From Kosmotogaceae bacterium (lineage in GTDB: Bacteria; Thermotogota; Thermotogae; Petrotogales; Kosmotogaceae): a stretch of DNA of 53,343 nucleotides. This document shows, piece by piece, positions 1 through 53,343 of the stretch. The notes below the pieces were generated by a model. The model saw nothing but the letters and a program-made list of their open reading frames with translations, was not told the origin of the DNA and did not search any database. Where the stretch lies: assembly GCA_016933635.1 (NCBI GenBank), contig JAFGAP010000028.1:1-53343 (forward strand). The letters are read 5' to 3'. The position numbers and the translations under genes were made by a program. The number at the start of each line of letters is the position of its first letter. Within the stretch, counting starts at the first letter, position 1.

Positions 1-895
1 AGGCAGTTTTCATAAGATTCATCTGGTTTTTCAGAGGTCTTGTTACTGGTCTCACTTCCTCAGAAAAAACACGAAGGTTTTAGATTTGTTTCTTTAAGCA
101 GAAAGTCTAGAAGAGACAGAATTTGATTTAATGGAGAGTGATATTTCAATATCGTTTCACATGATACGAAGTTCCGCTGAGTAGTGTTTTCAGAAATTCT
201 ATGAAAAGACTCAAGTAAAGAAAACATGGATGAAGAGTCATTAGGATTATCAACAATCAGCTTCTAGAGAGAGGTATATCTAAAGAGGTACTAAGGGAAG
301 ATAGGGAAGAATTCCGAAGCGACTACCTCTATAATAGTTCTTGAACCAGTGTTCTGAATTTCCAGTCACTCTTCTAAGGAGATTGAGATGCATTGCAAGT
401 ACAGGATTTCAAATCAGCCCTTTTAACTATGATCAGGCAAGCTGCATATGTTCTTCGGACGGAACAGCAGATATCTCTGAATGATGCGCGTTAGAGCTCT
501 GGCATTATCTCTTCCCAAAGTGTGCGTGTCCGAACAAACAACGGTCCTATAGAATGTGGCATAAAATGCTATAGGGTACTCATGTCATGGATTCCCGAAA
601 GAAAGCCGAAAATACTTCACGGAAGATAGCCTAATCCTTGTCTTAGAACATCTGTTTCTTCATTCCTACATAAGTATATTTCGCTCCAAGCTTGAGGTGC
701 GTCTTTTTGAGAACAGACACACATTGTTTTGGACTGCTAGGAAGAGAGAAGGAGCGACTGAAATGGACAGAGTAAAAAGAGTTAACGTTATTGCTTTCGA
801 ACCTGAAAGACCTGGCTAGACAAAAGCGTTGCTTCTGACGAGAATGTCTTATCTTCTGAAAACGAGTCCGTAGGGAATAGAGTATCGCATAAAGA
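1..895. other. Gene-poor region, no supported gene
   Basis: No frame of convincing length or family resemblance is visible on either strand across about 900 bases, which is unusual in a window where most gaps are under 100 bases. Stops are frequent in all frames. The only structure I see is a short inverted repeat near 546-575. A short open frame runs off the left edge on the minus strand (1-79) but is too short to assign. The region may hold decayed sequence, the regulatory region of a gene to the left, or an unrecognised RNA; I cannot tell which. Confidence 0.5.
546..575. repeat. Small inverted repeat in gene-poor region
   Basis: CCTATAG at 546-552 is repeated inverted as CTATAGG at 569-575, and an inner GCAT/ATGC pair (559-562 and 566-569) can close a three-base loop. 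The two pairings share base 569, so they are alternatives. No T-run follows, so it is not an obvious terminator. The function is unknown and it may be chance. Confidence 0.25.
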
Positions 896-917
896 AAGCG
901 GGTCGAATGACCCGCTT
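896..917 (-). terminator. Terminator of the opp operon
   Basis: A perfect 9-bp stem, AAGCGGGTC (896-904) with GACCCGCTT (909-917), closes a 4-base loop. It sits just past the stop codon of the last minus-strand gene of the oligopeptide transporter operon (947). Read on the minus strand, a T-rich tail follows the stem. Confidence 0.8.
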
Positions 918-946
918 AAAATCAAATCTATCAACTTCTTATAGGT

Positions 947-2608
947 TTAGTACCCTAGAGATCTAGGATCGAGAGCATCTCTCAGGGCATCGCCTAGAAG
1001 GTTAAATCCCATGACCACAATGAATATGAAGATACCCGGTATAAGAAGCCACGGCGCTTCAGTCATGGCCTTAATACTCTGCGCCTGTGAAAGCATCAAC
1101 CCCCAGCTTGCAGAAGGCTCTGTGATTCCAAGGCCGAGAAAGCTCAGCCCTGCCTCACCAAGTATATACCCTGGTATTGACAAAGTGGCGGCTACAATAA
1201 TGTAGGTTGCCGTGTTTGGAATGATGTGCCTTAGTATCACACGAGAAGACGGATAGCCCATCGCAACAGCAGCCTGGACAAATTCCGTCTCCTTTAGACC
1301 GAGAACCATTCCGCGAATGACCCTCGCCATGCCTGGCCAGCCTATAAAACTAAGAATCACGACAATAAGCAGATAGGTCATATGCGATGGAATACTTGTA
1401 GGAAGTATTGCCCGCAATGAGATCAGCAAGTAGAAACTGGGAATGGACATCAAGACTTCTGTGACTCTCATCAGGATTTCATCGGTTATTCCACCGAAAT
1501 ATCCCGCAGCTCCACCAATGGAGAGACCAAGAGAAAAAGTTATCATTATTGCAAGCAGACCAATACTCATGGAAATTCTTGAGCCTGCTAGAATCCTTGA
1601 AAAGACATCTCTTCCGTACCTGTCTGCTCCGAACAACAGCAGCTTCGAAGGCTGATCGACACCGAAAAGATGAATACTGGTCGGGAACAGCCAGAAGAGC
1701 TTGTACTCCCAAGACTTCACAAAGAATCTCACAGGGTACTTTACGGTTTCATAATTCTTGACTTCCGGTTCAACGATTACTCCAAGAAGAGTAGGGGAGA
1801 TTTCAAGCTCGGCAAGAAACTCTTTAGCAAGCTCCACATCTCCTCCGTCAAGATCGATTATTTCGTTGTAAAGACTTATGGCTTCAAGAACAACATCGTC
1901 AATCTCCTCTTCTTTCTGTGCGAAGACTCTGTGAAGTGTTCGTTCAGTAACAACCTTCACAGGCGGTCCAATCTTTTGAAGCTCTCTAAATCTGCTAGGG
2001 CTCAAAGAGTCTATAGTTGTTCTGTTCGTGGTTTCGCTTACTAATGTCCTCTCGAAAAGCTCCAGTTCATTCAATTTGATGTTCTGGATTATGGAATAAT
2101 CTGGTTGCCCTATGTTAGCCCGATTTCCATCTGCGTCTAAAGCGTATCTTTCGGTTTTTATTGTGAGAAAGATATCTATTACTCCGTTCTCGCCCTTTCT
2201 AAATGTGATTTCCTCACCTGTAAACTTGTCGATAGCTGTAAGCGCTCCTACGGAAACCCCTTCTACAAAAGTCGTCCTGTATGTTTCAGGATCCCGTTCC
2301 ATAACCCAGGCATAAATGAAAGGAGCAGTAAGTTTACCTTCTTCATCTGTCCAGTGAACTTTCGACGGTGGTGCAAAAGACAGTCCCTGAGTTTGTTCGT
2401 AAGGGCTGTTCGGCCCAAGAAAGTCGGCGAACAATGCAATTAGATACATTATTATCAGTATCCAAAGCGAAAGCATACCCAGCTTGTGTTTTCTCAAGGC
2501 TCTCCAAACAAGCTGCCAGCGGCTCATGTATTTTACTTCAAAGAGGTCCTCTTTGCTGATCTCTGTGCTCTGCAATGTATTATTATCAACAATATCTTTC
2601 TTCTTCAT
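947..2608 (-). CDS. oppC: ABC transporter permease, OppC/DppC type, with large inserted domain
   Basis: Inner-membrane permease of a peptide- or oligosaccharide-type ABC importer. The C-terminal part (about residues 335-550) carries five membrane segments and the EAA loop that docks the ATPase (AAVAMGYPSSRVILRH), ending in the family's usual DALRDALDPR. At 553 residues it is far longer than the usual 290-320. The extra length is a soluble, charged stretch of about 250 residues between the first membrane segment (about 43-65) and the second, predicted to lie outside the membrane. It is the last gene of the operon, 10 bases after oppB. The ATG has a GGGGTG ribosome site. The substrate cannot be read from the sequence. 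Confidence 0.93.
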   Translation of the reverse strand: MKKKDIVDNNTLQSTEISKEDLFEVKYMSRWQLVWRALRKHKLGMLSLWILIIMYLIALFADFLGPNSPYEQTQGLSFAPPSKVHWTDEEGKLTAPFIYAWVMERDPETYRTTFVEGVSVGALTAIDKFTGEEITFRKGENGVIDIFLTIKTERYALDADGNRANIGQPDYSIIQNIKLNELELFERTLVSETTNRTTIDSLSPSRFRELQKIGPPVKVVTERTLHRVFAQKEEEIDDVVLEAISLYNEIIDLDGGDVELAKEFLAELEISPTLLGVIVEPEVKNYETVKYPVRFFVKSWEYKLFWLFPTSIHLFGVDQPSKLLLFGADRYGRDVFSRILAGSRISMSIGLLAIMITFSLGLSIGGAAGYFGGITDEILMRVTEVLMSIPSFYLLISLRAILPTSIPSHMTYLLIVVILSFIGWPGMARVIRGMVLGLKETEFVQAAVAMGYPSSRVILRHIIPNTATYIIVAATLSIPGYILGEAGLSFLGLGITEPSASWGLMLSQAQSIKAMTEAPWLLIPGIFIFIVVMGFNLLGDALRDALDPRSLGY

Positions 2609-2618
2609 TTCACACCCC

Positions 2619-3590
2619 TCAGCTCAGCCTATAACGTATTCTGGGATCGACCCAGGCAAGCAACAGATCAGCAAGCAAATTGCCGATTACCAGAAGTACA
2701 GCAGAAAGGAGTAATGTCGCCATAACAAGGAACAAATCCTGAGCGTTCAAAGCCTCAATAACAAGCCTTCCCATTCCTGGCCAACCAAAGACTGTTTCTG
2801 TCAGGACAGCCCCCCCAAGCAAACCGGAAAGAGCATATCCAAACATGGTAACGATAGGATTTATTGCATTTCTTACGGCGTGTTTATATATAACGTTTTT
2901 CTCAGGCATACCCTTTGCTCTTGCGAACAGGACATAATCCTGCCTGAGCTGGTCTAGAAGCTGACCTCTCATCTGTCTCATCAGGCCGGCCAACCCGGAC
3001 GTGCCAAGAGTGACCATAGGGCCGACAACATGCCAAAGGTAGTCTCCAATCTTTCCGAAGAAACTCATATCGCCGAAGTTCTGAGATATTATCCCTCCAA
3101 TAGGGAACCAGCCGGTTTTTGCCGCCATAAAAAGCCACAGCAGAGCAAAGAAGAAGTTTGGAATAGAAATGCCAATAAACGCGAGAAAGGAAAAAGCTTG
3201 ATCGCTGGGAGAGTACTGATGAAGCGCGGAATATATACCGAGAGGAATACCAATTCCCCACGTGAATATCATCGTGCTGATGCTCAACAAAAGAGTAGCC
3301 CCTAGTCTTCTCCAAACCAGTTCGAAAACTGGAATTCTGTAGCTGAAAGAGTACCCGAAATTACCTGTGAGAACATTTCCTAACCACTTGAAATACTGAA
3401 CAAACACATTCTGATCGAGCCCAAACTGACTTTCAAGAACAGTAAGTTGTTCCTTCGAAATGGACGGGTTCAATCTGTATGCATCCAAAAAATCTCCAGG
3501 GGCAGCGGATATAATCATGAAGGCCAGAACCGAGACCCCGAGCAAAACGGGAATTGCTAGAATCAGCCTTCTAACTATATATTTCAGCAC
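2619..3590 (-). CDS. oppB: ABC transporter permease, OppB/DppB type
   Basis: First permease subunit of the same importer, 323 residues, the normal family length. It begins with the typical MLKYIVRRL membrane segment, has about six hydrophobic segments and an EAA-type loop (YVLFARAKGMPEKNVIYKHA), and ends in the family's WVDPRIRY. The start is GTG at 3590, chosen because GGAGG lies 7 bases upstream. It follows the binding-protein gene after a gap of about 95 bases that contains a strong stem-loop, so its mRNA level may be lower than that of the binding protein. Confidence 0.94.
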   Translation of the reverse strand: MLKYIVRRLILAIPVLLGVSVLAFMIISAAPGDFLDAYRLNPSISKEQLTVLESQFGLDQNVFVQYFKWLGNVLTGNFGYSFSYRIPVFELVWRRLGATLLLSISTMIFTWGIGIPLGIYSALHQYSPSDQAFSFLAFIGISIPNFFFALLWLFMAAKTGWFPIGGIISQNFGDMSFFGKIGDYLWHVVGPMVTLGTSGLAGLMRQMRGQLLDQLRQDYVLFARAKGMPEKNVIYKHAVRNAINPIVTMFGYALSGLLGGAVLTETVFGWPGMGRLVIEALNAQDLFLVMATLLLSAVLLVIGNLLADLLLAWVDPRIRYRLS

Positions 3591-3648
3591 CTTATTCCCT
3601 CCTCAATACTCTATGTTTCGCGAATAATTCCAGTCAATAGTAGTAAAA

Positions 3649-3669
3649 GCGGGAGGGAAGCCCTCCCGC
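3649..3669 (-). terminator. Stem-loop between binding protein and permease genes
   Basis: GCGGGAGGG and CCCTCCCGC form a perfect 9-bp GC-rich stem with a 3-base loop. On the minus strand it is followed by TTTTACTACT. It lies between the binding-protein stop and oppB, so it probably works as a partial terminator or a 3' end protector that leaves more binding-protein mRNA than permease mRNA. Confidence 0.75.
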
Positions 3670-3686
3670 ATTGGAAAACACGCTAA

Positions 3687-5411
3687 TTACTCTTTCCACC
3701 AACCTTCAAGCTGGAAAAGAAGATCAGTTGCAGGAGTAAGCTTCTCAACAGGTAGTTTTATGTTGTTCTTGTAAACATAAAGGAAGTTCTGAGCCATTGT
3801 AAAGACCACCGGCTGATACTCTGCGAATATCATCTGGAACTCAGCAAACAGATCATATCTGTCCTGATCGACAACGGCAGATGTCTGGAGTCTATAGATC
3901 TCGTCGACTCTCTTCTCCCAGTCCGGAAGAACGTACATGTCTTCCGTTATGTGGTCATCAGGATTGTAGTCCGGAGGGTAGTTCCAGAAATGCAGACCGC
4001 CATCAAGTCTGTAGACGTTCCAACCTGTTCCAGGATCGACACTTCCAGTCAAACCGATTACGACTGCTTCGTAAGTTGCATCGAGAAGTCTTCCAACAAC
4101 AGTGTTGAAGTCAATAGGTCTGAAATTGACCTTGATTCCGAGCTTCGCAGCACCATCAACTATGATGTTGCTAATTGCTTCTCTAACTACGTTTCCAGCG
4201 TTCGTAAGAAGCTCAAACTCAACGGGGTTTCCGTCGGCGTCGACACAGGTCCCATCTGCGAGCCAGTCGAAGCCGCCTCTCTTTAATTCAAGTCTAGCCC
4301 TTGTAATTGAATACTTGTAAGCGAATTGCTCGATTTCGGGATTGTAGAAACCGCTCGAGGGTGAGACTGGTCCGTACAGAGGGGAACCAAGTCCGTTGTA
4401 AAGAGATTCAATGATGGCATCCCTGTCCATAGCATAAACGAATGCCCTTCTGAAGCCGTCGTTCCTAAACCATGCATTCTTGACTGGATCTGTCGTGTTG
4501 AAGTTGAAGGTCACGAACTGAGATCCAAGAGCCGGTCCGCCAACGCCCGTTATCCAGCCCTTCTCTGCGGCCATTTCTGCTAGCCTTGGGAACTGCTCAG
4601 CAGTTGGTCCGTAAAGGTCAAGTTCTCCTGCTTCGAATCTAAGAAGAGAGGTGTTCTGATCTGCAAGGAGCTCATAATTTAGCTTGTCAAAGTAGGGCAG
4701 CTTAACTCCGTTGCCGTCGACTTTCCAGTAATATGGGTTTCTTTCGAAGGCTATTCTGACACCTTCGATATAGTCTGTTATTACGAATGGTCCCATTCCG
4801 ACAAGTTTGTCAAAGTCCGCAATTGTCCAGAATTCCGGGTAAGTTCCGTTGGCAACGACTTCCTCGAGAACGTGTTTTGGCATTATCGGACGGAAGCCGA
4901 CCTGTCTCAATGCGGTAACCATAGGGACAGTCCATGTGAAGGAAATCGTTGTTTCATCAACGATTTCAACAACTGGAAGCTGATCGTTCGAATCTAGGTA
5001 AGAACCATTACCGTTTGCCGTGTTCTCGGGAATAAATGACACATCGACAAACGTCCAGTATACGTCATCGATAGTGAATGGTGCACCGTCAGACCACTGG
5101 AGGCCTTCTCTGATTTTAACGAAGAATGTAAGCCCGTCTTCAGAGAACCACCAGTCTTTTGCCAAGCCAGGAAGCGTAGGCATACCGCCCTCATCGGCCT
5201 CGAGAAGTGTTGCCACTGTGAATCCAAGAGGATCGGTAGAACTGGTTTCCTGTGCCCAGTCATAGTTAAATGTTTTTGGATCTCCCAAGCCCCAATAATA
5301 GAAAGTGCCTCCGGGCTTGCCGTTCCATGTCTCTTCTACATGGTATTCTGTAGCGGCAAAAAGAAGTCCCGCTGCAATGAGAACCAGTAGAAGCACTGAA
5401 AGTTTCTTCAT
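3687..5411 (-). CDS. Extracellular solute-binding protein, family 5 (peptide/oligosaccharide)
   Basis: Binding protein of the ABC importer, 574 residues. Residues 1-19 are a signal peptide (MKK, hydrophobic core, LLFAA). I see no lipobox cysteine, so it is probably released or held without a lipid anchor. The body shows family 5 marks: LAKDWWFSEDGLTFFVKIREG near the N-terminus, GMGPFVITDY in the middle, and aromatic-rich stretches. In Thermotogota this family includes both peptide and beta-oligosaccharide binders, so the ligand is open. The ATG overlaps the oppF stop codon (ATGA), indicating translational coupling. Confidence 0.93.
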   Translation of the reverse strand: MKKLSVLLLVLIAAGLLFAATEYHVEETWNGKPGGTFYYWGLGDPKTFNYDWAQETSSTDPLGFTVATLLEADEGGMPTLPGLAKDWWFSEDGLTFFVKIREGLQWSDGAPFTIDDVYWTFVDVSFIPENTANGNGSYLDSNDQLPVVEIVDETTISFTWTVPMVTALRQVGFRPIMPKHVLEEVVANGTYPEFWTIADFDKLVGMGPFVITDYIEGVRIAFERNPYYWKVDGNGVKLPYFDKLNYELLADQNTSLLRFEAGELDLYGPTAEQFPRLAEMAAEKGWITGVGGPALGSQFVTFNFNTTDPVKNAWFRNDGFRRAFVYAMDRDAIIESLYNGLGSPLYGPVSPSSGFYNPEIEQFAYKYSITRARLELKRGGFDWLADGTCVDADGNPVEFELLTNAGNVVREAISNIIVDGAAKLGIKVNFRPIDFNTVVGRLLDATYEAVVIGLTGSVDPGTGWNVYRLDGGLHFWNYPPDYNPDDHITEDMYVLPDWEKRVDEIYRLQTSAVVDQDRYDLFAEFQMIFAEYQPVVFTMAQNFLYVYKNNIKLPVEKLTPATDLLFQLEGWWKE

Positions 5412-6580
5412 TTACTTTCCCCTCCTTGTTCTTGAGATGTGGAATAAAGATGGCACGCAACAAAATGATTTTCATCCACCCTGAACATGGGTGGATACTC
5501 CTTAGTACAAATATCCATCCTGTATTTGCATCTTGGATTGAAGAAACAGCCTGACGGTCTGTTTATTGGACTCGGCACCTGTCCACCTACAAGGTCTTTG
5601 CGATTTCGTTTCTTCTTAGGGTCTGGTATAGGAGCGGCGGCAAGTAGAGCCTTCGTGTAAGGATGCAACGGATTCTTAAAGATCGACTCACTATTACCCT
5701 GCTCCACGATCCTTCCGAGATACATGACAGATACTTCCTGAGATATAAACCTCACTAAAGAGAGGTTATGCGAAATAAAAACATAACCTGCATTGAGCTG
5801 TTCCTGAAGTTTCTCAAACAGATTTACAATTTGAGCCTGAACGGATACGTCCAACGCAGATGTAGGCTCATCGAGGACAATTAGATCGGGGTTGACGCTT
5901 ATCGCTCTTGCCACGGCAATTCTTTGCCGTTGGCCCCCACTGAACTGATGAGGATATCTATCAACGTGATACGGTTTCAGACCCACCTGAACGAGCAAGT
6001 CCTTCACTTTTTCAATGGCCTCATCGAGATCCTTTGCGAGTCTGTGAAAGAGAAGCGGTTCGGTTAGCATCTGTCCTACGGTCATTCTTGGATTCAAAGA
6101 GGACATTGGATCCTGGAAGACTATCTGCGCCTTTCTCCTTAAAAGCCTCTTCTTCTGATCCGCCTTTTCGAAGAGATAATCAATAGCCTTTGCTGAGTTT
6201 TTGTCTGCTCTATTGTAAACGTCGTACATCTTTTTTTCATAGGGTTTGAATTCCGAACTATCCCCATTGTTGAATCTGGAAGTATCAAAGTATTTCTCTC
6301 TGAGGTACTGCTTTGCTCGACGTCTCCTCATGAAATAAAAAGTGGTGTCTTCTTCGTCAATAAGCATTTCTCCATCGGTTACTTCATGCAGACGGATTAT
6401 CGATTTCCCGATTGTAGTCTTCCCACAACCGGATTCTCCTACAATGCCAATCGTCTTGCCACGATCGACAGAAAACGATACGTCATCGACTGCCTTTACG
6501 AAACCAACGACTCTTTCGACCAGGAAACCTTGTTTTATTGGAAAGTACTTCTTCAGATTTTTGACTTCAAGAAGCTTCAT
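5408..6580 (-). CDS. oppF: Oligopeptide ABC transporter ATPase, OppF type
   Basis: One of two cytoplasmic ATPases of the importer, 390 residues. It has Walker A GESGCGKTTIGKS, the Q-loop region IVFQDPMSSLNPRM, signature FSGGQRQRIAVARAI, Walker B LIVLDEPTSALD, and the C-terminal cysteine-containing motif of the Opp/Dpp group (CFFNPRCKYRMDIC), which may bind a metal or FeS centre. Between Walker A and the Q-loop there is an extra basic, charged segment of about 45 residues (about 75-130) that standard OppF proteins lack. It overlaps oppD by 4 bases upstream and the binding-protein gene downstream. Confidence 0.94.
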   Translation of the reverse strand: MKLLEVKNLKKYFPIKQGFLVERVVGFVKAVDDVSFSVDRGKTIGIVGESGCGKTTIGKSIIRLHEVTDGEMLIDEEDTTFYFMRRRRAKQYLREKYFDTSRFNNGDSSEFKPYEKKMYDVYNRADKNSAKAIDYLFEKADQKKRLLRRKAQIVFQDPMSSLNPRMTVGQMLTEPLLFHRLAKDLDEAIEKVKDLLVQVGLKPYHVDRYPHQFSGGQRQRIAVARAISVNPDLIVLDEPTSALDVSVQAQIVNLFEKLQEQLNAGYVFISHNLSLVRFISQEVSVMYLGRIVEQGNSESIFKNPLHPYTKALLAAAPIPDPKKKRNRKDLVGGQVPSPINRPSGCFFNPRCKYRMDICTKEYPPMFRVDENHFVACHLYSTSQEQGGESK

Positions 6581-7614
6581 TCTTGAGCCTCCTTGACCAG
6601 CAACACTCTATTGGTGATTGGGTTCCAGCACCTGACAAAATGATTATCCTCAAGTTGTTCAAGCTTTGGCAGTTCCTTATAACACTTATCAACTGCCCTT
6701 GAACACCTTGGAAGGAAGGGACAAAGATTTGGTGGATTAAGCATTACTGGCGGCTGGCCAGGAATCGGAAGAAGCTGATCTTGCTTTATATCGAGTCTCG
6801 GTATACATTCAAGAAGAGCAAAAGTATAGGGATTCATCGAATTCTCGAAAATCTCCAGTGAATCTGCCATCTCCATTTGATAGCTTCCATACATGACACT
6901 GATCTTGGTGGCAATTTCCGCTATCACCGCCATATCATGCGTAATAAAAATCATGCTGCTGTTGAACTGCTCTTGAAGGTCCTTCATCAGTTCTAGAATT
7001 TGAGCCTGGACTGTGACATCCAGAGCCGTAGAAGGCTCATCGGCTACCAGAATTTCTGGATCGCACGAAAGCGCTATCGCTATTACTACTCTCTGACGTT
7101 GGCCTCCAGACAATTGAAATGGATAGTCATTTATCCTCTCCGAAGGTTTGGGAATTCCTACCTGCTCAAGCAATCTTATCGAGCGCTCTTTAGCCTCTTC
7201 TTCGGTAACCTTTTTGTGGTGGACAATTGTCTCTATCATCTGGTTGCCTACCGTGTACATCGGATCAAGGGAGGTCATCGGATCTTGAAAAATCATTCCG
7301 ACGTGTTTTCCTCTTACCCTGGAGAAACTTTCTTTAGGGAGCTTGGCCAGATCAATATACTCCTTCTCTCCAGTCTTGCTAAATTCATCGGTAAAAAATA
7401 AGATCTCGCCCCCGGCTATAAAACCAGGATTATCTGTCATTCCGGCAATTGTCTTTACTGTCACACTCTTTCCCGAGCCAGTCTCCCCAACTATTCCCAA
7501 GACATCGTCCCTATGAAGATCGAAAGACACATCTTGAACGGCCTTAACGACTCCTTCGGCCATATTGAAGTGAGTAGAGAGGTTTTTCACCGAAAGGATT
7601 GGCCTTTCCTGCAA
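6577..7614 (-). CDS. oppD: Oligopeptide ABC transporter ATPase, OppD type
   Basis: First gene of the importer operon and partner ATPase of OppF. It shows Walker A GETGSGKSVTVKT, signature LSGGQRQRVVIAIAL, Walker B ILVADEPSTALD, and the C-terminal motif with cysteines (CPFLPRCSRAVDKC). A longer frame reaches an ATG at 7707. I chose TTG at 7614 because GAGGTGAT lies about 4 bases before it and the protein then begins MQERPILSVKNLSTHF, where family homology starts. The upstream 31 residues look like untranslated leader. It is divergent from the AlaX gene. Confidence 0.92.
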   Translation of the reverse strand: MQERPILSVKNLSTHFNMAEGVVKAVQDVSFDLHRDDVLGIVGETGSGKSVTVKTIAGMTDNPGFIAGGEILFFTDEFSKTGEKEYIDLAKLPKESFSRVRGKHVGMIFQDPMTSLDPMYTVGNQMIETIVHHKKVTEEEAKERSIRLLEQVGIPKPSERINDYPFQLSGGQRQRVVIAIALSCDPEILVADEPSTALDVTVQAQILELMKDLQEQFNSSMIFITHDMAVIAEIATKISVMYGSYQMEMADSLEIFENSMNPYTFALLECIPRLDIKQDQLLPIPGQPPVMLNPPNLCPFLPRCSRAVDKCYKELPKLEQLEDNHFVRCWNPITNRVLLVKEAQE

Positions 7615-7724
7615 CCAAATCACCTCATATTCATTTTTCGAGTTATCACCCACGGAGTATATAGATGCTACTGTATAATTATTACATATATTTGCACATA
7701 ATATCAAGTGGCCGGGGGCGATGT

Positions 7725-8843
7725 ATGTTAGAAGCAGTAAGGGAAATATGGTTTGGAGAAGGTACTACCTATATCAAAATATGTTACGGAAATGTTTATG
7801 TTGATGGTGAAGCGGGACAACTTGGAGACCGAGGAGAGGTAGATACTTTCAGAATAAAATCCGTTAAGAGAATTGAAAACGAGATTGTCTTAGAAATCGA
7901 TGGGAAGATCGAAAAGCATAAGGGTGAACTGGTAGATATTAGAATCGATGAGGAAAGAAGAATAGATATCTCACAACAACACACTGCTCAACACCTTCTC
8001 TCTGCTGTCTTTCTTAGCGAAATGGATGCAGAAACCGTAGGGTTTCAGATGGGCGAGGAGTACACAACGATCGATCTTTCGCTTGGAATTCTTCAAGATG
8101 ATATGATCGATTATGTTGAGAGGCTCTGCAACGATTTTGTGAGTGAAGATCGGTCAGTAAGGAGATTCTTCATAGATGGATCTGAAATCCATAAATACAA
8201 TCTTAGAAAAGAAGTCAAGAGAGAGATCGCTGAAAGTGAAAGAGAGATAAGACTCGTCGAAATCGATGGAATAGACGTAAGTGCCTGTTCGGGTCTTCAT
8301 GTGGAAAGCACGGCCCAGATTGGTCCGCTGAAGATTTTGAAACACGAGAAAGTGAAAGGATCGCTCGCAAGAGTGTATTTTGTCGCAGGGAAAAGGGCTC
8401 TGAATGATTATTTCACTAAACATAAATTGATCACAAATTCCTCTCTCTTACTTACGTGCAGTTACTTGGATTTGCCGGATAGAATTGCGTCTCTAATTAA
8501 TGAAATTAAACAAGGTAATTCGACAATCAGGAGCTTTTCTGAAAGACTGGCGGGTTATGTTGCAAAAGGGATAAACGGATCAACGTCTAGAGTTATCTTT
8601 CTTGAGGATAAAGAAAATGTACTGCTGTCGATCCCTAGATTTGTCACACTTGAGGAGTATCTTATCATTGGAAAGTCTGGTGATAGAATCTATCTCTTTT
8701 GTAAAGGATACGACTGTCGAGAGGTTCTCTCCAGGATCAAAAAGGAGTTCGACGTCAAAGGTGGATCTGGCAAAGAGAGAGGCCAGTTTGTATTCAACGA
8801 TGACTTCGTTTTAATAAAGGAGATAGTTGAGAATAGCTACTGA
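7725..8843 (+). CDS. AlaX-type alanyl-tRNA editing protein with DHHA1 domain
   Basis: Predicted stand-alone editing hydrolase that removes serine (or glycine) wrongly attached to tRNA-Ala, related to the editing half of alanyl-tRNA synthetase. Two metal-binding motifs of the family are visible: HTAQH (H86, H90) and CSGLH (C188, H192). The C-terminus carries a DHHA1-like end (KGGSGKERGQFVF), making it a long, AlaRS-tail form rather than a minimal AlaX; no synthetase catalytic domain is present. The start is ATG 7725 with GGGGG 6 bases upstream; an earlier in-frame codon at 7665 lacks a ribosome site. dnaB follows after 25 bases. Confidence 0.88.
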   Translation: MLEAVREIWFGEGTTYIKICYGNVYVDGEAGQLGDRGEVDTFRIKSVKRIENEIVLEIDGKIEKHKGELVDIRIDEERRIDISQQHTAQHLLSAVFLSEMDAETVGFQMGEEYTTIDLSLGILQDDMIDYVERLCNDFVSEDRSVRRFFIDGSEIHKYNLRKEVKREIAESEREIRLVEIDGIDVSACSGLHVESTAQIGPLKILKHEKVKGSLARVYFVAGKRALNDYFTKHKLITNSSLLLTCSYLDLPDRIASLINEIKQGNSTIRSFSERLAGYVAKGINGSTSRVIFLEDKENVLLSIPRFVTLEEYLIIGKSGDRIYLFCKGYDCREVLSRIKKEFDVKGGSGKERGQFVFNDDFVLIKEIVENSY

Positions 8844-8868
8844 TATTTAGAAGAAGTTGGTGAGCGAT

Positions 8869-10203
8869 TTGAAGACAAAAGTACCCCCAAACAGCATTGA
8901 ATCGGAAGAGGCAGTCATCGGAAGTATCTTGATAGATCCGGATGTTGTTCCCGATGTAATGGAACTCCTCACAGGTAGGGACTTCTACTCAAGAAAGAAT
9001 CAGCTAATTTTTTCCACGATGGAGAAGCTTTTCGATGAAGGAAGTCCTGTAGACATAGTCTCGGTAACGGAAAGACTGAGGACCGGCGGCGTACTTGAGG
9101 AAGTTGGGGGTGAAGTGGAGCTGGCAAAGTTGGCCGACGTCGTTCCAACCTCTGCGAATTTCTTCTACTATGGTAAGACAGTGAAGGAGAAATCATTACT
9201 TCGATCTCTCATAGCGGCGGCAAGTTCGATTGTTGAAAACGCTTACGAAGGAGAAGACACAGACGAGATACTAGATAACGCGGAGAAGGCTATTTTTCAA
9301 ATAACCGAAGCCCAGATATCCAAGACTTACCAGCACATTGGAAAGATCATGCATGAATTGTTCCACAATCTGGAAAGGTTGAAAGAGAACGCCCTTACAG
9401 GAAGAATTACCGGAATTGCATCGGGGTACAGAAGACTCGACCAAGTCACTACGGGATTCCGACCCTCCGATCTCGTTATTGTTGCATCTCGTCCTTCCAT
9501 GGGTAAGACTGCCTTTGCTCTGAGCCTGGCAAGCAACATGGCTCTGAAGTTTCAGCTACCAGTGGCTGTCTTTTGCCTTGAAATGTCCAAAGAACAGCTT
9601 GCGCAGAGATTATTGTGTAATGTGACGAATTTCGAGCTTTCGCGGCTTCGCGCCGGAGATATTGGAAGCGAGGAGTGGAAGAGGTTGACAAATGGAGCCA
9701 GCACTCTCCAGACCGCGCCGATAATTATTGACGATGAGCCATCACTTGATCCTAGAACCTTGAGAGCTAAGGCAAGAAGGATAAAGATGGAACACAACGT
9801 TCAGGTTCTATTTGTTGATTACCTTCAACTGATGCATACTAAAAGCAGATCAGACAATAGGCAACAGGAGATCTCGGAGATTTCTAGATCTATGAAACTC
9901 CTCGCAAGGGAATTGAATATCACTGTTGTTGCTCTTTCACAACTTTCTAGGGCGGTGGAGCAAAGAGAGGATAAAATGCCGCGTCTAAGTGATCTTCGTG
10001 AGTCGGGAGCCATAGAACAGGATGCCGATACTGTTATGTTTCTTTACCGAGAAGACTACTACAAAGATAAGAGTGAAGTAAGTGATTCACCGCAATTAAC
10101 CAAAGTCATCATCGGGAAACAGAGAAATGGCCCTGTTGGTACTATAGAGCTAATGTTTCATCCAAAGACCGCAACTTTCTATGATAAGGCTTATGAAGCT
10201 TAA
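8869..10203 (+). CDS. dnaB: Replicative DNA helicase DnaB
   Basis: Hexameric helicase that unwinds DNA at the replication fork. The N-terminal domain begins VPPNSIESEEAVIGSILID, as in other DnaB proteins. The RecA-like helicase domain has Walker A SRPSMGKTAF at about residues 207-215, LFVDYLQLM as Walker B, and the DLRESGAIEQDADTVMFLYR block. About 445 residues is normal, and no intein is seen. The TTG at 8869 is preferred because GGTGA lies 5 bases upstream; TTG 8857 or GTG 8860 remain possible. It overlaps or abuts the next gene, an ABC ATPase. Confidence 0.95.
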   Translation: MKTKVPPNSIESEEAVIGSILIDPDVVPDVMELLTGRDFYSRKNQLIFSTMEKLFDEGSPVDIVSVTERLRTGGVLEEVGGEVELAKLADVVPTSANFFYYGKTVKEKSLLRSLIAAASSIVENAYEGEDTDEILDNAEKAIFQITEAQISKTYQHIGKIMHELFHNLERLKENALTGRITGIASGYRRLDQVTTGFRPSDLVIVASRPSMGKTAFALSLASNMALKFQLPVAVFCLEMSKEQLAQRLLCNVTNFELSRLRAGDIGSEEWKRLTNGASTLQTAPIIIDDEPSLDPRTLRAKARRIKMEHNVQVLFVDYLQLMHTKSRSDNRQQEISEISRSMKLLARELNITVVALSQLSRAVEQREDKMPRLSDLRESGAIEQDADTVMFLYREDYYKDKSEVSDSPQLTKVIIGKQRNGPVGTIELMFHPKTATFYDKAYEA

Positions 10204-10204
10204 A

Positions 10205-10966
10205 ATGATTGAAGCCCGAAACCTTACGAGGACGTTTGGAACTTTTGTAGCTGTAGATAGACTGAATCTCAACATTGCTTCCGGCGAAATTTATGGCTTT
10301 CTTGGACCAAATGGAGCGGGAAAGACAACTACCATTAAGATGCTCACAGGGATAATCTCTCCGAGTTTGGGAGAGATTTTCATCGACGGTCTTGATATGC
10401 AAAAGGACCTAATGGAGATTAAGAGGTTGATTTCAGTTGTCCCTGATGAACCAAAGATGTATGAGAATCTAAAGGGCCTGGAATTCGTCAAATTCATTAT
10501 TGACGTATATCGGCTTCCAGTGAAAGAAACGCTTAAGAAGCTCAATAGTCTGGCAGAAGCCTTCAAAATCGATTATCTTGGGAAATATATAGGTGATTAT
10601 TCGCATGGAATGAAACAGAAGCTGATGGTTGCAGTTGCTCTGATGAGAGAACCATCAGTAGTATTCCTTGATGAACCTACGGTTGGCCTGGATGCTTCGA
10701 GCGCGGGAAAGCTGAGAATATGGCTCAGAAATATGGCCGATAACGGAACAACTGTGTTTATGACTACTCACGTTCTTGAAGTGGCCGAGAAGATGTGTGA
10801 TCGAATCGGGATAATCGATGGTGGAAGGCTGATCGCTGAAGGGTCTCTTTCAGATTTGAAAGAGGGTTTTGGAAGAGCTGAATCCAGTCTAGAAGAACTC
10901 TTCCTTGACATAACGGGCGACGGAGAAACTGGTTTATCTATTGAAAGTCTCGAGGGTGAAGCGTGA
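10205..10966 (+). CDS. ABC transporter ATP-binding protein (CcmA/NatA type)
   Basis: Cytoplasmic ATPase of an ABC-2 type exporter. It has Walker A GPNGAGKTTTIK, signature YSHGMKQKLMVAVAL (LSGGQ replaced by YSHGM, common in this subfamily), Walker B VVFLDEPTVGLD, and the switch histidine in FMTTHVLEV. ATG 10205 immediately follows the dnaB stop; ATG 10193 and 10181 are alternatives inside dnaB. The next gene, coupled by a GTGA overlap, encodes a small membrane protein that may be its membrane partner, though it is short for an ABC-2 permease. The substrate is unknown. Confidence 0.9.
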   Translation: MIEARNLTRTFGTFVAVDRLNLNIASGEIYGFLGPNGAGKTTTIKMLTGIISPSLGEIFIDGLDMQKDLMEIKRLISVVPDEPKMYENLKGLEFVKFIIDVYRLPVKETLKKLNSLAEAFKIDYLGKYIGDYSHGMKQKLMVAVALMREPSVVFLDEPTVGLDASSAGKLRIWLRNMADNGTTVFMTTHVLEVAEKMCDRIGIIDGGRLIAEGSLSDLKEGFGRAESSLEELFLDITGDGETGLSIESLEGEA

Positions 10967-11523
10967 AGATGCTACTTCTTCTCATTCAGGAGTCTCTAAT
11001 AGGTATGCTGATTGTCTCGGTGTTTTTCTGGAGCACCTCTCTCTCAAGTGCTGTGTTACTAATTGCGATCATACTTGGAGTGGTTGTTTACAGACCGGAG
11101 CTGGAGAAAAAAATCATTTCGAGGGATAATCTACTGGAAATGACCAAGGGAATATTGAAAAGACCATTAGCAATGGTTCTAATAGCCACTATAATCGCAA
11201 TGCGTAATCAAGGTGTTTATCCGATTCTTGCGATCATTTCTACGATTTCTTTAGTTATTTCTCTCGCATCGGTTTCCTTTCTTATCTTCAAGGAGCGCAG
11301 AACGATAAGAGAGAATATCCTGGCCATTTCCATTACCGGCGCTTCATTGATCTCGGGATGGCTATTTGCCGATTTTTTCGCCTCTTCATTCTTCAGCAGT
11401 AAGTTCTTCCCATCCTTATGGATCTTCGGAATATCCGAAGGTGATCTTGCCGGTTTCCTAATGGTATCAGTTTTGTCGATATGGCTTTTTAGAATGAGAC
11501 ATAGACTAGATAAGAGTAGGTAG
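10963..11523 (+). CDS. Small integral membrane protein, possible ABC partner
   Basis: 186-residue hydrophobic protein that I do not recognise. About five or six membrane segments can be read: residues 10-45 (probably two), 66-100, 108-130 and 155-178. The charged stretch PELEKKIISRDNLLEMTKG lies between them. The GTG start overlaps the stop of the preceding ABC ATPase gene (GTGA), which suggests translational coupling and a joint function as a transporter. At 186 residues it is shorter than usual ABC-2 permeases, so it may be one of two different membrane subunits or an accessory protein. Confidence 0.75.
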   Translation: MKMLLLLIQESLIGMLIVSVFFWSTSLSSAVLLIAIILGVVVYRPELEKKIISRDNLLEMTKGILKRPLAMVLIATIIAMRNQGVYPILAIISTISLVISLASVSFLIFKERRTIRENILAISITGASLISGWLFADFFASSFFSSKFFPSLWIFGISEGDLAGFLMVSVLSIWLFRMRHRLDKSR

Positions 11524-11589
11524 ATTAAGATCCCAAACAAAGCCTTAACTATAGAAAACTCAATGCGTAGTACAATCTAAGGGAAATCA

Positions 11590-12036
11590 TTGAAGGGAGT
11601 TGAGAAACAAGTGCAAGTATCACTTGATCAGTTTTTGGGAGCAATCATGTCGAGAGTAGATAATCTGGAGGCAACTATAGACGATCTAAGACTGAGAACA
11701 AATATTGCTATGCGTTTGGTTAAGTCAGTTGTTCCAGAGCTTACTAGAGACGACGTTGAGAAGGTAGTTAGTGAAGAGCTTGAAATCACTAAGAACGCCG
11801 GAATGATGGAAGAAAGCGATGAGGTTGAGGAGATTTCTTCAAGATTGACAGACAGCATCTTCGGATGGCTCCAGGGCGATGTAGCCGAACTGAGAGAAAG
11901 AATGGATGCCTATAGAAAAAGGCTACAGGAAGCTATGGAAGCTGAGAAGAACAAAGTTATCGATGTTGCACCCGCGGGTTTTGTGAATCAACTTGGCCAG
12001 GAAAAAGGTCAGAAAAAGGGAAAACTCTTGTTTTAG
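11590..12036 (+). CDS. Hypothetical coiled-coil protein
   Basis: 148-residue soluble protein of unknown function. Residues about 15-60 (MSRVDNLEATIDDLRLRTNI) and 100-125 (LRERMDAYRKRLQEAMEAEK) have heptad-like spacing of hydrophobic residues. The rest is acidic in the middle and basic at the C-terminus (GQKKGKLLF). No signal peptide or membrane segment is present. The start is TTG 11590, supported by AAGGG 6 bases upstream. It stands alone between the ABC pair and a terminator shared with the convergent M42 gene. Confidence 0.75.
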   Translation: MKGVEKQVQVSLDQFLGAIMSRVDNLEATIDDLRLRTNIAMRLVKSVVPELTRDDVEKVVSEELEITKNAGMMEESDEVEEISSRLTDSIFGWLQGDVAELRERMDAYRKRLQEAMEAEKNKVIDVAPAGFVNQLGQEKGQKKGKLLF

Positions 12037-12042
12037 AAGATG

Positions 12043-12067
12043 AACTGAGGCGCTATGCGCCTCAGTT
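12043..12067. terminator. Bidirectional terminator between convergent genes
   Basis: AACTGAGGCGC (12043-12053) pairs perfectly with GCGCCTCAGTT (12057-12067) around a 3-base loop. On the plus strand it is followed by TTCCTATATAT and ends the coiled-coil gene. It overlaps the last codons and stop of the convergent M42 peptidase gene, so it can also end that transcript. Confidence 0.75.
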
Positions 12068-13090
12068 TCCTATATATCCCACAATAAGCTTCAAGGTGTT
12101 TTCAAGTGCTTTGTAATGAGTCCTTTCATATCCGTGAGACGCTTCTACACCCGGTCCAATAAGACCGAATTTAACATCGTACCCCGCTCTCAGAGAAGCT
12201 TCTACGTCTGAACCGTAGAATGGGTAAATGTCAACAGAATAATCGGCGCCAACTCTTTTTGCCGTCTCAATGAGGTTTCTGACGACCTCGCTATCGTAAG
12301 GGCCTCCCGAGTCTTTGGCGCATATTGAAACGACATACTCGTCTGTCTTAAGAGTATCGCCAACGGCACCCATGTCAACAGAGATGATTTCTTCGCTGTC
12401 ATCTGGCATAGCGGCCGACGCCCCGTGGCCCACTTCTTCGTAATTTGAGAAGAACAAGTAAGTCTTCCTGGAACAGGTTACCTCGCCTTCTGAAACTCTT
12501 CTTGCAAAGTCAAGTAGAACGGCAACACTGGCTTTGTCGTCGAGGTGTCTTGACTTCACGAATCCATTCTTTGTTACAGTTGCTCTAGGATCGAAAGAGA
12601 CAAAATCACCGGCCTCGATTCCCAGCTTCTGTAGATCTTCGGCGTTCTTGAGTTCTTCATCGACTCGTATCTCCATGTTTGCGATTTTTCGTTCAAGAGA
12701 TCGCGCATTCTCGAAGACATGAACTGAAGGTGAAATAGACTGAATAGTCCCGCTGAAAGTCTTTCCGGTCTTTGAGTGTATGATGCAGTTTTCGTTCTCT
12801 ATGCTGTTCATTGTGAAACCACCGATGTTCGTTATTTCCAGGCGTCCGTTGGGCTTCAAAGACTTAACCATCGCTCCCAGTGTATCGACATGAGCGGCAA
12901 GTACTATTGGGCTTTCTTTTCCACCAATTTCTACTACAAGTGCTCCCTTTCTGGTTCTTAGAGGACTGAATCCAAGCCCCTTTAACTCGGAGTCGAGATA
13001 ACCGATGATTGAATCTGTAAATCCAGATGGACTGGGAATACTAACAAGATCGACAAGTGTTCTCACAATATACTGTTCACTGTAGTTCAC
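12062..13090 (-). CDS. M42 family metallo-aminopeptidase
   Basis: Cytoplasmic dinuclear-metal aminopeptidase of the FrvX/TET type; such enzymes trim peptides and often form 12-subunit shells. Metal and catalytic residues are visible: H67 and D69 in AAHVDTLGAM, D184 in RHLDDKAS, the E218-E219 pair in SNYEEVGHGAS, D239 in SVDMGAVGD, and the late histidine in HGYERTHYKAL. The 342-residue length is normal. The start is GTG 13090 with GGAGG upstream. Substrate preference (acidic, leucine or lysine) cannot be told by eye. It lies just downstream of sufB on the same strand, 17 bases away. Confidence 0.9.
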   Translation of the reverse strand: MNYSEQYIVRTLVDLVSIPSPSGFTDSIIGYLDSELKGLGFSPLRTRKGALVVEIGGKESPIVLAAHVDTLGAMVKSLKPNGRLEITNIGGFTMNSIENENCIIHSKTGKTFSGTIQSISPSVHVFENARSLERKIANMEIRVDEELKNAEDLQKLGIEAGDFVSFDPRATVTKNGFVKSRHLDDKASVAVLLDFARRVSEGEVTCSRKTYLFFSNYEEVGHGASAAMPDDSEEIISVDMGAVGDTLKTDEYVVSICAKDSGGPYDSEVVRNLIETAKRVGADYSVDIYPFYGSDVEASLRAGYDVKFGLIGPGVEASHGYERTHYKALENTLKLIVGYIGN

Positions 13091-13107
13091 AAATACCCCC
13101 TCCAGTT

Positions 13108-14064
13108 CTATCTGAGCATTCCTCTAACTATCATATCGGTTGCCTCTTCTTCAGTTAAGCCCTTGGACATAAGGGTCTCCATCTGTTTGACATTGACTCT
13201 ACCTATAGAGGCTTCGTGGGTAAGCTCGGCCTTTTCATTTCTCACGTATAATTCGGGAACTGTTCCAACCTCAACAGAGTCGCCTTTAATTATCTCGTTG
13301 CATTCTATGTGTCCCTTTGAATAAGCCGCATTTCCATAAGCTTTATTGATGATCTTCGCTTTACTCCTGTCTGTTGCAAAAACCGTGGTCTTTGCTATTC
13401 CCGAAGAGCCTTCGCCGTTGAGAAAGAGCTGCTCGTCAATTTCGAGATAATCGTCTTCTCTCTCGTAAACCTTTGATTCTATGTGAGCCGACGCGTTTTT
13501 TTGGAGATCGACACTCATCTTTACGAAGAGCTTGCCTACCCTGGTCTTAGTTAGATAAAAGAGATTCTGGAAACTCCCGCCTTCTCTAACTATTGTATTG
13601 TAGGTTGCCTTCACGGTTACTCCACCATCTTTGCTGTGCATGTGAGTGTCTTCGTAAAGCATTTCGGAGTACTTCCCCACATCGGTATCTGCAACCATGG
13701 AATGAGTGAAGTTAACACCGCTGGGGAAAACACAGTGCGATATGAATTTTGCCTTTGTGTGGTCTCCAAGATGGTTGTGAATCAGGACCTCTTGGGTACC
13801 TTCCGGTTTGAGATAACCAGTACAGAGATGAATAGGATTTTCAATAACCGTTCCATCATCGATTTCAAGCCAGATTTCCACTCCATTGTCCAGTTCCTTT
13901 GCTTTTACGTGGACTCCGTCAACCGTGTTTCTGCCAATTACCTTATTGCCGCTGACAATTATCGATACAATGTCCTTTCTCAAGAAATCGGAAACATTGC
14001 CACCAGATTTCTCGTACTCCTTGGCAATGGCGGTGAATTCTCTTTCGAAGTTTGAGTTAATCAT
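13108..14064 (-). CDS. sufB: SufB/SufD-like Fe-S cluster scaffold protein
   Basis: Scaffold subunit of a SUF-type iron-sulfur assembly system. The C-terminal signature is clear (THEASIGRVNVKQMETLMSKGLTEEEA), as is the beta-helix core with alternating hydrophobic residues. At 318 residues it is much shorter than classical SufB (about 470) or SufD (about 420) and resembles the short form found with SufC alone in archaea and some anaerobes. Cysteines occur in IHLCTGYL, ISHCVFPS and IECNEII; which one holds the cluster is not clear. The ATG overlaps the sufC end by 8 bases. No sufS, sufU or second SufB/D gene is in the window. Confidence 0.88.
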   Translation of the reverse strand: MINSNFEREFTAIAKEYEKSGGNVSDFLRKDIVSIIVSGNKVIGRNTVDGVHVKAKELDNGVEIWLEIDDGTVIENPIHLCTGYLKPEGTQEVLIHNHLGDHTKAKFISHCVFPSGVNFTHSMVADTDVGKYSEMLYEDTHMHSKDGGVTVKATYNTIVREGGSFQNLFYLTKTRVGKLFVKMSVDLQKNASAHIESKVYEREDDYLEIDEQLFLNGEGSSGIAKTTVFATDRSKAKIINKAYGNAAYSKGHIECNEIIKGDSVEVGTVPELYVRNEKAELTHEASIGRVNVKQMETLMSKGLTEEEATDMIVRGMLR

Positions 14065-14794
14065 CTACCCGCCCGCCTTCTGTTATAGGTTCATTTATGT
14101 GTTGACAGTTATCGCAAAGTTTTCTGTAGAAATTAACTATCTCTTCAGGCTCTCCGGAAGCCAGAATTCTCCCCCCACATAGAAGGTAGGCTTCGTCAGC
14201 CATCCTTGCGATTTCTTCCCTGTGAGTAATGATTATAACTATTGAACCTTTGTCACGTAGCCTTTCCAGCACTCTTTCTATCATTTCCATTGACATTATG
14301 TCTATACCTGAATCCGGTTCATCAAGAATTGTCACCTTTGGATTTACAAGAATTATTGAGGCAAGTTCCACTCTCTTTCTCTCTCCGCCGCTAAGAGATT
14401 CATCAACTAATCTGTCCAGATATTCATTGTTTAGTCCGACAATTGACAGCGTCTCATTGAGTTCTTCCTTTGAAAGCCTCAGTTTTCCACCCAAAGTCAG
14501 ATACTCTTTTACCGTCAATCCTTCAAATCTAACCGGTTCCTGCCAGCCAAGGGTAATACCCTTCCTTGCTCTCTCCGATACAGAGAGAAGATCTATCTCT
14601 TCTCCATCAAAAATAACCTTTCCTTCGTAGTCTCTATGAGATTCAAGGCCCATTAGAACATATGATAATGTTGATTTTCCAACGCCGTTATTGCCGAGTA
14701 TCGCGTATACGCGTCCAGATTCAAAGGTAGCCGTAAGGGTGTTTAGAATCTTCCGCTCATCTCGAACCAACTTTATTTCTCTAACTTCTAGCAT
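14057..14794 (-). CDS. sufC: SufC, Fe-S cluster assembly ATPase
   Basis: ABC-type ATPase that powers the SufB-like scaffold. Walker A is GNNGVGKSTLSYVLMG, signature ESLSGGERKRVELA, Walker B VTILDEPDSGID, and the switch region IIITHREEI. The 246-residue length is usual for SufC. A frame two codons longer exists, but its ATG falls against the GGAGG ribosome site. ATG 14794 has a 7-base spacer and begins MLEVREIKLVRDE, so I take it as the start. It is the first gene of a two-gene unit with sufB, with a clear promoter upstream. Confidence 0.92.
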   Translation of the reverse strand: MLEVREIKLVRDERKILNTLTATFESGRVYAILGNNGVGKSTLSYVLMGLESHRDYEGKVIFDGEEIDLLSVSERARKGITLGWQEPVRFEGLTVKEYLTLGGKLRLSKEELNETLSIVGLNNEYLDRLVDESLSGGERKRVELASIILVNPKVTILDEPDSGIDIMSMEMIERVLERLRDKGSIVIIITHREEIARMADEAYLLCGGRILASGEPEEIVNFYRKLCDNCQHINEPITEGGRVDD

Positions 14795-14821
14795 CCACAT
14801 ACCTCCATTACGATCACCACT

Positions 14822-14850
14822 ATCATAAGTCCGATTAATAAAGTCCGCAA
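14822..14850 (-). promoter_or_regulatory. Promoter of sufCB
   Basis: On the minus strand TTGCGG (14845-14850) and TATGAT (14822-14827) are separated by exactly 17 bases, close to the sigma-A consensus. The start of transcription would be near 14815, about 20 bases before the sufC start codon. Confidence 0.65.
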
Positions 14851-14894
14851 TACCTCGAACATTACCTATGTAACACCCATGTGACTTTTGGTCC

Positions 14895-17645
14895 TTACCA
14901 CGTTGAATAGAGCTCTTTGAATTTCTCCATTTTATTCAAAACTGTTTCTGCCTTCTTCAGGTCTTCTCCGGCAAAGACTCCTTCTTCAATATCACTTGAA
15001 ATCTCCAAGGAGCTATCAAGACACCATTCATAAACCACATCGTACAGGTTACTGAACCACTCTCTGGGAACATGCTCTTTTAGCGGAGTTAGCTCGCCTA
15101 TCGCTCCAATAGGAACAACTCGGTCAGTAGTTCGCATCACGTTCCAGGCGAAAACTTCCTTTTCTGCCAGTTCCAGAATCTTGTCTAGAGCATCTAGACC
15201 GTAAGCTAGAAGAAGACTTCTTGCATACTCTCCGTATATGCTGTCAGTCCCTTTTAACCATCCTCCTGGATTGTAGGCTATTGCTACGTCATAAAGCAGA
15301 TTCAGGTTGGCTTTCTCTGAAACGGGGATTTCTTGTATCCTGTGTACAAGCTCATTCAAGCCGACGGTGTCAGCTACGTAAGGTTCTAGCTTCTCGAGCT
15401 CAAGGGAAACTCTCTCTGATGAGACAATTACACGAAAGAGTAGACTGGCTGCATTCCTTACAACCTGCAGATCGGATGATGTTTTTGTAGATCGCAAAAG
15501 CGCATCGATAGCATCAAGAGTTACCTGGTAATCGATCAATAGATCTGTGTTGACTTCTTTTAGAAGGTTGGAAACATCTGTTGCAGCAAGATCCGGTTTT
15601 AGTAGGCTTTGAAGCTCTTTAAGATAAGCATGGTCGATTTCCAGTCCGGGAAGCATTCCAGACGGTAAGGCATCGTGGGTAAGCCAAAAGGAGAAGATGT
15701 CTTTTCTTGAAAACATCTCTCCGAAAGCATTTCCAATATTTTTGCCTGACATGTTCAGCTTAAGTCGAAGGTCTTCCTTTCTCTGTGGCGTCAAGTAAAT
15801 GTACCCCAGGTACGCTTCCGCCAGATACTGACCATCGGAAATCTCTCTTGCAGTTGATAGATTTCTCAAGGCAGAGTAGAAACTGTCCGTTGAGTCCCTC
15901 CTCGCATTAAGAAGAGCCGAAGAAGCAGATCTCAGTTTAGAATTCAGCTCTGACAGGGTAGATTCATAGGCTTCTTCGCGGTCCTCGGATGCTATTGATT
16001 CGAGCAGTTCGGTCGGTGCACTTGGATACATCTCCTGAAGAGTTCTTAGCCTTTCAGAGATGTATTGCTCGTATTGGAGATTTGCATACTCACCTTCGAG
16101 GTTCTCCGCAGACTCGATTTCTTTCTTGATGCTTTCTATGGAGCTTATCAGTTGTGGCACTTGAGGATTTATTGTCTCAATCCTTCTGTAATCTATGTAG
16201 CCCTTGGTGAAAAAGCCTTCTGAAAAGAAAGTGCGACTCATCAAAACAGTGGTGATCATAGCGAAGATCACCAAGATAAGCGGGATAAGTTTCCCAACAT
16301 TGAAAGCAATTCTTCTTTCTTCATTGAATTCAGAGCTCATTAGGAAACCAAAGAGAAAGACTGCGAATAATGCATTAGGCATTAGGTGACCTGGGAAAGA
16401 GAGTATTGAATGCAAAAAAACTACAAGGAGACCAGCCGTTAGAAAGATGTACTGAACAATCTTATCGATTGATGTGGTTCGCCTTGCAACCCTGATTGTG
16501 TATAGAAGCATCGAAAGAATAAACCAGGCAACGATAGCCATTCCTACTATTCCCGTTTCACCCAGCTGTTGAAGGTATTCATTATGAGTTCTGATGCTGT
16601 TTAGGCCAGCGACGTACATGTAATTGGGTTCTTCAAGAAGAACCCTTCCCATGTTCTCTGTGGAAAGATACTTGTAAGAACCAAAACCAGTACCGAAGAT
16701 AGTCGAGCTTTCCCACTGTCTAATCGCTGACTTCCACTGAAGAACTCTTACGTCCACCGAGATGTTGTCTTCAGTTGTATAGGTCAGTCTCTCAGAGAAA
16801 CTGAACCGCCCACTTGTCAGAAAGTTGTCTCCAGAATAGACGATCATTATAACTATGACTGCGAGTATAAGCAAGATAACGAACAATTTATTGAAGGCTG
16901 CGGCAAAGAGCCTCAATCTGAATCTCAGAAGTGGAATTGTCATGAAAACCGCTAGAAAGATAATAGATCCTATTACCGAGTAATATACGGCTCTAGTCTG
17001 ACCAATCAAGATTACTATCAGGAAAATCGAGAAAACACCAAGGTAGAAGATATGCCTGAGCTTTTCGCGCTTCCACATAGCTCTGCTTGAGATGGTAAGA
17101 AATGCAGTAGGAAAGAGCAACATTGCCATTAGATCGGTTGTGAAATTCACATTTCCTATGACTGAAGATAGGTTTCCTCTTGTAAATGGGTTGTTCTCCG
17201 TTCCCCACAAAAGGCCGCGGCCAGTATAAAAGGAAAAAACTGCATCGAGCGCTATGACAAGCCCTGCAAAAACAAAGATTTGAAGGATGAACATAAGTCT
17301 ATGAGGTCTTTCTCCAGATATCAGCACCGAGAAGAGGAGGAACAATAGCAGATTCATCGCAAAACCGAGAGATGTTAGAAAGACATTGGGTAGAGTACCC
17401 ATTAGCTGGACAGTCGTCAAACATGCGTAAACACCAAACAACAGAGCAAGAACCTGAGGAAATGAAATACTCAGCTTATAGGATCCCCTAACTGCCCTCA
17501 GAGAATTAAAGACGACAAAAACAGATATGGCGACAGATGCGAAATAAAATTTTGGCAGGCCCATGTCCCACGTAAAACCTTTAATAGCGAACAGCGAAGA
17601 TCCAAAGACAGAAACGGCATAAAAGAAGTATCTTCCTTTACACAT
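14895..17645 (-). CDS. O-antigen ligase/polymerase-like membrane protein with large soluble C-terminal domain
   Basis: About 916 residues. The N-terminal half (to about residue 480) has 11-12 membrane segments and the Wzy/WaaL motif IRTHNEYLQQLGETGIVG, which in this family joins or polymerises glycan chains outside the membrane. The C-terminal half (about 490-916) is a soluble, helix-rich and probably coiled-coil region (SIESIKKEIESAENLEGEY) that I cannot assign; it may be TPR-like. The start is ATG 17645 with GGGAGG 4 bases upstream; an upstream in-frame GTG lies within that ribosome site. No glycosyltransferases adjoin it, so its glycan is unknown. csaB lies 4 kb away on the same strand. 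Confidence 0.85.
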   Translation of the reverse strand: MCKGRYFFYAVSVFGSSLFAIKGFTWDMGLPKFYFASVAISVFVVFNSLRAVRGSYKLSISFPQVLALLFGVYACLTTVQLMGTLPNVFLTSLGFAMNLLLFLLFSVLISGERPHRLMFILQIFVFAGLVIALDAVFSFYTGRGLLWGTENNPFTRGNLSSVIGNVNFTTDLMAMLLFPTAFLTISSRAMWKREKLRHIFYLGVFSIFLIVILIGQTRAVYYSVIGSIIFLAVFMTIPLLRFRLRLFAAAFNKLFVILLILAVIVIMIVYSGDNFLTSGRFSFSERLTYTTEDNISVDVRVLQWKSAIRQWESSTIFGTGFGSYKYLSTENMGRVLLEEPNYMYVAGLNSIRTHNEYLQQLGETGIVGMAIVAWFILSMLLYTIRVARRTTSIDKIVQYIFLTAGLLVVFLHSILSFPGHLMPNALFAVFLFGFLMSSEFNEERRIAFNVGKLIPLILVIFAMITTVLMSRTFFSEGFFTKGYIDYRRIETINPQVPQLISSIESIKKEIESAENLEGEYANLQYEQYISERLRTLQEMYPSAPTELLESIASEDREEAYESTLSELNSKLRSASSALLNARRDSTDSFYSALRNLSTAREISDGQYLAEAYLGYIYLTPQRKEDLRLKLNMSGKNIGNAFGEMFSRKDIFSFWLTHDALPSGMLPGLEIDHAYLKELQSLLKPDLAATDVSNLLKEVNTDLLIDYQVTLDAIDALLRSTKTSSDLQVVRNAASLLFRVIVSSERVSLELEKLEPYVADTVGLNELVHRIQEIPVSEKANLNLLYDVAIAYNPGGWLKGTDSIYGEYARSLLLAYGLDALDKILELAEKEVFAWNVMRTTDRVVPIGAIGELTPLKEHVPREWFSNLYDVVYEWCLDSSLEISSDIEEGVFAGEDLKKAETVLNKMEKFKELYSTW

Positions 17646-17708
17646 ATTGCCTCCCACTGTACCCTCAATGAATGACTGGATTTGCTATCAACAATTGCAG
17701 AAGAAACA

Positions 17709-18098
17709 TCACCCTACTACCGTAACGATTACCTCCCGGTTTCTAGGTCCGTCGAATTCACAGAAATAGATGCACTGCCAGATTCCTAGCATCAATGAAT
17801 TGTCTCTAAAGGGAACAGTGACTGAAGAACCCACCAGAGACGCCTTTACGTGCGCATCGGAATTTCCTTCTGTGTGCTTGAATTCACAGCTTTCGGGTAT
17901 AGTTTCATCCATCCAAAAAAGAATGTCACGCACAACATCCGGGTCGGAATTTTCATTGATCGTTACAGCAGCAGTCGTATGGGGTACAAATACATTCACA
18001 AGCCCGTAAGAAGCCCTGGATTCCTTTACAGACTGGACCACAAGCTTCGTAATGTCTATAAACTGGCTTTTACGTTCGGTTTTTACGGTGTATCTCAT
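17709..18098 (-). CDS. YjbQ (UPF0047) family protein
   Basis: Small beta-rich enzyme, 129 residues, of the YjbQ family, for which a minor thiamine phosphate synthase activity has been reported; the true role is unsettled. Conserved features are visible: VFVPHTTAAVTINEN with a histidine in the putative active site, EGNSDAHVKASLVGSS, and GIWQCIYFCEFDGPRNREV at the C-terminus. It follows minE by 6 bases and is probably cotranscribed with minD and minE. No strong ribosome site precedes the ATG, consistent with coupling to minE translation. Confidence 0.9.
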   Translation of the reverse strand: MRYTVKTERKSQFIDITKLVVQSVKESRASYGLVNVFVPHTTAAVTINENSDPDVVRDILFWMDETIPESCEFKHTEGNSDAHVKASLVGSSVTVPFRDNSLMLGIWQCIYFCEFDGPRNREVIVTVVG

Positions 18099-18104
18099 GA
18101 TGCA

Positions 18105-18380
18105 TCAATGAAAGACAACGTTAGTGATTATTACCACATATCCGTTGTGTTCCTCAAGCTGAACCTTAACATTTTCTTCCTTGACTTTGTACTTGTCGGC
18201 GACATAGGTTTTTATCTGGTGTATCATATCTTTTCCGCTGTTCTGGAGAATATCCTGCGGAATAACCTCCCTTACAGGAACTGAGTATCTCCTTCCTCCG
18301 GTAATTGAATCAAGTCTATCCTTTGCTTCCTTTCTACTTCCCTCAGTTTTCTTCTTCTTCCTGAAAAGTCCAAAGAACAT
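18105..18380 (-). CDS. minE: MinE, cell division topological specificity factor
   Basis: Partner of MinD that stimulates its ATPase and confines MinC/MinD to the cell poles. With ATG 18380 as start (GGGAG 9 bases upstream; TTG 18389 abuts the site), the protein begins MFFGLFRKKKK, an amphipathic membrane-targeting start like other MinE proteins. The anti-MinCD and dimerisation parts are recognisable in KEAKDRLDSI, DILQNSGKDMIHQIKTYV and VKVQLEEHNGYVVIITNV. 91 residues is normal. It follows minD by 16 bases; minC is not in the window. Confidence 0.87.
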   Translation of the reverse strand: MFFGLFRKKKKTEGSRKEAKDRLDSITGGRRYSVPVREVIPQDILQNSGKDMIHQIKTYVADKYKVKEENVKVQLEEHNGYVVIITNVVFH

Positions 18381-18396
18381 ACGCTTCAACTCCCTC

Positions 18397-19209
18397 TTAA
18401 TTTCTTCTGAAGATGCGCTTCAGGAATTCAAGGAATCCTTTTGATCCGTGCTCAAGGATATCATGCTCAACAGGAATTGGTTCTCCCTGCATCCTCAAAG
18501 CAATGTTCTCGAAGACCTTTCCGATTCCTTCACCATTTCCGTTTAGAATTACCGGTACACCTTTATTTGTTGCAACGATAACCTCGTCACTGTCAGGTAT
18601 GATTCCTATTAGATCAATTGCAAGATTACCCTGGATATCCTCTCTGGTGAGCATGTCGCCACGTTTGACCATCTGGATTTTGAAACGGTTTATCACGAGC
18701 CTGATATTTGCCTCCTGCATCCCTGAGTTTTCGAGAAGCCCGATAACCCTATCGGCATCTGTAATAGCCGGCAGTTCCGGAGTAGTTACTATCAGCGCCT
18801 TTTCAGCTGCAGCTATAGCATTTCTAAAACCCCTCTCTATTCCTGCGGGAGAGTCTACGATGATATAGTCAAACTTAGGATACAGTTCTGCAACCATCTT
18901 CTTCATGTCCTCGGGTGACAGCATCTCCTTTGTTGCTATTTGCGAGGCCGCAAGTAGATAGAGCCCTTTAATCTGCTTGTGTCTAACAAGCGCCTCCGAA
19001 GCCGTTACCTTGCCATTGGCGACATCTAGAATCGTATGCACAACTCTATTCTCGAGGCCTAGTGCAATATCTAGATTTTTTAGGCCAATGTCTGCATCGA
19101 TAAGACAGACCTTAGCCCCTTTATTTGCAAGAGCACAACCTATGTTGGCCGTAATTGTGGTCTTGCCGACCCCCCCTTTTCCGGAAGTCACAACGTATAC
19201 CTTGGCCAT
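18397..19209 (-). CDS. minD: MinD, septum site-determining ATPase
   Basis: Membrane-cycling ParA-type ATPase that places the division site. It has the deviant Walker A SGKGGVGKTTITANIG at residues 8-23, switch I/II sequences LIDADIGLKNLDIALGLENR and YIIVDSPAGIERG, and a C-terminal amphipathic membrane-targeting helix (GFLEFLKRIFRRN). 270 residues is normal. The ATG has GGAGGT about 8 bases upstream and an extended -10 promoter about 35 bases upstream. It is first in the minD-minE-yjbQ unit. Confidence 0.96.
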   Translation of the reverse strand: MAKVYVVTSGKGGVGKTTITANIGCALANKGAKVCLIDADIGLKNLDIALGLENRVVHTILDVANGKVTASEALVRHKQIKGLYLLAASQIATKEMLSPEDMKKMVAELYPKFDYIIVDSPAGIERGFRNAIAAAEKALIVTTPELPAITDADRVIGLLENSGMQEANIRLVINRFKIQMVKRGDMLTREDIQGNLAIDLIGIIPDSDEVIVATNKGVPVILNGNGEGIGKVFENIALRMQGEPIPVEHDILEHGSKGFLEFLKRIFRRN

Positions 19210-19242
19210 ATCTATCTACCTCCAGCCGTTAGACTTTTCTGA

Positions 19243-19251
19243 ATTATAGCA
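19243..19251 (-). promoter_or_regulatory. Extended -10 promoter of minDE
   Basis: TGC followed directly by TATAAT on the minus strand gives a perfect extended -10 element. The -35 region is poor at the usual spacing. Transcription would start near 19236, about 27 bases before the minD ATG. Confidence 0.5.
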
Positions 19252-19286
19252 TTACATTGGTACTTCAATAGTGTCTGGTGCTGCAT

Positions 19287-20465
19287 TTAGAAATCGCACA
19301 GTTCAACGATACGAAATAAGCAGAACTTCAGATATCTTGTCTCGAATATTGAACTAACTTCAGGATGGTCGAGCGGTTGGCTCCCTCTAAATGCAACTAT
19401 GCCCACCTTCTTGCTGTCATGAAAGGCATCGTTGATAGTTTTCATCCAGTCATCTTCCGAGATGATTTGTGTGCATGAGGAAGATGCAAGAAGAGATCCT
19501 CTGGCCGCCTTCTTAATGGCTCTAAGGTTGAGTTCTTTATATCCTCTCAAGGCACTCTTTTTTGAAGACGGAGATTTTGCCATTGCCGGAGGATCAACTA
19601 TTACAAGGTTTTGACCAGCGAGCGATTCTTCTCTCAGATAGTCGAATGCATTTGCCCTGATAAACTCGCATTTACTGCTGAATCCATTTATTTCAGCCGT
19701 CTCCCTCGCAACGGAAAGCGCGCGTTCCGAAGAGTCTATCAATGTCGCCCTATGAGCCCCTTGGCTCATACAATGATATGAGAAATTGCCGGTGTATGAG
19801 AAAACATCCAGTACATTTCTTCCGATCGCGTATTTTGATAGTCTCTCGGCGTTGTCCCTTTGATCGAGGAAGAAACCGGTCTTTTGCCCTTTCGTGTCTG
19901 CAAAGAAGTGAATCCCATTCAATGAAAAAGGCAGTAACTCTGGCCCGCTACCGAAAAGCCACCCCTCTTTTGATTCTAAACCTTCTTTTGTAAGGGATAT
20001 TCCCTCGCTTTTTTCAAATATCCCCTTTGGTTTCAATACTGCTATCAAAGCTTCAACGATCTCGTCTTTGAGAACTCCGATTCCTAAGGTGTTGAATTGA
20101 ACGACCAGCCAATCAGAGAATCTATCCACTATCAATCCCGGTAGTCCGTCGGCTTCACCAAAAACAATTCTCAAGGCATTGCCATATCTAAGCAAAGAAG
20201 ACCTCATCTCTAGTGATCTTTTTAGCTTTTGGGCGAAGAAATCAGCATCGATAATGCAGTTCTTTCTTGTTAACAGTCTTACTCTGATGGAAGAGTCCGG
20301 ATTATAGTAACCTTTTCCCAGAAACTGCCCGGAACTTGTCAATACATCTACAATGCTACCACCATCAACAGAGTCGACCTTTTCGATTTCATTGTCATAG
20401 ACCCATGGATGGCCGAATGCAATCCGTCTCTTTATTGACCGCTTCAAAACAACTCTTGCACTCAA
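19287..20465 (-). CDS. rlmI: RlmI-like 23S rRNA (cytosine-C5) methyltransferase
   Basis: Class I SAM-dependent RNA methyltransferase of the RlmI/YccW group, 392 residues. The N-terminal PUA domain (RRIAFGHPWVYDNEIEKVD to about residue 75) binds RNA. The catalytic domain has the SAM loop VLDVFSYTGNFSYHC near residue 218, NLVIVDPPAMAKS as motif IV, and the cysteine-bearing SSSCTQIIS as probable catalytic motif. The start is TTG 20465, overlapping the alcohol dehydrogenase stop (TTGA). The exact rRNA position modified is inferred from the family and not certain. Confidence 0.87.
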   Translation of the reverse strand: MSARVVLKRSIKRRIAFGHPWVYDNEIEKVDSVDGGSIVDVLTSSGQFLGKGYYNPDSSIRVRLLTRKNCIIDADFFAQKLKRSLEMRSSLLRYGNALRIVFGEADGLPGLIVDRFSDWLVVQFNTLGIGVLKDEIVEALIAVLKPKGIFEKSEGISLTKEGLESKEGWLFGSGPELLPFSLNGIHFFADTKGQKTGFFLDQRDNAERLSKYAIGRNVLDVFSYTGNFSYHCMSQGAHRATLIDSSERALSVARETAEINGFSSKCEFIRANAFDYLREESLAGQNLVIVDPPAMAKSPSSKKSALRGYKELNLRAIKKAARGSLLASSSCTQIISEDDWMKTINDAFHDSKKVGIVAFRGSQPLDHPEVSSIFETRYLKFCLFRIVELCDF

Positions 20466-21559
20466 ATGTTATTGATCCTCCTGTATAGGACCCTGAAAAA
20501 CTCCTTGTCGAAATCACCTGGAGTCTTCTTCAGGTGTGATGCTTTTGAAGTCTGGTCTGACCATTCATCTATTTCTTCATCTGAGATTCTCAAGGAGATT
20601 CTTCCAGAAATGAATCTCTGTATGAAAACCTGGAGTTCGTCGAGACTCTCAAATGGGTCGATTGCAGCGCTTATTCTATCTTTGTCGACATCTGCAATCT
20701 TCTTGAAGACGTCGATCAAAATAAGGGCATTTGCCATGCCGTGCTTCACATTCTTAAATGAAGAGAGAGGATAACCCGCTGCATGAACAGCAGTTGTTCC
20801 CGTATGAGCAATTACTATTCCGGCGAGTGTTGCGGCAAACTGCATCCTTTCACGCAAATCAATATCCTCCTCATCCACCAGTATTCTGTCGAGCGAATCT
20901 TTAATGAGCCTGTTTGCTTCCTTAGAAAGTGTTCTTACCAGGGGATTTTGACCCTTGTTAACTACTTCGCCTTCCATAGAATGGGATAATGCGTCAAGTG
21001 CGGAAGCAATCGTTACATCTAAGGGCATTGTCACAGTGTATCTCGGATCGAGAAAGGATATTGCAGGAAAGATCGATGGCATCCCAAAACCCTTTTTTCT
21101 ACCATTGGCATTTGTAAGAATTGAGTACTGAGTAACTTCACTACCCGTACCTGAGGTAGTAGGTATCGCGACTATCGGGTGAGACGGAAGGTTTTTTCCT
21201 CTGTACAGATCTTCGCAACTGCATCCGTTCATTCCAATTGCAGAGATTGCTTTACCTGCATCGAGAGGGCTTCCTCCGCCAATTGCGATTACAAAATCAC
21301 ATTCACTTTCTGAAAGAAGCCTTCCTCCTTTTTCAACTGTAAGGAATGAAGGATTCTCTTCTACTTCATCGAACATCGAATTCGGAATATCTAGAACTTC
21401 TAGCGTCCTTAGAACTTCGTCAAGTGCTCCGCTTTTCTTTGCCGAGGATCTTCCGGTAACTATGAATGCTTTTGTGCCGAATTCCTTAAGCAACTCACTG
21501 TTTTGGCCAATTACTTCTCTGCCTGCAAAGACCCTTGTTGGCAAGAAATATTTCCACAT
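20462..21559 (-). CDS. Iron-type (group III) alcohol dehydrogenase
   Basis: NAD(P)-dependent dehydrogenase, 365 residues. The cofactor loop GGGSPLDAGKAISA (about 94-107) and IPTTSGTGSEVT are typical. Metal ligands of the family are D189 and H193 (SALDALSHSMEGE) and H273 (VKHGMANAL). The position that usually holds the third histidine (HxxxH motif) is Y263 in AVHAAGYPLSS, so one ligand is changed; a minority of family members share such a Tyr. It may use another metal or less tightly bound iron. It is coupled with csaB upstream and rlmI downstream. The substrate is unknown. Confidence 0.88.
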   Translation of the reverse strand: MWKYFLPTRVFAGREVIGQNSELLKEFGTKAFIVTGRSSAKKSGALDEVLRTLEVLDIPNSMFDEVEENPSFLTVEKGGRLLSESECDFVIAIGGGSPLDAGKAISAIGMNGCSCEDLYRGKNLPSHPIVAIPTTSGTGSEVTQYSILTNANGRKKGFGMPSIFPAISFLDPRYTVTMPLDVTIASALDALSHSMEGEVVNKGQNPLVRTLSKEANRLIKDSLDRILVDEEDIDLRERMQFAATLAGIVIAHTGTTAVHAAGYPLSSFKNVKHGMANALILIDVFKKIADVDKDRISAAIDPFESLDELQVFIQRFISGRISLRISDEEIDEWSDQTSKASHLKKTPGDFDKEFFRVLYRRINNI

Positions 21560-21563
21560 TCGA

Positions 21564-22631
21564 TCACCTTCTTACTAGGAGTTTCTTAAGCACCTCTTTA
21601 GATTCATTTACCGTACTTTCAAGACGAGACCAGTAGTCTTTCTTAAGATTCACCGGCTTCTTCAAAGAACTGTTGATTGATAGGCTCAAACTCTCGCAAC
21701 TCTCTTCAAAAAAGAGATTGCAGTTCTTGTCCAGAGACCTCACAAATCTATCAAGCTTAGTATTCTTCTTCCACACGAAAGGAACGCCCAATGAGATCGC
21801 CAGAATCGCACCATGAAGACGCTCTGTGATTATTAACTCTGCATTGTTGAAAACCTCAATCATTCCTTCAAGATTTTCAGGAGGTTTTTTTACTTTGAAT
21901 CCGCTCGAACGGGCCTTAGATTCAAGTTCGCTTCTCTTTTCTTCATCGTGGTGATTGTGAAAACCTACGGCGCAAACTTCAGACAGATTATTCAATCTGA
22001 GAGAATGGAGTACATCGTCCACACTGGTTCCGTTTTTCAGAACTATTACTGCCAGACCATCAATCTTTTCACGCTTCTCAGGAATAATTCCATTCTTTAG
22101 CAGGTAGTATGGGCCATAGTCTGTTCCTGGGAATGCTTTATTAGATATCGATGCGAAATGTTTATAACTTACGGCGTCCCTCATAACTCCGTAAGTAAGC
22201 GGATCATTGAGCAACTTGTTCAGAGCCCTCCTGTTTGAGGGTTTGCCTACTGGGCCAAAACCCTGTGAAAGAAAGAGCAGGGGTTTATCTTTCTTGAGAG
22301 TGTACTTTGCAATCTCATAATAGTACAAAAAACTTCTCCAGCTTGTCATATCCTGGAGGAGATTTCCTCCTCCAAATACGGTTAAAATCGAGTTCTTAAT
22401 TGAAGCTCGGAGCTCTTTTATGCTGAAGCGTTTTATTATCCGTATGTCCAGTTTTGACGGGAATCTGTGGACTATGTGGTTTATGCTGGGCGAAGCAGGC
22501 AGATAAATCGGTCCTTCAAAACCTATCTCTTCGATCAGAGATAGTGATGAAAGCAACAGAAGATCGTCGCCAAGGTTATCATATCCATAGTAACCCACCA
22601 GCGTCAGCCCGCCAAAAGAAAACTGTCTCAC
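21564..22631 (-). CDS. csaB: CsaB-type polysaccharide pyruvyl transferase
   Basis: Predicted enzyme that adds pyruvyl ketal groups from phosphoenolpyruvate to cell-wall or sheath polysaccharide. The family start LVGYYGYDNLGDDLLLLSSL and the later LIITERLHGAILAISLGVPFVW are clear. In other bacteria CsaB products anchor SLH-domain envelope proteins. An upstream in-frame ATG at 22655 precedes the GGAGG site. I chose GTG 22631, 7 bases after GGAGG, giving MRQFSFGGLTLVGYYG. It is first in the csaB-adh-rlmI unit, divergent from comEC. Confidence 0.9.
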   Translation of the reverse strand: MRQFSFGGLTLVGYYGYDNLGDDLLLLSSLSLIEEIGFEGPIYLPASPSINHIVHRFPSKLDIRIIKRFSIKELRASIKNSILTVFGGGNLLQDMTSWRSFLYYYEIAKYTLKKDKPLLFLSQGFGPVGKPSNRRALNKLLNDPLTYGVMRDAVSYKHFASISNKAFPGTDYGPYYLLKNGIIPEKREKIDGLAVIVLKNGTSVDDVLHSLRLNNLSEVCAVGFHNHHDEEKRSELESKARSSGFKVKKPPENLEGMIEVFNNAELIITERLHGAILAISLGVPFVWKKNTKLDRFVRSLDKNCNLFFEESCESLSLSINSSLKKPVNLKKDYWSRLESTVNESKEVLKKLLVRR

Positions 22632-22662
22632 CTCAAAACCTCCAGGAACATTCAACGGTAAT

Positions 22663-22671
22663 ATTCTAACA
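22663..22671 (-). promoter_or_regulatory. Extended -10 promoter of csaB
   Basis: TGT followed by TAGAAT on the minus strand, about 30 bases before the csaB start codon. There is no good -35 at 17 bases, so the extended TG motif would carry recognition. Confidence 0.45.
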
Positions 22672-22694
22672 CAAGTGAATCATCGAACACGTTG

Positions 22695-22723
22695 TTCACA
22701 AAGCATTGCAAGGGATGTAGAAT
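22695..22723 (+). promoter_or_regulatory. Promoter of comEC, probably giving a leaderless mRNA
   Basis: TTCACA (22695-22700) and TAGAAT (22718-22723) are 17 bases apart. The expected start of transcription, 6-8 bases past the -10, falls at 22729-22731, on the ATG at 22730. No ribosome site precedes the gene. Confidence 0.5.
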
Positions 22724-22729
22724 CTAATT

Positions 22730-24091
22730 ATGCTTGAGATACTTCGAAAAAGAAATACACCTTTTCCTTTTCTATTTTATCTTCTGGCCACCATGCTGGG
22801 AGAGCTAATCATATTTTCTTCAATCTGGATGGAAAGCGGTTGGCTTCCTTTAGCCATTCTCGCTCTTCCCGTAATGCTTATCTCTTCGAAGCAAGTCAGC
22901 CCGTTTGCATGGGTCTTATTCTTTCTTATGGGTTGTCTTGCACAGGTCATCACTTTGAGAATGCCTGATCCTGGAAAAGTCGAGTATGTTGGCTATGTCT
23001 CGAGAGGCGGAACGGGAAGGATCGAAGCAAGTAGTGGTAGACTTCTCAGCGATGGCGAATGGATCTATCTTCCTCTAGCTGTAAATATTGATTTGTCGGA
23101 CAGAAATGCTGTTGCCTTTCCTGGGCAGATCGTATGGTCTGCTGGCAGGCTTGAGAGGAGCGACACGTATCCTTTGATGACAATCGAATCGGAAGCAGAA
23201 GGCTGCATTGATAGATTTGAGATAATTACTTTTCCAGGGAGACATTTCGCCGACCTGCTTACAAAATACGAACTTGACAATACCATTGCCGCTGCAGTGT
23301 TTACTGGTGACAGAAAGCATATCGAATATGAATTGAGGAGAACTATATCTGATCTTGGAATTGCCCATTTGTTCGCTGTTTCTGGTTTGCATATAGGAGT
23401 GATGTATCTTCTAGTTCACAGCTCCCTTTCTTTCCTAATGGTCGGAAGGAATTCTAGAATAATAGCTTCAATTTCCTTGCTTTTTTTGTACACATTGTCT
23501 ACGGGGCCTGCGATCTCTGCTTTGAGAACATTTCTTATGCTTCTATGCTATTCGATATTCAGGATTATCGATTATCGTCAGCATCCGCTGAATATCCTTG
23601 GGCTATCTGGAATGGTAATGGTTATGGTTCAACCATCTATTGTTGCATCGATCTCATTTCAACTGAGCTTCTTTGCTACGGCTGCACTATTGATACTCCT
23701 GCCAGAAATCGAGAATAGAAGCCTCATGTGTCAAGCTTTTCTAGTTGGTGCAATTGCCCAGGCGGCAATTGTTCCTCTTTCTTTGGCCGCATTTGGTACC
23801 CTGTCTCTAGCAGGAATTCCTTTGACTATTCTAATGGTTCCGATGTTCGTGATGCCGTCTTACATAGGCATGATAGCCATACTGGTGTCAGATTTTCTGG
23901 GAATTGAAGGGGTAAGTTACTTCATATCGGGAAGCCTCAGAACAATGTCGAACATAATGGAAAAGGTTACAGCTGCCATTGGAGAAGTGATTCCAGCAAT
24001 ACAATTCGAAGCCTTTCCAGCTTATTTCTTTTCGTTGTTCGTACTATTTTTGTTTTTCATTGCATTTTGGCATTTAGGGCACAAGCCATAG
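22730..24091 (+). CDS. comEC: ComEC/Rec2-type membrane protein, short form
   Basis: Integral membrane protein related to the DNA-uptake channel ComEC, 453 residues. A soluble N-terminal region (about 80-165) resembles the domain that precedes the channel. The channel domain carries the signature GIAHLFAVSGLHIGVMYLL (about 215) and many membrane segments to the C-terminus. The C-terminal metallo-beta-lactamase-like domain of full-length ComEC (700-800 residues) is absent; the gene ends cleanly, so it is a natural short form or has a partner encoded elsewhere. Its last 70 bases overlap the convergent fur gene. Confidence 0.85.
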   Translation: MLEILRKRNTPFPFLFYLLATMLGELIIFSSIWMESGWLPLAILALPVMLISSKQVSPFAWVLFFLMGCLAQVITLRMPDPGKVEYVGYVSRGGTGRIEASSGRLLSDGEWIYLPLAVNIDLSDRNAVAFPGQIVWSAGRLERSDTYPLMTIESEAEGCIDRFEIITFPGRHFADLLTKYELDNTIAAAVFTGDRKHIEYELRRTISDLGIAHLFAVSGLHIGVMYLLVHSSLSFLMVGRNSRIIASISLLFLYTLSTGPAISALRTFLMLLCYSIFRIIDYRQHPLNILGLSGMVMVMVQPSIVASISFQLSFFATAALLILLPEIENRSLMCQAFLVGAIAQAAIVPLSLAAFGTLSLAGIPLTILMVPMFVMPSYIGMIAILVSDFLGIEGVSYFISGSLRTMSNIMEKVTAAIGEVIPAIQFEAFPAYFFSLFVLFLFFIAFWHLGHKP

Positions 24092-24489
24092 AATTTTAGC
24101 TGATGATCATCTATAGTATAACCGGTCCTGGACTTCACAAGCTCTTCAAGTTCCTCCAGGTTGTCTAGGTGAAACTCGACGACTGCGCCACAATTGCTGC
24201 AAATTATGTGATGGTGGTGGTGCTCGCCCTTTTTCACGAGTTCATACCTTACTATTCCGTCTTCAAAAACGATCTTTCTGAGAAGCCCTATATCGGCGAG
24301 TAGCTCAATCGTTCTGTAAACGGTTGCCTTGCTTATTCTGAAGTTCTTTCCCTGAATCTTATGATGAATCTCATCCGCACTTAAGTGTTCTGTACCGGCT
24401 TCAAGGAAAAGTCTGAGAATTAGTTCTCTCTGAGCCGTCATTCTCTGATTTCTTTTTTTCAGTTCTGCCTTGAGCTGATCTTTTCTCAT
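24022..24489 (-). CDS. fur: Fur family metal-dependent repressor
   Basis: DNA-binding regulator of metal uptake or peroxide response (Fur, Zur or PerR type), about 155 residues. The winged helix is at about 5-80 (QRMTAQRELILRLF, ISKATVYRTIELL). The metal region has a histidine run GEHHHHHIICSNCG and two CxxC pairs (C97/C100 and C137/C140), which form the structural zinc site. ATG 24489 is chosen because GGAGG lies 5 bases upstream; a longer frame from 24516 starts before that site. It is the last gene of the rimP-nusA operon. Which metal it senses is not decidable by eye. Confidence 0.9.
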   Translation of the reverse strand: MRKDQLKAELKKRNQRMTAQRELILRLFLEAGTEHLSADEIHHKIQGKNFRISKATVYRTIELLADIGLLRKIVFEDGIVRYELVKKGEHHHHHIICSNCGAVVEFHLDNLEELEELVKSRTGYTIDDHQLKFYGLCPKCQNAMKNKNSTNNEKK

Positions 24490-24515
24490 GACAGCCTCCG
24501 AAAAGCCGAACTTCA

Positions 24516-25544
24516 TTACATAATCGGCTTTATGTCTATCTTCCAGCCAGTTAACTTTGCGGCAAGCCTTGCGTTCTGGCCACCTTTTCCTATTGCAAGG
24601 GAAAGTTGAGTTGGCGAGACAAAGACGGTGGCCTCACGGTTTTCAATATTTGCAACCTTGACTTCAAGAGCTGAAGCAGGCGCGATTGAGTTTCCAACGA
24701 ACTCCGAAGGATTGTCGCTCCACCTTAATATATCAACTTTTTCAGGTTTTATCTCCCTGAGGACTTCAGCTATTCTTGTTCCGCTTTCTCCAATGCAAGC
24801 TCCTACAGGATCGACTTTTGTGTTCTGACTGAATACGGCTACCTTAGTACGAATACCCTCTTCTCTGGCTATAGCCTTTATGGTTACGTCTCCACTAGCT
24901 ATTTCTGGAACCTGAAGCTTCAAGAGTTCTATAACGAAGTCCGGGGTTCGTCTTGTAACGAGTAAGCGTGGTCCTCTAGCTGATTTTGTGACATCAACAA
25001 CGTAGACTTTCATGAAGGAATTGAGTCTTGGTTGTTCTCCGGGGATTAGTTCCTTGGTTGGAATCCTGGTTTCGAGTTTTCCAATTCTCAGATCGATCCA
25101 CTCGGAAGTGACTCTAAGAATCTCAGAAGTTGTCACCGTTCCCTTCATATCGACGTACTTGTCAAAGAGGTTCTCTTTTTCTCTTTCACGTATCTTTTGA
25201 ATAAGAACCTGTCGAGCCGTTTGAGCAGCGATCCTCTTGAATTTCTTAATGTTGAGTTTTCTCTCAACTGTTGAACCGATCTCCGCCGAAGAATCGACCT
25301 TCAAGGCTTCTTCCAGTATGACTTCTAAAGAAGGGTTTTCAACAGCCTCAACCACCAGTAGCCTTTCAAAGACTTCTATGTCGCCTGTAAGCCTGTCGAT
25401 TCTAACATCAACATCGCTTTCGGAGGCGAAGTTCTTCTTATAAGCACTCTGGAGAGCTTTCTCGAGTATGTCTATAACCTCTTCCTTTTCTATATTCTTC
25501 TCATCTTGTAGCTGATCAAGGGCTTCCAAGAGATTGAGATTCAT
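24516..25544 (-). CDS. nusA: Transcription elongation/termination factor NusA
   Basis: RNA polymerase-associated factor that promotes pausing and intrinsic termination and takes part in antitermination. Domain order is the N-terminal polymerase-binding domain (1-125), S1 domain (about 130-195, MKGTVTTSEILRVTSEWIDL), KH1 (about 200-270) and KH2 (about 280-340, LAIGKGGQNARLAAKLTGWKI at the end). It ends there, without the acidic repeats of enterobacterial NusA, as usual in Thermotogota (342 residues). It lies 21 bases after rimP. The leader of this operon contains a terminator, which may allow NusA to limit its own synthesis. Confidence 0.96.
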   Translation of the reverse strand: MNLNLLEALDQLQDEKNIEKEEVIDILEKALQSAYKKNFASESDVDVRIDRLTGDIEVFERLLVVEAVENPSLEVILEEALKVDSSAEIGSTVERKLNIKKFKRIAAQTARQVLIQKIREREKENLFDKYVDMKGTVTTSEILRVTSEWIDLRIGKLETRIPTKELIPGEQPRLNSFMKVYVVDVTKSARGPRLLVTRRTPDFVIELLKLQVPEIASGDVTIKAIAREEGIRTKVAVFSQNTKVDPVGACIGESGTRIAEVLREIKPEKVDILRWSDNPSEFVGNSIAPASALEVKVANIENREATVFVSPTQLSLAIGKGGQNARLAAKLTGWKIDIKPIM

Positions 25545-25565
25545 ATGAACACCTCACCGTCCAAA

Positions 25566-26024
25566 TTATAGTTTTAAATTTGCGCGCCTGACATTTGAAA
25601 AGTGGAATGCTATCTCTTTACCGTTCTCGGAACTCTCAACTGTGATGACGTTGTTTTCGCATGAGATGATCTTCCCAATCAAGACTGAAACGCCTTCAAC
25701 GGGTTCCTTTAGTATCACCTTTGCCTTCTCACCTGTGAATCTTTCGTAATCCTTCAAATCCCTTAGAGCGCGTTCCAGTCCTGGAGACTCTACAACAAGG
25801 TCGTAAGAAAATGGGACGAAGTCCGCTGAATCAAGTGCTCTACCGAAATCGGCCGAGAATGATTCACAGTCGCTTATGGAAACATATCCGTCGAGCTTAT
25901 CGATCGTGATCTTAACAAGCCTCTTCTTACCTCTTCTAGATAGTCCGAGGTCATAGATCGAAAAGCCCAGGTTGCTTGCGACTTCATTTGCCAGTTCGAG
26001 AAGCTCTTTCTTCAGGTCCTCCAC
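25566..26024 (-). CDS. rimP: Ribosome maturation factor RimP
   Basis: Assists 30S subunit assembly. The N-terminal half carries the family motif LVKITIDKLDGYVSISDCESFSADFGRALD and the segment DLVVESPGLERALRDLKDYERFTG; the C-terminal half is the small beta-barrel (VLIGKIISCENNVITVES). GTG 26024 is preferred because GGTGGTG lies 6 bases upstream and an ATG at 26039 falls directly against the terminator T-run with no ribosome site; the ATG cannot be excluded. First gene of rimP-nusA-fur. Confidence 0.9.
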   Translation of the reverse strand: MEDLKKELLELANEVASNLGFSIYDLGLSRRGKKRLVKITIDKLDGYVSISDCESFSADFGRALDSADFVPFSYDLVVESPGLERALRDLKDYERFTGEKAKVILKEPVEGVSVLIGKIISCENNVITVESSENGKEIAFHFSNVRRANLKL

Positions 26025-26040
26025 AAACAACACCACCATA

Positions 26041-26069
26041 ATAAAAAATAGAGGGCAAGTAAGCCCTCT
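26041..26069 (-). terminator. Intrinsic terminator in the rimP-nusA leader
   Basis: On the minus strand AGAGGGC (63-69 of 260xx) pairs with GCCCTCT (50-56) around a 6-base loop, and TATTTTTTATT follows at once. It ends the ABC-2 permease transcript above. It also lies between the strong promoter at 26097-26125 and the rimP start, only a few bases from the latter, so every rimP-nusA transcript must pass it. A second small hairpin (CTCCC/GGGAG, 26068-26080) overlaps its upstream arm by two bases. Confidence 0.85.
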
Positions 26070-26096
26070 CCCTTTGGGAGTATTTCAACTACATTC

Positions 26097-26125
26097 ATTA
26101 TAACTCTTTTGACCCGGTCAGTCAA
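26097..26125 (-). promoter_or_regulatory. Strong promoter of rimP-nusA-fur
   Basis: TTGACT (26120-26125) and a perfect TATAAT (26097-26102) lie exactly 17 bases apart on the minus strand, the best consensus match among the gene-start regions I examined apart from the tRNA promoter. Transcription should start near 26090. This gives a leader of about 50-65 bases containing the terminator hairpin. Confidence 0.8.
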
Positions 26126-26134
26126 CGTTGACCG
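26115..26134. promoter_or_regulatory. Palindrome over the -35 box, operator candidate
   Basis: CGGTCA (26115-26120) and TGACCG (26129-26134) form inverted arms, and within them GTCAACGTTGAC (26121-26132) is a perfect 12-base palindrome that covers the -35 box of the rimP-nusA promoter. Such placement suits a repressor site, but no regulator is identified. It does not resemble a Fur box. Confidence 0.4.
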
Positions 26135-26138
26135 TGAT

Positions 26139-27275
26139 TTAGTCTGCTAGCGAGATGTCCTCCCTGGATGCGATAAACCCGGTTAGAATTATTATTGCAA
26201 CGGCTATCAGAAGATTAGTTGCAGTGGGCAAAACAACCATGGGAAAAGTGAAGTCAAGCATTGATATTCCCTGGAGCACCACAAGGAGGGAGGTAGTTGG
26301 GAGGCTTCGACTGAATGATTCTAGCCAATTGGGGAACATCGAGTGAGGTATCAGGATGCCGCTCAGAATCAAGACAGTTGTGACAAGCGATATTGATGTT
26401 AGTTGTGCGCTCCTTGAAGAATTCAGTATTGTCCCTATTAGAAGTCCTAAAGATGTAAACAGGAGAGTGTACACTTCTAATACTGCCACATAAAGAATCA
26501 GATTCGATGCAATTTCGAGTCCAAAGAACCTTCCGGCTGTAATGAAGATCAGAACCTGCACAGTCGAAAATATCAAAAAACTGACTGCTTTTGCAGTTAT
26601 GTAGTTCAACGATCCCACATTTGAGAGTCGAAGAAGATCGATCGCACCGTTCCTCCTGTCTTCATAGATACCCGTAGCAGCCCCTAATGATGTCATGAAC
26701 ATAATCGTTGTTACCAGTACTATAGGAAAGAGAAGTGAAGAAAAGCTGAGCTTCGACTCGGAGATACCTTCAACTGTGAGAGAGGGTGCCACGTAGTTTG
26801 GATCGATTTCCACGGTCTTCATGAATTCAGGATCTGCCACAACAGGAAGGGCTTTGAACTCTCTCAGAACATTGCTCAAGACCTGATAAACGGCAACTGC
26901 AGTCTGCATTGATCCTGGGTTCGGAATGAAAACCAATTCAGAAGGTTGTTGAAACAGAAGCTTGTTCGCAAATCCTCTGGGGATTATGAAGACCCCGTCG
27001 AGTCTTTCGATGACGGAGTCTATCTCCTCTCTATTCGACAGCTGAATTATGTTCTCTCCCTTTAGCATTGACGTTGCGTACTGCACAAAAAAGAGACCTA
27101 TGAAAGTCTTGTCTTCATTTATTATGCCTATTCTAAGGTCGGAATAACCTCCCGTTTCGGAGGTTATAGAAGATATCGCCGCCAGAATAACTGGCAAAAG
27201 GATAAGCGCAAACAGAAAAGCCCTCGACTTAATAATTAGAAGAAGATCGTTCTTAACAAGTCTAAAGAATCTCAA
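26139..27275 (-). CDS. ABC-2 type transporter permease
   Basis: Membrane subunit of an export-type ABC transporter, 378 residues. One membrane segment lies at about 17-37 (SRAFLFALILLPVILAAISS). A large external domain follows (about 40-170) and five membrane segments from about 180 to the end, the arrangement of NatB/YhaP-like permeases. The motif GAATGIYEDRRNGAIDLLRLS, just before the second membrane half, is characteristic. No ATPase gene adjoins it; the orphan-looking ATPase at 10205 is 16 kb away and may or may not serve it. A strong terminator follows. Confidence 0.85.
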   Translation of the reverse strand: MRFFRLVKNDLLLIIKSRAFLFALILLPVILAAISSITSETGGYSDLRIGIINEDKTFIGLFFVQYATSMLKGENIIQLSNREEIDSVIERLDGVFIIPRGFANKLLFQQPSELVFIPNPGSMQTAVAVYQVLSNVLREFKALPVVADPEFMKTVEIDPNYVAPSLTVEGISESKLSFSSLLFPIVLVTTIMFMTSLGAATGIYEDRRNGAIDLLRLSNVGSLNYITAKAVSFLIFSTVQVLIFITAGRFFGLEIASNLILYVAVLEVYTLLFTSLGLLIGTILNSSRSAQLTSISLVTTVLILSGILIPHSMFPNWLESFSRSLPTTSLLVVLQGISMLDFTFPMVVLPTATNLLIAVAIIILTGFIASREDISLAD

Positions 27276-27521
27276 GTAACGTCCCTCTCTTCGCTATTGA
27301 CTTTCTGTGACAATTATAGAGCCCTTTCATTTATTATACTCTATCAATAAATGCAAGACGACAACGCCGTCTTCAAGTAAGATCTGCAGCTGTTGCTCTT
27401 CTTGAGAAAGAATCGTTATCATTGTTATGCTTGTTCAAGCCGTCAGATGGTAGAATCACATTAAGAACTGTTCCCTTGGTTTCTTCGTCAAATCTCAGAT
27501 CACAATGTTGGAGGTGAATAA
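27276..27521. other. Divergent intergenic region without a gene
   Basis: 246 bases separate the divergent ABC-2 permease and secreted-protein genes. Several TATAAT-like boxes face the permease (around 27317-27345), but none has a good -35. The plus strand has a TAGAAT near 27450. A clear GGAGGTG precedes the ATG at 27522. No coding or structured RNA signal is seen. Confidence 0.4.
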
Positions 27522-28856
27522 ATGAAGAGATTTATGGTACTTGTACTCCTGGTTATTGGGGCTTTGTCAGTTGCGACGGTCGACACTTTGGCGGGGCGCC
27601 TTCCAGTTCAAGCGCATACGGTACTTGTAGTTGAAAATCTGGAAAGCAATTACAACGTTTCCAAAAAAACCGTTCTCATGGACATGGTGTTGAATCAGCT
27701 TGCCATAGAGCAGCTGATAGCGCAGTACGTTGAAATGTTGGCTTACAATAACGGTCTTGATCCGAAAGATATATATAAGGCTTTTGATGGAGATCTTGGA
27801 CTTGCTGTCTGGGTAGATTCAGAAGGTACGGATCGTCTTGTAATTGTACTTGGACCAACTGAGAATCCAAAGGCGTTGAAGACGGCCATCGAAAGGCTGC
27901 TTCCGCAGCTTCTGCCATCAGAGGTTGAACTAAACATCGCCGTTGATCAGGAGTACCTCTTCATTGGTGATATTGAGCAATACGCGATTACGGAGAAGGG
28001 ATTTGATCTTTCTCTTGTCACCGAAGATCTAACACCTGGATTTGCTTACTTCTATTCGACGGTGGGAGATGTTGTTCAGAAGGGTTCGCTGTGGAATGAG
28101 GAGGGGATGCTGATTGCTGAGGCTCTTTCAATTCCCATTTCTGAAGAGACAATAGAGAGATTCTCTTCTGCACTTGATGGTGCTTCAGTTGTTGAACTGG
28201 AAGCCGGTTACCACCTTCCGCTCGTCTCAGGGTTTGCAAAGATAAATGATATTTCTTTTCTTTCAGACCTGGATATTGAACAGCTGGGACTTCTTCCTTT
28301 GGATTTGGGAGCGCTCAAGATAGGCAATCAGGATATCACAGAGTTTTCCGAAGAGATGACTGGAGAAATCATGGTAGATGCAAACATTTCAGTTGACGAC
28401 ATATTCGCAAGTCTTATGGGCTCCGAGGGAACTACGTCAGAAGCAACAGACTCGTTAGGATATTCATATGTCCTGAGAGCAGGCTACAGTGGAACAATAG
28501 AAGATCTTAAATCCCGCTTAGAAAAAGCCGATCCGGATCTCAAGATTCTCCTCAATGAAAATAGTCTATTGGTAGAAGAGCAGTATATTTGGATTAGCGA
28601 CGGGTGGCTTTACGTTTCTTCAAGTAACCAGAAGAAGATTACGAAAGAGCTTCAAGAAGGTACAATAATCTCTGATCTAGAAGTATATAATGAGCTGTTG
28701 AGACTCTCTGGATCACATGGTTTTGCCAGGCTTTTCCTGGATTCCGGTTACTTGCTTACTGGATTGATGGGAGTGGAAATAGAGAGTGGGGTTCTAGTGA
28801 ATAGCCAGTATGTAAAAGAGATAGGTGGGATTAGAAGTACATTAGTGATCAAGTAA
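27522..28856 (+). CDS. Hypothetical secreted or periplasmic protein
   Basis: 444 residues with a signal peptide (MKRFMVLVLLVIGALSVAT, residues 1-19) and no membrane segment afterwards. Two parts look related in layout: LGLAVWVDSEGTDRLVIVLGPTENPKALKTAI (about 89-125) and YVLRAGYSGTIEDLKSRLEKADPDLKIL (about 310-345), both a beta pair followed by a helix. The general pattern recalls DUF3352-like bacterial surface proteins, but I do not recognise the family with confidence. The ATG has a perfect GGAGGTG 5 bases upstream. It appears to be a single-gene unit. Confidence 0.8.
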   Translation: MKRFMVLVLLVIGALSVATVDTLAGRLPVQAHTVLVVENLESNYNVSKKTVLMDMVLNQLAIEQLIAQYVEMLAYNNGLDPKDIYKAFDGDLGLAVWVDSEGTDRLVIVLGPTENPKALKTAIERLLPQLLPSEVELNIAVDQEYLFIGDIEQYAITEKGFDLSLVTEDLTPGFAYFYSTVGDVVQKGSLWNEEGMLIAEALSIPISEETIERFSSALDGASVVELEAGYHLPLVSGFAKINDISFLSDLDIEQLGLLPLDLGALKIGNQDITEFSEEMTGEIMVDANISVDDIFASLMGSEGTTSEATDSLGYSYVLRAGYSGTIEDLKSRLEKADPDLKILLNENSLLVEEQYIWISDGWLYVSSSNQKKITKELQEGTIISDLEVYNELLRLSGSHGFARLFLDSGYLLTGLMGVEIESGVLVNSQYVKEIGGIRSTLVIK

Positions 28857-28892
28857 AAAAGAAGCCCCTGCGCCAAGCGGAGTGGCGGGGGC
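28855..28892 (-). terminator. Terminator facing leftward, end of panB-birA transcript
   Basis: GCCCC (28864-28868) plus CGCC (28871-28874) pair with GGCG (28884-28887) plus GGGGC (28888-28892), with a 2-base bulge and a 9-base loop. Only on the minus strand does a T-run follow (TTCTTTTTTAC, complement of 28853-28863). The nearest minus-strand gene is birA, ending 290 bases before it, with rqcP encoded on the opposite strand in between. Confidence 0.6.
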
Positions 28893-28965
28893 AAGAACAT
28901 CTCGATAACATAATTATACCTATTTTCTTCTTATTAGTCAAGTGTATACTCATAGGAGATTTGTT

Positions 28966-29205
28966 TTGCGTATTGACAAATTCTTGAAAATTAACGGGAT
29001 TATCAAACGAAGGGTAATAGCTAAGCAGGCAATTGAAAAAGGATACGTATTTAGAAACAAGATCAGAGCGAAAGCTTCATCAGAAGTTGAGCCTGGAGAT
29101 CTTGTTTCAGTGAATTTTTTCAACAGAGTACTTATAGTAAGGGTGAAAGAAGGATTCGAGTCGGAGATCGTGGAGGAAACTAGAGTAGAATCTCCCCGGA
29201 GTTGA
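28966..29205 (+). CDS. rqcP: S4-domain RNA-binding protein RqcP
   Basis: Small S4-domain protein (79 residues) matching RqcP/YabO, which binds 23S rRNA and tRNA on stalled 50S subunits and supports RqcH-driven C-terminal tailing. The family start RIDKFLKINGIIKRRVIAKQ and the S4 core VFRNKIRAKASSEVEPGDLV are clear. TTG 28966 is chosen because AGGAG lies about 8 bases upstream and the protein then begins MRIDKFLK, as in other RqcP. Its 3' end overlaps the convergent birA by 26 bases, and the minus-strand terminator beyond its 5' end suggests it is fully covered by antisense RNA. Confidence 0.88.
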   Translation: MRIDKFLKINGIIKRRVIAKQAIEKGYVFRNKIRAKASSEVEPGDLVSVNFFNRVLIVRVKEGFESEIVEETRVESPRS

Positions 29206-29908
29206 TTTCGAGTATCGTTCCGTCTTCTGTTTCTAGGCATAAAGATGAGGGAGTGATCCTGCTAATTATACCAGTGGCTTTTTCACCATTAGGTAGGGAT
29301 ACAGTTATTTCATCTTTTTCCGCAAAAGCTAGATATTTCTTCCATCGACGCGTTAGATATCTGTTTTTCCCTCGAATCAGATAGTTTTTTCGAAGGAACT
29401 CAACTCTCTTGAGAACCCTATCGAGAAGTACTTCCAGTGATATGTGCTTTTTCATAACCATTCCCAAACTTATAGCGATCTGACCAATCTCTTCAGGGAT
29501 TTCGTTGTTTACATTTATCCCAGCGCCTACCACGATAGCATTCACCGATGCTCCCAAAAAGATCGCTTCGGTCAAAATACCTGCAACTTTCCTTTTTCCA
29601 ATGAGTACATCGTTTGGCCACTTTATGCCAACTGAATTCAGACCCATCTTAATCATCGTTTCTGCGATAGCTACTGAAACTACTTTTGTATACTCATTGG
29701 GTTCCCTTATCAGTGACGGTTTGAAGACTATTGAGAACCACAACCCGCCCGTGTCGGAGTACCATATACGCTGGTGTCTTCCATAACCCGATGTTTGTGA
29801 GAGAGCCCAAACGACGGTTCCGGAGGGAAGTCTGTCCAGGTTATCCCTGGCGTACCTGTTCGTCGAGTCTATTTCGGAGAATGACACAATGTTTTCGCCT
29901 ACCATCAT
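29180..29908 (-). CDS. birA: Biotin--protein ligase BirA
   Basis: Attaches biotin to acceptor carboxylase or decarboxylase subunits. The catalytic domain shows SQTSGYGRHQRIWYSDTGGL (biotinyl-AMP loop), VGIKWPNDVLIGKRKVAGIL with the catalytic lysine, and VVGAGINVNNEI. A small C-terminal SH3-like domain ends the protein. There is no N-terminal helix-turn-helix, so it is the non-regulatory, group I type. 242 residues is normal. It follows panB by 46 bases on the minus strand. ATG 29908 and 29905 are both possible starts; the ribosome site is weak. Confidence 0.93.
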   Translation of the reverse strand: MMVGENIVSFSEIDSTNRYARDNLDRLPSGTVVWALSQTSGYGRHQRIWYSDTGGLWFSIVFKPSLIREPNEYTKVVSVAIAETMIKMGLNSVGIKWPNDVLIGKRKVAGILTEAIFLGASVNAIVVGAGINVNNEIPEEIGQIAISLGMVMKKHISLEVLLDRVLKRVEFLRKNYLIRGKNRYLTRRWKKYLAFAEKDEITVSLPNGEKATGIISRITPSSLCLETEDGTILEINSGEILL

Positions 29909-29954
29909 TGCCTAAATTTCCTCCATGCAATCCGAGAGAACCTGATAAAAAACG

Positions 29955-30755
29955 TCAAATCTCTTCTGCCCCTTCAAAAGCGTTTTTCTCCTCGGGAAAA
30001 ACGCCAGACTTCACCTCTTTATCAAATTCTCGAAGCGCTGATATGATATTGGATTTCAGATCGGCAAATCTCTTAATGTATCTTGGCCTCGATTCGTCGT
30101 TTATGCCGAGTAGATCATGCCATCGAAGAAACTGCCCGTCGCAATAGCGACCTGAACCCAGACCAATTGTGGGGACAGAAGAGTCCTCTGTAAGTCTTTT
30201 CGCTACATCTTCGACAACCATTTCGAGAAGTATTGCGAAGACGCCAGCCTCTTCTAATTCGTTGACAGACTCAATCAGCCTCTTTATACTCTTTTCGTCT
30301 CTTCCCTGCACAGGATACTCTCCGACTAAACTTGCGTGATGTGGAGTTATCCCTATATGACCCATTACAGGGAACCCTCTGTCAACCAAGTACTTTATGA
30401 GGTCTGCCGTCTCGAAACCGCCTTCAATTTTGACCGCGTTGGCTCCGTGTCTCAAAAAGGAGACCACGTTTTCAACGGCTTTTTCTCTAGAACACTGATA
30501 AGAGCCAAAGGGCATGTCGGCGACAATGAATCCATTCTTCGATCCCCTTCGAACCGACTTCAGTGACCATATCATTTCGTCCATTGTTACCGAAAGGGTG
30601 TCTCTTTTCCCCATCACAAGAGTTCCAAGAGAATCTCCTACCAGAATCATATCCAATCCCGCTTCTTCAGCAAATTTCGCTTCAAAATAGCTGTAGGCAG
30701 AAATCATGGACAGTTTGCTTTGACCCTTCGCCTCAACGATTTCTCTCACATTCAT
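29955..30755 (-). CDS. panB: PanB, 3-methyl-2-oxobutanoate hydroxymethyltransferase
   Basis: First committed step of pantothenate and coenzyme A synthesis, using methylene-tetrahydrofolate or an analogue. Typical blocks are MISAYSYFEAKFAEEAGLDMILVGDSLG, DMPFGSYQ, NAVKIEGG, VMGHIGITPH and IGLGSGRYCDGQFLRWHDLLG. 266 residues is normal. panC and panD are not in the window. ATG 30755 lies 13 bases after an AAGGAG, slightly far. Confidence 0.95.
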   Translation of the reverse strand: MNVREIVEAKGQSKLSMISAYSYFEAKFAEEAGLDMILVGDSLGTLVMGKRDTLSVTMDEMIWSLKSVRRGSKNGFIVADMPFGSYQCSREKAVENVVSFLRHGANAVKIEGGFETADLIKYLVDRGFPVMGHIGITPHHASLVGEYPVQGRDEKSIKRLIESVNELEEAGVFAILLEMVVEDVAKRLTEDSSVPTIGLGSGRYCDGQFLRWHDLLGINDESRPRYIKRFADLKSNIISALREFDKEVKSGVFPEEKNAFEGAEEI

Positions 30756-30980
30756 CCTAATCTCACATCTCCTTTAGAAATGATGGTACCGTGATTTCGC
30801 ACTTTCTTCAAAGAATCAACAGGTGCCAGGAAGTATCTTCTACTTAGATTATACATTTTAGTCCATCGCTAAGAAAATGTACGCAGTTAGAGATGGGTTC
30901 TTTTAGACCGATAATCAAAGATCTCAAGCCTGAGAATAATGAAAAGTTATATAATTGGTTATTCTTAAGAGGAGAGTGCA
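30756..30980. other. Divergent intergenic region panB / rodA-like gene
   Basis: 225 bases. TATAAT boxes occur on the minus strand at 30848-30853 (towards panB) and on the plus strand at 30950-30955 (towards the RodA-like gene), each at a plausible distance from its gene but without a recognisable -35. No gene or conserved RNA structure is visible. Confidence 0.4.
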
Positions 30981-32069
30981 ATGAAGCGAAGAGTTGAGTT
31001 TTTACTTCCGATAATCATGGTTTCTTTGATGATATTTGGACTAGTTGTTCTGTACAGCGCTACTTTCGGCGAAAGGGAGGAGTACCTGTTTGGAAGACAA
31101 TTAGTTTGGGTTCTGCTTTCATGTGCGGTTTTCGTCTTCACTGCATATGTAGTAAAAAAAGAGTTCTGGAAAAGCTTATCTTTCCCGCTTATCCTCATTT
31201 CGACGGTTTCACTCGCGGCAGTTCTATATCTAGATTCTGGTGAAGCTTCAAGAAGGTGGATAGACTTAGGAATAGCGAGTTTTCAGCCATCCGAGCTTGC
31301 TAAATTTTCCTTGATAATTTTCCTTGGGTTTGTCTATTCTAGAGAAGCTAAACACAGGTTCGGTCTTTTTTCGCTGGGTATATTGTTCACTCTTGTTTTT
31401 GTGGGACTCATATATCTAGAACCCGATCTGGGAACTACAATCATTGTGTTGATCATATGGTATTTCATGACATTGATTAGCAAGAGATATGACAGGCTGA
31501 TGATCGCAATGACTGTTCTAATTGCTTTCATGGCTCCCATTGTCTTCATGTTTGGTCTAAAACCGTATCAAAGAGATAGGTTGCTGAGCTTCCTTCGTCC
31601 CGAAGAATATGCTTCCGGAGCCGCGTATAATACGATACAGGCAATAAGAGCCATAGGTTCGGGTGGCATTGAAGGGACGGGATTTCTTCAGGGCACAATG
31701 AACAGATTGGGATATGTTCCGGCAGATCACACGGATTTCGTCTTCTCGGTTCTTGGTGAAGAGTGGGGTTTCATCGGAGCCGTTTTTTTGCTTACACTGT
31801 ATTTGCTCCTTTTGTGGAGGATTTGGTCCATTACAAGAAAAACTGGCAGTGAGTTTGGTAGAATAGTTCTTAGCGGAATATTCGCCGTTTTTGCCTTTCA
31901 CGTTGTTGAAAATGTTGGGATGAATCTTGGGCTCCTGCCTGTTACTGGAATCCCTTTGCCGTTTGTTAGTTACGGTGGATCGTCGTCTATGTTATTCGCG
32001 CTTCAGTTAGGGATTGTGCATAGTTATTCTGTGAAAGAGGTCGAATATGATAAAGAGCAGAGAGAGTAG
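30981..32069 (+). CDS. rodA: RodA/FtsW/SpoVE family peptidoglycan glycosyltransferase
   Basis: Polytopic SEDS-family protein, 362 residues with about 10 membrane segments, that polymerises peptidoglycan glycan strands. Family blocks are visible: RRWIDLGIASFQPSELAKFS, YLEPDLGTTIIV, the loop after the middle of the protein with PADHTDFVFSVLGEEWGF, and the C-terminal TGIPLPFVSYGGSSSML. The absence of a division-gene cluster favours RodA (elongation) over FtsW, but this is not certain. The ATG has AGGAG about 6 bases upstream. It is followed 20 bases later by the histidine-degradation genes. Confidence 0.9.
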   Translation: MKRRVEFLLPIIMVSLMIFGLVVLYSATFGEREEYLFGRQLVWVLLSCAVFVFTAYVVKKEFWKSLSFPLILISTVSLAAVLYLDSGEASRRWIDLGIASFQPSELAKFSLIIFLGFVYSREAKHRFGLFSLGILFTLVFVGLIYLEPDLGTTIIVLIIWYFMTLISKRYDRLMIAMTVLIAFMAPIVFMFGLKPYQRDRLLSFLRPEEYASGAAYNTIQAIRAIGSGGIEGTGFLQGTMNRLGYVPADHTDFVFSVLGEEWGFIGAVFLLTLYLLLLWRIWSITRKTGSEFGRIVLSGIFAVFAFHVVENVGMNLGLLPVTGIPLPFVSYGGSSSMLFALQLGIVHSYSVKEVEYDKEQRE

Positions 32070-32089
32070 TTAATTGTGAGGGGGTACAA

Positions 32090-33004
32090 ATGAGACTTAT
32101 AGAATCAGTCCCAAATTTTAGCGAAGGAAGAAGACTTGACGTTGTTGAACGAATCGTAGAGGAGGCCAAAAAGATTGAGGCCGTCTGGATTCTTGATTAT
32201 TCCAGCGATCCAGATCACAATCGTTCGGTGATCACCATAACCGGTGAACCAGAAGCTGTCGTAACTGCTTTGTTCAACATGACAGTAAAAGCAAAAGAAC
32301 TGATCGATCTTAAAAATCACTCAGGCGAACATCCAAGAATGGGTGCGACTGATGTCATTCCTCTTGTTCCGGTAATGAATGCTACAAAAGAAGAATGCAT
32401 AGCGCTTTCTAAAAGACTTGGACAGAGAATTGGAGAGGAACTTCGGATTCCGGTTTATCTTTACGAGGACTCTGCATCTTCTCCCGAACGAGTCAGCCTT
32501 TCAAACATAAGGAAAGGAGAATTCGAAAACTTCGCTTCAAAGATTGCTACCGAGCAGTGGAGGCCAGATTTCGGCCCATCAGAAATTCATCCCTCTGCCG
32601 GTGTAACGGCTGTGGGTTGCAGGGAATACTTGATTGCCTTCAACGTGAATCTTGGTACTAACAAGATTGAAATTGCAAACAAGATTGCGAAGTCCGTTAG
32701 GCACATAAGCGGAGGATTTCGCTATGTCAAGGCTCTTGGCTTCAAGCTGGAGGACAGAGATATTGTGCAGATTTCAATGAATATGACTAACTATAGAAAG
32801 ACTCCGCTTTTTAGAGTCTTTGAGGTGATAAAATCAGAGGCTGAAAGACATGGAGTTCCTATTGTCGGATCGGAGATAGTTGGATTAACACCACTTCAGG
32901 CGCTTGTGGATGTTGCCGATCACTATTTGAGATTAGAAAAGTTCACAAGCTCTTCTATCCTTGAGAAAAAAGTCCTGGACTTCATTGCAGACAAGGAAAG
33001 GTAA
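32090..33004 (+). CDS. Glutamate formimidoyltransferase
   Basis: Transfers the formimino group from N-formimino-glutamate to tetrahydrofolate, the last step of one histidine degradation route. The sequence MRLIESVPNFSEGRRLDVVE, the DYSSDPDHNRSVIT block, HPRMGATDVIPLVPV and FNVNLGTNKIEIA are typical. 304 residues corresponds to the transferase domain alone; the cyclodeaminase domain of the vertebrate fusion is absent. The next gene, imidazolonepropionase, overlaps by one base, so the two act in one pathway. hutH and hutU are not in the window. Confidence 0.94.
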   Translation: MRLIESVPNFSEGRRLDVVERIVEEAKKIEAVWILDYSSDPDHNRSVITITGEPEAVVTALFNMTVKAKELIDLKNHSGEHPRMGATDVIPLVPVMNATKEECIALSKRLGQRIGEELRIPVYLYEDSASSPERVSLSNIRKGEFENFASKIATEQWRPDFGPSEIHPSAGVTAVGCREYLIAFNVNLGTNKIEIANKIAKSVRHISGGFRYVKALGFKLEDRDIVQISMNMTNYRKTPLFRVFEVIKSEAERHGVPIVGSEIVGLTPLQALVDVADHYLRLEKFTSSSILEKKVLDFIADKER

Positions 33005-34218
33005 TGGTAAGAGCTGACCTTGCAATCTTGAATATCGGGCAGATAGCGTCTCCGAGGAAGGCTGGCCCAATAAGAGGCAAGGATATGTCTTCTCTTGAAA
33101 CACGACGCAATGTGCATATCGCCATCGAGGGAGGGAAGATCTCCTATGTTGGTGAGGAAAACGTAGAGGCCAGTGAGTACATAGACGGAACTGGACTAGT
33201 AGTAATTCCTGGATTTGTGGATAGTCACACTCATATTCCCTTCATAGGTAGCAGAAGCAAAGAGTTTTTGATGCGACTTTCCGGGAAGAGCTACATGGAA
33301 ATAATGAAAGCCGGCGGGGGTATAAGATCAACAGTTAATGAAGTGAGGAAGGCTTCACCTTCTGAATTGGTAGCGGAGTCACTTAGGCATCTTGATTGTA
33401 TGCTTTCCCTTGGAGTGACTACTGTCGAAGGAAAAAGCGGTTACGGTCTTGACAAAGAAAATGAATTGAAGCAGCTGAAGGTTTTGAAGATGCTTGATTC
33501 CATTCATCCAGTTGATCTTGTCCCGACTTTTCTTGGCGCGCACGCTGTTGCCGAGGATCATGAATCATCGGACAGTTTTCTCTACTCGATGGTAGAAATG
33601 CTCGATGATGTGTCAGAATATACAGATACAGTCGACATCTTTTGCGAAAATGGTGTCTTTAGTGAGAATCAGTCCAGGTGGTACTTAAATCGAGCAAAGG
33701 AAAAGGGATTCAAGTTGAAGCTCCACGCCGATGAGCTTTCTGCGTCTGGAGGCGGAAGACTGGCAGTTGAGTTGGGGGCACTTTCGGCAGACCATTTGAT
33801 TTCTGCCGATGATGGGACTCTGGAGCTCTTGTCGAATAGCGATACGGTTGCAACGCTTCTGCCGGGAACTTCCTTTTTTCTTAACGAGGCCTTTGCAAAG
33901 GGGAGGGAGCTCATTGACCTTGGCGCCATAGTTGCACTGGCATCGGACTTTAATCCAGGTTCATGCAATATTTACGATCCCTTTTTAATAATCTTTCTAG
34001 CTGTTTCCCGCTGCGGTTTGTCTGTAGAAGAGGCAATAAACGCGTATACTGTGAACGGTGCTAAAGCCTTGTGTCTTGAGGATAGAAAAGGTAGGATCGA
34101 GGCAGGATTTGATGCCGACCTTGTTCTGATCAAGGCCAATGATTACAGCGAAATAGTCTACAACTTTTCTAGAAACGTTTTAAGGGGAGTAATAAAGAGT
34201 GGAAAAAGGGTAAGATGA
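33004..34218 (+). CDS. hutI: Imidazolonepropionase HutI
   Basis: Zinc- or iron-dependent amidohydrolase that opens imidazolone-propionate to formimino-glutamate in histidine degradation. The metal site HTHIPF lies in GFVDSHTHIPFIGSRSKEF; further ligand histidines appear in FLGAHAVAEDH and KLHADELS, and the late aspartate in ALASDFNPGSC. 404 residues is normal. The ATG overlaps the upstream gene's stop (TAATG). Downstream, rlmH starts in an ATGA overlap, an unrelated gene carried on the same transcript. Confidence 0.94.
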   Translation: MVRADLAILNIGQIASPRKAGPIRGKDMSSLETRRNVHIAIEGGKISYVGEENVEASEYIDGTGLVVIPGFVDSHTHIPFIGSRSKEFLMRLSGKSYMEIMKAGGGIRSTVNEVRKASPSELVAESLRHLDCMLSLGVTTVEGKSGYGLDKENELKQLKVLKMLDSIHPVDLVPTFLGAHAVAEDHESSDSFLYSMVEMLDDVSEYTDTVDIFCENGVFSENQSRWYLNRAKEKGFKLKLHADELSASGGGRLAVELGALSADHLISADDGTLELLSNSDTVATLLPGTSFFLNEAFAKGRELIDLGAIVALASDFNPGSCNIYDPFLIIFLAVSRCGLSVEEAINAYTVNGAKALCLEDRKGRIEAGFDADLVLIKANDYSEIVYNFSRNVLRGVIKSGKRVR

Positions 34219-34682
34219 ATATTAGGATTGCTGCTACAGGAAAACCAAAGTCAAATTTCATTGTTGAAGGAATAGAACAATACAGAAAGTGGCTTAGCGC
34301 TTTTGGAAGAGTTGATCTTGAATATTTCCCGCTTGGTGGTACGACCGCCAGGGAAAGAGAGAAAGTGAAAGAGAGAGAGGGCAGAAGATACTTGAAAGCT
34401 GCAGATTCGCAGGACAAGATTCTGCTTCTCGATGCCCGAGGGGAACAGTACTCGTCGCAGGAGTTTGCACGAATGCTTGAAAAATGGCAAAATATAGGTG
34501 TAAGCAATCTGTCTTTCTTTGTAGGAGGACCTTTAGGTTTTAGTAATGAGGTCCTTTCTAAGGGCTGGCAGAAACTGGCGTTGTCAAGGATGACCTTTAC
34601 TCACGAAATGGCTCTTCTTATCCTATTGGAGCAGCTTTTCCGGGCATATGCGATCCTGGGCAATAGACCGTATCATTATTGA
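34215..34682 (+). CDS. rlmH: RlmH, 23S rRNA pseudouridine-1915 N3-methyltransferase
   Basis: SPOUT-family methyltransferase that modifies helix 69 of 23S rRNA on the 70S ribosome. The knot motif LSFFVGGPLGFSNEV and the C-terminal LSRMTFTHEMALLILLEQLFRAYAI with RPYHY at the very end are diagnostic. 155 residues is the standard length. It overlaps hutI by 4 bases (ATGA) and runs into the CNNM protein gene. Confidence 0.95.
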   Translation: MNIRIAATGKPKSNFIVEGIEQYRKWLSAFGRVDLEYFPLGGTTAREREKVKEREGRRYLKAADSQDKILLLDARGEQYSSQEFARMLEKWQNIGVSNLSFFVGGPLGFSNEVLSKGWQKLALSRMTFTHEMALLILLEQLFRAYAILGNRPYHY

Positions 34683-34702
34683 TCTGGAGGTGCAAATCAG
34701 AA

Positions 34703-36070
34703 GTGGAAGACCCTACTAGTAGCGGGGATCCTGTTTCGATTTTATTGAATCTGTTATTGCTTGGCTTTCTTCTTTATCTTTCGGGTGTCTTCTCTGGAAC
34801 AGAAACTGCTCTTATGTCAATGGGTAAATTGAAACTACGTGATCTTATCGATAGCAAAGAAAAGAGATTCAGCAGGTCTGTGAAGTTTTTTGTTCAAAAC
34901 CCGAATTCAGTTCTCACTGCTATTCTTGTAATGAACAATGTTGTCAACATACTGTCTTCATCCCTTGCAACTTTGCTTGCATTGCAGCTTCTTCCAGATA
35001 ACTCGGCCGGAGTTGCCGCGGCATTAGTGACGGGTATTATGACTTTCCTAATTCTCATCTTTGGGGAAATCACTCCCAAAATCTATGCACGGGAGAATTC
35101 AGAGCGCTTCTTCAGAAGGATAATCATCTTTATAGCGGCTATCACGATTGTCTTGAAACCGGTATTGTGGTTGTTATTGCGGATTTCGAGTTTCTTTATA
35201 GTAATTGTCGGTGGGAAAAAGGGCGAATTCGCGCCTTTCATAACTGAAGACGAAATAAAATCTGCAGTAGATGCCGGTCATAAGGAAGGGGTTCTCCAAT
35301 CGGAAGAGAGAATGATTATGAAGAGAACTCTGGAGCTGAAGGATATATCGGTGAAGGAAATCATGACTCCTAGAGTTGAAATCGTTGCTCTTGAGAAAGA
35401 ACAGCCTTTGATAGATCTGATGGAACTCGTGGAATCCGAAGGATACTCTAGATATCCGATCTACAGGGAGAATATCGACAGGATTGTGGGTGTTTGCTAT
35501 GCTAAAGATCTCCTGAACTTCATTCTCGATAGAAAGGACAATGAGGTGCTTCATACAATTCGTGTTGAAGAGATCATGAGATATCCATATTTCGTTCCTG
35601 AGACGAAGAAGGTTGACGACCTTCTTAAGGAGTTCAAGGAGAAGAAGAATCATCTTGCAGTTGTTATAGATGAGTATGGTGGAACTGCCGGTATCATTAC
35701 TATGGAAGATGTCATCGAAGAACTTACAGGTGAAATACTGGACGAATATGATGAAGAGTCTGAAGAGATAATGATAGAGCGATTGGGAGAGAGAGAATAC
35801 ATAGTTGATGGAATGACTCCGATAAACGATATTCAGAGAGAACTGGAACAGCCATTTCCTGAAACGGAGTTTGAGACAATTGGCGGTTACCTGCTAGAAG
35901 TTCTCGAAAGATTTCCTGAAGTGGGAGAAAAGATCATCGTAGACGGGTTCACTTTTGAAATTCTTGCTGCAGGAAAGAACAAAGTTGAGAAGATCAGGCT
36001 CAATGTAGACAGGAGGAGCGTTGATGATAGACAGATTGGAGGAGAAGGCACTAATACAGAAAGCTATTGA
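34703..36070 (+). CDS. CNNM/CorC-type membrane protein with CBS domains (hemolysin family)
   Basis: Membrane protein of the HlyC/CorC/CNNM group, implicated in magnesium or cobalt efflux. The N-terminal transmembrane domain (about 1-170) has four hydrophobic segments with the FSGTETALMSMGKLKLRDL motif. Then come two CBS domains (about 205-325; IMTPRVEIVALEKEQPL, IMRYPYFVPETKKVDDLL) and the C-terminal CorC_HlyC domain (about 340-440; GGYLLEVLERFPEVGE). GTG 34703 is favoured by a GGAGGTG 10 bases before; TTG 34679, overlapping the rlmH stop, is the longer alternative. The 3' end overlaps the cytidine deaminase gene by 47 bases. Confidence 0.9.
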   Translation: MEDPTSSGDPVSILLNLLLLGFLLYLSGVFSGTETALMSMGKLKLRDLIDSKEKRFSRSVKFFVQNPNSVLTAILVMNNVVNILSSSLATLLALQLLPDNSAGVAAALVTGIMTFLILIFGEITPKIYARENSERFFRRIIIFIAAITIVLKPVLWLLLRISSFFIVIVGGKKGEFAPFITEDEIKSAVDAGHKEGVLQSEERMIMKRTLELKDISVKEIMTPRVEIVALEKEQPLIDLMELVESEGYSRYPIYRENIDRIVGVCYAKDLLNFILDRKDNEVLHTIRVEEIMRYPYFVPETKKVDDLLKEFKEKKNHLAVVIDEYGGTAGIITMEDVIEELTGEILDEYDEESEEIMIERLGEREYIVDGMTPINDIQRELEQPFPETEFETIGGYLLEVLERFPEVGEKIIVDGFTFEILAAGKNKVEKIRLNVDRRSVDDRQIGGEGTNTESY

Positions 36071-36416
36071 GGCTAAGGAGAGATCATACTCTCCTTACTC
36101 GAGATTTCCAGTTGGTGCGGCCCTACTTACAGAGGAAGGCCGAATTTTCGTAGGAACCAATGTTGAAAACAGTTCATACGGACTATCTATGTGTGCGGAA
36201 AGGTCGGCCATCGTTTCGGCTGTTTCGAATGGCTACAAGAAATTCAGTAGTATAGTTGTAGTAAGTGACAGGAAGGAACCGACTTCTCCTTGTGGCGCAT
36301 GCAGGCAGTTTATGGTGGAATTTGGGAACTTTGAAGTGATATTGGTAGGAGAAGAGAACATTAAGAGAACAACTACATATGAATTGCTGCCGATGCATTT
36401 TGAGATGGAGAAGTGA
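36024..36416 (+). CDS. cdd: Cytidine deaminase
   Basis: Zinc enzyme converting cytidine and deoxycytidine to uridine forms in pyrimidine salvage. The active-site CAERSAI (C and E) and the PCGACRQFM pair of cysteines give the zinc ligands; YSPYSRFPVGAALLTEEG is the family N-terminus. 130 residues matches the short tetrameric type. ATG 36024 has AGGAG 5 bases upstream. It overlaps the end of the CNNM gene by 47 bases. It can connect with the nucleoside transporter and uridine kinase encoded on the opposite strand nearby. Confidence 0.95.
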   Translation: MIDRLEEKALIQKAIEAKERSYSPYSRFPVGAALLTEEGRIFVGTNVENSSYGLSMCAERSAIVSAVSNGYKKFSSIVVVSDRKEPTSPCGACRQFMVEFGNFEVILVGEENIKRTTTYELLPMHFEMEK

Positions 36417-36417
36417 A

Positions 36418-36954
36418 ATGGAGCGTTCAATCGGAGAAGAGAGGATTTTTTCAGGAAGAATTCTGAGCCTTGAAAGGCACACAGTTACTTTGCAGGATGG
36501 AAGTGTAGCTTTCAGAGAGGTGGTTAGGCATCCCGGTGCAGTTGCGATTGTCGCGTTTGCCGATAAGCAGTTGCTTCTTGTAAGGCAGTTCCGATTTCCG
36601 GTTCAGAAGTACATGCTTGAAATACCGGCTGGAAAACTTGATGCGGGCGAAAAACCCGAAGATTGCGCTAGAAGAGAGTTGCTTGAGGAAACTGGCTATA
36701 TACCAAGATTTCTACACAAATTGACCACAATAGAAACCTCTCCAGGCTTTTCTGATGAGATAATTCATATATATGTTGCGGAAGTGGAAAAGTCTCAGGA
36801 TCCCTGTCCCGATGAGGGGGAATTTGTGGAGCCTGTTCTGGTTGACTCCAAAGAGGTTTTAGAGATGATAAATGGTGGTCAGATAACCGATAGCAAGACA
36901 TTATCAGGTATTTTGCTCGCTTTTGCTGGAAGGGAAAGTGATGAGTATGATTAG
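36418..36954 (+). CDS. Nudix hydrolase, ADP-ribose pyrophosphatase type
   Basis: Predicted ADP-ribose (or related nucleotide-sugar) hydrolase of 178 residues. The Nudix box is complete: a glycine in AGKLDAGEKPEDCARRE followed by LLEETGY, giving GX5EX7REUXEEXGU. Upstream residues VVRHPGAVAIVAF and VRQFRFPVQKYMLEIPAG are typical of the ADPRase branch. ATG 36418 has GGAG 7 bases upstream; a longer frame from 36379 lies in the cytidine deaminase gene. It overlaps gltX by 14 bases. Confidence 0.92.
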   Translation: MERSIGEERIFSGRILSLERHTVTLQDGSVAFREVVRHPGAVAIVAFADKQLLLVRQFRFPVQKYMLEIPAGKLDAGEKPEDCARRELLEETGYIPRFLHKLTTIETSPGFSDEIIHIYVAEVEKSQDPCPDEGEFVEPVLVDSKEVLEMINGGQITDSKTLSGILLAFAGRESDEYD

Positions 36955-38395
36955 AGTTAGATTTGCTCCAAGCCCAACCGGATACCTCCATGTTGGAGGA
37001 GCTAGAACTGCGCTGTTCAACTACTTGTTTGCAAAGCACTACGGTGGAAAGCTTGTTCTCCGTGTGGAAGACACCGATATTTCCAGATCCACTAAGGAAT
37101 TTGAGGATCAGCTAATGGAGTCGCTTCTGTGGCTTGGTATAACATGGGATGAGGGCCCAGATGTCGGTGGTGCTTTTGGCCCATACAGACAAAGCGAGAG
37201 AGGTCCAGTTTACAGAGAAATGATCGGGGATCTGCTTCAAAGGAAACAAGCTTATGAAGTCCATGCTTATCCTGAAGAGATAGAGGAACTGCACGACAAA
37301 TTACTCTCGGAAGGGAAGGCGCCTCACTATGATCAAGAGATGCTAGAGGTCTTCAACACTGTTGAAAGAATCTCTGAGTTCAAATCAAAAGGGTTAAGAC
37401 CTGTCGTTTTTTTCAAGATGCCTCGGAAAGATTACAGGCTTCCAGATTTGATAAAAGGTGAAGTAGTCTTCAAGGAGGGAGCAATTGGAGATTTCGTGAT
37501 TATGCGCTCCAACGGTCAACCTATCTATAACTTCGCTGTGGTAGCGGACGACATCACAATGGAAATCTCACACGTGATACGGGGAGACGACCATCTTTCC
37601 AATACACTGAGGCAACTAGCGCTCTATGAAGCCTTTGGGGCTCCAATACCCTCCTTTGCCCATGTTTCGATGATCCTTGGACCTGATGGAAGGAAATTGA
37701 GTAAGAGACATGGCGATACTTCGGTTGAGCAGTTCAGAGACAGAGGCTTCTTGCCCGAGGCCTTCTTCAATTTCCTTACACTGCTTGGCTGGTCCCACCC
37801 GGACGGTAAAGAGATTCTGCATCTCGAAGAGATTATCGAGAGTTTCTCCATTGAAAGAGTCAACACAAGCGCTGCAATATTTGATGAGGCGAAAGCTAAG
37901 TGGATGAACGGGGTTTATATTCGCGAATCTGATCTTGAAAGGATAACCGATTTGGCTGTCCCTTTCATTATTGAATCGAACTTGATGACTTCAGAAGAAG
38001 CCGTTGCCAATAGGAAGTGGCTGAAAAGAGCCATTGATTCAGTTCGAAAGGGTGTGGAAACACTCTCCGAAATACCGGATAAGATGAGGCTTTATTTCGA
38101 AGATCCTCAGGTGACCGTTTTCACTCCTTCCGACGATGTTGAAAAGGGAGTTTATAAGGCTTTAGAAGCTTTCAAAGATCAAGTCGAGTATCTTGATTCA
38201 TGGAACAACGATGAGATAGTTGGGACAATTAGAAGCATTCTCAAAGAGCTGAAACCCGACAGAAAAGGCTTCTACATGACTCTGAGAAAGATACTCACAT
38301 CTGTCGAAGAGGGCCCAGAATTAGTAGACATTATTTTCCTCTTGGGAAGGAACAAGACACTCAACAGACTACAGCGAGCAATCAACTCCGTATAG
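36941..38395 (+). CDS. gltX: Glutamyl-tRNA synthetase
   Basis: Class I synthetase charging tRNA-Glu (and possibly tRNA-Gln, if a GatCAB amidotransferase is present). The HIGH-type motif is in FAPSPTGYLHVGGARTALFN, and the KMSKS-type motif is KLSKRHG at about residues 252-258. A discriminating anticodon-binding C-terminus ends at 38395. About 484 residues is normal. ATG 36941 is preferred with AAGGG 6 bases upstream; ATG 36947 also fits. Thermotogota often carry two gltX copies, so a paralogue with different tRNA specificity is possible. A terminator follows at once. Confidence 0.95.
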   Translation: MSMIRVRFAPSPTGYLHVGGARTALFNYLFAKHYGGKLVLRVEDTDISRSTKEFEDQLMESLLWLGITWDEGPDVGGAFGPYRQSERGPVYREMIGDLLQRKQAYEVHAYPEEIEELHDKLLSEGKAPHYDQEMLEVFNTVERISEFKSKGLRPVVFFKMPRKDYRLPDLIKGEVVFKEGAIGDFVIMRSNGQPIYNFAVVADDITMEISHVIRGDDHLSNTLRQLALYEAFGAPIPSFAHVSMILGPDGRKLSKRHGDTSVEQFRDRGFLPEAFFNFLTLLGWSHPDGKEILHLEEIIESFSIERVNTSAAIFDEAKAKWMNGVYIRESDLERITDLAVPFIIESNLMTSEEAVANRKWLKRAIDSVRKGVETLSEIPDKMRLYFEDPQVTVFTPSDDVEKGVYKALEAFKDQVEYLDSWNNDEIVGTIRSILKELKPDRKGFYMTLRKILTSVEEGPELVDIIFLLGRNKTLNRLQRAINSV

Positions 38396-38396
38396 A

Positions 38397-38422
38397 AGAA
38401 GAGGCCACTCAAGGCCTCTTCT
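38397..38422 (+). terminator. Terminator after gltX
   Basis: AGAAGAGGCC (38397-38406) pairs perfectly with GGCCTCTTCT (38413-38422) around a 6-base loop; GTTTTGTC follows on the plus strand. It lies between the convergent gltX and nucleoside permease genes and may serve both. Confidence 0.85.
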
Positions 38423-38428
38423 GTTTTG

Positions 38429-39388
38429 TCATGATTCCTTTTCATAAGGTGTACCGGAAGCTGAAGGAGAACGTGTCTTTCCAATGAATCCTCCCACTAC
38501 TATCAGTGTAACTACAAAGGGGAGCATATTGAAAAGCGGTTTTACACTGGCCGAAACAGATACTATGGAGCTGCTCTGTAACTGGAGATTCATTGCTTCC
38601 GCAGCGCCAAAGAGAATCGCAGCCCACATAGCTCCAACGGGATTCCAATTACCCAGTATCATCGCGGCAAGTGCAATAAATCCTCTTCCGTGAATCATAT
38701 TCTCGACAAATCTTCCAAGCTCTCCGACTGAAAGAAAGGCTCCTGCAAGGCTCGCAAACGCGCCGCTCATAAGAACTCCGAAGTATCTAATCCTGAAGAC
38801 GTTGATTCCAAGTGTATCGGCAGCTTCTGGGTTCTCTCCGACTGCTCTCATTCTCAGCCCGAGGGGAGTCTTATACATCAAGAACCAACTTGCGACTACC
38901 GCGATAATGGCAAGGTAGGTGAAGGGACTCATAGAGCCGAAAATATCTCCAAAGAAGGGAATTTCACTGAGCCAGTCTGCTTCAAGATATGGGACCCGTC
39001 CAATGAAATCGGTTTGACCTTCATTACCGAAGATTGGAATCATCAAGAACGAAGTTGTGCCTTGTGCAATTATTACAAGAGCAGTAGCACTAACAATCTG
39101 GTTGGCAGACCATCTTATACTAGCCCACGCATGGAACCATGTAAAGCCAGTACCGATAATAACTGCCATCAGAACTCCGAACCAGGCGTTTCCGGAGAAT
39201 AAAGTGAATACTATCGAAGTGAAGGCTCCCATAAGCATAATGCCTTCGAGTGCAATATTTGTGACTCCCGTGATTTCACTATATGTTCCTCCAAGAGCAG
39301 CAAAGATTAAAGGAGTCGCAGAGAGCAGCGTGAGTTTATAAAACAAGGGATTGACTAGAATTGCTAAGATCGCTTCGATCCAGCTCAT
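38429..39388 (-). CDS. Nucleoside-type ABC transporter permease, second subunit (NupQ-like)
   Basis: Membrane subunit of a BMP-dependent ABC importer, 319 residues with about eight hydrophobic segments. Family marks are TPLIFAALGGTYSEITGVTNIALEGIML near the N-terminus and TPLGLRMRAVGENPEAADTLGINVFRIRY as the ATPase-contact loop. It is the last gene in the operon, overlapping the other permease gene by 4 bases. This subclass in other bacteria takes up purine and pyrimidine nucleosides. Confidence 0.92.
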   Translation of the reverse strand: MSWIEAILAILVNPLFYKLTLLSATPLIFAALGGTYSEITGVTNIALEGIMLMGAFTSIVFTLFSGNAWFGVLMAVIIGTGFTWFHAWASIRWSANQIVSATALVIIAQGTTSFLMIPIFGNEGQTDFIGRVPYLEADWLSEIPFFGDIFGSMSPFTYLAIIAVVASWFLMYKTPLGLRMRAVGENPEAADTLGINVFRIRYFGVLMSGAFASLAGAFLSVGELGRFVENMIHGRGFIALAAMILGNWNPVGAMWAAILFGAAEAMNLQLQSSSIVSVSASVKPLFNMLPFVVTLIVVGGFIGKTRSPSASGTPYEKES

Positions 39389-40440
39389 GTTGCAGTCACT
39401 CCTTTCTTTCTTTTCCAGGTAATCAGCGTTGATACTATTCTTTCCGCTGCCACCAGGAATATCACTATGCCTTGAATTATCGAAACAATATCGTTTGGAA
39501 TCTGAGCTCGAATTTGCATGGCATTTGACCCAGTTCTTAGAGCAGCAATAAGAAGAGCGGCGAAGATTATTCCTATCGGGTTGTTTCTTCCAATTAGCGC
39601 AATCGTTATTCCGTCAAAACCTCTTCCACCAGTGAGTTCTCCAACGAATCGATGAGGCGGTACACCGATAAGATCTACTATTCCTGCCATTCCGGCAAGA
39701 GCACCACTGATCGCCATGGTTAGAATTATACTCTTTCTTATGCTAATACCACCGTACTCTGCTGCATGAGGGTTGAACCCGACTGCCTTGAGCTTATAGC
39801 CGGTCGTAGTCTTCTCTATCAAGATATACATTATTATTGCCACGGCAATAGCAATGAAAATTCCGATACTGAGTTCGGTAGCTTGAACCTTCAAGATCAC
39901 CGGAAGCTTTGAAGCCTCTGCAATCTCAGGGCTCTTTGGAGTACCAGAGCCGACGGCGAGAGGCCCAGTAACCATGTAGGATGCAACGTTAGAAGCAATC
40001 CAGTTTAGCATAATCGTTGAGATTACTTCATGGGCCCCGGTGAAGGCTTTGAGAAACCCGGCAATGGAAGCCCAAAATGCTCCTGCAAGCATTCCCACGA
40101 GAATAGAAAGGGGAATTGCAATGATTGACGGTATTCCCCCAATGTTCATTGCTACTACTGCACCTATAAGAGCTCCCATTGTCATCTGGCCTTCAGCTCC
40201 AATGTTAAAGACACCGGCTCTGAATCCAAAACCGACGGCAAGACCTGTAAGGATCAAAGGCGTCATCTTCATTATTGTGTCTGCAAGAGCTTCCTGGCTA
40301 CCAAAGGCTCCATCAAGCATTATCGCGTAAGCTGTCACTGGGTTCTTTCCAATCATGATGATAATTATGGAGGCGATTAGGAGAGCTATCATAACGGAGA
40401 CGATAGGAACTAGTAAAGCATAGATCTTGTTTGTATTCAT
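39385..40440 (-). CDS. Nucleoside-type ABC transporter permease, first subunit (NupP-like)
   Basis: Partner permease of the BMP-type importer, 351 residues with about eight membrane segments. It shows the family blocks LTGLAVGFGFRAGVFNIGAEGQ and KTTTGYKLKAVGFNPHAAEYGGISI, the latter being the ATPase-contact loop. It overlaps the ATPase gene upstream and the second permease downstream by 4 bases each, so subunits are made in fixed order. Confidence 0.92.
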   Translation of the reverse strand: MNTNKIYALLVPIVSVMIALLIASIIIIMIGKNPVTAYAIMLDGAFGSQEALADTIMKMTPLILTGLAVGFGFRAGVFNIGAEGQMTMGALIGAVVAMNIGGIPSIIAIPLSILVGMLAGAFWASIAGFLKAFTGAHEVISTIMLNWIASNVASYMVTGPLAVGSGTPKSPEIAEASKLPVILKVQATELSIGIFIAIAVAIIMYILIEKTTTGYKLKAVGFNPHAAEYGGISIRKSIILTMAISGALAGMAGIVDLIGVPPHRFVGELTGGRGFDGITIALIGRNNPIGIIFAALLIAALRTGSNAMQIRAQIPNDIVSIIQGIVIFLVAAERIVSTLITWKRKKGVTAT

Positions 40441-42029
40441 GCTTCATCACTCCGTTCTCTTACAACCTCAGACTTCTTATGACCCGCCATCATAAGGCCA
40501 ATTTCCTCTCTATTAACTTCATGCGGAGCCACTTCTCCCATTATCTGACCTTCGTAGAAGACAAGTATTCTGTCTGAAAGAGAAAAGATCTCATCGAGTT
40601 CCATTGAAATCAGCAGCAATGCGATTCCCTTGTCCCGCATAGATATCAGCGTCTTATGTATGAACTCTATAGCACCAATGTCAAGCCCTCTTGTAGGCTG
40701 AGAGACTACAACCACTTTGGGTTCAATGGGTACTATGCTGATCTCACGGCCCACCACAACCTTCTGCTGGTTTCCTCCGGAGAGATTTCCGGTAATCATA
40801 TTTATATTCTTAGGCCTTACATCAAAAGTCTTAACAACATCACTTGCGAAGGTCTTTACAGCCTTCAAATTTATGAAGCCCTCTTGAGAAAATGGTTCTT
40901 CATCCTGCTTTCCGAGTATAAGGTTATAATAGACGGGATACTGTGTTATCATGCCTCTCCTGTGTCGATCTTCCGGGATGTGTGTCATTCCGGCTTCTCT
41001 GATCTCAAGAGCCGTGTGATTTGTCACGTCTTCTCCATTGAGGAAGATTCTTCCTTTTTCAACCTTCCTGAGTCCCGTAATTGCTTCAACCAGTTCCGTC
41101 TGACCATTTCCCGCGACACCCGCGATACCTACTATCTCGCCCCGACGAACCCTGAAAGAAACCCCATTTACTGCATCCAGGTTTCTATTATCTTTGACGT
41201 GAAGATCTTTTACCTCCAAAACGGTCTCCCCAGCCTCTTTCTCTTCCTTTTCGACTCTGAGAAGGACCTCCCTGCCGACCATCATATTTGCGAGCTGCCT
41301 TGGATTAGTGTCTTTAGTGTTGACCTGACCTGTAACCTTTCCCAGCCGCATGACAGTGACTCTGTCAGTTATTGCCATTACCTCATTCAATTTATGAGTA
41401 ATAAAGACTATTGTTTTGCCGTTTTCCTTAAGAACTCGGAGAATCTTGAAGAGCTCCTCTGTCTCCTGAGGAGTGAGAACTGCCGTTGGTTCATCAAAAA
41501 TCAAGATCTCTGCTCCCCTATAAAGGATCTTAAGAATCTCAACTCTTTGTTGCATGCCAACTGGAATATCTTCGATGTATGCATCCACATCAACGGCCAA
41601 GCCGTACTTCTTCGAGAGCTCCATTACTATCTTTCTTGCCCTGCCAGAGTCCATGAAGAGCTTCAATGGCCCACGCTTCGGTTCGGACCCTAGAACGACA
41701 TTCTCGGCTACCGTCTGATTATCCACAAGCATGAAATGCTGATGGACCATCCCTATTCCCATATCTATGGCGTCTTTCGGTCCGTTGATTATCGTCTTTC
41801 TACCGTTTATAAAAACCTCACCATCGTCAGGAGTATAAAGGCCATAAAGCTGGTTCATCAGGGTGGACTTACCGGCACCATTTTCACCGACAAGTGCGTG
41901 AATTTCGCCCTTCCTGACTTCAAAATCCACATGATCATTAGCCAGAACCGAGGGGAATTTCTTTACTATGCCTTTCATGGCTACTGCAATACCAGAGAGA
42001 TCGAGGTTTTCAACGTAATTCGGGTCCAC
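40437..42029 (-). CDS. Nucleoside-type ABC transporter ATPase, double cassette (NupO-like)
   Basis: About 530 residues with two ABC cassettes. The first has Walker A GENGAGKSTLMNQLYG, signature VGMQQRVEILKIL and Walker B ILIFDEPTAVL. The second has a degenerate Walker A (AGNGQTELVEAITG) and signature LSGGNQQKVVVGREI. This pattern is typical of sugar and nucleoside importers, where only one site is fully catalytic. GTG 42029 is chosen because GGAGGTG lies 5 bases upstream; an ATG at 42050 precedes that site. It follows the binding-protein gene after a strong stem-loop. Confidence 0.93.
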   Translation of the reverse strand: MDPNYVENLDLSGIAVAMKGIVKKFPSVLANDHVDFEVRKGEIHALVGENGAGKSTLMNQLYGLYTPDDGEVFINGRKTIINGPKDAIDMGIGMVHQHFMLVDNQTVAENVVLGSEPKRGPLKLFMDSGRARKIVMELSKKYGLAVDVDAYIEDIPVGMQQRVEILKILYRGAEILIFDEPTAVLTPQETEELFKILRVLKENGKTIVFITHKLNEVMAITDRVTVMRLGKVTGQVNTKDTNPRQLANMMVGREVLLRVEKEEKEAGETVLEVKDLHVKDNRNLDAVNGVSFRVRRGEIVGIAGVAGNGQTELVEAITGLRKVEKGRIFLNGEDVTNHTALEIREAGMTHIPEDRHRRGMITQYPVYYNLILGKQDEEPFSQEGFINLKAVKTFASDVVKTFDVRPKNINMITGNLSGGNQQKVVVGREISIVPIEPKVVVVSQPTRGLDIGAIEFIHKTLISMRDKGIALLLISMELDEIFSLSDRILVFYEGQIMGEVAPHEVNREEIGLMMAGHKKSEVVRERSDEA

Positions 42030-42056
42030 AGGCCCACCTCCATCGTACATGATACG

Positions 42057-42088
42057 AAAGATCGGGAGAGTAAGCTCTCCCGATCTTT
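42057..42088 (-). terminator. Stem-loop between BMP binding protein and ATPase genes
   Basis: AAAGATCGGGAGAG (42057-42070) and CTCTCCCGATCTTT (42075-42088) pair over 14 bp around a 4-base loop. No long T-run follows on the minus strand, so it may stop only part of the transcripts or protect the binding-protein mRNA from decay. The arrangement parallels the one in the opp operon. Confidence 0.7.
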
Positions 42089-42118
42089 GATATCACACGA
42101 TTGTGTGAAGAGCTTCCA

Positions 42119-43141
42119 TTACGGAAGGGTTATTTCTGGGACAACGAAAGCGTCAAGCTCTTCCTGAGTATCGGGAATAACTAACGTTCCAGCTTTTATT
42201 AGACCCTTCAGAAACTCGACTTGAGAAAGGATTGTCGGTCCAACTATATCCTTGGTATAGGTCATAGGGCTTATTCCCACGCCTTCATCCTTTATTCCCA
42301 GTGTCTTTGCTCCAGGTTCAAATGTTCCCAGGGCAATACTCATAACGGCCTGATAAGAAGCCATGTCGACTCGCTTAACTGAGCTTGTAAGAACTCTTCC
42401 AGGTGCCATGTAATCCTGATCGACATCGACACCGACTGCGAAGAAGCCTTCTCCCTTCTCGGCTGCTGCCTCGATAACTCCATTTCCACAGGCCCCTGCT
42501 GCATGGAAGACAATGTCAGCTCCTTCAGCGAACTGAGCGATGGCGAGATCCTTTCCCTTCTTTGGATCGTTGAAGTCCATGGTATATCCCTGAAGCATGC
42601 TTATGGTCTTTCCATGTAGTTCTTCGTAAACTCTGATTCCAGCTTCATACCCATAGCGGAATCTTTCGACTGGAGGAATAGGGAGACCACCAACAAAACC
42701 TACCATGTTTGTATTCGTCATAGCTGCAACAACGTAACCGACTAGGAAAGCCCCTTCCTGTTCCTTGAATAGAAAAGTTGCCACGTTGTTGGGCATGTTC
42801 TCGATTGGATCGATGTCGATTCCAATGAAGTATGTGTCCGGGAACTGAGGAGCAACCTTGTAAAGCGCGTCGGCCATCATGAAGCCTACTCCGAAAATAA
42901 TGTCTGCTTCCTTGGCGGCATTGGACAGATTCGGAATGTAGTCGGCCTGCTCTTTCGACTGGACTACTTCTCTTTCCAGTCCGAGAAAATCAGAGGCCTT
43001 TACTATGCCTTCCCATGTGCCGTCGTTAAAAGACTTGTCACCAAGTCCGCCAACGTCTGTAACCATGATTACCTTCATAGCCATTACCGGGAGAGCAAAC
43101 ATTAGAACAAGTGATAACACCAACAAAAGCCTTACTTTCAT
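42119..43141 (-). CDS. BMP family nucleoside-binding protein (PnrA-like)
   Basis: Extracytoplasmic binding protein, 340 residues, of the BMP/PnrA family, which binds purine or other nucleosides. Residues 1-21 are a signal peptide (MKVRLLLVLSLVLMFALPVMA) with no lipobox cysteine. Family motifs are VTDVGGLGDKSFNDGTWEG, VGFVGGLPIPPVERFRYGYEAG, DIVFHAAGACGNGVIEAA and VGVDVDQDYMAPGRVLTS. The ATG overlaps the stop of the unknown 773-residue membrane protein gene (ATGA). It is first of the transporter subunits proper. Confidence 0.93.
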   Translation of the reverse strand: MKVRLLLVLSLVLMFALPVMAMKVIMVTDVGGLGDKSFNDGTWEGIVKASDFLGLEREVVQSKEQADYIPNLSNAAKEADIIFGVGFMMADALYKVAPQFPDTYFIGIDIDPIENMPNNVATFLFKEQEGAFLVGYVVAAMTNTNMVGFVGGLPIPPVERFRYGYEAGIRVYEELHGKTISMLQGYTMDFNDPKKGKDLAIAQFAEGADIVFHAAGACGNGVIEAAAEKGEGFFAVGVDVDQDYMAPGRVLTSSVKRVDMASYQAVMSIALGTFEPGAKTLGIKDEGVGISPMTYTKDIVGPTILSQVEFLKGLIKAGTLVIPDTQEELDAFVVPEITLP

Positions 43142-45459
43142 TCAACAACACTCCCTTTCTTATGAGATAGTAAGATCCAAAGAACTGATAATACAATTAT
43201 ACCCGCAAAAACTGTCAAAAACAAAGCGTTAACCGAGGGTTCAATAGACATTCTAAGCATCGGAGATCCGCCTTGAACAAAGAGATTCAAAGCGGCGATA
43301 CCTGACAGAGAAGCGAAGAAATAAGCTGTGATAACTGCTAGATTGATGACGGAAATAACCGGGTTTCGTACGACGAACAGTGTAATTGAGAGCAAGAGAA
43401 GAGCCACGACAAGCGAAGCAAACTCTGGAACTCTGTATACTTTGATCGGAACTGGAGAAGGGTTCTCATTCAGAATAGGGGCTATCTTTTCGCGATAATC
43501 ATCAAGGGCGACTCCGAGTTCAGGTTTTGACTGAAGCTCCGTTTCCAGTGAATTAGAGAAATCCTCTCTCATTCTACTACCTGCAAAACTAACAATTCTT
43601 TCTGAAGTATCTATTAGGGCTGATAAGGCAGCCTCGTAACCTTTGCGATTTCTTTCGCTGTCACGAATGAAACCTTCAATATCTTTTGTAAGGCCCTCCA
43701 ATTCTGAAACATATGCATTCTGGTTTTCAATTGACATGTATTCACTGAATGCCGGCGCAGCAACTCTAAGCCTTCCATTTGAGTCAACGCTATAACTCAT
43801 TTCAGCAGCCGCTGAGAAAGAGTTCATCTTGTTCGGGATGATAACTCTCAGAACTCTCTTAAAGCTATTCAGTTCGCTTGAAACAAGTGAGTTCAAGTCT
43901 CTAGTTTGAAGGCTGATCATCGATTCTGGCGCGAGAAAGACATCGTTTTTCAAGGATGAATAATAAACAGAATCGTAGAATCCTTCAAAGCTGTCCATCA
44001 AGAGTTCAGGCTGTTCGTTAAGAAGATTCATGAATGGAAGCGCAGCTATCAAGAAAAGGAGAAGGAGTTTCAAAATGAGTATTCTGCTTCTTTTTCTTCT
44101 GTTGAATGCCGTTGCAACAGCAAGTATGAACACGAAAGCAAAGGCCGGAAGAGCAACAATTGAATGAAGCGACAAATCAAATATGCCCGTGGTAATCTCT
44201 CCGAAGAAGAAGATATAGAGCGTTTCCAGGATTACAATAATTCCAATAACATACTCTCTTAAGGCAGGAACAATTGTGAATCCCAAAAAGGCAATCAGTG
44301 CATAGGCCAATACCCTTAACCACCAGAGATCAATACCTTTATCTATGCTTGAAACTAGACCCTTAGAAAGCTCGTTCCTTATTCCGCCCATTATGTTTGC
44401 CTGAATCGGAACGATCTTCCTTACCTCGCTTTCAATGTCGCTTTCTATTAGGCCTGTAGGAGTAAACTGCTTCATAGACAGTAGCTGGGATCCCATCTGG
44501 ATCTTTTCTACTATTTGAGATCTCAATTCTTGATTCTCCTCAAGAACGTCTATCAAACCCTGAAAGTAAGAGTCTTCAGGTATAGAATCAATCTCTAATC
44601 CCGGAATATCCTTAACTCTAATCTCAACGGATTCAGGATAAAACGGGGCACTACTGATTAATCCAACTGATCTTAGAAGCCAAAGTCTGAAAAGCTCTTT
44701 TCCTAAAGACATGATTTCTGCATTGCCTATCTGTGAAAGGTCCATCGCAGTTTGAACTGCCAATCTGTTGACTTCCTCATCGACGAGGGTACTTACACTG
44801 TATTCCTTGTTGCTTATGGTCGAAATCGTTGAATTGAGCGCATCTATTATATTTCTGTTTGAAAGGCTAAGTATCTCGTTCTCTGAATCATACGGCGCCT
44901 CAGCTCTTATAGTGTAGGAAGAAAAGGAATTCGTTACCTGCAGCTCGTCAGGGAAAAAATCGGGTTTGGTTTCTATTAAGCCAAGTGAATAAGCGATCCA
45001 TTCTTTGTAGACTTCTCCGGCCATTTCGCGTACTCTTGAGGAATATGAATTGAAGACTTCAAGGTATGCAGGCATTTCATTGAGGGTATGTATTTCAAAA
45101 GGCTTTCCAGAAATATCAGTAAGGACCCAGGAGAGAAAGGCACTGTAGGCTATTCTGTCGTCGCTGTCGCGAAACTCACTTTCGTCAAATGCTTCGATAT
45201 GCCTTGTGAGAAGTCCGGCAATAGTTGTTGAACTTTCCTTCTTTTCTATGCTACCGACCATTTGAAGTTTGTACAATCTGTACACGGACAAATAATCGAG
45301 GTCTTCAATCAGCTTCAGAACTTTTGGAAGACTTGGCTCTTCCTTGTTGTAGTCTTCTACGTAAGCCTTGAAATCTTCGATGATAACTTTCTGGCTAAAA
45401 GAAAAGGAAAGAATGGCGATCGCCAGAAACACAATGACCGAGAGTATTCTCTTTGGCAC
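43138..45459 (-). CDS. Large membrane protein of unknown function in the nucleoside transporter operon
   Basis: 773 residues; I do not recognise a family. Residues 1-22 are a signal peptide or anchor. A soluble region (about 25-375) contains two copies of a pattern with W, SxGLI, P and FxP: EVYKEWIAYSLGLIETKPDF (149-168) and ELFRLWLLRSVGLISSAPFY (255-274). Five or six membrane segments follow (about 380-480), then a second soluble part (about 485-680) and three final membrane segments (about 685-765). The GTG start has GGAGGTG 4 bases upstream, 18 bases after udk, and the end overlaps the BMP gene. This tight placement suggests a role in nucleoside uptake or its regulation, but that is inference. 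Confidence 0.8.
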   Translation of the reverse strand: MPKRILSVIVFLAIAILSFSFSQKVIIEDFKAYVEDYNKEEPSLPKVLKLIEDLDYLSVYRLYKLQMVGSIEKKESSTTIAGLLTRHIEAFDESEFRDSDDRIAYSAFLSWVLTDISGKPFEIHTLNEMPAYLEVFNSYSSRVREMAGEVYKEWIAYSLGLIETKPDFFPDELQVTNSFSSYTIRAEAPYDSENEILSLSNRNIIDALNSTISTISNKEYSVSTLVDEEVNRLAVQTAMDLSQIGNAEIMSLGKELFRLWLLRSVGLISSAPFYPESVEIRVKDIPGLEIDSIPEDSYFQGLIDVLEENQELRSQIVEKIQMGSQLLSMKQFTPTGLIESDIESEVRKIVPIQANIMGGIRNELSKGLVSSIDKGIDLWWLRVLAYALIAFLGFTIVPALREYVIGIIVILETLYIFFFGEITTGIFDLSLHSIVALPAFAFVFILAVATAFNRRKRSRILILKLLLLFLIAALPFMNLLNEQPELLMDSFEGFYDSVYYSSLKNDVFLAPESMISLQTRDLNSLVSSELNSFKRVLRVIIPNKMNSFSAAAEMSYSVDSNGRLRVAAPAFSEYMSIENQNAYVSELEGLTKDIEGFIRDSERNRKGYEAALSALIDTSERIVSFAGSRMREDFSNSLETELQSKPELGVALDDYREKIAPILNENPSPVPIKVYRVPEFASLVVALLLLSITLFVVRNPVISVINLAVITAYFFASLSGIAALNLFVQGGSPMLRMSIEPSVNALFLTVFAGIIVLSVLWILLSHKKGSVVE

Positions 45460-45477
45460 TTCACACCTCCAGCCCGA

Positions 45478-46083
45478 TCACTTGTTTAACATATTCTCAA
45501 TAGCATTGATTATCACATTGAGACCGGTAGTGTTTGCGGCCCCGTCAGGTAAAACTATATCACAAAAGTATTTTTGTGGTTCTATGAAACTCTCGAAAGA
45601 AGGGGCGACGAATTTTCTGTATTGTTCAATTATGCTGTCTATTGATCTCCCTCGTTCCTTTGTATCCCGCTCGATTCTTCTGATTAGCCTTTCATCAGCT
45701 GGTGCATCTATGTAGATTGAAAAGTCGAAGAGATCCCTCATTTCTTTCTTGAACATCACCAGAAGTCCTTCGACAATAATCAGCGGTTTGGGCACGAACT
45801 TTCTGCAGATTCCAGATTCACGCCTATAGGTCACCATACTATAGACGGGAACCATAATGCTTTTGTTCTCTTTTACGGATCTGAGGTGTTCTTCGAAAAG
45901 ATCAAAATCGAATGCCTTTGGAGAGTCAAAGTTGAACTCTCTTGGATCTGTGCCAGGATCGAGATTCTTGTAATAATCGTCCATTGAAAGGATCGCAGCT
46001 CGTTCCATGAAGTGGTTGAAGATCATATTTGTCACCGAAGTCTTTCCTGCCCCGCTGCCACCAATTATTGATACGAGGACCAT
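45478..46083 (-). CDS. udk: Uridine kinase (uridine/cytidine kinase family)
   Basis: Phosphorylates imported uridine and cytidine to UMP and CMP. The P-loop GGSGAGKTSVT is at residues 8-18, followed by ILSMDDYYKNLDP, FNFDSPKAFDFDLFEEHL and the lid-type RRIERDTKERGR. 201 residues is close to the usual 205-215. The ATG overlaps the rex stop (TAATG). Its position ahead of a nucleoside importer makes a coherent uptake-and-trap pathway, the best functional hint for that transporter's substrate. Confidence 0.92.
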   Translation of the reverse strand: MVLVSIIGGSGAGKTSVTNMIFNHFMERAAILSMDDYYKNLDPGTDPREFNFDSPKAFDFDLFEEHLRSVKENKSIMVPVYSMVTYRRESGICRKFVPKPLIIVEGLLVMFKKEMRDLFDFSIYIDAPADERLIRRIERDTKERGRSIDSIIEQYRKFVAPSFESFIEPQKYFCDIVLPDGAANTTGLNVIINAIENMLNK

Positions 46084-46736
46084 TAATGCCTTCTTCCTTT
46101 CCTTGAAGCTCCAAAAGTCATGCCGAAAGCAAGTGACCGAAAGGAAACCGAAATATCTATTTCTTCGTTGATGATCTCCTGTGGCAAAGAAAGCCTTATT
46201 GGCGCGAAATTTACTATTCCCTTTATTCCGGCCTCGGCAAGCAAGTCGGCTGTACTCTGCGCCGCACTTGCCGGAACAGTAATCACCCCTATTTCGATAT
46301 GCCGATCTCTGACTATTTCCTTCAATTTGGCTGTGGATTCAATCACGAGATCATTTGGCATAGGTATTCCTATCTTGTTAGGATTACTGTCGAACAGAGC
46401 CTTTGCTACGAAGCCCGAATTGGAAAGGCCCGGATAATTGGCTAGCGCCATCCCCAGATTTCCCATTCCAACAATGCAGGTATTCCATCTCTTTCTGATC
46501 CCCAGTATCTCACTTATGCTATCAAGAAGAAGCTCGGTGCTATAACCTACCCCCCTCTTGCCGAACTCGCCAAAATACGAAAGGTCCTTCCTGACTTGGC
46601 TGGCTTTAATGCCTAGCCTGTCGGCAAGGTCTTTCGAAGATATACTAGATACCCCAGATATCACCAGGTTCTCTAGACATCTGTGAAATATGGCAAGTCT
46701 TTTGATCGTGGGCTTAGGAATCTTCCTGCTGTCCAT
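46083..46736 (-). CDS. rex: Redox-sensing transcriptional repressor Rex
   Basis: Winged-helix repressor that responds to the NADH/NAD+ ratio. The N-terminal DNA-binding part (about 1-80) shows [33 protein letters not shown], and the Rossmann part has [16 protein letters not shown]. 217 residues is normal. It is the first gene of the rex-udk-transporter operon and divergent from a small membrane protein. I searched the divergent region for a Rex palindrome and did not find a convincing one, so its targets are probably elsewhere. Confidence 0.95.
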
Positions 46737-46769
46737 TATTTATCTCCCTCCAGGAATATCTTTGCGAAA

Positions 46770-46778
46770 ATTATATCA
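46770..46778 (-). promoter_or_regulatory. Extended -10 promoter of the rex-udk operon
   Basis: TGA followed by a perfect TATAAT on the minus strand, about 34 bases before the rex ATG. The -35 is weak. The ATG has GGAGGGAG about 8 bases upstream. Confidence 0.5.
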
Positions 46779-46833
46779 TGGTTACCGTTGGTTCATCTTT
46801 GATTAAGCCACTCAAAAATGTGAGACATCTACG

Positions 46834-46842
46834 TGCTATAAT
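46834..46842 (+). promoter_or_regulatory. Extended -10 promoter of the rightward housekeeping string
   Basis: TGC followed by a perfect TATAAT, about 40 bases before the first gene at 46883. The -35 region is poor. It faces away from the rex promoter; the two -10 boxes are about 60 bases apart. Confidence 0.5.
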
Positions 46843-46882
46843 TACTTTTAGAATGTTCATAATGTAGACTGGAGCACATTCT

Positions 46883-47218
46883 ATGGGGAAGAGAGTTGTT
46901 TTGAATAGCCAATTCGCATCAGTACTAATGCTGATCATATCTCTTTTCCTTTTCGTTGAAGCTTTGTATGTTATCAGGTATGTGAAGGAATCGCAGTCGG
47001 CTGAATTTGAGGTGACTTTTTACGATAATACTACACCGATCAGGATTCTAATGGATGAAGAAGGATACGTTCTTCATCCCGGGGAGAGTTTGGTGCTAAG
47101 TATTGGACGAAGTGATGAAGTTGTAGTCGAGCAAGAAGTAGCCGGAAGATACACAGTAAGAGGTGGCGGAAAGATAGTCAGCGTCAGTATTCCGCATGTG
47201 AAAGTGAGTGTAAAGTGA
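46883..47218 (+). CDS. Small membrane-anchored protein, NusG domain II-like
   Basis: 111 residues: one membrane segment at about 12-33 (ASVLMLIISLFLFVEALYVI), then a small beta-rich domain (FYDNTTPIRILMDEEGYVLH, then LVLSIG and VSIPHVKVSV). The layout recalls the NusG domain II-like family of small secreted or anchored proteins, but the match by eye is weak. GGAG lies 8 bases before the ATG. First gene of a plus-strand string that ends in rny, overlapping the next gene by 4 bases. Confidence 0.7.
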   Translation: MGKRVVLNSQFASVLMLIISLFLFVEALYVIRYVKESQSAEFEVTFYDNTTPIRILMDEEGYVLHPGESLVLSIGRSDEVVVEQEVAGRYTVRGGGKIVSVSIPHVKVSVK

Positions 47219-47754
47219 TGGGGAATTATCGAAAGACGGAGATGGTCAATCTCGTAATCTTTGTTTTCGGTTCATATATAGATTACAGATTACAGGAAAT
47301 TCAACCTGTTCTCGAGAAAAGGTTTGGGCCAGCAGATTACATTTCTAAGGCCCTAGACTTTGACAAGTACACATCTTATTACAATGATGAAATGGGATAT
47401 GGCTTGAGGGGAAAATTGATTTCGTTCAAAAGGCTTATTCACCCCCAGCAGATTTCTCTAGTAAAAAGGTTGACGAATGCTGTCGAAGATCATTTCAGGT
47501 TAGAAGGCAATCGAAAAGTAAATCTGGATCCAGGTTATATTCATCATGCGCAGTTCGTGCTGGCCTCTACGAAGCACTGGGCAAACCGTGTTTATGTTGG
47601 AGACGGCATATATGCAGAAATCACACTGATGTTTATAGATAGTTCTTTGAAGCCTCTTCCATACACGTATCCTAATTACAAAGATCGTGAATACATTGAA
47701 GAGCTCATGAAAATCAGGGAGTTGTATCTTCTCAAGAGAAAGGAAAGACTATGA
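47215..47754 (+). CDS. DUF4416 family protein
   Basis: 179 residues matching the DUF4416 family, of unknown function. Recognisable blocks are EKRFGPADYISKALDFDKYTSYY, GLRGKLISFKRLI, RKVNLDPGYI and LASTKHWANRVYVGDGIYAE. It is soluble, with no signal peptide. GTG 47215 overlaps the upstream stop (GTGA); ATG 47218 is an equally likely start. It overlaps rimO by 4 bases, a neighbourhood that may hint at a ribosome- or translation-related role. Confidence 0.85.
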   Translation: MMGNYRKTEMVNLVIFVFGSYIDYRLQEIQPVLEKRFGPADYISKALDFDKYTSYYNDEMGYGLRGKLISFKRLIHPQQISLVKRLTNAVEDHFRLEGNRKVNLDPGYIHHAQFVLASTKHWANRVYVGDGIYAEITLMFIDSSLKPLPYTYPNYKDREYIEELMKIRELYLLKRKERL

Positions 47755-49055
47755 GGTTCGGAGTTCTTTCTCTGGGATGCTCAAAGAATATCGCTGACAT
47801 GGACAATTTCATGGGGATTATGGCTAACAGAGGCCATGAGATAATTGAGGACGCCTTAATTGCAGATCTGATAATTATTGACACCTGTGGCTTTATTGAC
47901 GACGCAAAAAAAGAGAGTCTCGAGGAGATCTTTAAATCCCTTTCCCTTAAGCAAGAAAATCCCGGACTGAAGGTGGTTGCCGTTGGGTGTCTTGTGCAGA
48001 GATATTTTCACGAACTTAAATCGGAAATTGTTGAGATAGATGGACTGATTGGAGTTACAAGTCCATTAACCCTTGCGAATCTAATTGAAAGTGGAGAGTT
48101 CTTCTATTTGAAGGAGCCAGATGGAGTATATGACTATTCCAGTAGAATGGCCAGCAGCAAGTATTCGGCTTACGTGAAGATAGGGGACGGCTGTAACAGA
48201 AACTGCGCCTTTTGCTCCATTCCCAATTTCAAGGGGAAGTCGGTGAGTCGTAATCCAGATAGTATAGTGAAAGAGACACTTTCTCTCATAAGAAAAGGAG
48301 TAAAAGAGATAGATCTCGTTTCTCAGGATTGTACACAATATGGAAAAGATTTGACTGAGAAAGCGGATCTCAAGAGCCTTCTTGAGAAGCTAAACGATAT
48401 TGATGGGGATTTTTGGATAAGGGTTCTTTATCTTCATCCTGATCATGTTGACAACGAGCTTGTTGATTCGATTCTTTCGTTGTCGAAAGTCGTGGATTAT
48501 TTTGACATACCTGTTCAAAGCGGTTCCACAAGGATTCTGAAGAAGATGGGGAGGGCAAAGGATTCAGATCAGTTACGCGAGCTGCTCTTTGGAATAAGGC
48601 AAAAGGCTCCTCACGCTATTCTGAGAACAACCTTGCTGGTAGGTTTTCCTGGTGAAAGCGATGCAACATTCAATGAAACCCTTGATTTTGTGAGAAATGT
48701 AAGATTCGATAGACTTGGAGGCTTTGTTTATTCCAGCGAAGAAGGGACTCAAGCATTTGGGCAGAAGAGAACTATCGGCAGGAAGGCAGCTAAGAAAATG
48801 CTCAATTTAATACTTGAAGAACAGGATTCGATTTCAGCCGGAAGGCTTTCCGAGTTCAAAGGACAGATAATGACTGTTCTTGTTGAAGAAAGCGGTTCAA
48901 GTTATTCTCTTGGAAGAGCTTATAACAGTGCACCAGACGTTGACGGAGTGGTAGTGCTTAAAGGTCATAATGAGGAAGGAGTTTTTCTTAAAGCTAGAAT
49001 TACTGATACTTATGAACACGATATGGAAGGTGTTATCTTGGATGAACTTGCCTAA
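47751..49055 (+). CDS. rimO: RimO, ribosomal protein S12 methylthiotransferase
   Basis: Radical SAM enzyme that adds a methylthio group to an aspartate of ribosomal protein S12. The N-terminal cluster cysteines are C10, C46 and C78 (LSLGCSKN, IDTCGFID, VGCLV). The radical SAM cluster is C146-C150-C153 in GDGCNRNCAFC, and the TRAM domain is at the C-terminus. The Asp-specific RimO branch, rather than MiaB, is supported by the start MRFGVLSLGCSKN. 434 residues is normal. Confidence 0.94.
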   Translation: MRFGVLSLGCSKNIADMDNFMGIMANRGHEIIEDALIADLIIIDTCGFIDDAKKESLEEIFKSLSLKQENPGLKVVAVGCLVQRYFHELKSEIVEIDGLIGVTSPLTLANLIESGEFFYLKEPDGVYDYSSRMASSKYSAYVKIGDGCNRNCAFCSIPNFKGKSVSRNPDSIVKETLSLIRKGVKEIDLVSQDCTQYGKDLTEKADLKSLLEKLNDIDGDFWIRVLYLHPDHVDNELVDSILSLSKVVDYFDIPVQSGSTRILKKMGRAKDSDQLRELLFGIRQKAPHAILRTTLLVGFPGESDATFNETLDFVRNVRFDRLGGFVYSSEEGTQAFGQKRTIGRKAAKKMLNLILEEQDSISAGRLSEFKGQIMTVLVEESGSSYSLGRAYNSAPDVDGVVVLKGHNEEGVFLKARITDTYEHDMEGVILDELA

Positions 49056-49581
49056 TATTCTAACTTTGTCCAGAATGTTTCTTACTATACCTGCATTGCT
49101 GCTGCTAATGAGCGGGAGTGTTGTTGGTCACTATTTTTCTTTTATTGTTTTCGTTATCGCTGCTTTGACAGATTTCTTTGATGGCAGAATAGCGCGAAAA
49201 CGTGGATTAATTACGGATTTGGGGAAATTTCTGGACCAGATCTCCGATAAGATACTGGTAACGTCAGTTTTCTTGGGGTTTATGGGACTATCCAGGATCA
49301 GTCTATGGTTCCTCTTTGTCCTCATATCTAGGGATACACTGGTGTCGGGGATTCGAATGGTAGCTTCGAGTAAGGGAAAAGTGATTGCGGCGGACGTATT
49401 TGGCAAAGCCAAAACCGTGACGCAAATTGCGTTCTTGATATTTCTTTATTCTAATTTGCTTTGGGGATTTCCAGCTGGAAGCTTGATGGTTTGGTTTGAG
49501 ATCCTTGTTGCTGTCATAACGGCATTAAGTGGAGGCAACTACCTAATTAAGAATCTTGATATCTTTAAGGGAGGAAAGTAA
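49042..49581 (+). CDS. pgsA: CDP-diacylglycerol--glycerol-3-phosphate 3-phosphatidyltransferase
   Basis: Integral membrane enzyme making phosphatidylglycerol phosphate. The CDP-alcohol phosphotransferase motif is complete in DFFDGRIARKRGLITDLGKF plus LDQISDK (DGxxARx8Gx3Dx3D), and several membrane segments follow. ATG 49042 (AAGGTG about 9 bases upstream) gives the usual start MNLPNILTLSRM and a length of 179; longer frames run inside rimO. It overlaps rimO by 14 bases. Confidence 0.93.
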   Translation: MNLPNILTLSRMFLTIPALLLLMSGSVVGHYFSFIVFVIAALTDFFDGRIARKRGLITDLGKFLDQISDKILVTSVFLGFMGLSRISLWFLFVLISRDTLVSGIRMVASSKGKVIAADVFGKAKTVTQIAFLIFLYSNLLWGFPAGSLMVWFEILVAVITALSGGNYLIKNLDIFKGGK

Positions 49582-49582
49582 A

Positions 49583-50149
49583 TTGCGCTCATTTATTGCA
49601 GTTGACACCGGCGAGAGAGTTCCGGCTATGATAGATGGGATATCGGAAAAGCTTAGAAGAATGGGATTCAAAGCATCGTGGGTGCCTGGAGCAAATGCTC
49701 ATGTCACACTCGCTTTTCTTGACAACATTGAGTTGGAGAAACTCTCTCTGCTCGCATCGATGCTTTCTCGCAGATTAAGAGGCTTTCCTTCTTTCACTTT
49801 GGAGACGGGGAGGATCGGTTATTTCAAGCACAAGGATCTTCCTAAAGTAATCTGGGTTGCAATCGAGCGGAACCAAAGTCTTGTCAATCTCCAGAGAGAA
49901 ACAAGAGTAGTACTTGAGGCGTTAAGTCTTCCTGTCGACGACAATTTCAGACCCCATCTAACAGTCGGAAGAATGAAGTTTAGTCCGCCCATGTGGCGAA
50001 AGTTTCTAAGCACTCTTGAAAATGAGCACATAATCTTCCCTGTTGGAGAAGTTACAATATTCGAATCTATCCTTTCGAGGGAAGGTGCAACATACAGGAA
50101 AGTCTTCACATGCAGTTTTGAAGGAGGACTGATTGAACATGCTGTCTAA
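49583..50149 (+). CDS. thpR: RNA 2',3'-cyclic phosphodiesterase ThpR (LigT)
   Basis: 2H-phosphoesterase of 188 residues. Two HxTx motifs are present: HVTLAFLDN near residue 43 and HLTVGRM near residue 126. The N-terminus [13 protein letters not shown] is typical. The start is TTG 49583 with AGGGAGG 8 bases upstream. It directly precedes recA, as in several Thermotogota, and overlaps it by 17 bases. Confidence 0.93.
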
Positions 50150-51188
50150 GGATAAGAAGAACGCACTTGAAAGAGCAATAAAGGACATTGAAAAACAGTT
50201 TGGTAAGGGTTCAGTAATGTTGATGGGTGACAAGGATGAACACAAGAGCATAGAAGTTATTCCTACTGGATCACTTGCAGTTGACATCGCTTTGACGGTT
50301 GGAGGATACCCGAGAGGTAGGGTTGTTGAGATCTATGGAGCGGAGTCAAGTGGCAAGACGACCATTGCCTTGCACGCTATTGCAGAAGTTCAGAAACGTA
50401 ATGGAATAGCTGCTTTTATCGATGCCGAACATGCGCTGGATATTCACTATGCTCGAAACCTTGGCGTCGATGTTGACAATCTTCTTATTTCTCAGCCAGA
50501 CTACGGAGAACAGGCTCTTGATATCGTCGATGGTCTCATAAGATCAAATGCCGTGGATCTCATTGTCGTAGATTCTGTCGCTGCCCTAGTACCTAGAACT
50601 GAGATTGAGGGGGCAATGGGTGAACTTCAAGTCGGACTTCAAGCCCGTCTTATGTCTCAGGCATTGAGAAAGATCTCCGGAAATGTTAGCAAGTCCAAAT
50701 GCATAGTCATTTTCATTAACCAAACGAGAATGAAAATTGGGGTAGTTTACGGGAACCCTGAAACTACAACTGGAGGAGTGGCGCTGAAGTTTTACTCTTC
50801 AGTCAGGCTAGAGATAAGAAGAGGAAGCGCAATAAGAGAAGGAAATACGGTTCTTGGTAACGAGACAACGATAAAAGTCGTGAAGAATAAAGTTGCGCCC
50901 CCATTCCGAGAAGCAAAGGTCGATATAATCTATGGACAGGGTATTGAACATGCAAATGAGCTCTTCAATCTTGCAGTCTCAGAAAACATGATAGAGAGGA
51001 AAGGCGCCTGGTATACCTACATTTCGGAAGATAATAATGAGGTAAGTCTTGGTCAGGGAAAGGCAAACGGCGTGGAGTTCATGAAAGAGAATCCCGAATT
51101 GATTCTTGAGATGGAAAACAGACTTAGAGCAAAATACAATTTGCCGCTCTTAGAACCGAAGAAAGAGGAGAAGGAAGAGAACGGATAA
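50133..51188 (+). CDS. recA: Recombinase RecA
   Basis: DNA strand-exchange recombinase. It has Walker [10 protein letters not shown], Walker [14 protein letters not shown]-binding loop L1 around [20 protein letters not shown] and L2 region [17 protein letters not shown], and an acidic C-terminal tail. 351 residues is normal and there is no intein. TTG 50133 is 5 bases after GGAGG; ATG 50139 (two codons later) is also possible. I see no SOS box upstream. It overlaps recX by one base. Confidence 0.96.
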
Positions 51189-51625
51189 TGCTTTCCGATC
51201 CAATGAAGGATGCAGTTAGATACATAAGGTATAGGATGAGATCTAGAAAGGAGATAGAAGACCAACTACTGAAAAAGGGTTATTCTAAGGAAGAAGTGGA
51301 TGAGGTCATTGAAAAGCTTGAAGAACAGAAACTAGTAGACGACAGAGTCTTCGCCAGCCTTTATGTGAGCGATGGAGTGAACGTTCATCATAAGGGCCCA
51401 TTCAGAATCAGACAGGAGCTTTTCAAGCTGGGCATCTCGGAAGAGATTATCTCTGATTCAATTGAGAAGGAATTGGAAAACTGCGACTTGAAAGAGATTG
51501 CAAAGACTGCAATTGGAAGCACAGGAAAGACAGATGCTTATAAAATGCGAAGAAAGCTCTACAGAAAAGGATTTTCGTCTCCGTTAATAGACGAAGTAAT
51601 TGATGAAATTGAAGAGAAATCATGA
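51188..51625 (+). CDS. recX: Regulatory protein RecX
   Basis: Modulates RecA filaments. It is short (145 residues) but shows the helical repeats: YIRYRMRSRKEIEDQLLKKG, then DDRVFASLYVSDGV, PFRIRQELFKLGISEEII and MRRKLYRKGFSSPLIDEVI. The ATG overlaps the recA stop (TAATG), giving tight coupling. A plus-strand gap of 54 bases separates it from rny. Confidence 0.93.
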   Translation: MLSDPMKDAVRYIRYRMRSRKEIEDQLLKKGYSKEEVDEVIEKLEEQKLVDDRVFASLYVSDGVNVHHKGPFRIRQELFKLGISEEIISDSIEKELENCDLKEIAKTAIGSTGKTDAYKMRRKLYRKGFSSPLIDEVIDEIEEKS

Positions 51626-51679
51626 AGGGAGGGAGCTGGTTTCCTCGAAGGAATTTGAAAGGACCAGCGTTGAGAAACT

Positions 51680-53215
51680 ATGATGTTATTTATTGGTATA
51701 ATAGCCGGCCTCGCAGCAGGGATAGCGCTGGCTTATTTTATATTTACCCCCTCTGCCGTGAAGAAGGCGAAGGAAGAGCTTCAACTCCAGCTGAAATCGG
51801 CGAAGCAAGATTCAGAATCGATTATAAAAAGAGCTCAGGAAGAGGCAGATCATCTTAAGAAAAAGGCTCTCATTGAAGGCCGTGAAGAACTCCACCGACT
51901 TAGGGAAGAACAGGAGAAGGATTTCAAGAGAGATCGCGAGGAACTGAAGCAGTGGGAAGACAGGATTTCCAGAAGAGAAGACAACATCGACAAAAAGGAA
52001 GAAGTTATTGAGAAAACGAGAGCCCAGCTTGATTTAGAAAGGGCTCGAGTTGAAGAAATGAAAGAAGAAGCTGAAAAGAAGCTCTTTGGTTTGGCAGATT
52101 TATCGATGGAGGAAGCGAGAGATATCGTTCTGAAGAGAGCAGAAGAAATATATGAACATGATCTTGCTCAGAGGCTTAAGGAATTGAAAGATCACTATGA
52201 TGAAGAGGGAAATCGTTACGCAAAATGGGTAATTGTGAACTCTGTGCAGCGCTACGCTGCAGACTACACAGGAGACGTGACCGTAAGTGCCGTGAGTCTT
52301 CCCTCCGACGAAATGAAGGGTAGAATTATTGGAAGAGAGGGCAGGAACATAAGGGCCTTCGAAAAACTAACAGGTTCAGATCTTGTCATCGATGACACGC
52401 CCGAAGTCGTAGTCGTGTCTTGTTTCAATCCTTTAAGAAGAGCGATAGCGAAGATGACTCTAGATAGACTTGTGGAAGATGGCAGGATTCATCCGGCAAG
52501 AATCGAGGAAATGTATGAGAAGTCCAAGAAGGAGATCTACAGTGAGATAAAGGAAGCCGGTCAGGAGGCGCTAATGAAGGTGGGAATTCCTTCTATGCAC
52601 CCGGAGCTTGTCAAACTTCTCGGTAGACTGAAGTTCAGGACCAGTTACGGACAGAATGTCTTACAGCATTCAGTCGAAGTTGCGCACCTGGCGGCCTTGA
52701 TGGCCTCGGAGCTCGGACTGAACATTGATAAGGTCAAGAGAGGAGCAATTCTTCATGATATTGGTAAGGCGATCGATCACGAAGTCGAGGGGTCCCACGC
52801 AATAATCGGGGGAGAAATCGCAAAGAGATATGGCGAAAAGGGTCACGTGGTGAATATGATACAGTACCATCACGGAGAGACCGAAGCTTTAACTCCCGAG
52901 GCGGTTCTTGTCGCTGCAGCGGATGCAGTCTCGGCATCAAGACCAGGAGCGAGAAGAGAATCGCTAGATATGTACATAAAGAGGTTAGAGAATCTCGAAA
53001 ACATTGCCACCGGGTTCAAGCATATAGAGAAGGCTTACGCCATTCAGGCAGGAAGGGAAATTCGAGTCATTGTTGAACCTGAAAAGGTTGACGATCTTCT
53101 TGCAGAAAAGATGGCCGTTGATATCGCAAAGAAGATCGAAGAAGAACTTGAATATCCCGGTGTCATAAAGGTGACTGTAATAAGAGAGCGAAGAAGCGTC
53201 TCTTATGCTTCCTGA
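51680..53215 (+). CDS. rny: Ribonuclease Y
   Basis: Membrane-anchored endoribonuclease that starts mRNA decay. Order: membrane segment at about 1-20, long charged coiled coil at about 25-140, KH domain around 205-270 (GRIIGREGRNIRAFEKLTG), and HD domain with LHDIGKAIDHE (H359, D360). 511 residues is normal. ATG 51680 or 51683 is the start; the frame is closed by a stop 9 bases upstream, and the ribosome site is weak. It ends just before the tRNA gene promoter. Confidence 0.95.
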   Translation: MMLFIGIIAGLAAGIALAYFIFTPSAVKKAKEELQLQLKSAKQDSESIIKRAQEEADHLKKKALIEGREELHRLREEQEKDFKRDREELKQWEDRISRREDNIDKKEEVIEKTRAQLDLERARVEEMKEEAEKKLFGLADLSMEEARDIVLKRAEEIYEHDLAQRLKELKDHYDEEGNRYAKWVIVNSVQRYAADYTGDVTVSAVSLPSDEMKGRIIGREGRNIRAFEKLTGSDLVIDDTPEVVVVSCFNPLRRAIAKMTLDRLVEDGRIHPARIEEMYEKSKKEIYSEIKEAGQEALMKVGIPSMHPELVKLLGRLKFRTSYGQNVLQHSVEVAHLAALMASELGLNIDKVKRGAILHDIGKAIDHEVEGSHAIIGGEIAKRYGEKGHVVNMIQYHHGETEALTPEAVLVAAADAVSASRPGARRESLDMYIKRLENLENIATGFKHIEKAYAIQAGREIRVIVEPEKVDDLLAEKMAVDIAKKIEEELEYPGVIKVTVIRERRSVSYAS

Positions 53216-53219
53216 GAGA

Positions 53220-53248
53220 TTGACATAGGAAAAGCGGTGATATAGAAT
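53220..53248 (+). promoter_or_regulatory. Promoter of tRNA-Thr
   Basis: A perfect TTGACA (53220-53225) and TAGAAT (53243-53248) are separated by exactly 17 bases. Transcription would start near 53255, 5 bases before the mature tRNA end. Confidence 0.8.
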
Positions 53249-53259
53249 TGAAAACAGGT

Positions 53260-53335
53260 GCCAACGTAGCTCAACCGGTAGAGCGGCTCATTCGTAATGA
53301 GCAGGTTGGGGGTTCAAGTCCCTTCGTTGGCTCCA
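53260..53335 (+). tRNA. tRNA-Thr (anticodon CGU)
   Basis: Complete cloverleaf, with CCA encoded. The 7-bp acceptor GCCAACG/CGTTGGC, D-stem GCTC/GAGC, anticodon stem GCTCA/TGAGC with loop TTCGTAA (anticodon CGT at 53293-53295) and T-stem GGGGG/CCCTT with loop TTCAAGT are all present. It reads the threonine codon ACG. The strong upstream promoter suggests independent transcription. Confidence 0.97.
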
Positions 53336-53343
53336 GATGCGCC

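Follow-up and report, generated by a model that had tools for sequence, protein, structure and literature searches.

A rimP-leader attenuator, probably answering to NusA, ahead of rimP in the Mesotoga family and other Thermotogota

The rimP-leader is an attenuator with a GGGc...gCCC terminator and a T-stretch, which most species have before rimP-nusA-infB and which is considered the most ubiquitous attenuator in bacteria (Naville and Gautheret, 2010; PMC2965389). NusA was proposed as its likely regulator, for which repression of the Escherichia coli operon by NusA was cited (PMC2965389). For the nusA leader of Bacillus subtilis, autoregulation of NusA by intrinsic termination is reported (Mondal, 2016, as cited in a 2025 review, PMC12288461). 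The kind of switch dealt with here is therefore not a new one: it is the known and widespread rimP-leader attenuator. The main text of PMC2965389 does not mention the Thermotogota, which may be included in its supplementary species list, and our literature search found no paper joining rimP, nusA, attenuation and Thermotoga.

The locus under study lies on the minus strand of the window, by which is meant the whole analyzed stretch of 53,343 nucleotides from a Kosmotogaceae bacterium. A sigma-70 type promoter (26097–26125) with 11 of 12 consensus matches, consisting of a −35 hexamer TTGACT (26125–26120), a 17-nt spacer and a −10 hexamer TATAAT (26102–26097), is followed by the terminator hairpin AGAGGGC-UUACUU-GCCCUCU (26050–26069), which is GC-rich, has 7 bp and a predicted energy of −12.8 kcal/mol when folded alone, and contains the GGGc...gCCC core of rimP-leaders. 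A single A separates the stem from the U-run UUUUUU of the intrinsic terminator (26043–26048), which is invariant in nine aligned Mesotoga leaders. Transcription is expected to start near 26090, 7 nt past the −10 hexamer. The first-pass annotation of this DNA had reported TTGACT-17-TATAAT, a 7-bp hairpin and a T-run, all of which are indeed present at 26125–26043. It had also argued that expression of the operon depends on readthrough, and this view is borne out by the order of the parts: the promoter precedes the terminator, and since the promoter scan found no promoter-like site between hairpin and rimP, transcripts from TTGACT-17-TATAAT must cross the hairpin. When both strands of the 53-kb window were searched for promoters with at least 10 of 12 matches and a strong terminator within 60 nt, the rimP leader was the one pair found, the chance expectation from Markov-simulated windows being 0.067 per strand or about 0.13 per window. 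The hexamers of the rimP promoter recur, as a further TTGACT-17-TATAAT, at 28913–28941 (minus strand); this copy adjoins the start of an opposite-strand S4-domain ORF and points away from it.

The operon order rimP-nusA-fur given by the earlier reading was confirmed by Pfam, all three genes being on the minus strand. rimP (25566–26024; RimP_N and DUF150_C) encodes a protein 90% identical to RimP of a Mesotoga sp. locus, nusA (24516–25544; 342 amino acids; NusA_N and KH_5) matches the solved NusA 1hh2 and 1l2f over the full length, and fur (24022–24516; FUR) overlaps the last base of the nusA stop codon. The rimP start codon, which the first-pass annotation placed almost directly after the hairpin, is probably GTG 26024 rather than ATG 26039, to which the ORF extends: a predicted ribosome-binding site GGUGGUG (26031–26037), conserved in Mesotoga, is situated 6 nt ahead of GTG 26024, and three further Mesotoga loci (L008–L010) have ATG at the corresponding position. 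A promoter-like ATGTCA-18-TATAAT before nusA (25594–25565), considered as a bypass promoter, was rejected because its TATAAT reads TATGAT in L004 and L005.

In stem motif, position and T-stretch the element agrees with the published rimP-leader. It lies in the leader of an operon with rimP as its first gene and nusA among the others, its stem contains GAGGGC...GCCCUC (26068–26051), ATTTTTT is directly downstream of the stem, and the end of the T-run (26043) is 18 nt from GTG 26024 (3 nt from ATG 26039, if that were the start), the published range being 4–130 nt. The rimP-nusA-infB context, which is outside the motif itself, is not found here: nusA is followed by fur and not by infB. Because motif, position and T-run agree, we file the element as a member of the published rimP-leader family. 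The Rfam model for this leader (RF01770, rimP) had no match in the window's genome; of 14 control genomes it matched that of E. coli alone. Rfam scans at gathering and at permissive thresholds yielded nothing relevant, PhotoRC-I and L20 leader both being far under the cut-off.

The spread of the element was followed in 61 genomes, the sampling reaching from the genus up to the class, and RimP was detected in 57 of them. The exact GAGGGC...GCCCTC hairpin is present upstream of rimP in 42 of the 49 loci read, the window's own locus included; it is lacking in L050 and in the tRNA-Ser group described below. The hairpin was also turned into a covariance model (R1), built from 27 leaders, which match by construction. 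According to a comparison of coordinates, 48 of the 57 Thermotogota genomes with rimP have an R1 match immediately ahead of this gene, and this is usually the best match of the genome. In the other nine (G031, G038, G044, G058, G048, G050, G054, G056, and G060) no R1 match at rimP was found, G031 having a degenerate version of the motif. Within the 27 distinct leaders the GAGGGC/GCCCTC core is invariant and three outer pairs covary; it should be noted that all 27 were chosen for the exact core, so that its invariance is partly the result of selection and the unselected figure is that of the 42 loci or the 48 genomes. A TATAAT-like −10 element is found mostly 25–30 nt ahead of the hairpin. In the Mesotoga family hexamers and spacing are conserved, TTGACT-17-TATAAT being identical in 16 of 17 leaders (L001–L010, L012–L015, L018, and L019). 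The first-pass annotation had proposed conservation of the promoter-hairpin order as a check, and this order is kept in Mesotoga, in its own family and in most other Thermotogota families sampled.

GAGGGC...GCCCTC followed by T is by itself not specific for rimP. Similar terminators occur elsewhere in some genomes, and the core is thus not exclusive to this operon. In the window's genome there is only one other such hairpin (G000:C232:571-598; L056), which is probably an ordinary 3′ terminator because it lies downstream of an apparent ORF end. Six genomes of families f3 and f10, in which the GAGGGC hairpin is lacking, have a gene for tRNA-Ser (GGA) just upstream of rimP (L035:934-1024, L038:1560-1650, L044:1531-1621, L047:870-960, L048:1437-1527, and L049:850-940), and a CCGGGAC...GTCCCGG-like hairpin followed by T lies between the tRNA gene and rimP. 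A different hairpin precedes rimP in the Bacillota locus L053. In genus g3 (L013, L014, and L015) a conserved stretch GGCGTCCCCC...TTTTCCCCTGTCACGGGC...ACAC, in which ARAGORN found no tRNA, lies upstream of the rimP promoter.

The leaders of the Mesotoga family (f1) contain a further hairpin. H1, CUCCC-AAA-GGGAG (26068–26080, minus strand; 5 bp), shares exactly 2 nt (26069–26068) with the 5′ arm of the terminator, as had been noticed in the first reading of the DNA. It is present in 17 of 17 leaders of the family and is paired in all 16 that were aligned. Three of its five pairs are changed on both sides; these changes are common to one genus (g3) and may therefore go back to a single event or a few. 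With a model joining H1 and terminator (R2), one strong-match locus per genome was obtained in all 17 f1 genomes, and it is always the rimP leader, a second match in G002 being the overlapping end of another contig. For the window leader the fold with 7 bp of the terminator and 3 bp of H1 (−16.6) and that with 5 bp of each (−15.8) differ only slightly in energy, so that the two hairpins compete for two base pairs; with an overlap of only 2 nt they can nearly form together. The rimP-leader in its general form shows no antiterminator. In the minimum-energy fold (z-score only −1.9) the 5′ arm of H1 pairs with the rimP ribosome-binding site; translational control by this pairing was set aside because base pairing between an arm rich in pyrimidines and a site rich in purines comes about readily.

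We consider the element, with a probability of about 0.7, to be a rimP-leader transcription attenuator for which NusA is the signal, self-limitation of NusA being by homology the best reading. RNA polymerase would start at about 26090, yield a leader RNA some 48 nt long and then either stop at the hairpin and U-run (26069–26043) or read through into rimP-nusA-fur. More NusA would strengthen termination and result in less nusA mRNA. The part assigned to NusA is taken over from the homologous operons of B. subtilis and E. coli. In the literature, assistance by NusA is proposed for termination at suboptimal hairpins and U-tracts. The Mesotoga hairpin and its T6 give the impression of a rather strong terminator, and terminators of that kind may be independent of NusA.

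An attenuator at the same place could respond to another signal, e.g., to RimP, to NusG or to another RNA-binding protein reading the GGGC...GCCC stem. The core of the stem is conserved in sequence and not only in pairing, which suggests recognition, and it could be kept invariant for a reason other than NusA, such as RimP or another factor. RimP was indeed named as a possible alternative by Naville and Gautheret (PMC2965389), and in B. subtilis NusG is a further stimulator of intrinsic termination. We nevertheless regard a signal other than NusA as unlikely, since autoregulation of NusA through a leader terminator is reported for B. subtilis (PMC12288461) and repression of the operon by NusA is cited for E. 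coli in PMC2965389.

Still less probable is that the hairpin is the terminator of an upstream permease operon and that the rimP promoter merely happens to precede it. The upstream neighbor in the window, which lies outside the element, is an ABC-2 permease gene on the same strand (26139–27275, minus; Pfam ABC2_membrane_3), the ORF of which ends 13 nt ahead of the −35 hexamer, so that readthrough from it would be stopped at the hairpin. The leader terminator may thus also stop permease transcripts. In the Mesotoga locus L003, however, the neighboring gene is a different and divergent one, and the module of promoter, H1, terminator and U-run is nevertheless intact, which indicates that it belongs to rimP rather than to the upstream gene. 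The promoter precedes the hairpin in other families, too, and the hairpin may serve both purposes. The divergent ORF that replaces the permease gene before the rimP promoter in L003 (L003:2-379, minus strand; same as L057) is transposase-like by eye.

A partial terminator that works constitutively and without regulation, serving no more than to fix the basal expression of the operon or to produce a short RNA, is hardly to be expected, for although no antiterminator competing with most of the terminator stem is visible and the overlap with H1 is so short, the deep conservation of the core and the covariation of H1 exceed the apparent needs of a fixed level.

H1, which covaries and is accompanied by a shorter terminator stem, may tune readthrough in the Mesotoga family. 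Judged from the anatomy only, it would compete with the terminator for its two lowest base pairs and thereby keep the terminator suboptimal and thus responsive. Our tentative proposal, which we hold to be possible rather than probable, goes further: the covarying H1 with its 2-nt overlap, gained in the Mesotoga family, would set the boost that NusA gives to termination by branch competition at the base of a shortened stem. An attenuator variant tuned in this way is not described in the papers that we found, and H1 is possibly a new part. In f1 the terminator stem has 7 bp (about −12 kcal/mol) and H1 about −6.6, whereas in the other families the stems have about 9.5 bp (about −16 kcal/mol), a comparable H1 is mostly lacking and the U-runs are interrupted or delayed; this contrast was noticed after the fact. 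The families thus differ in how the terminator is built, with a short stem plus H1 on one side and a long stem plus an interrupted or delayed U-run on the other, and they offer a ready-made comparison by which the features that render a terminator responsive to NusA could be tested. The Thermotogota are often regarded as an early-branching phylum. The rimP-leader can be placed in this phylum, with a stem core conserved in sequence over many families, and this conservation supports an old, protein-read control of the NusA level.

With the published rimP-leader (PMC2965389) the element shares the GGGc...gCCC stem and the T-run between the promoter and rimP of a rimP-nusA operon. It differs in the overlapping H1 that the Mesotoga family adds and in having fur in the place of infB behind nusA. 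The ylxS(rimP)-nusA operon of B. subtilis likewise has a leader terminator before the nusA operon, the negative feedback by NusA being reported there (PMC12288461) and proposed here by homology, but its leader is about 180 nt long (PMC2965389) as compared to about 66 nt to the start codon here. In metY-rimP-nusA-infB of E. coli K-12 the stem motif GGGCTTTAGGCCC plus T7 is found directly before the rimP ATG, whereas a second upstream terminator (CCCCG...CGGGG) and the tRNA gene metY are features of E. coli. R1 reaches E. coli only at E = 2.1, so that the likeness is based on a short motif and on where it lies, not on a significant score. The Thermotogota loci with tRNA-Ser before rimP also resemble E. 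coli, in which the rimP leader comes after a tRNA gene, metY.
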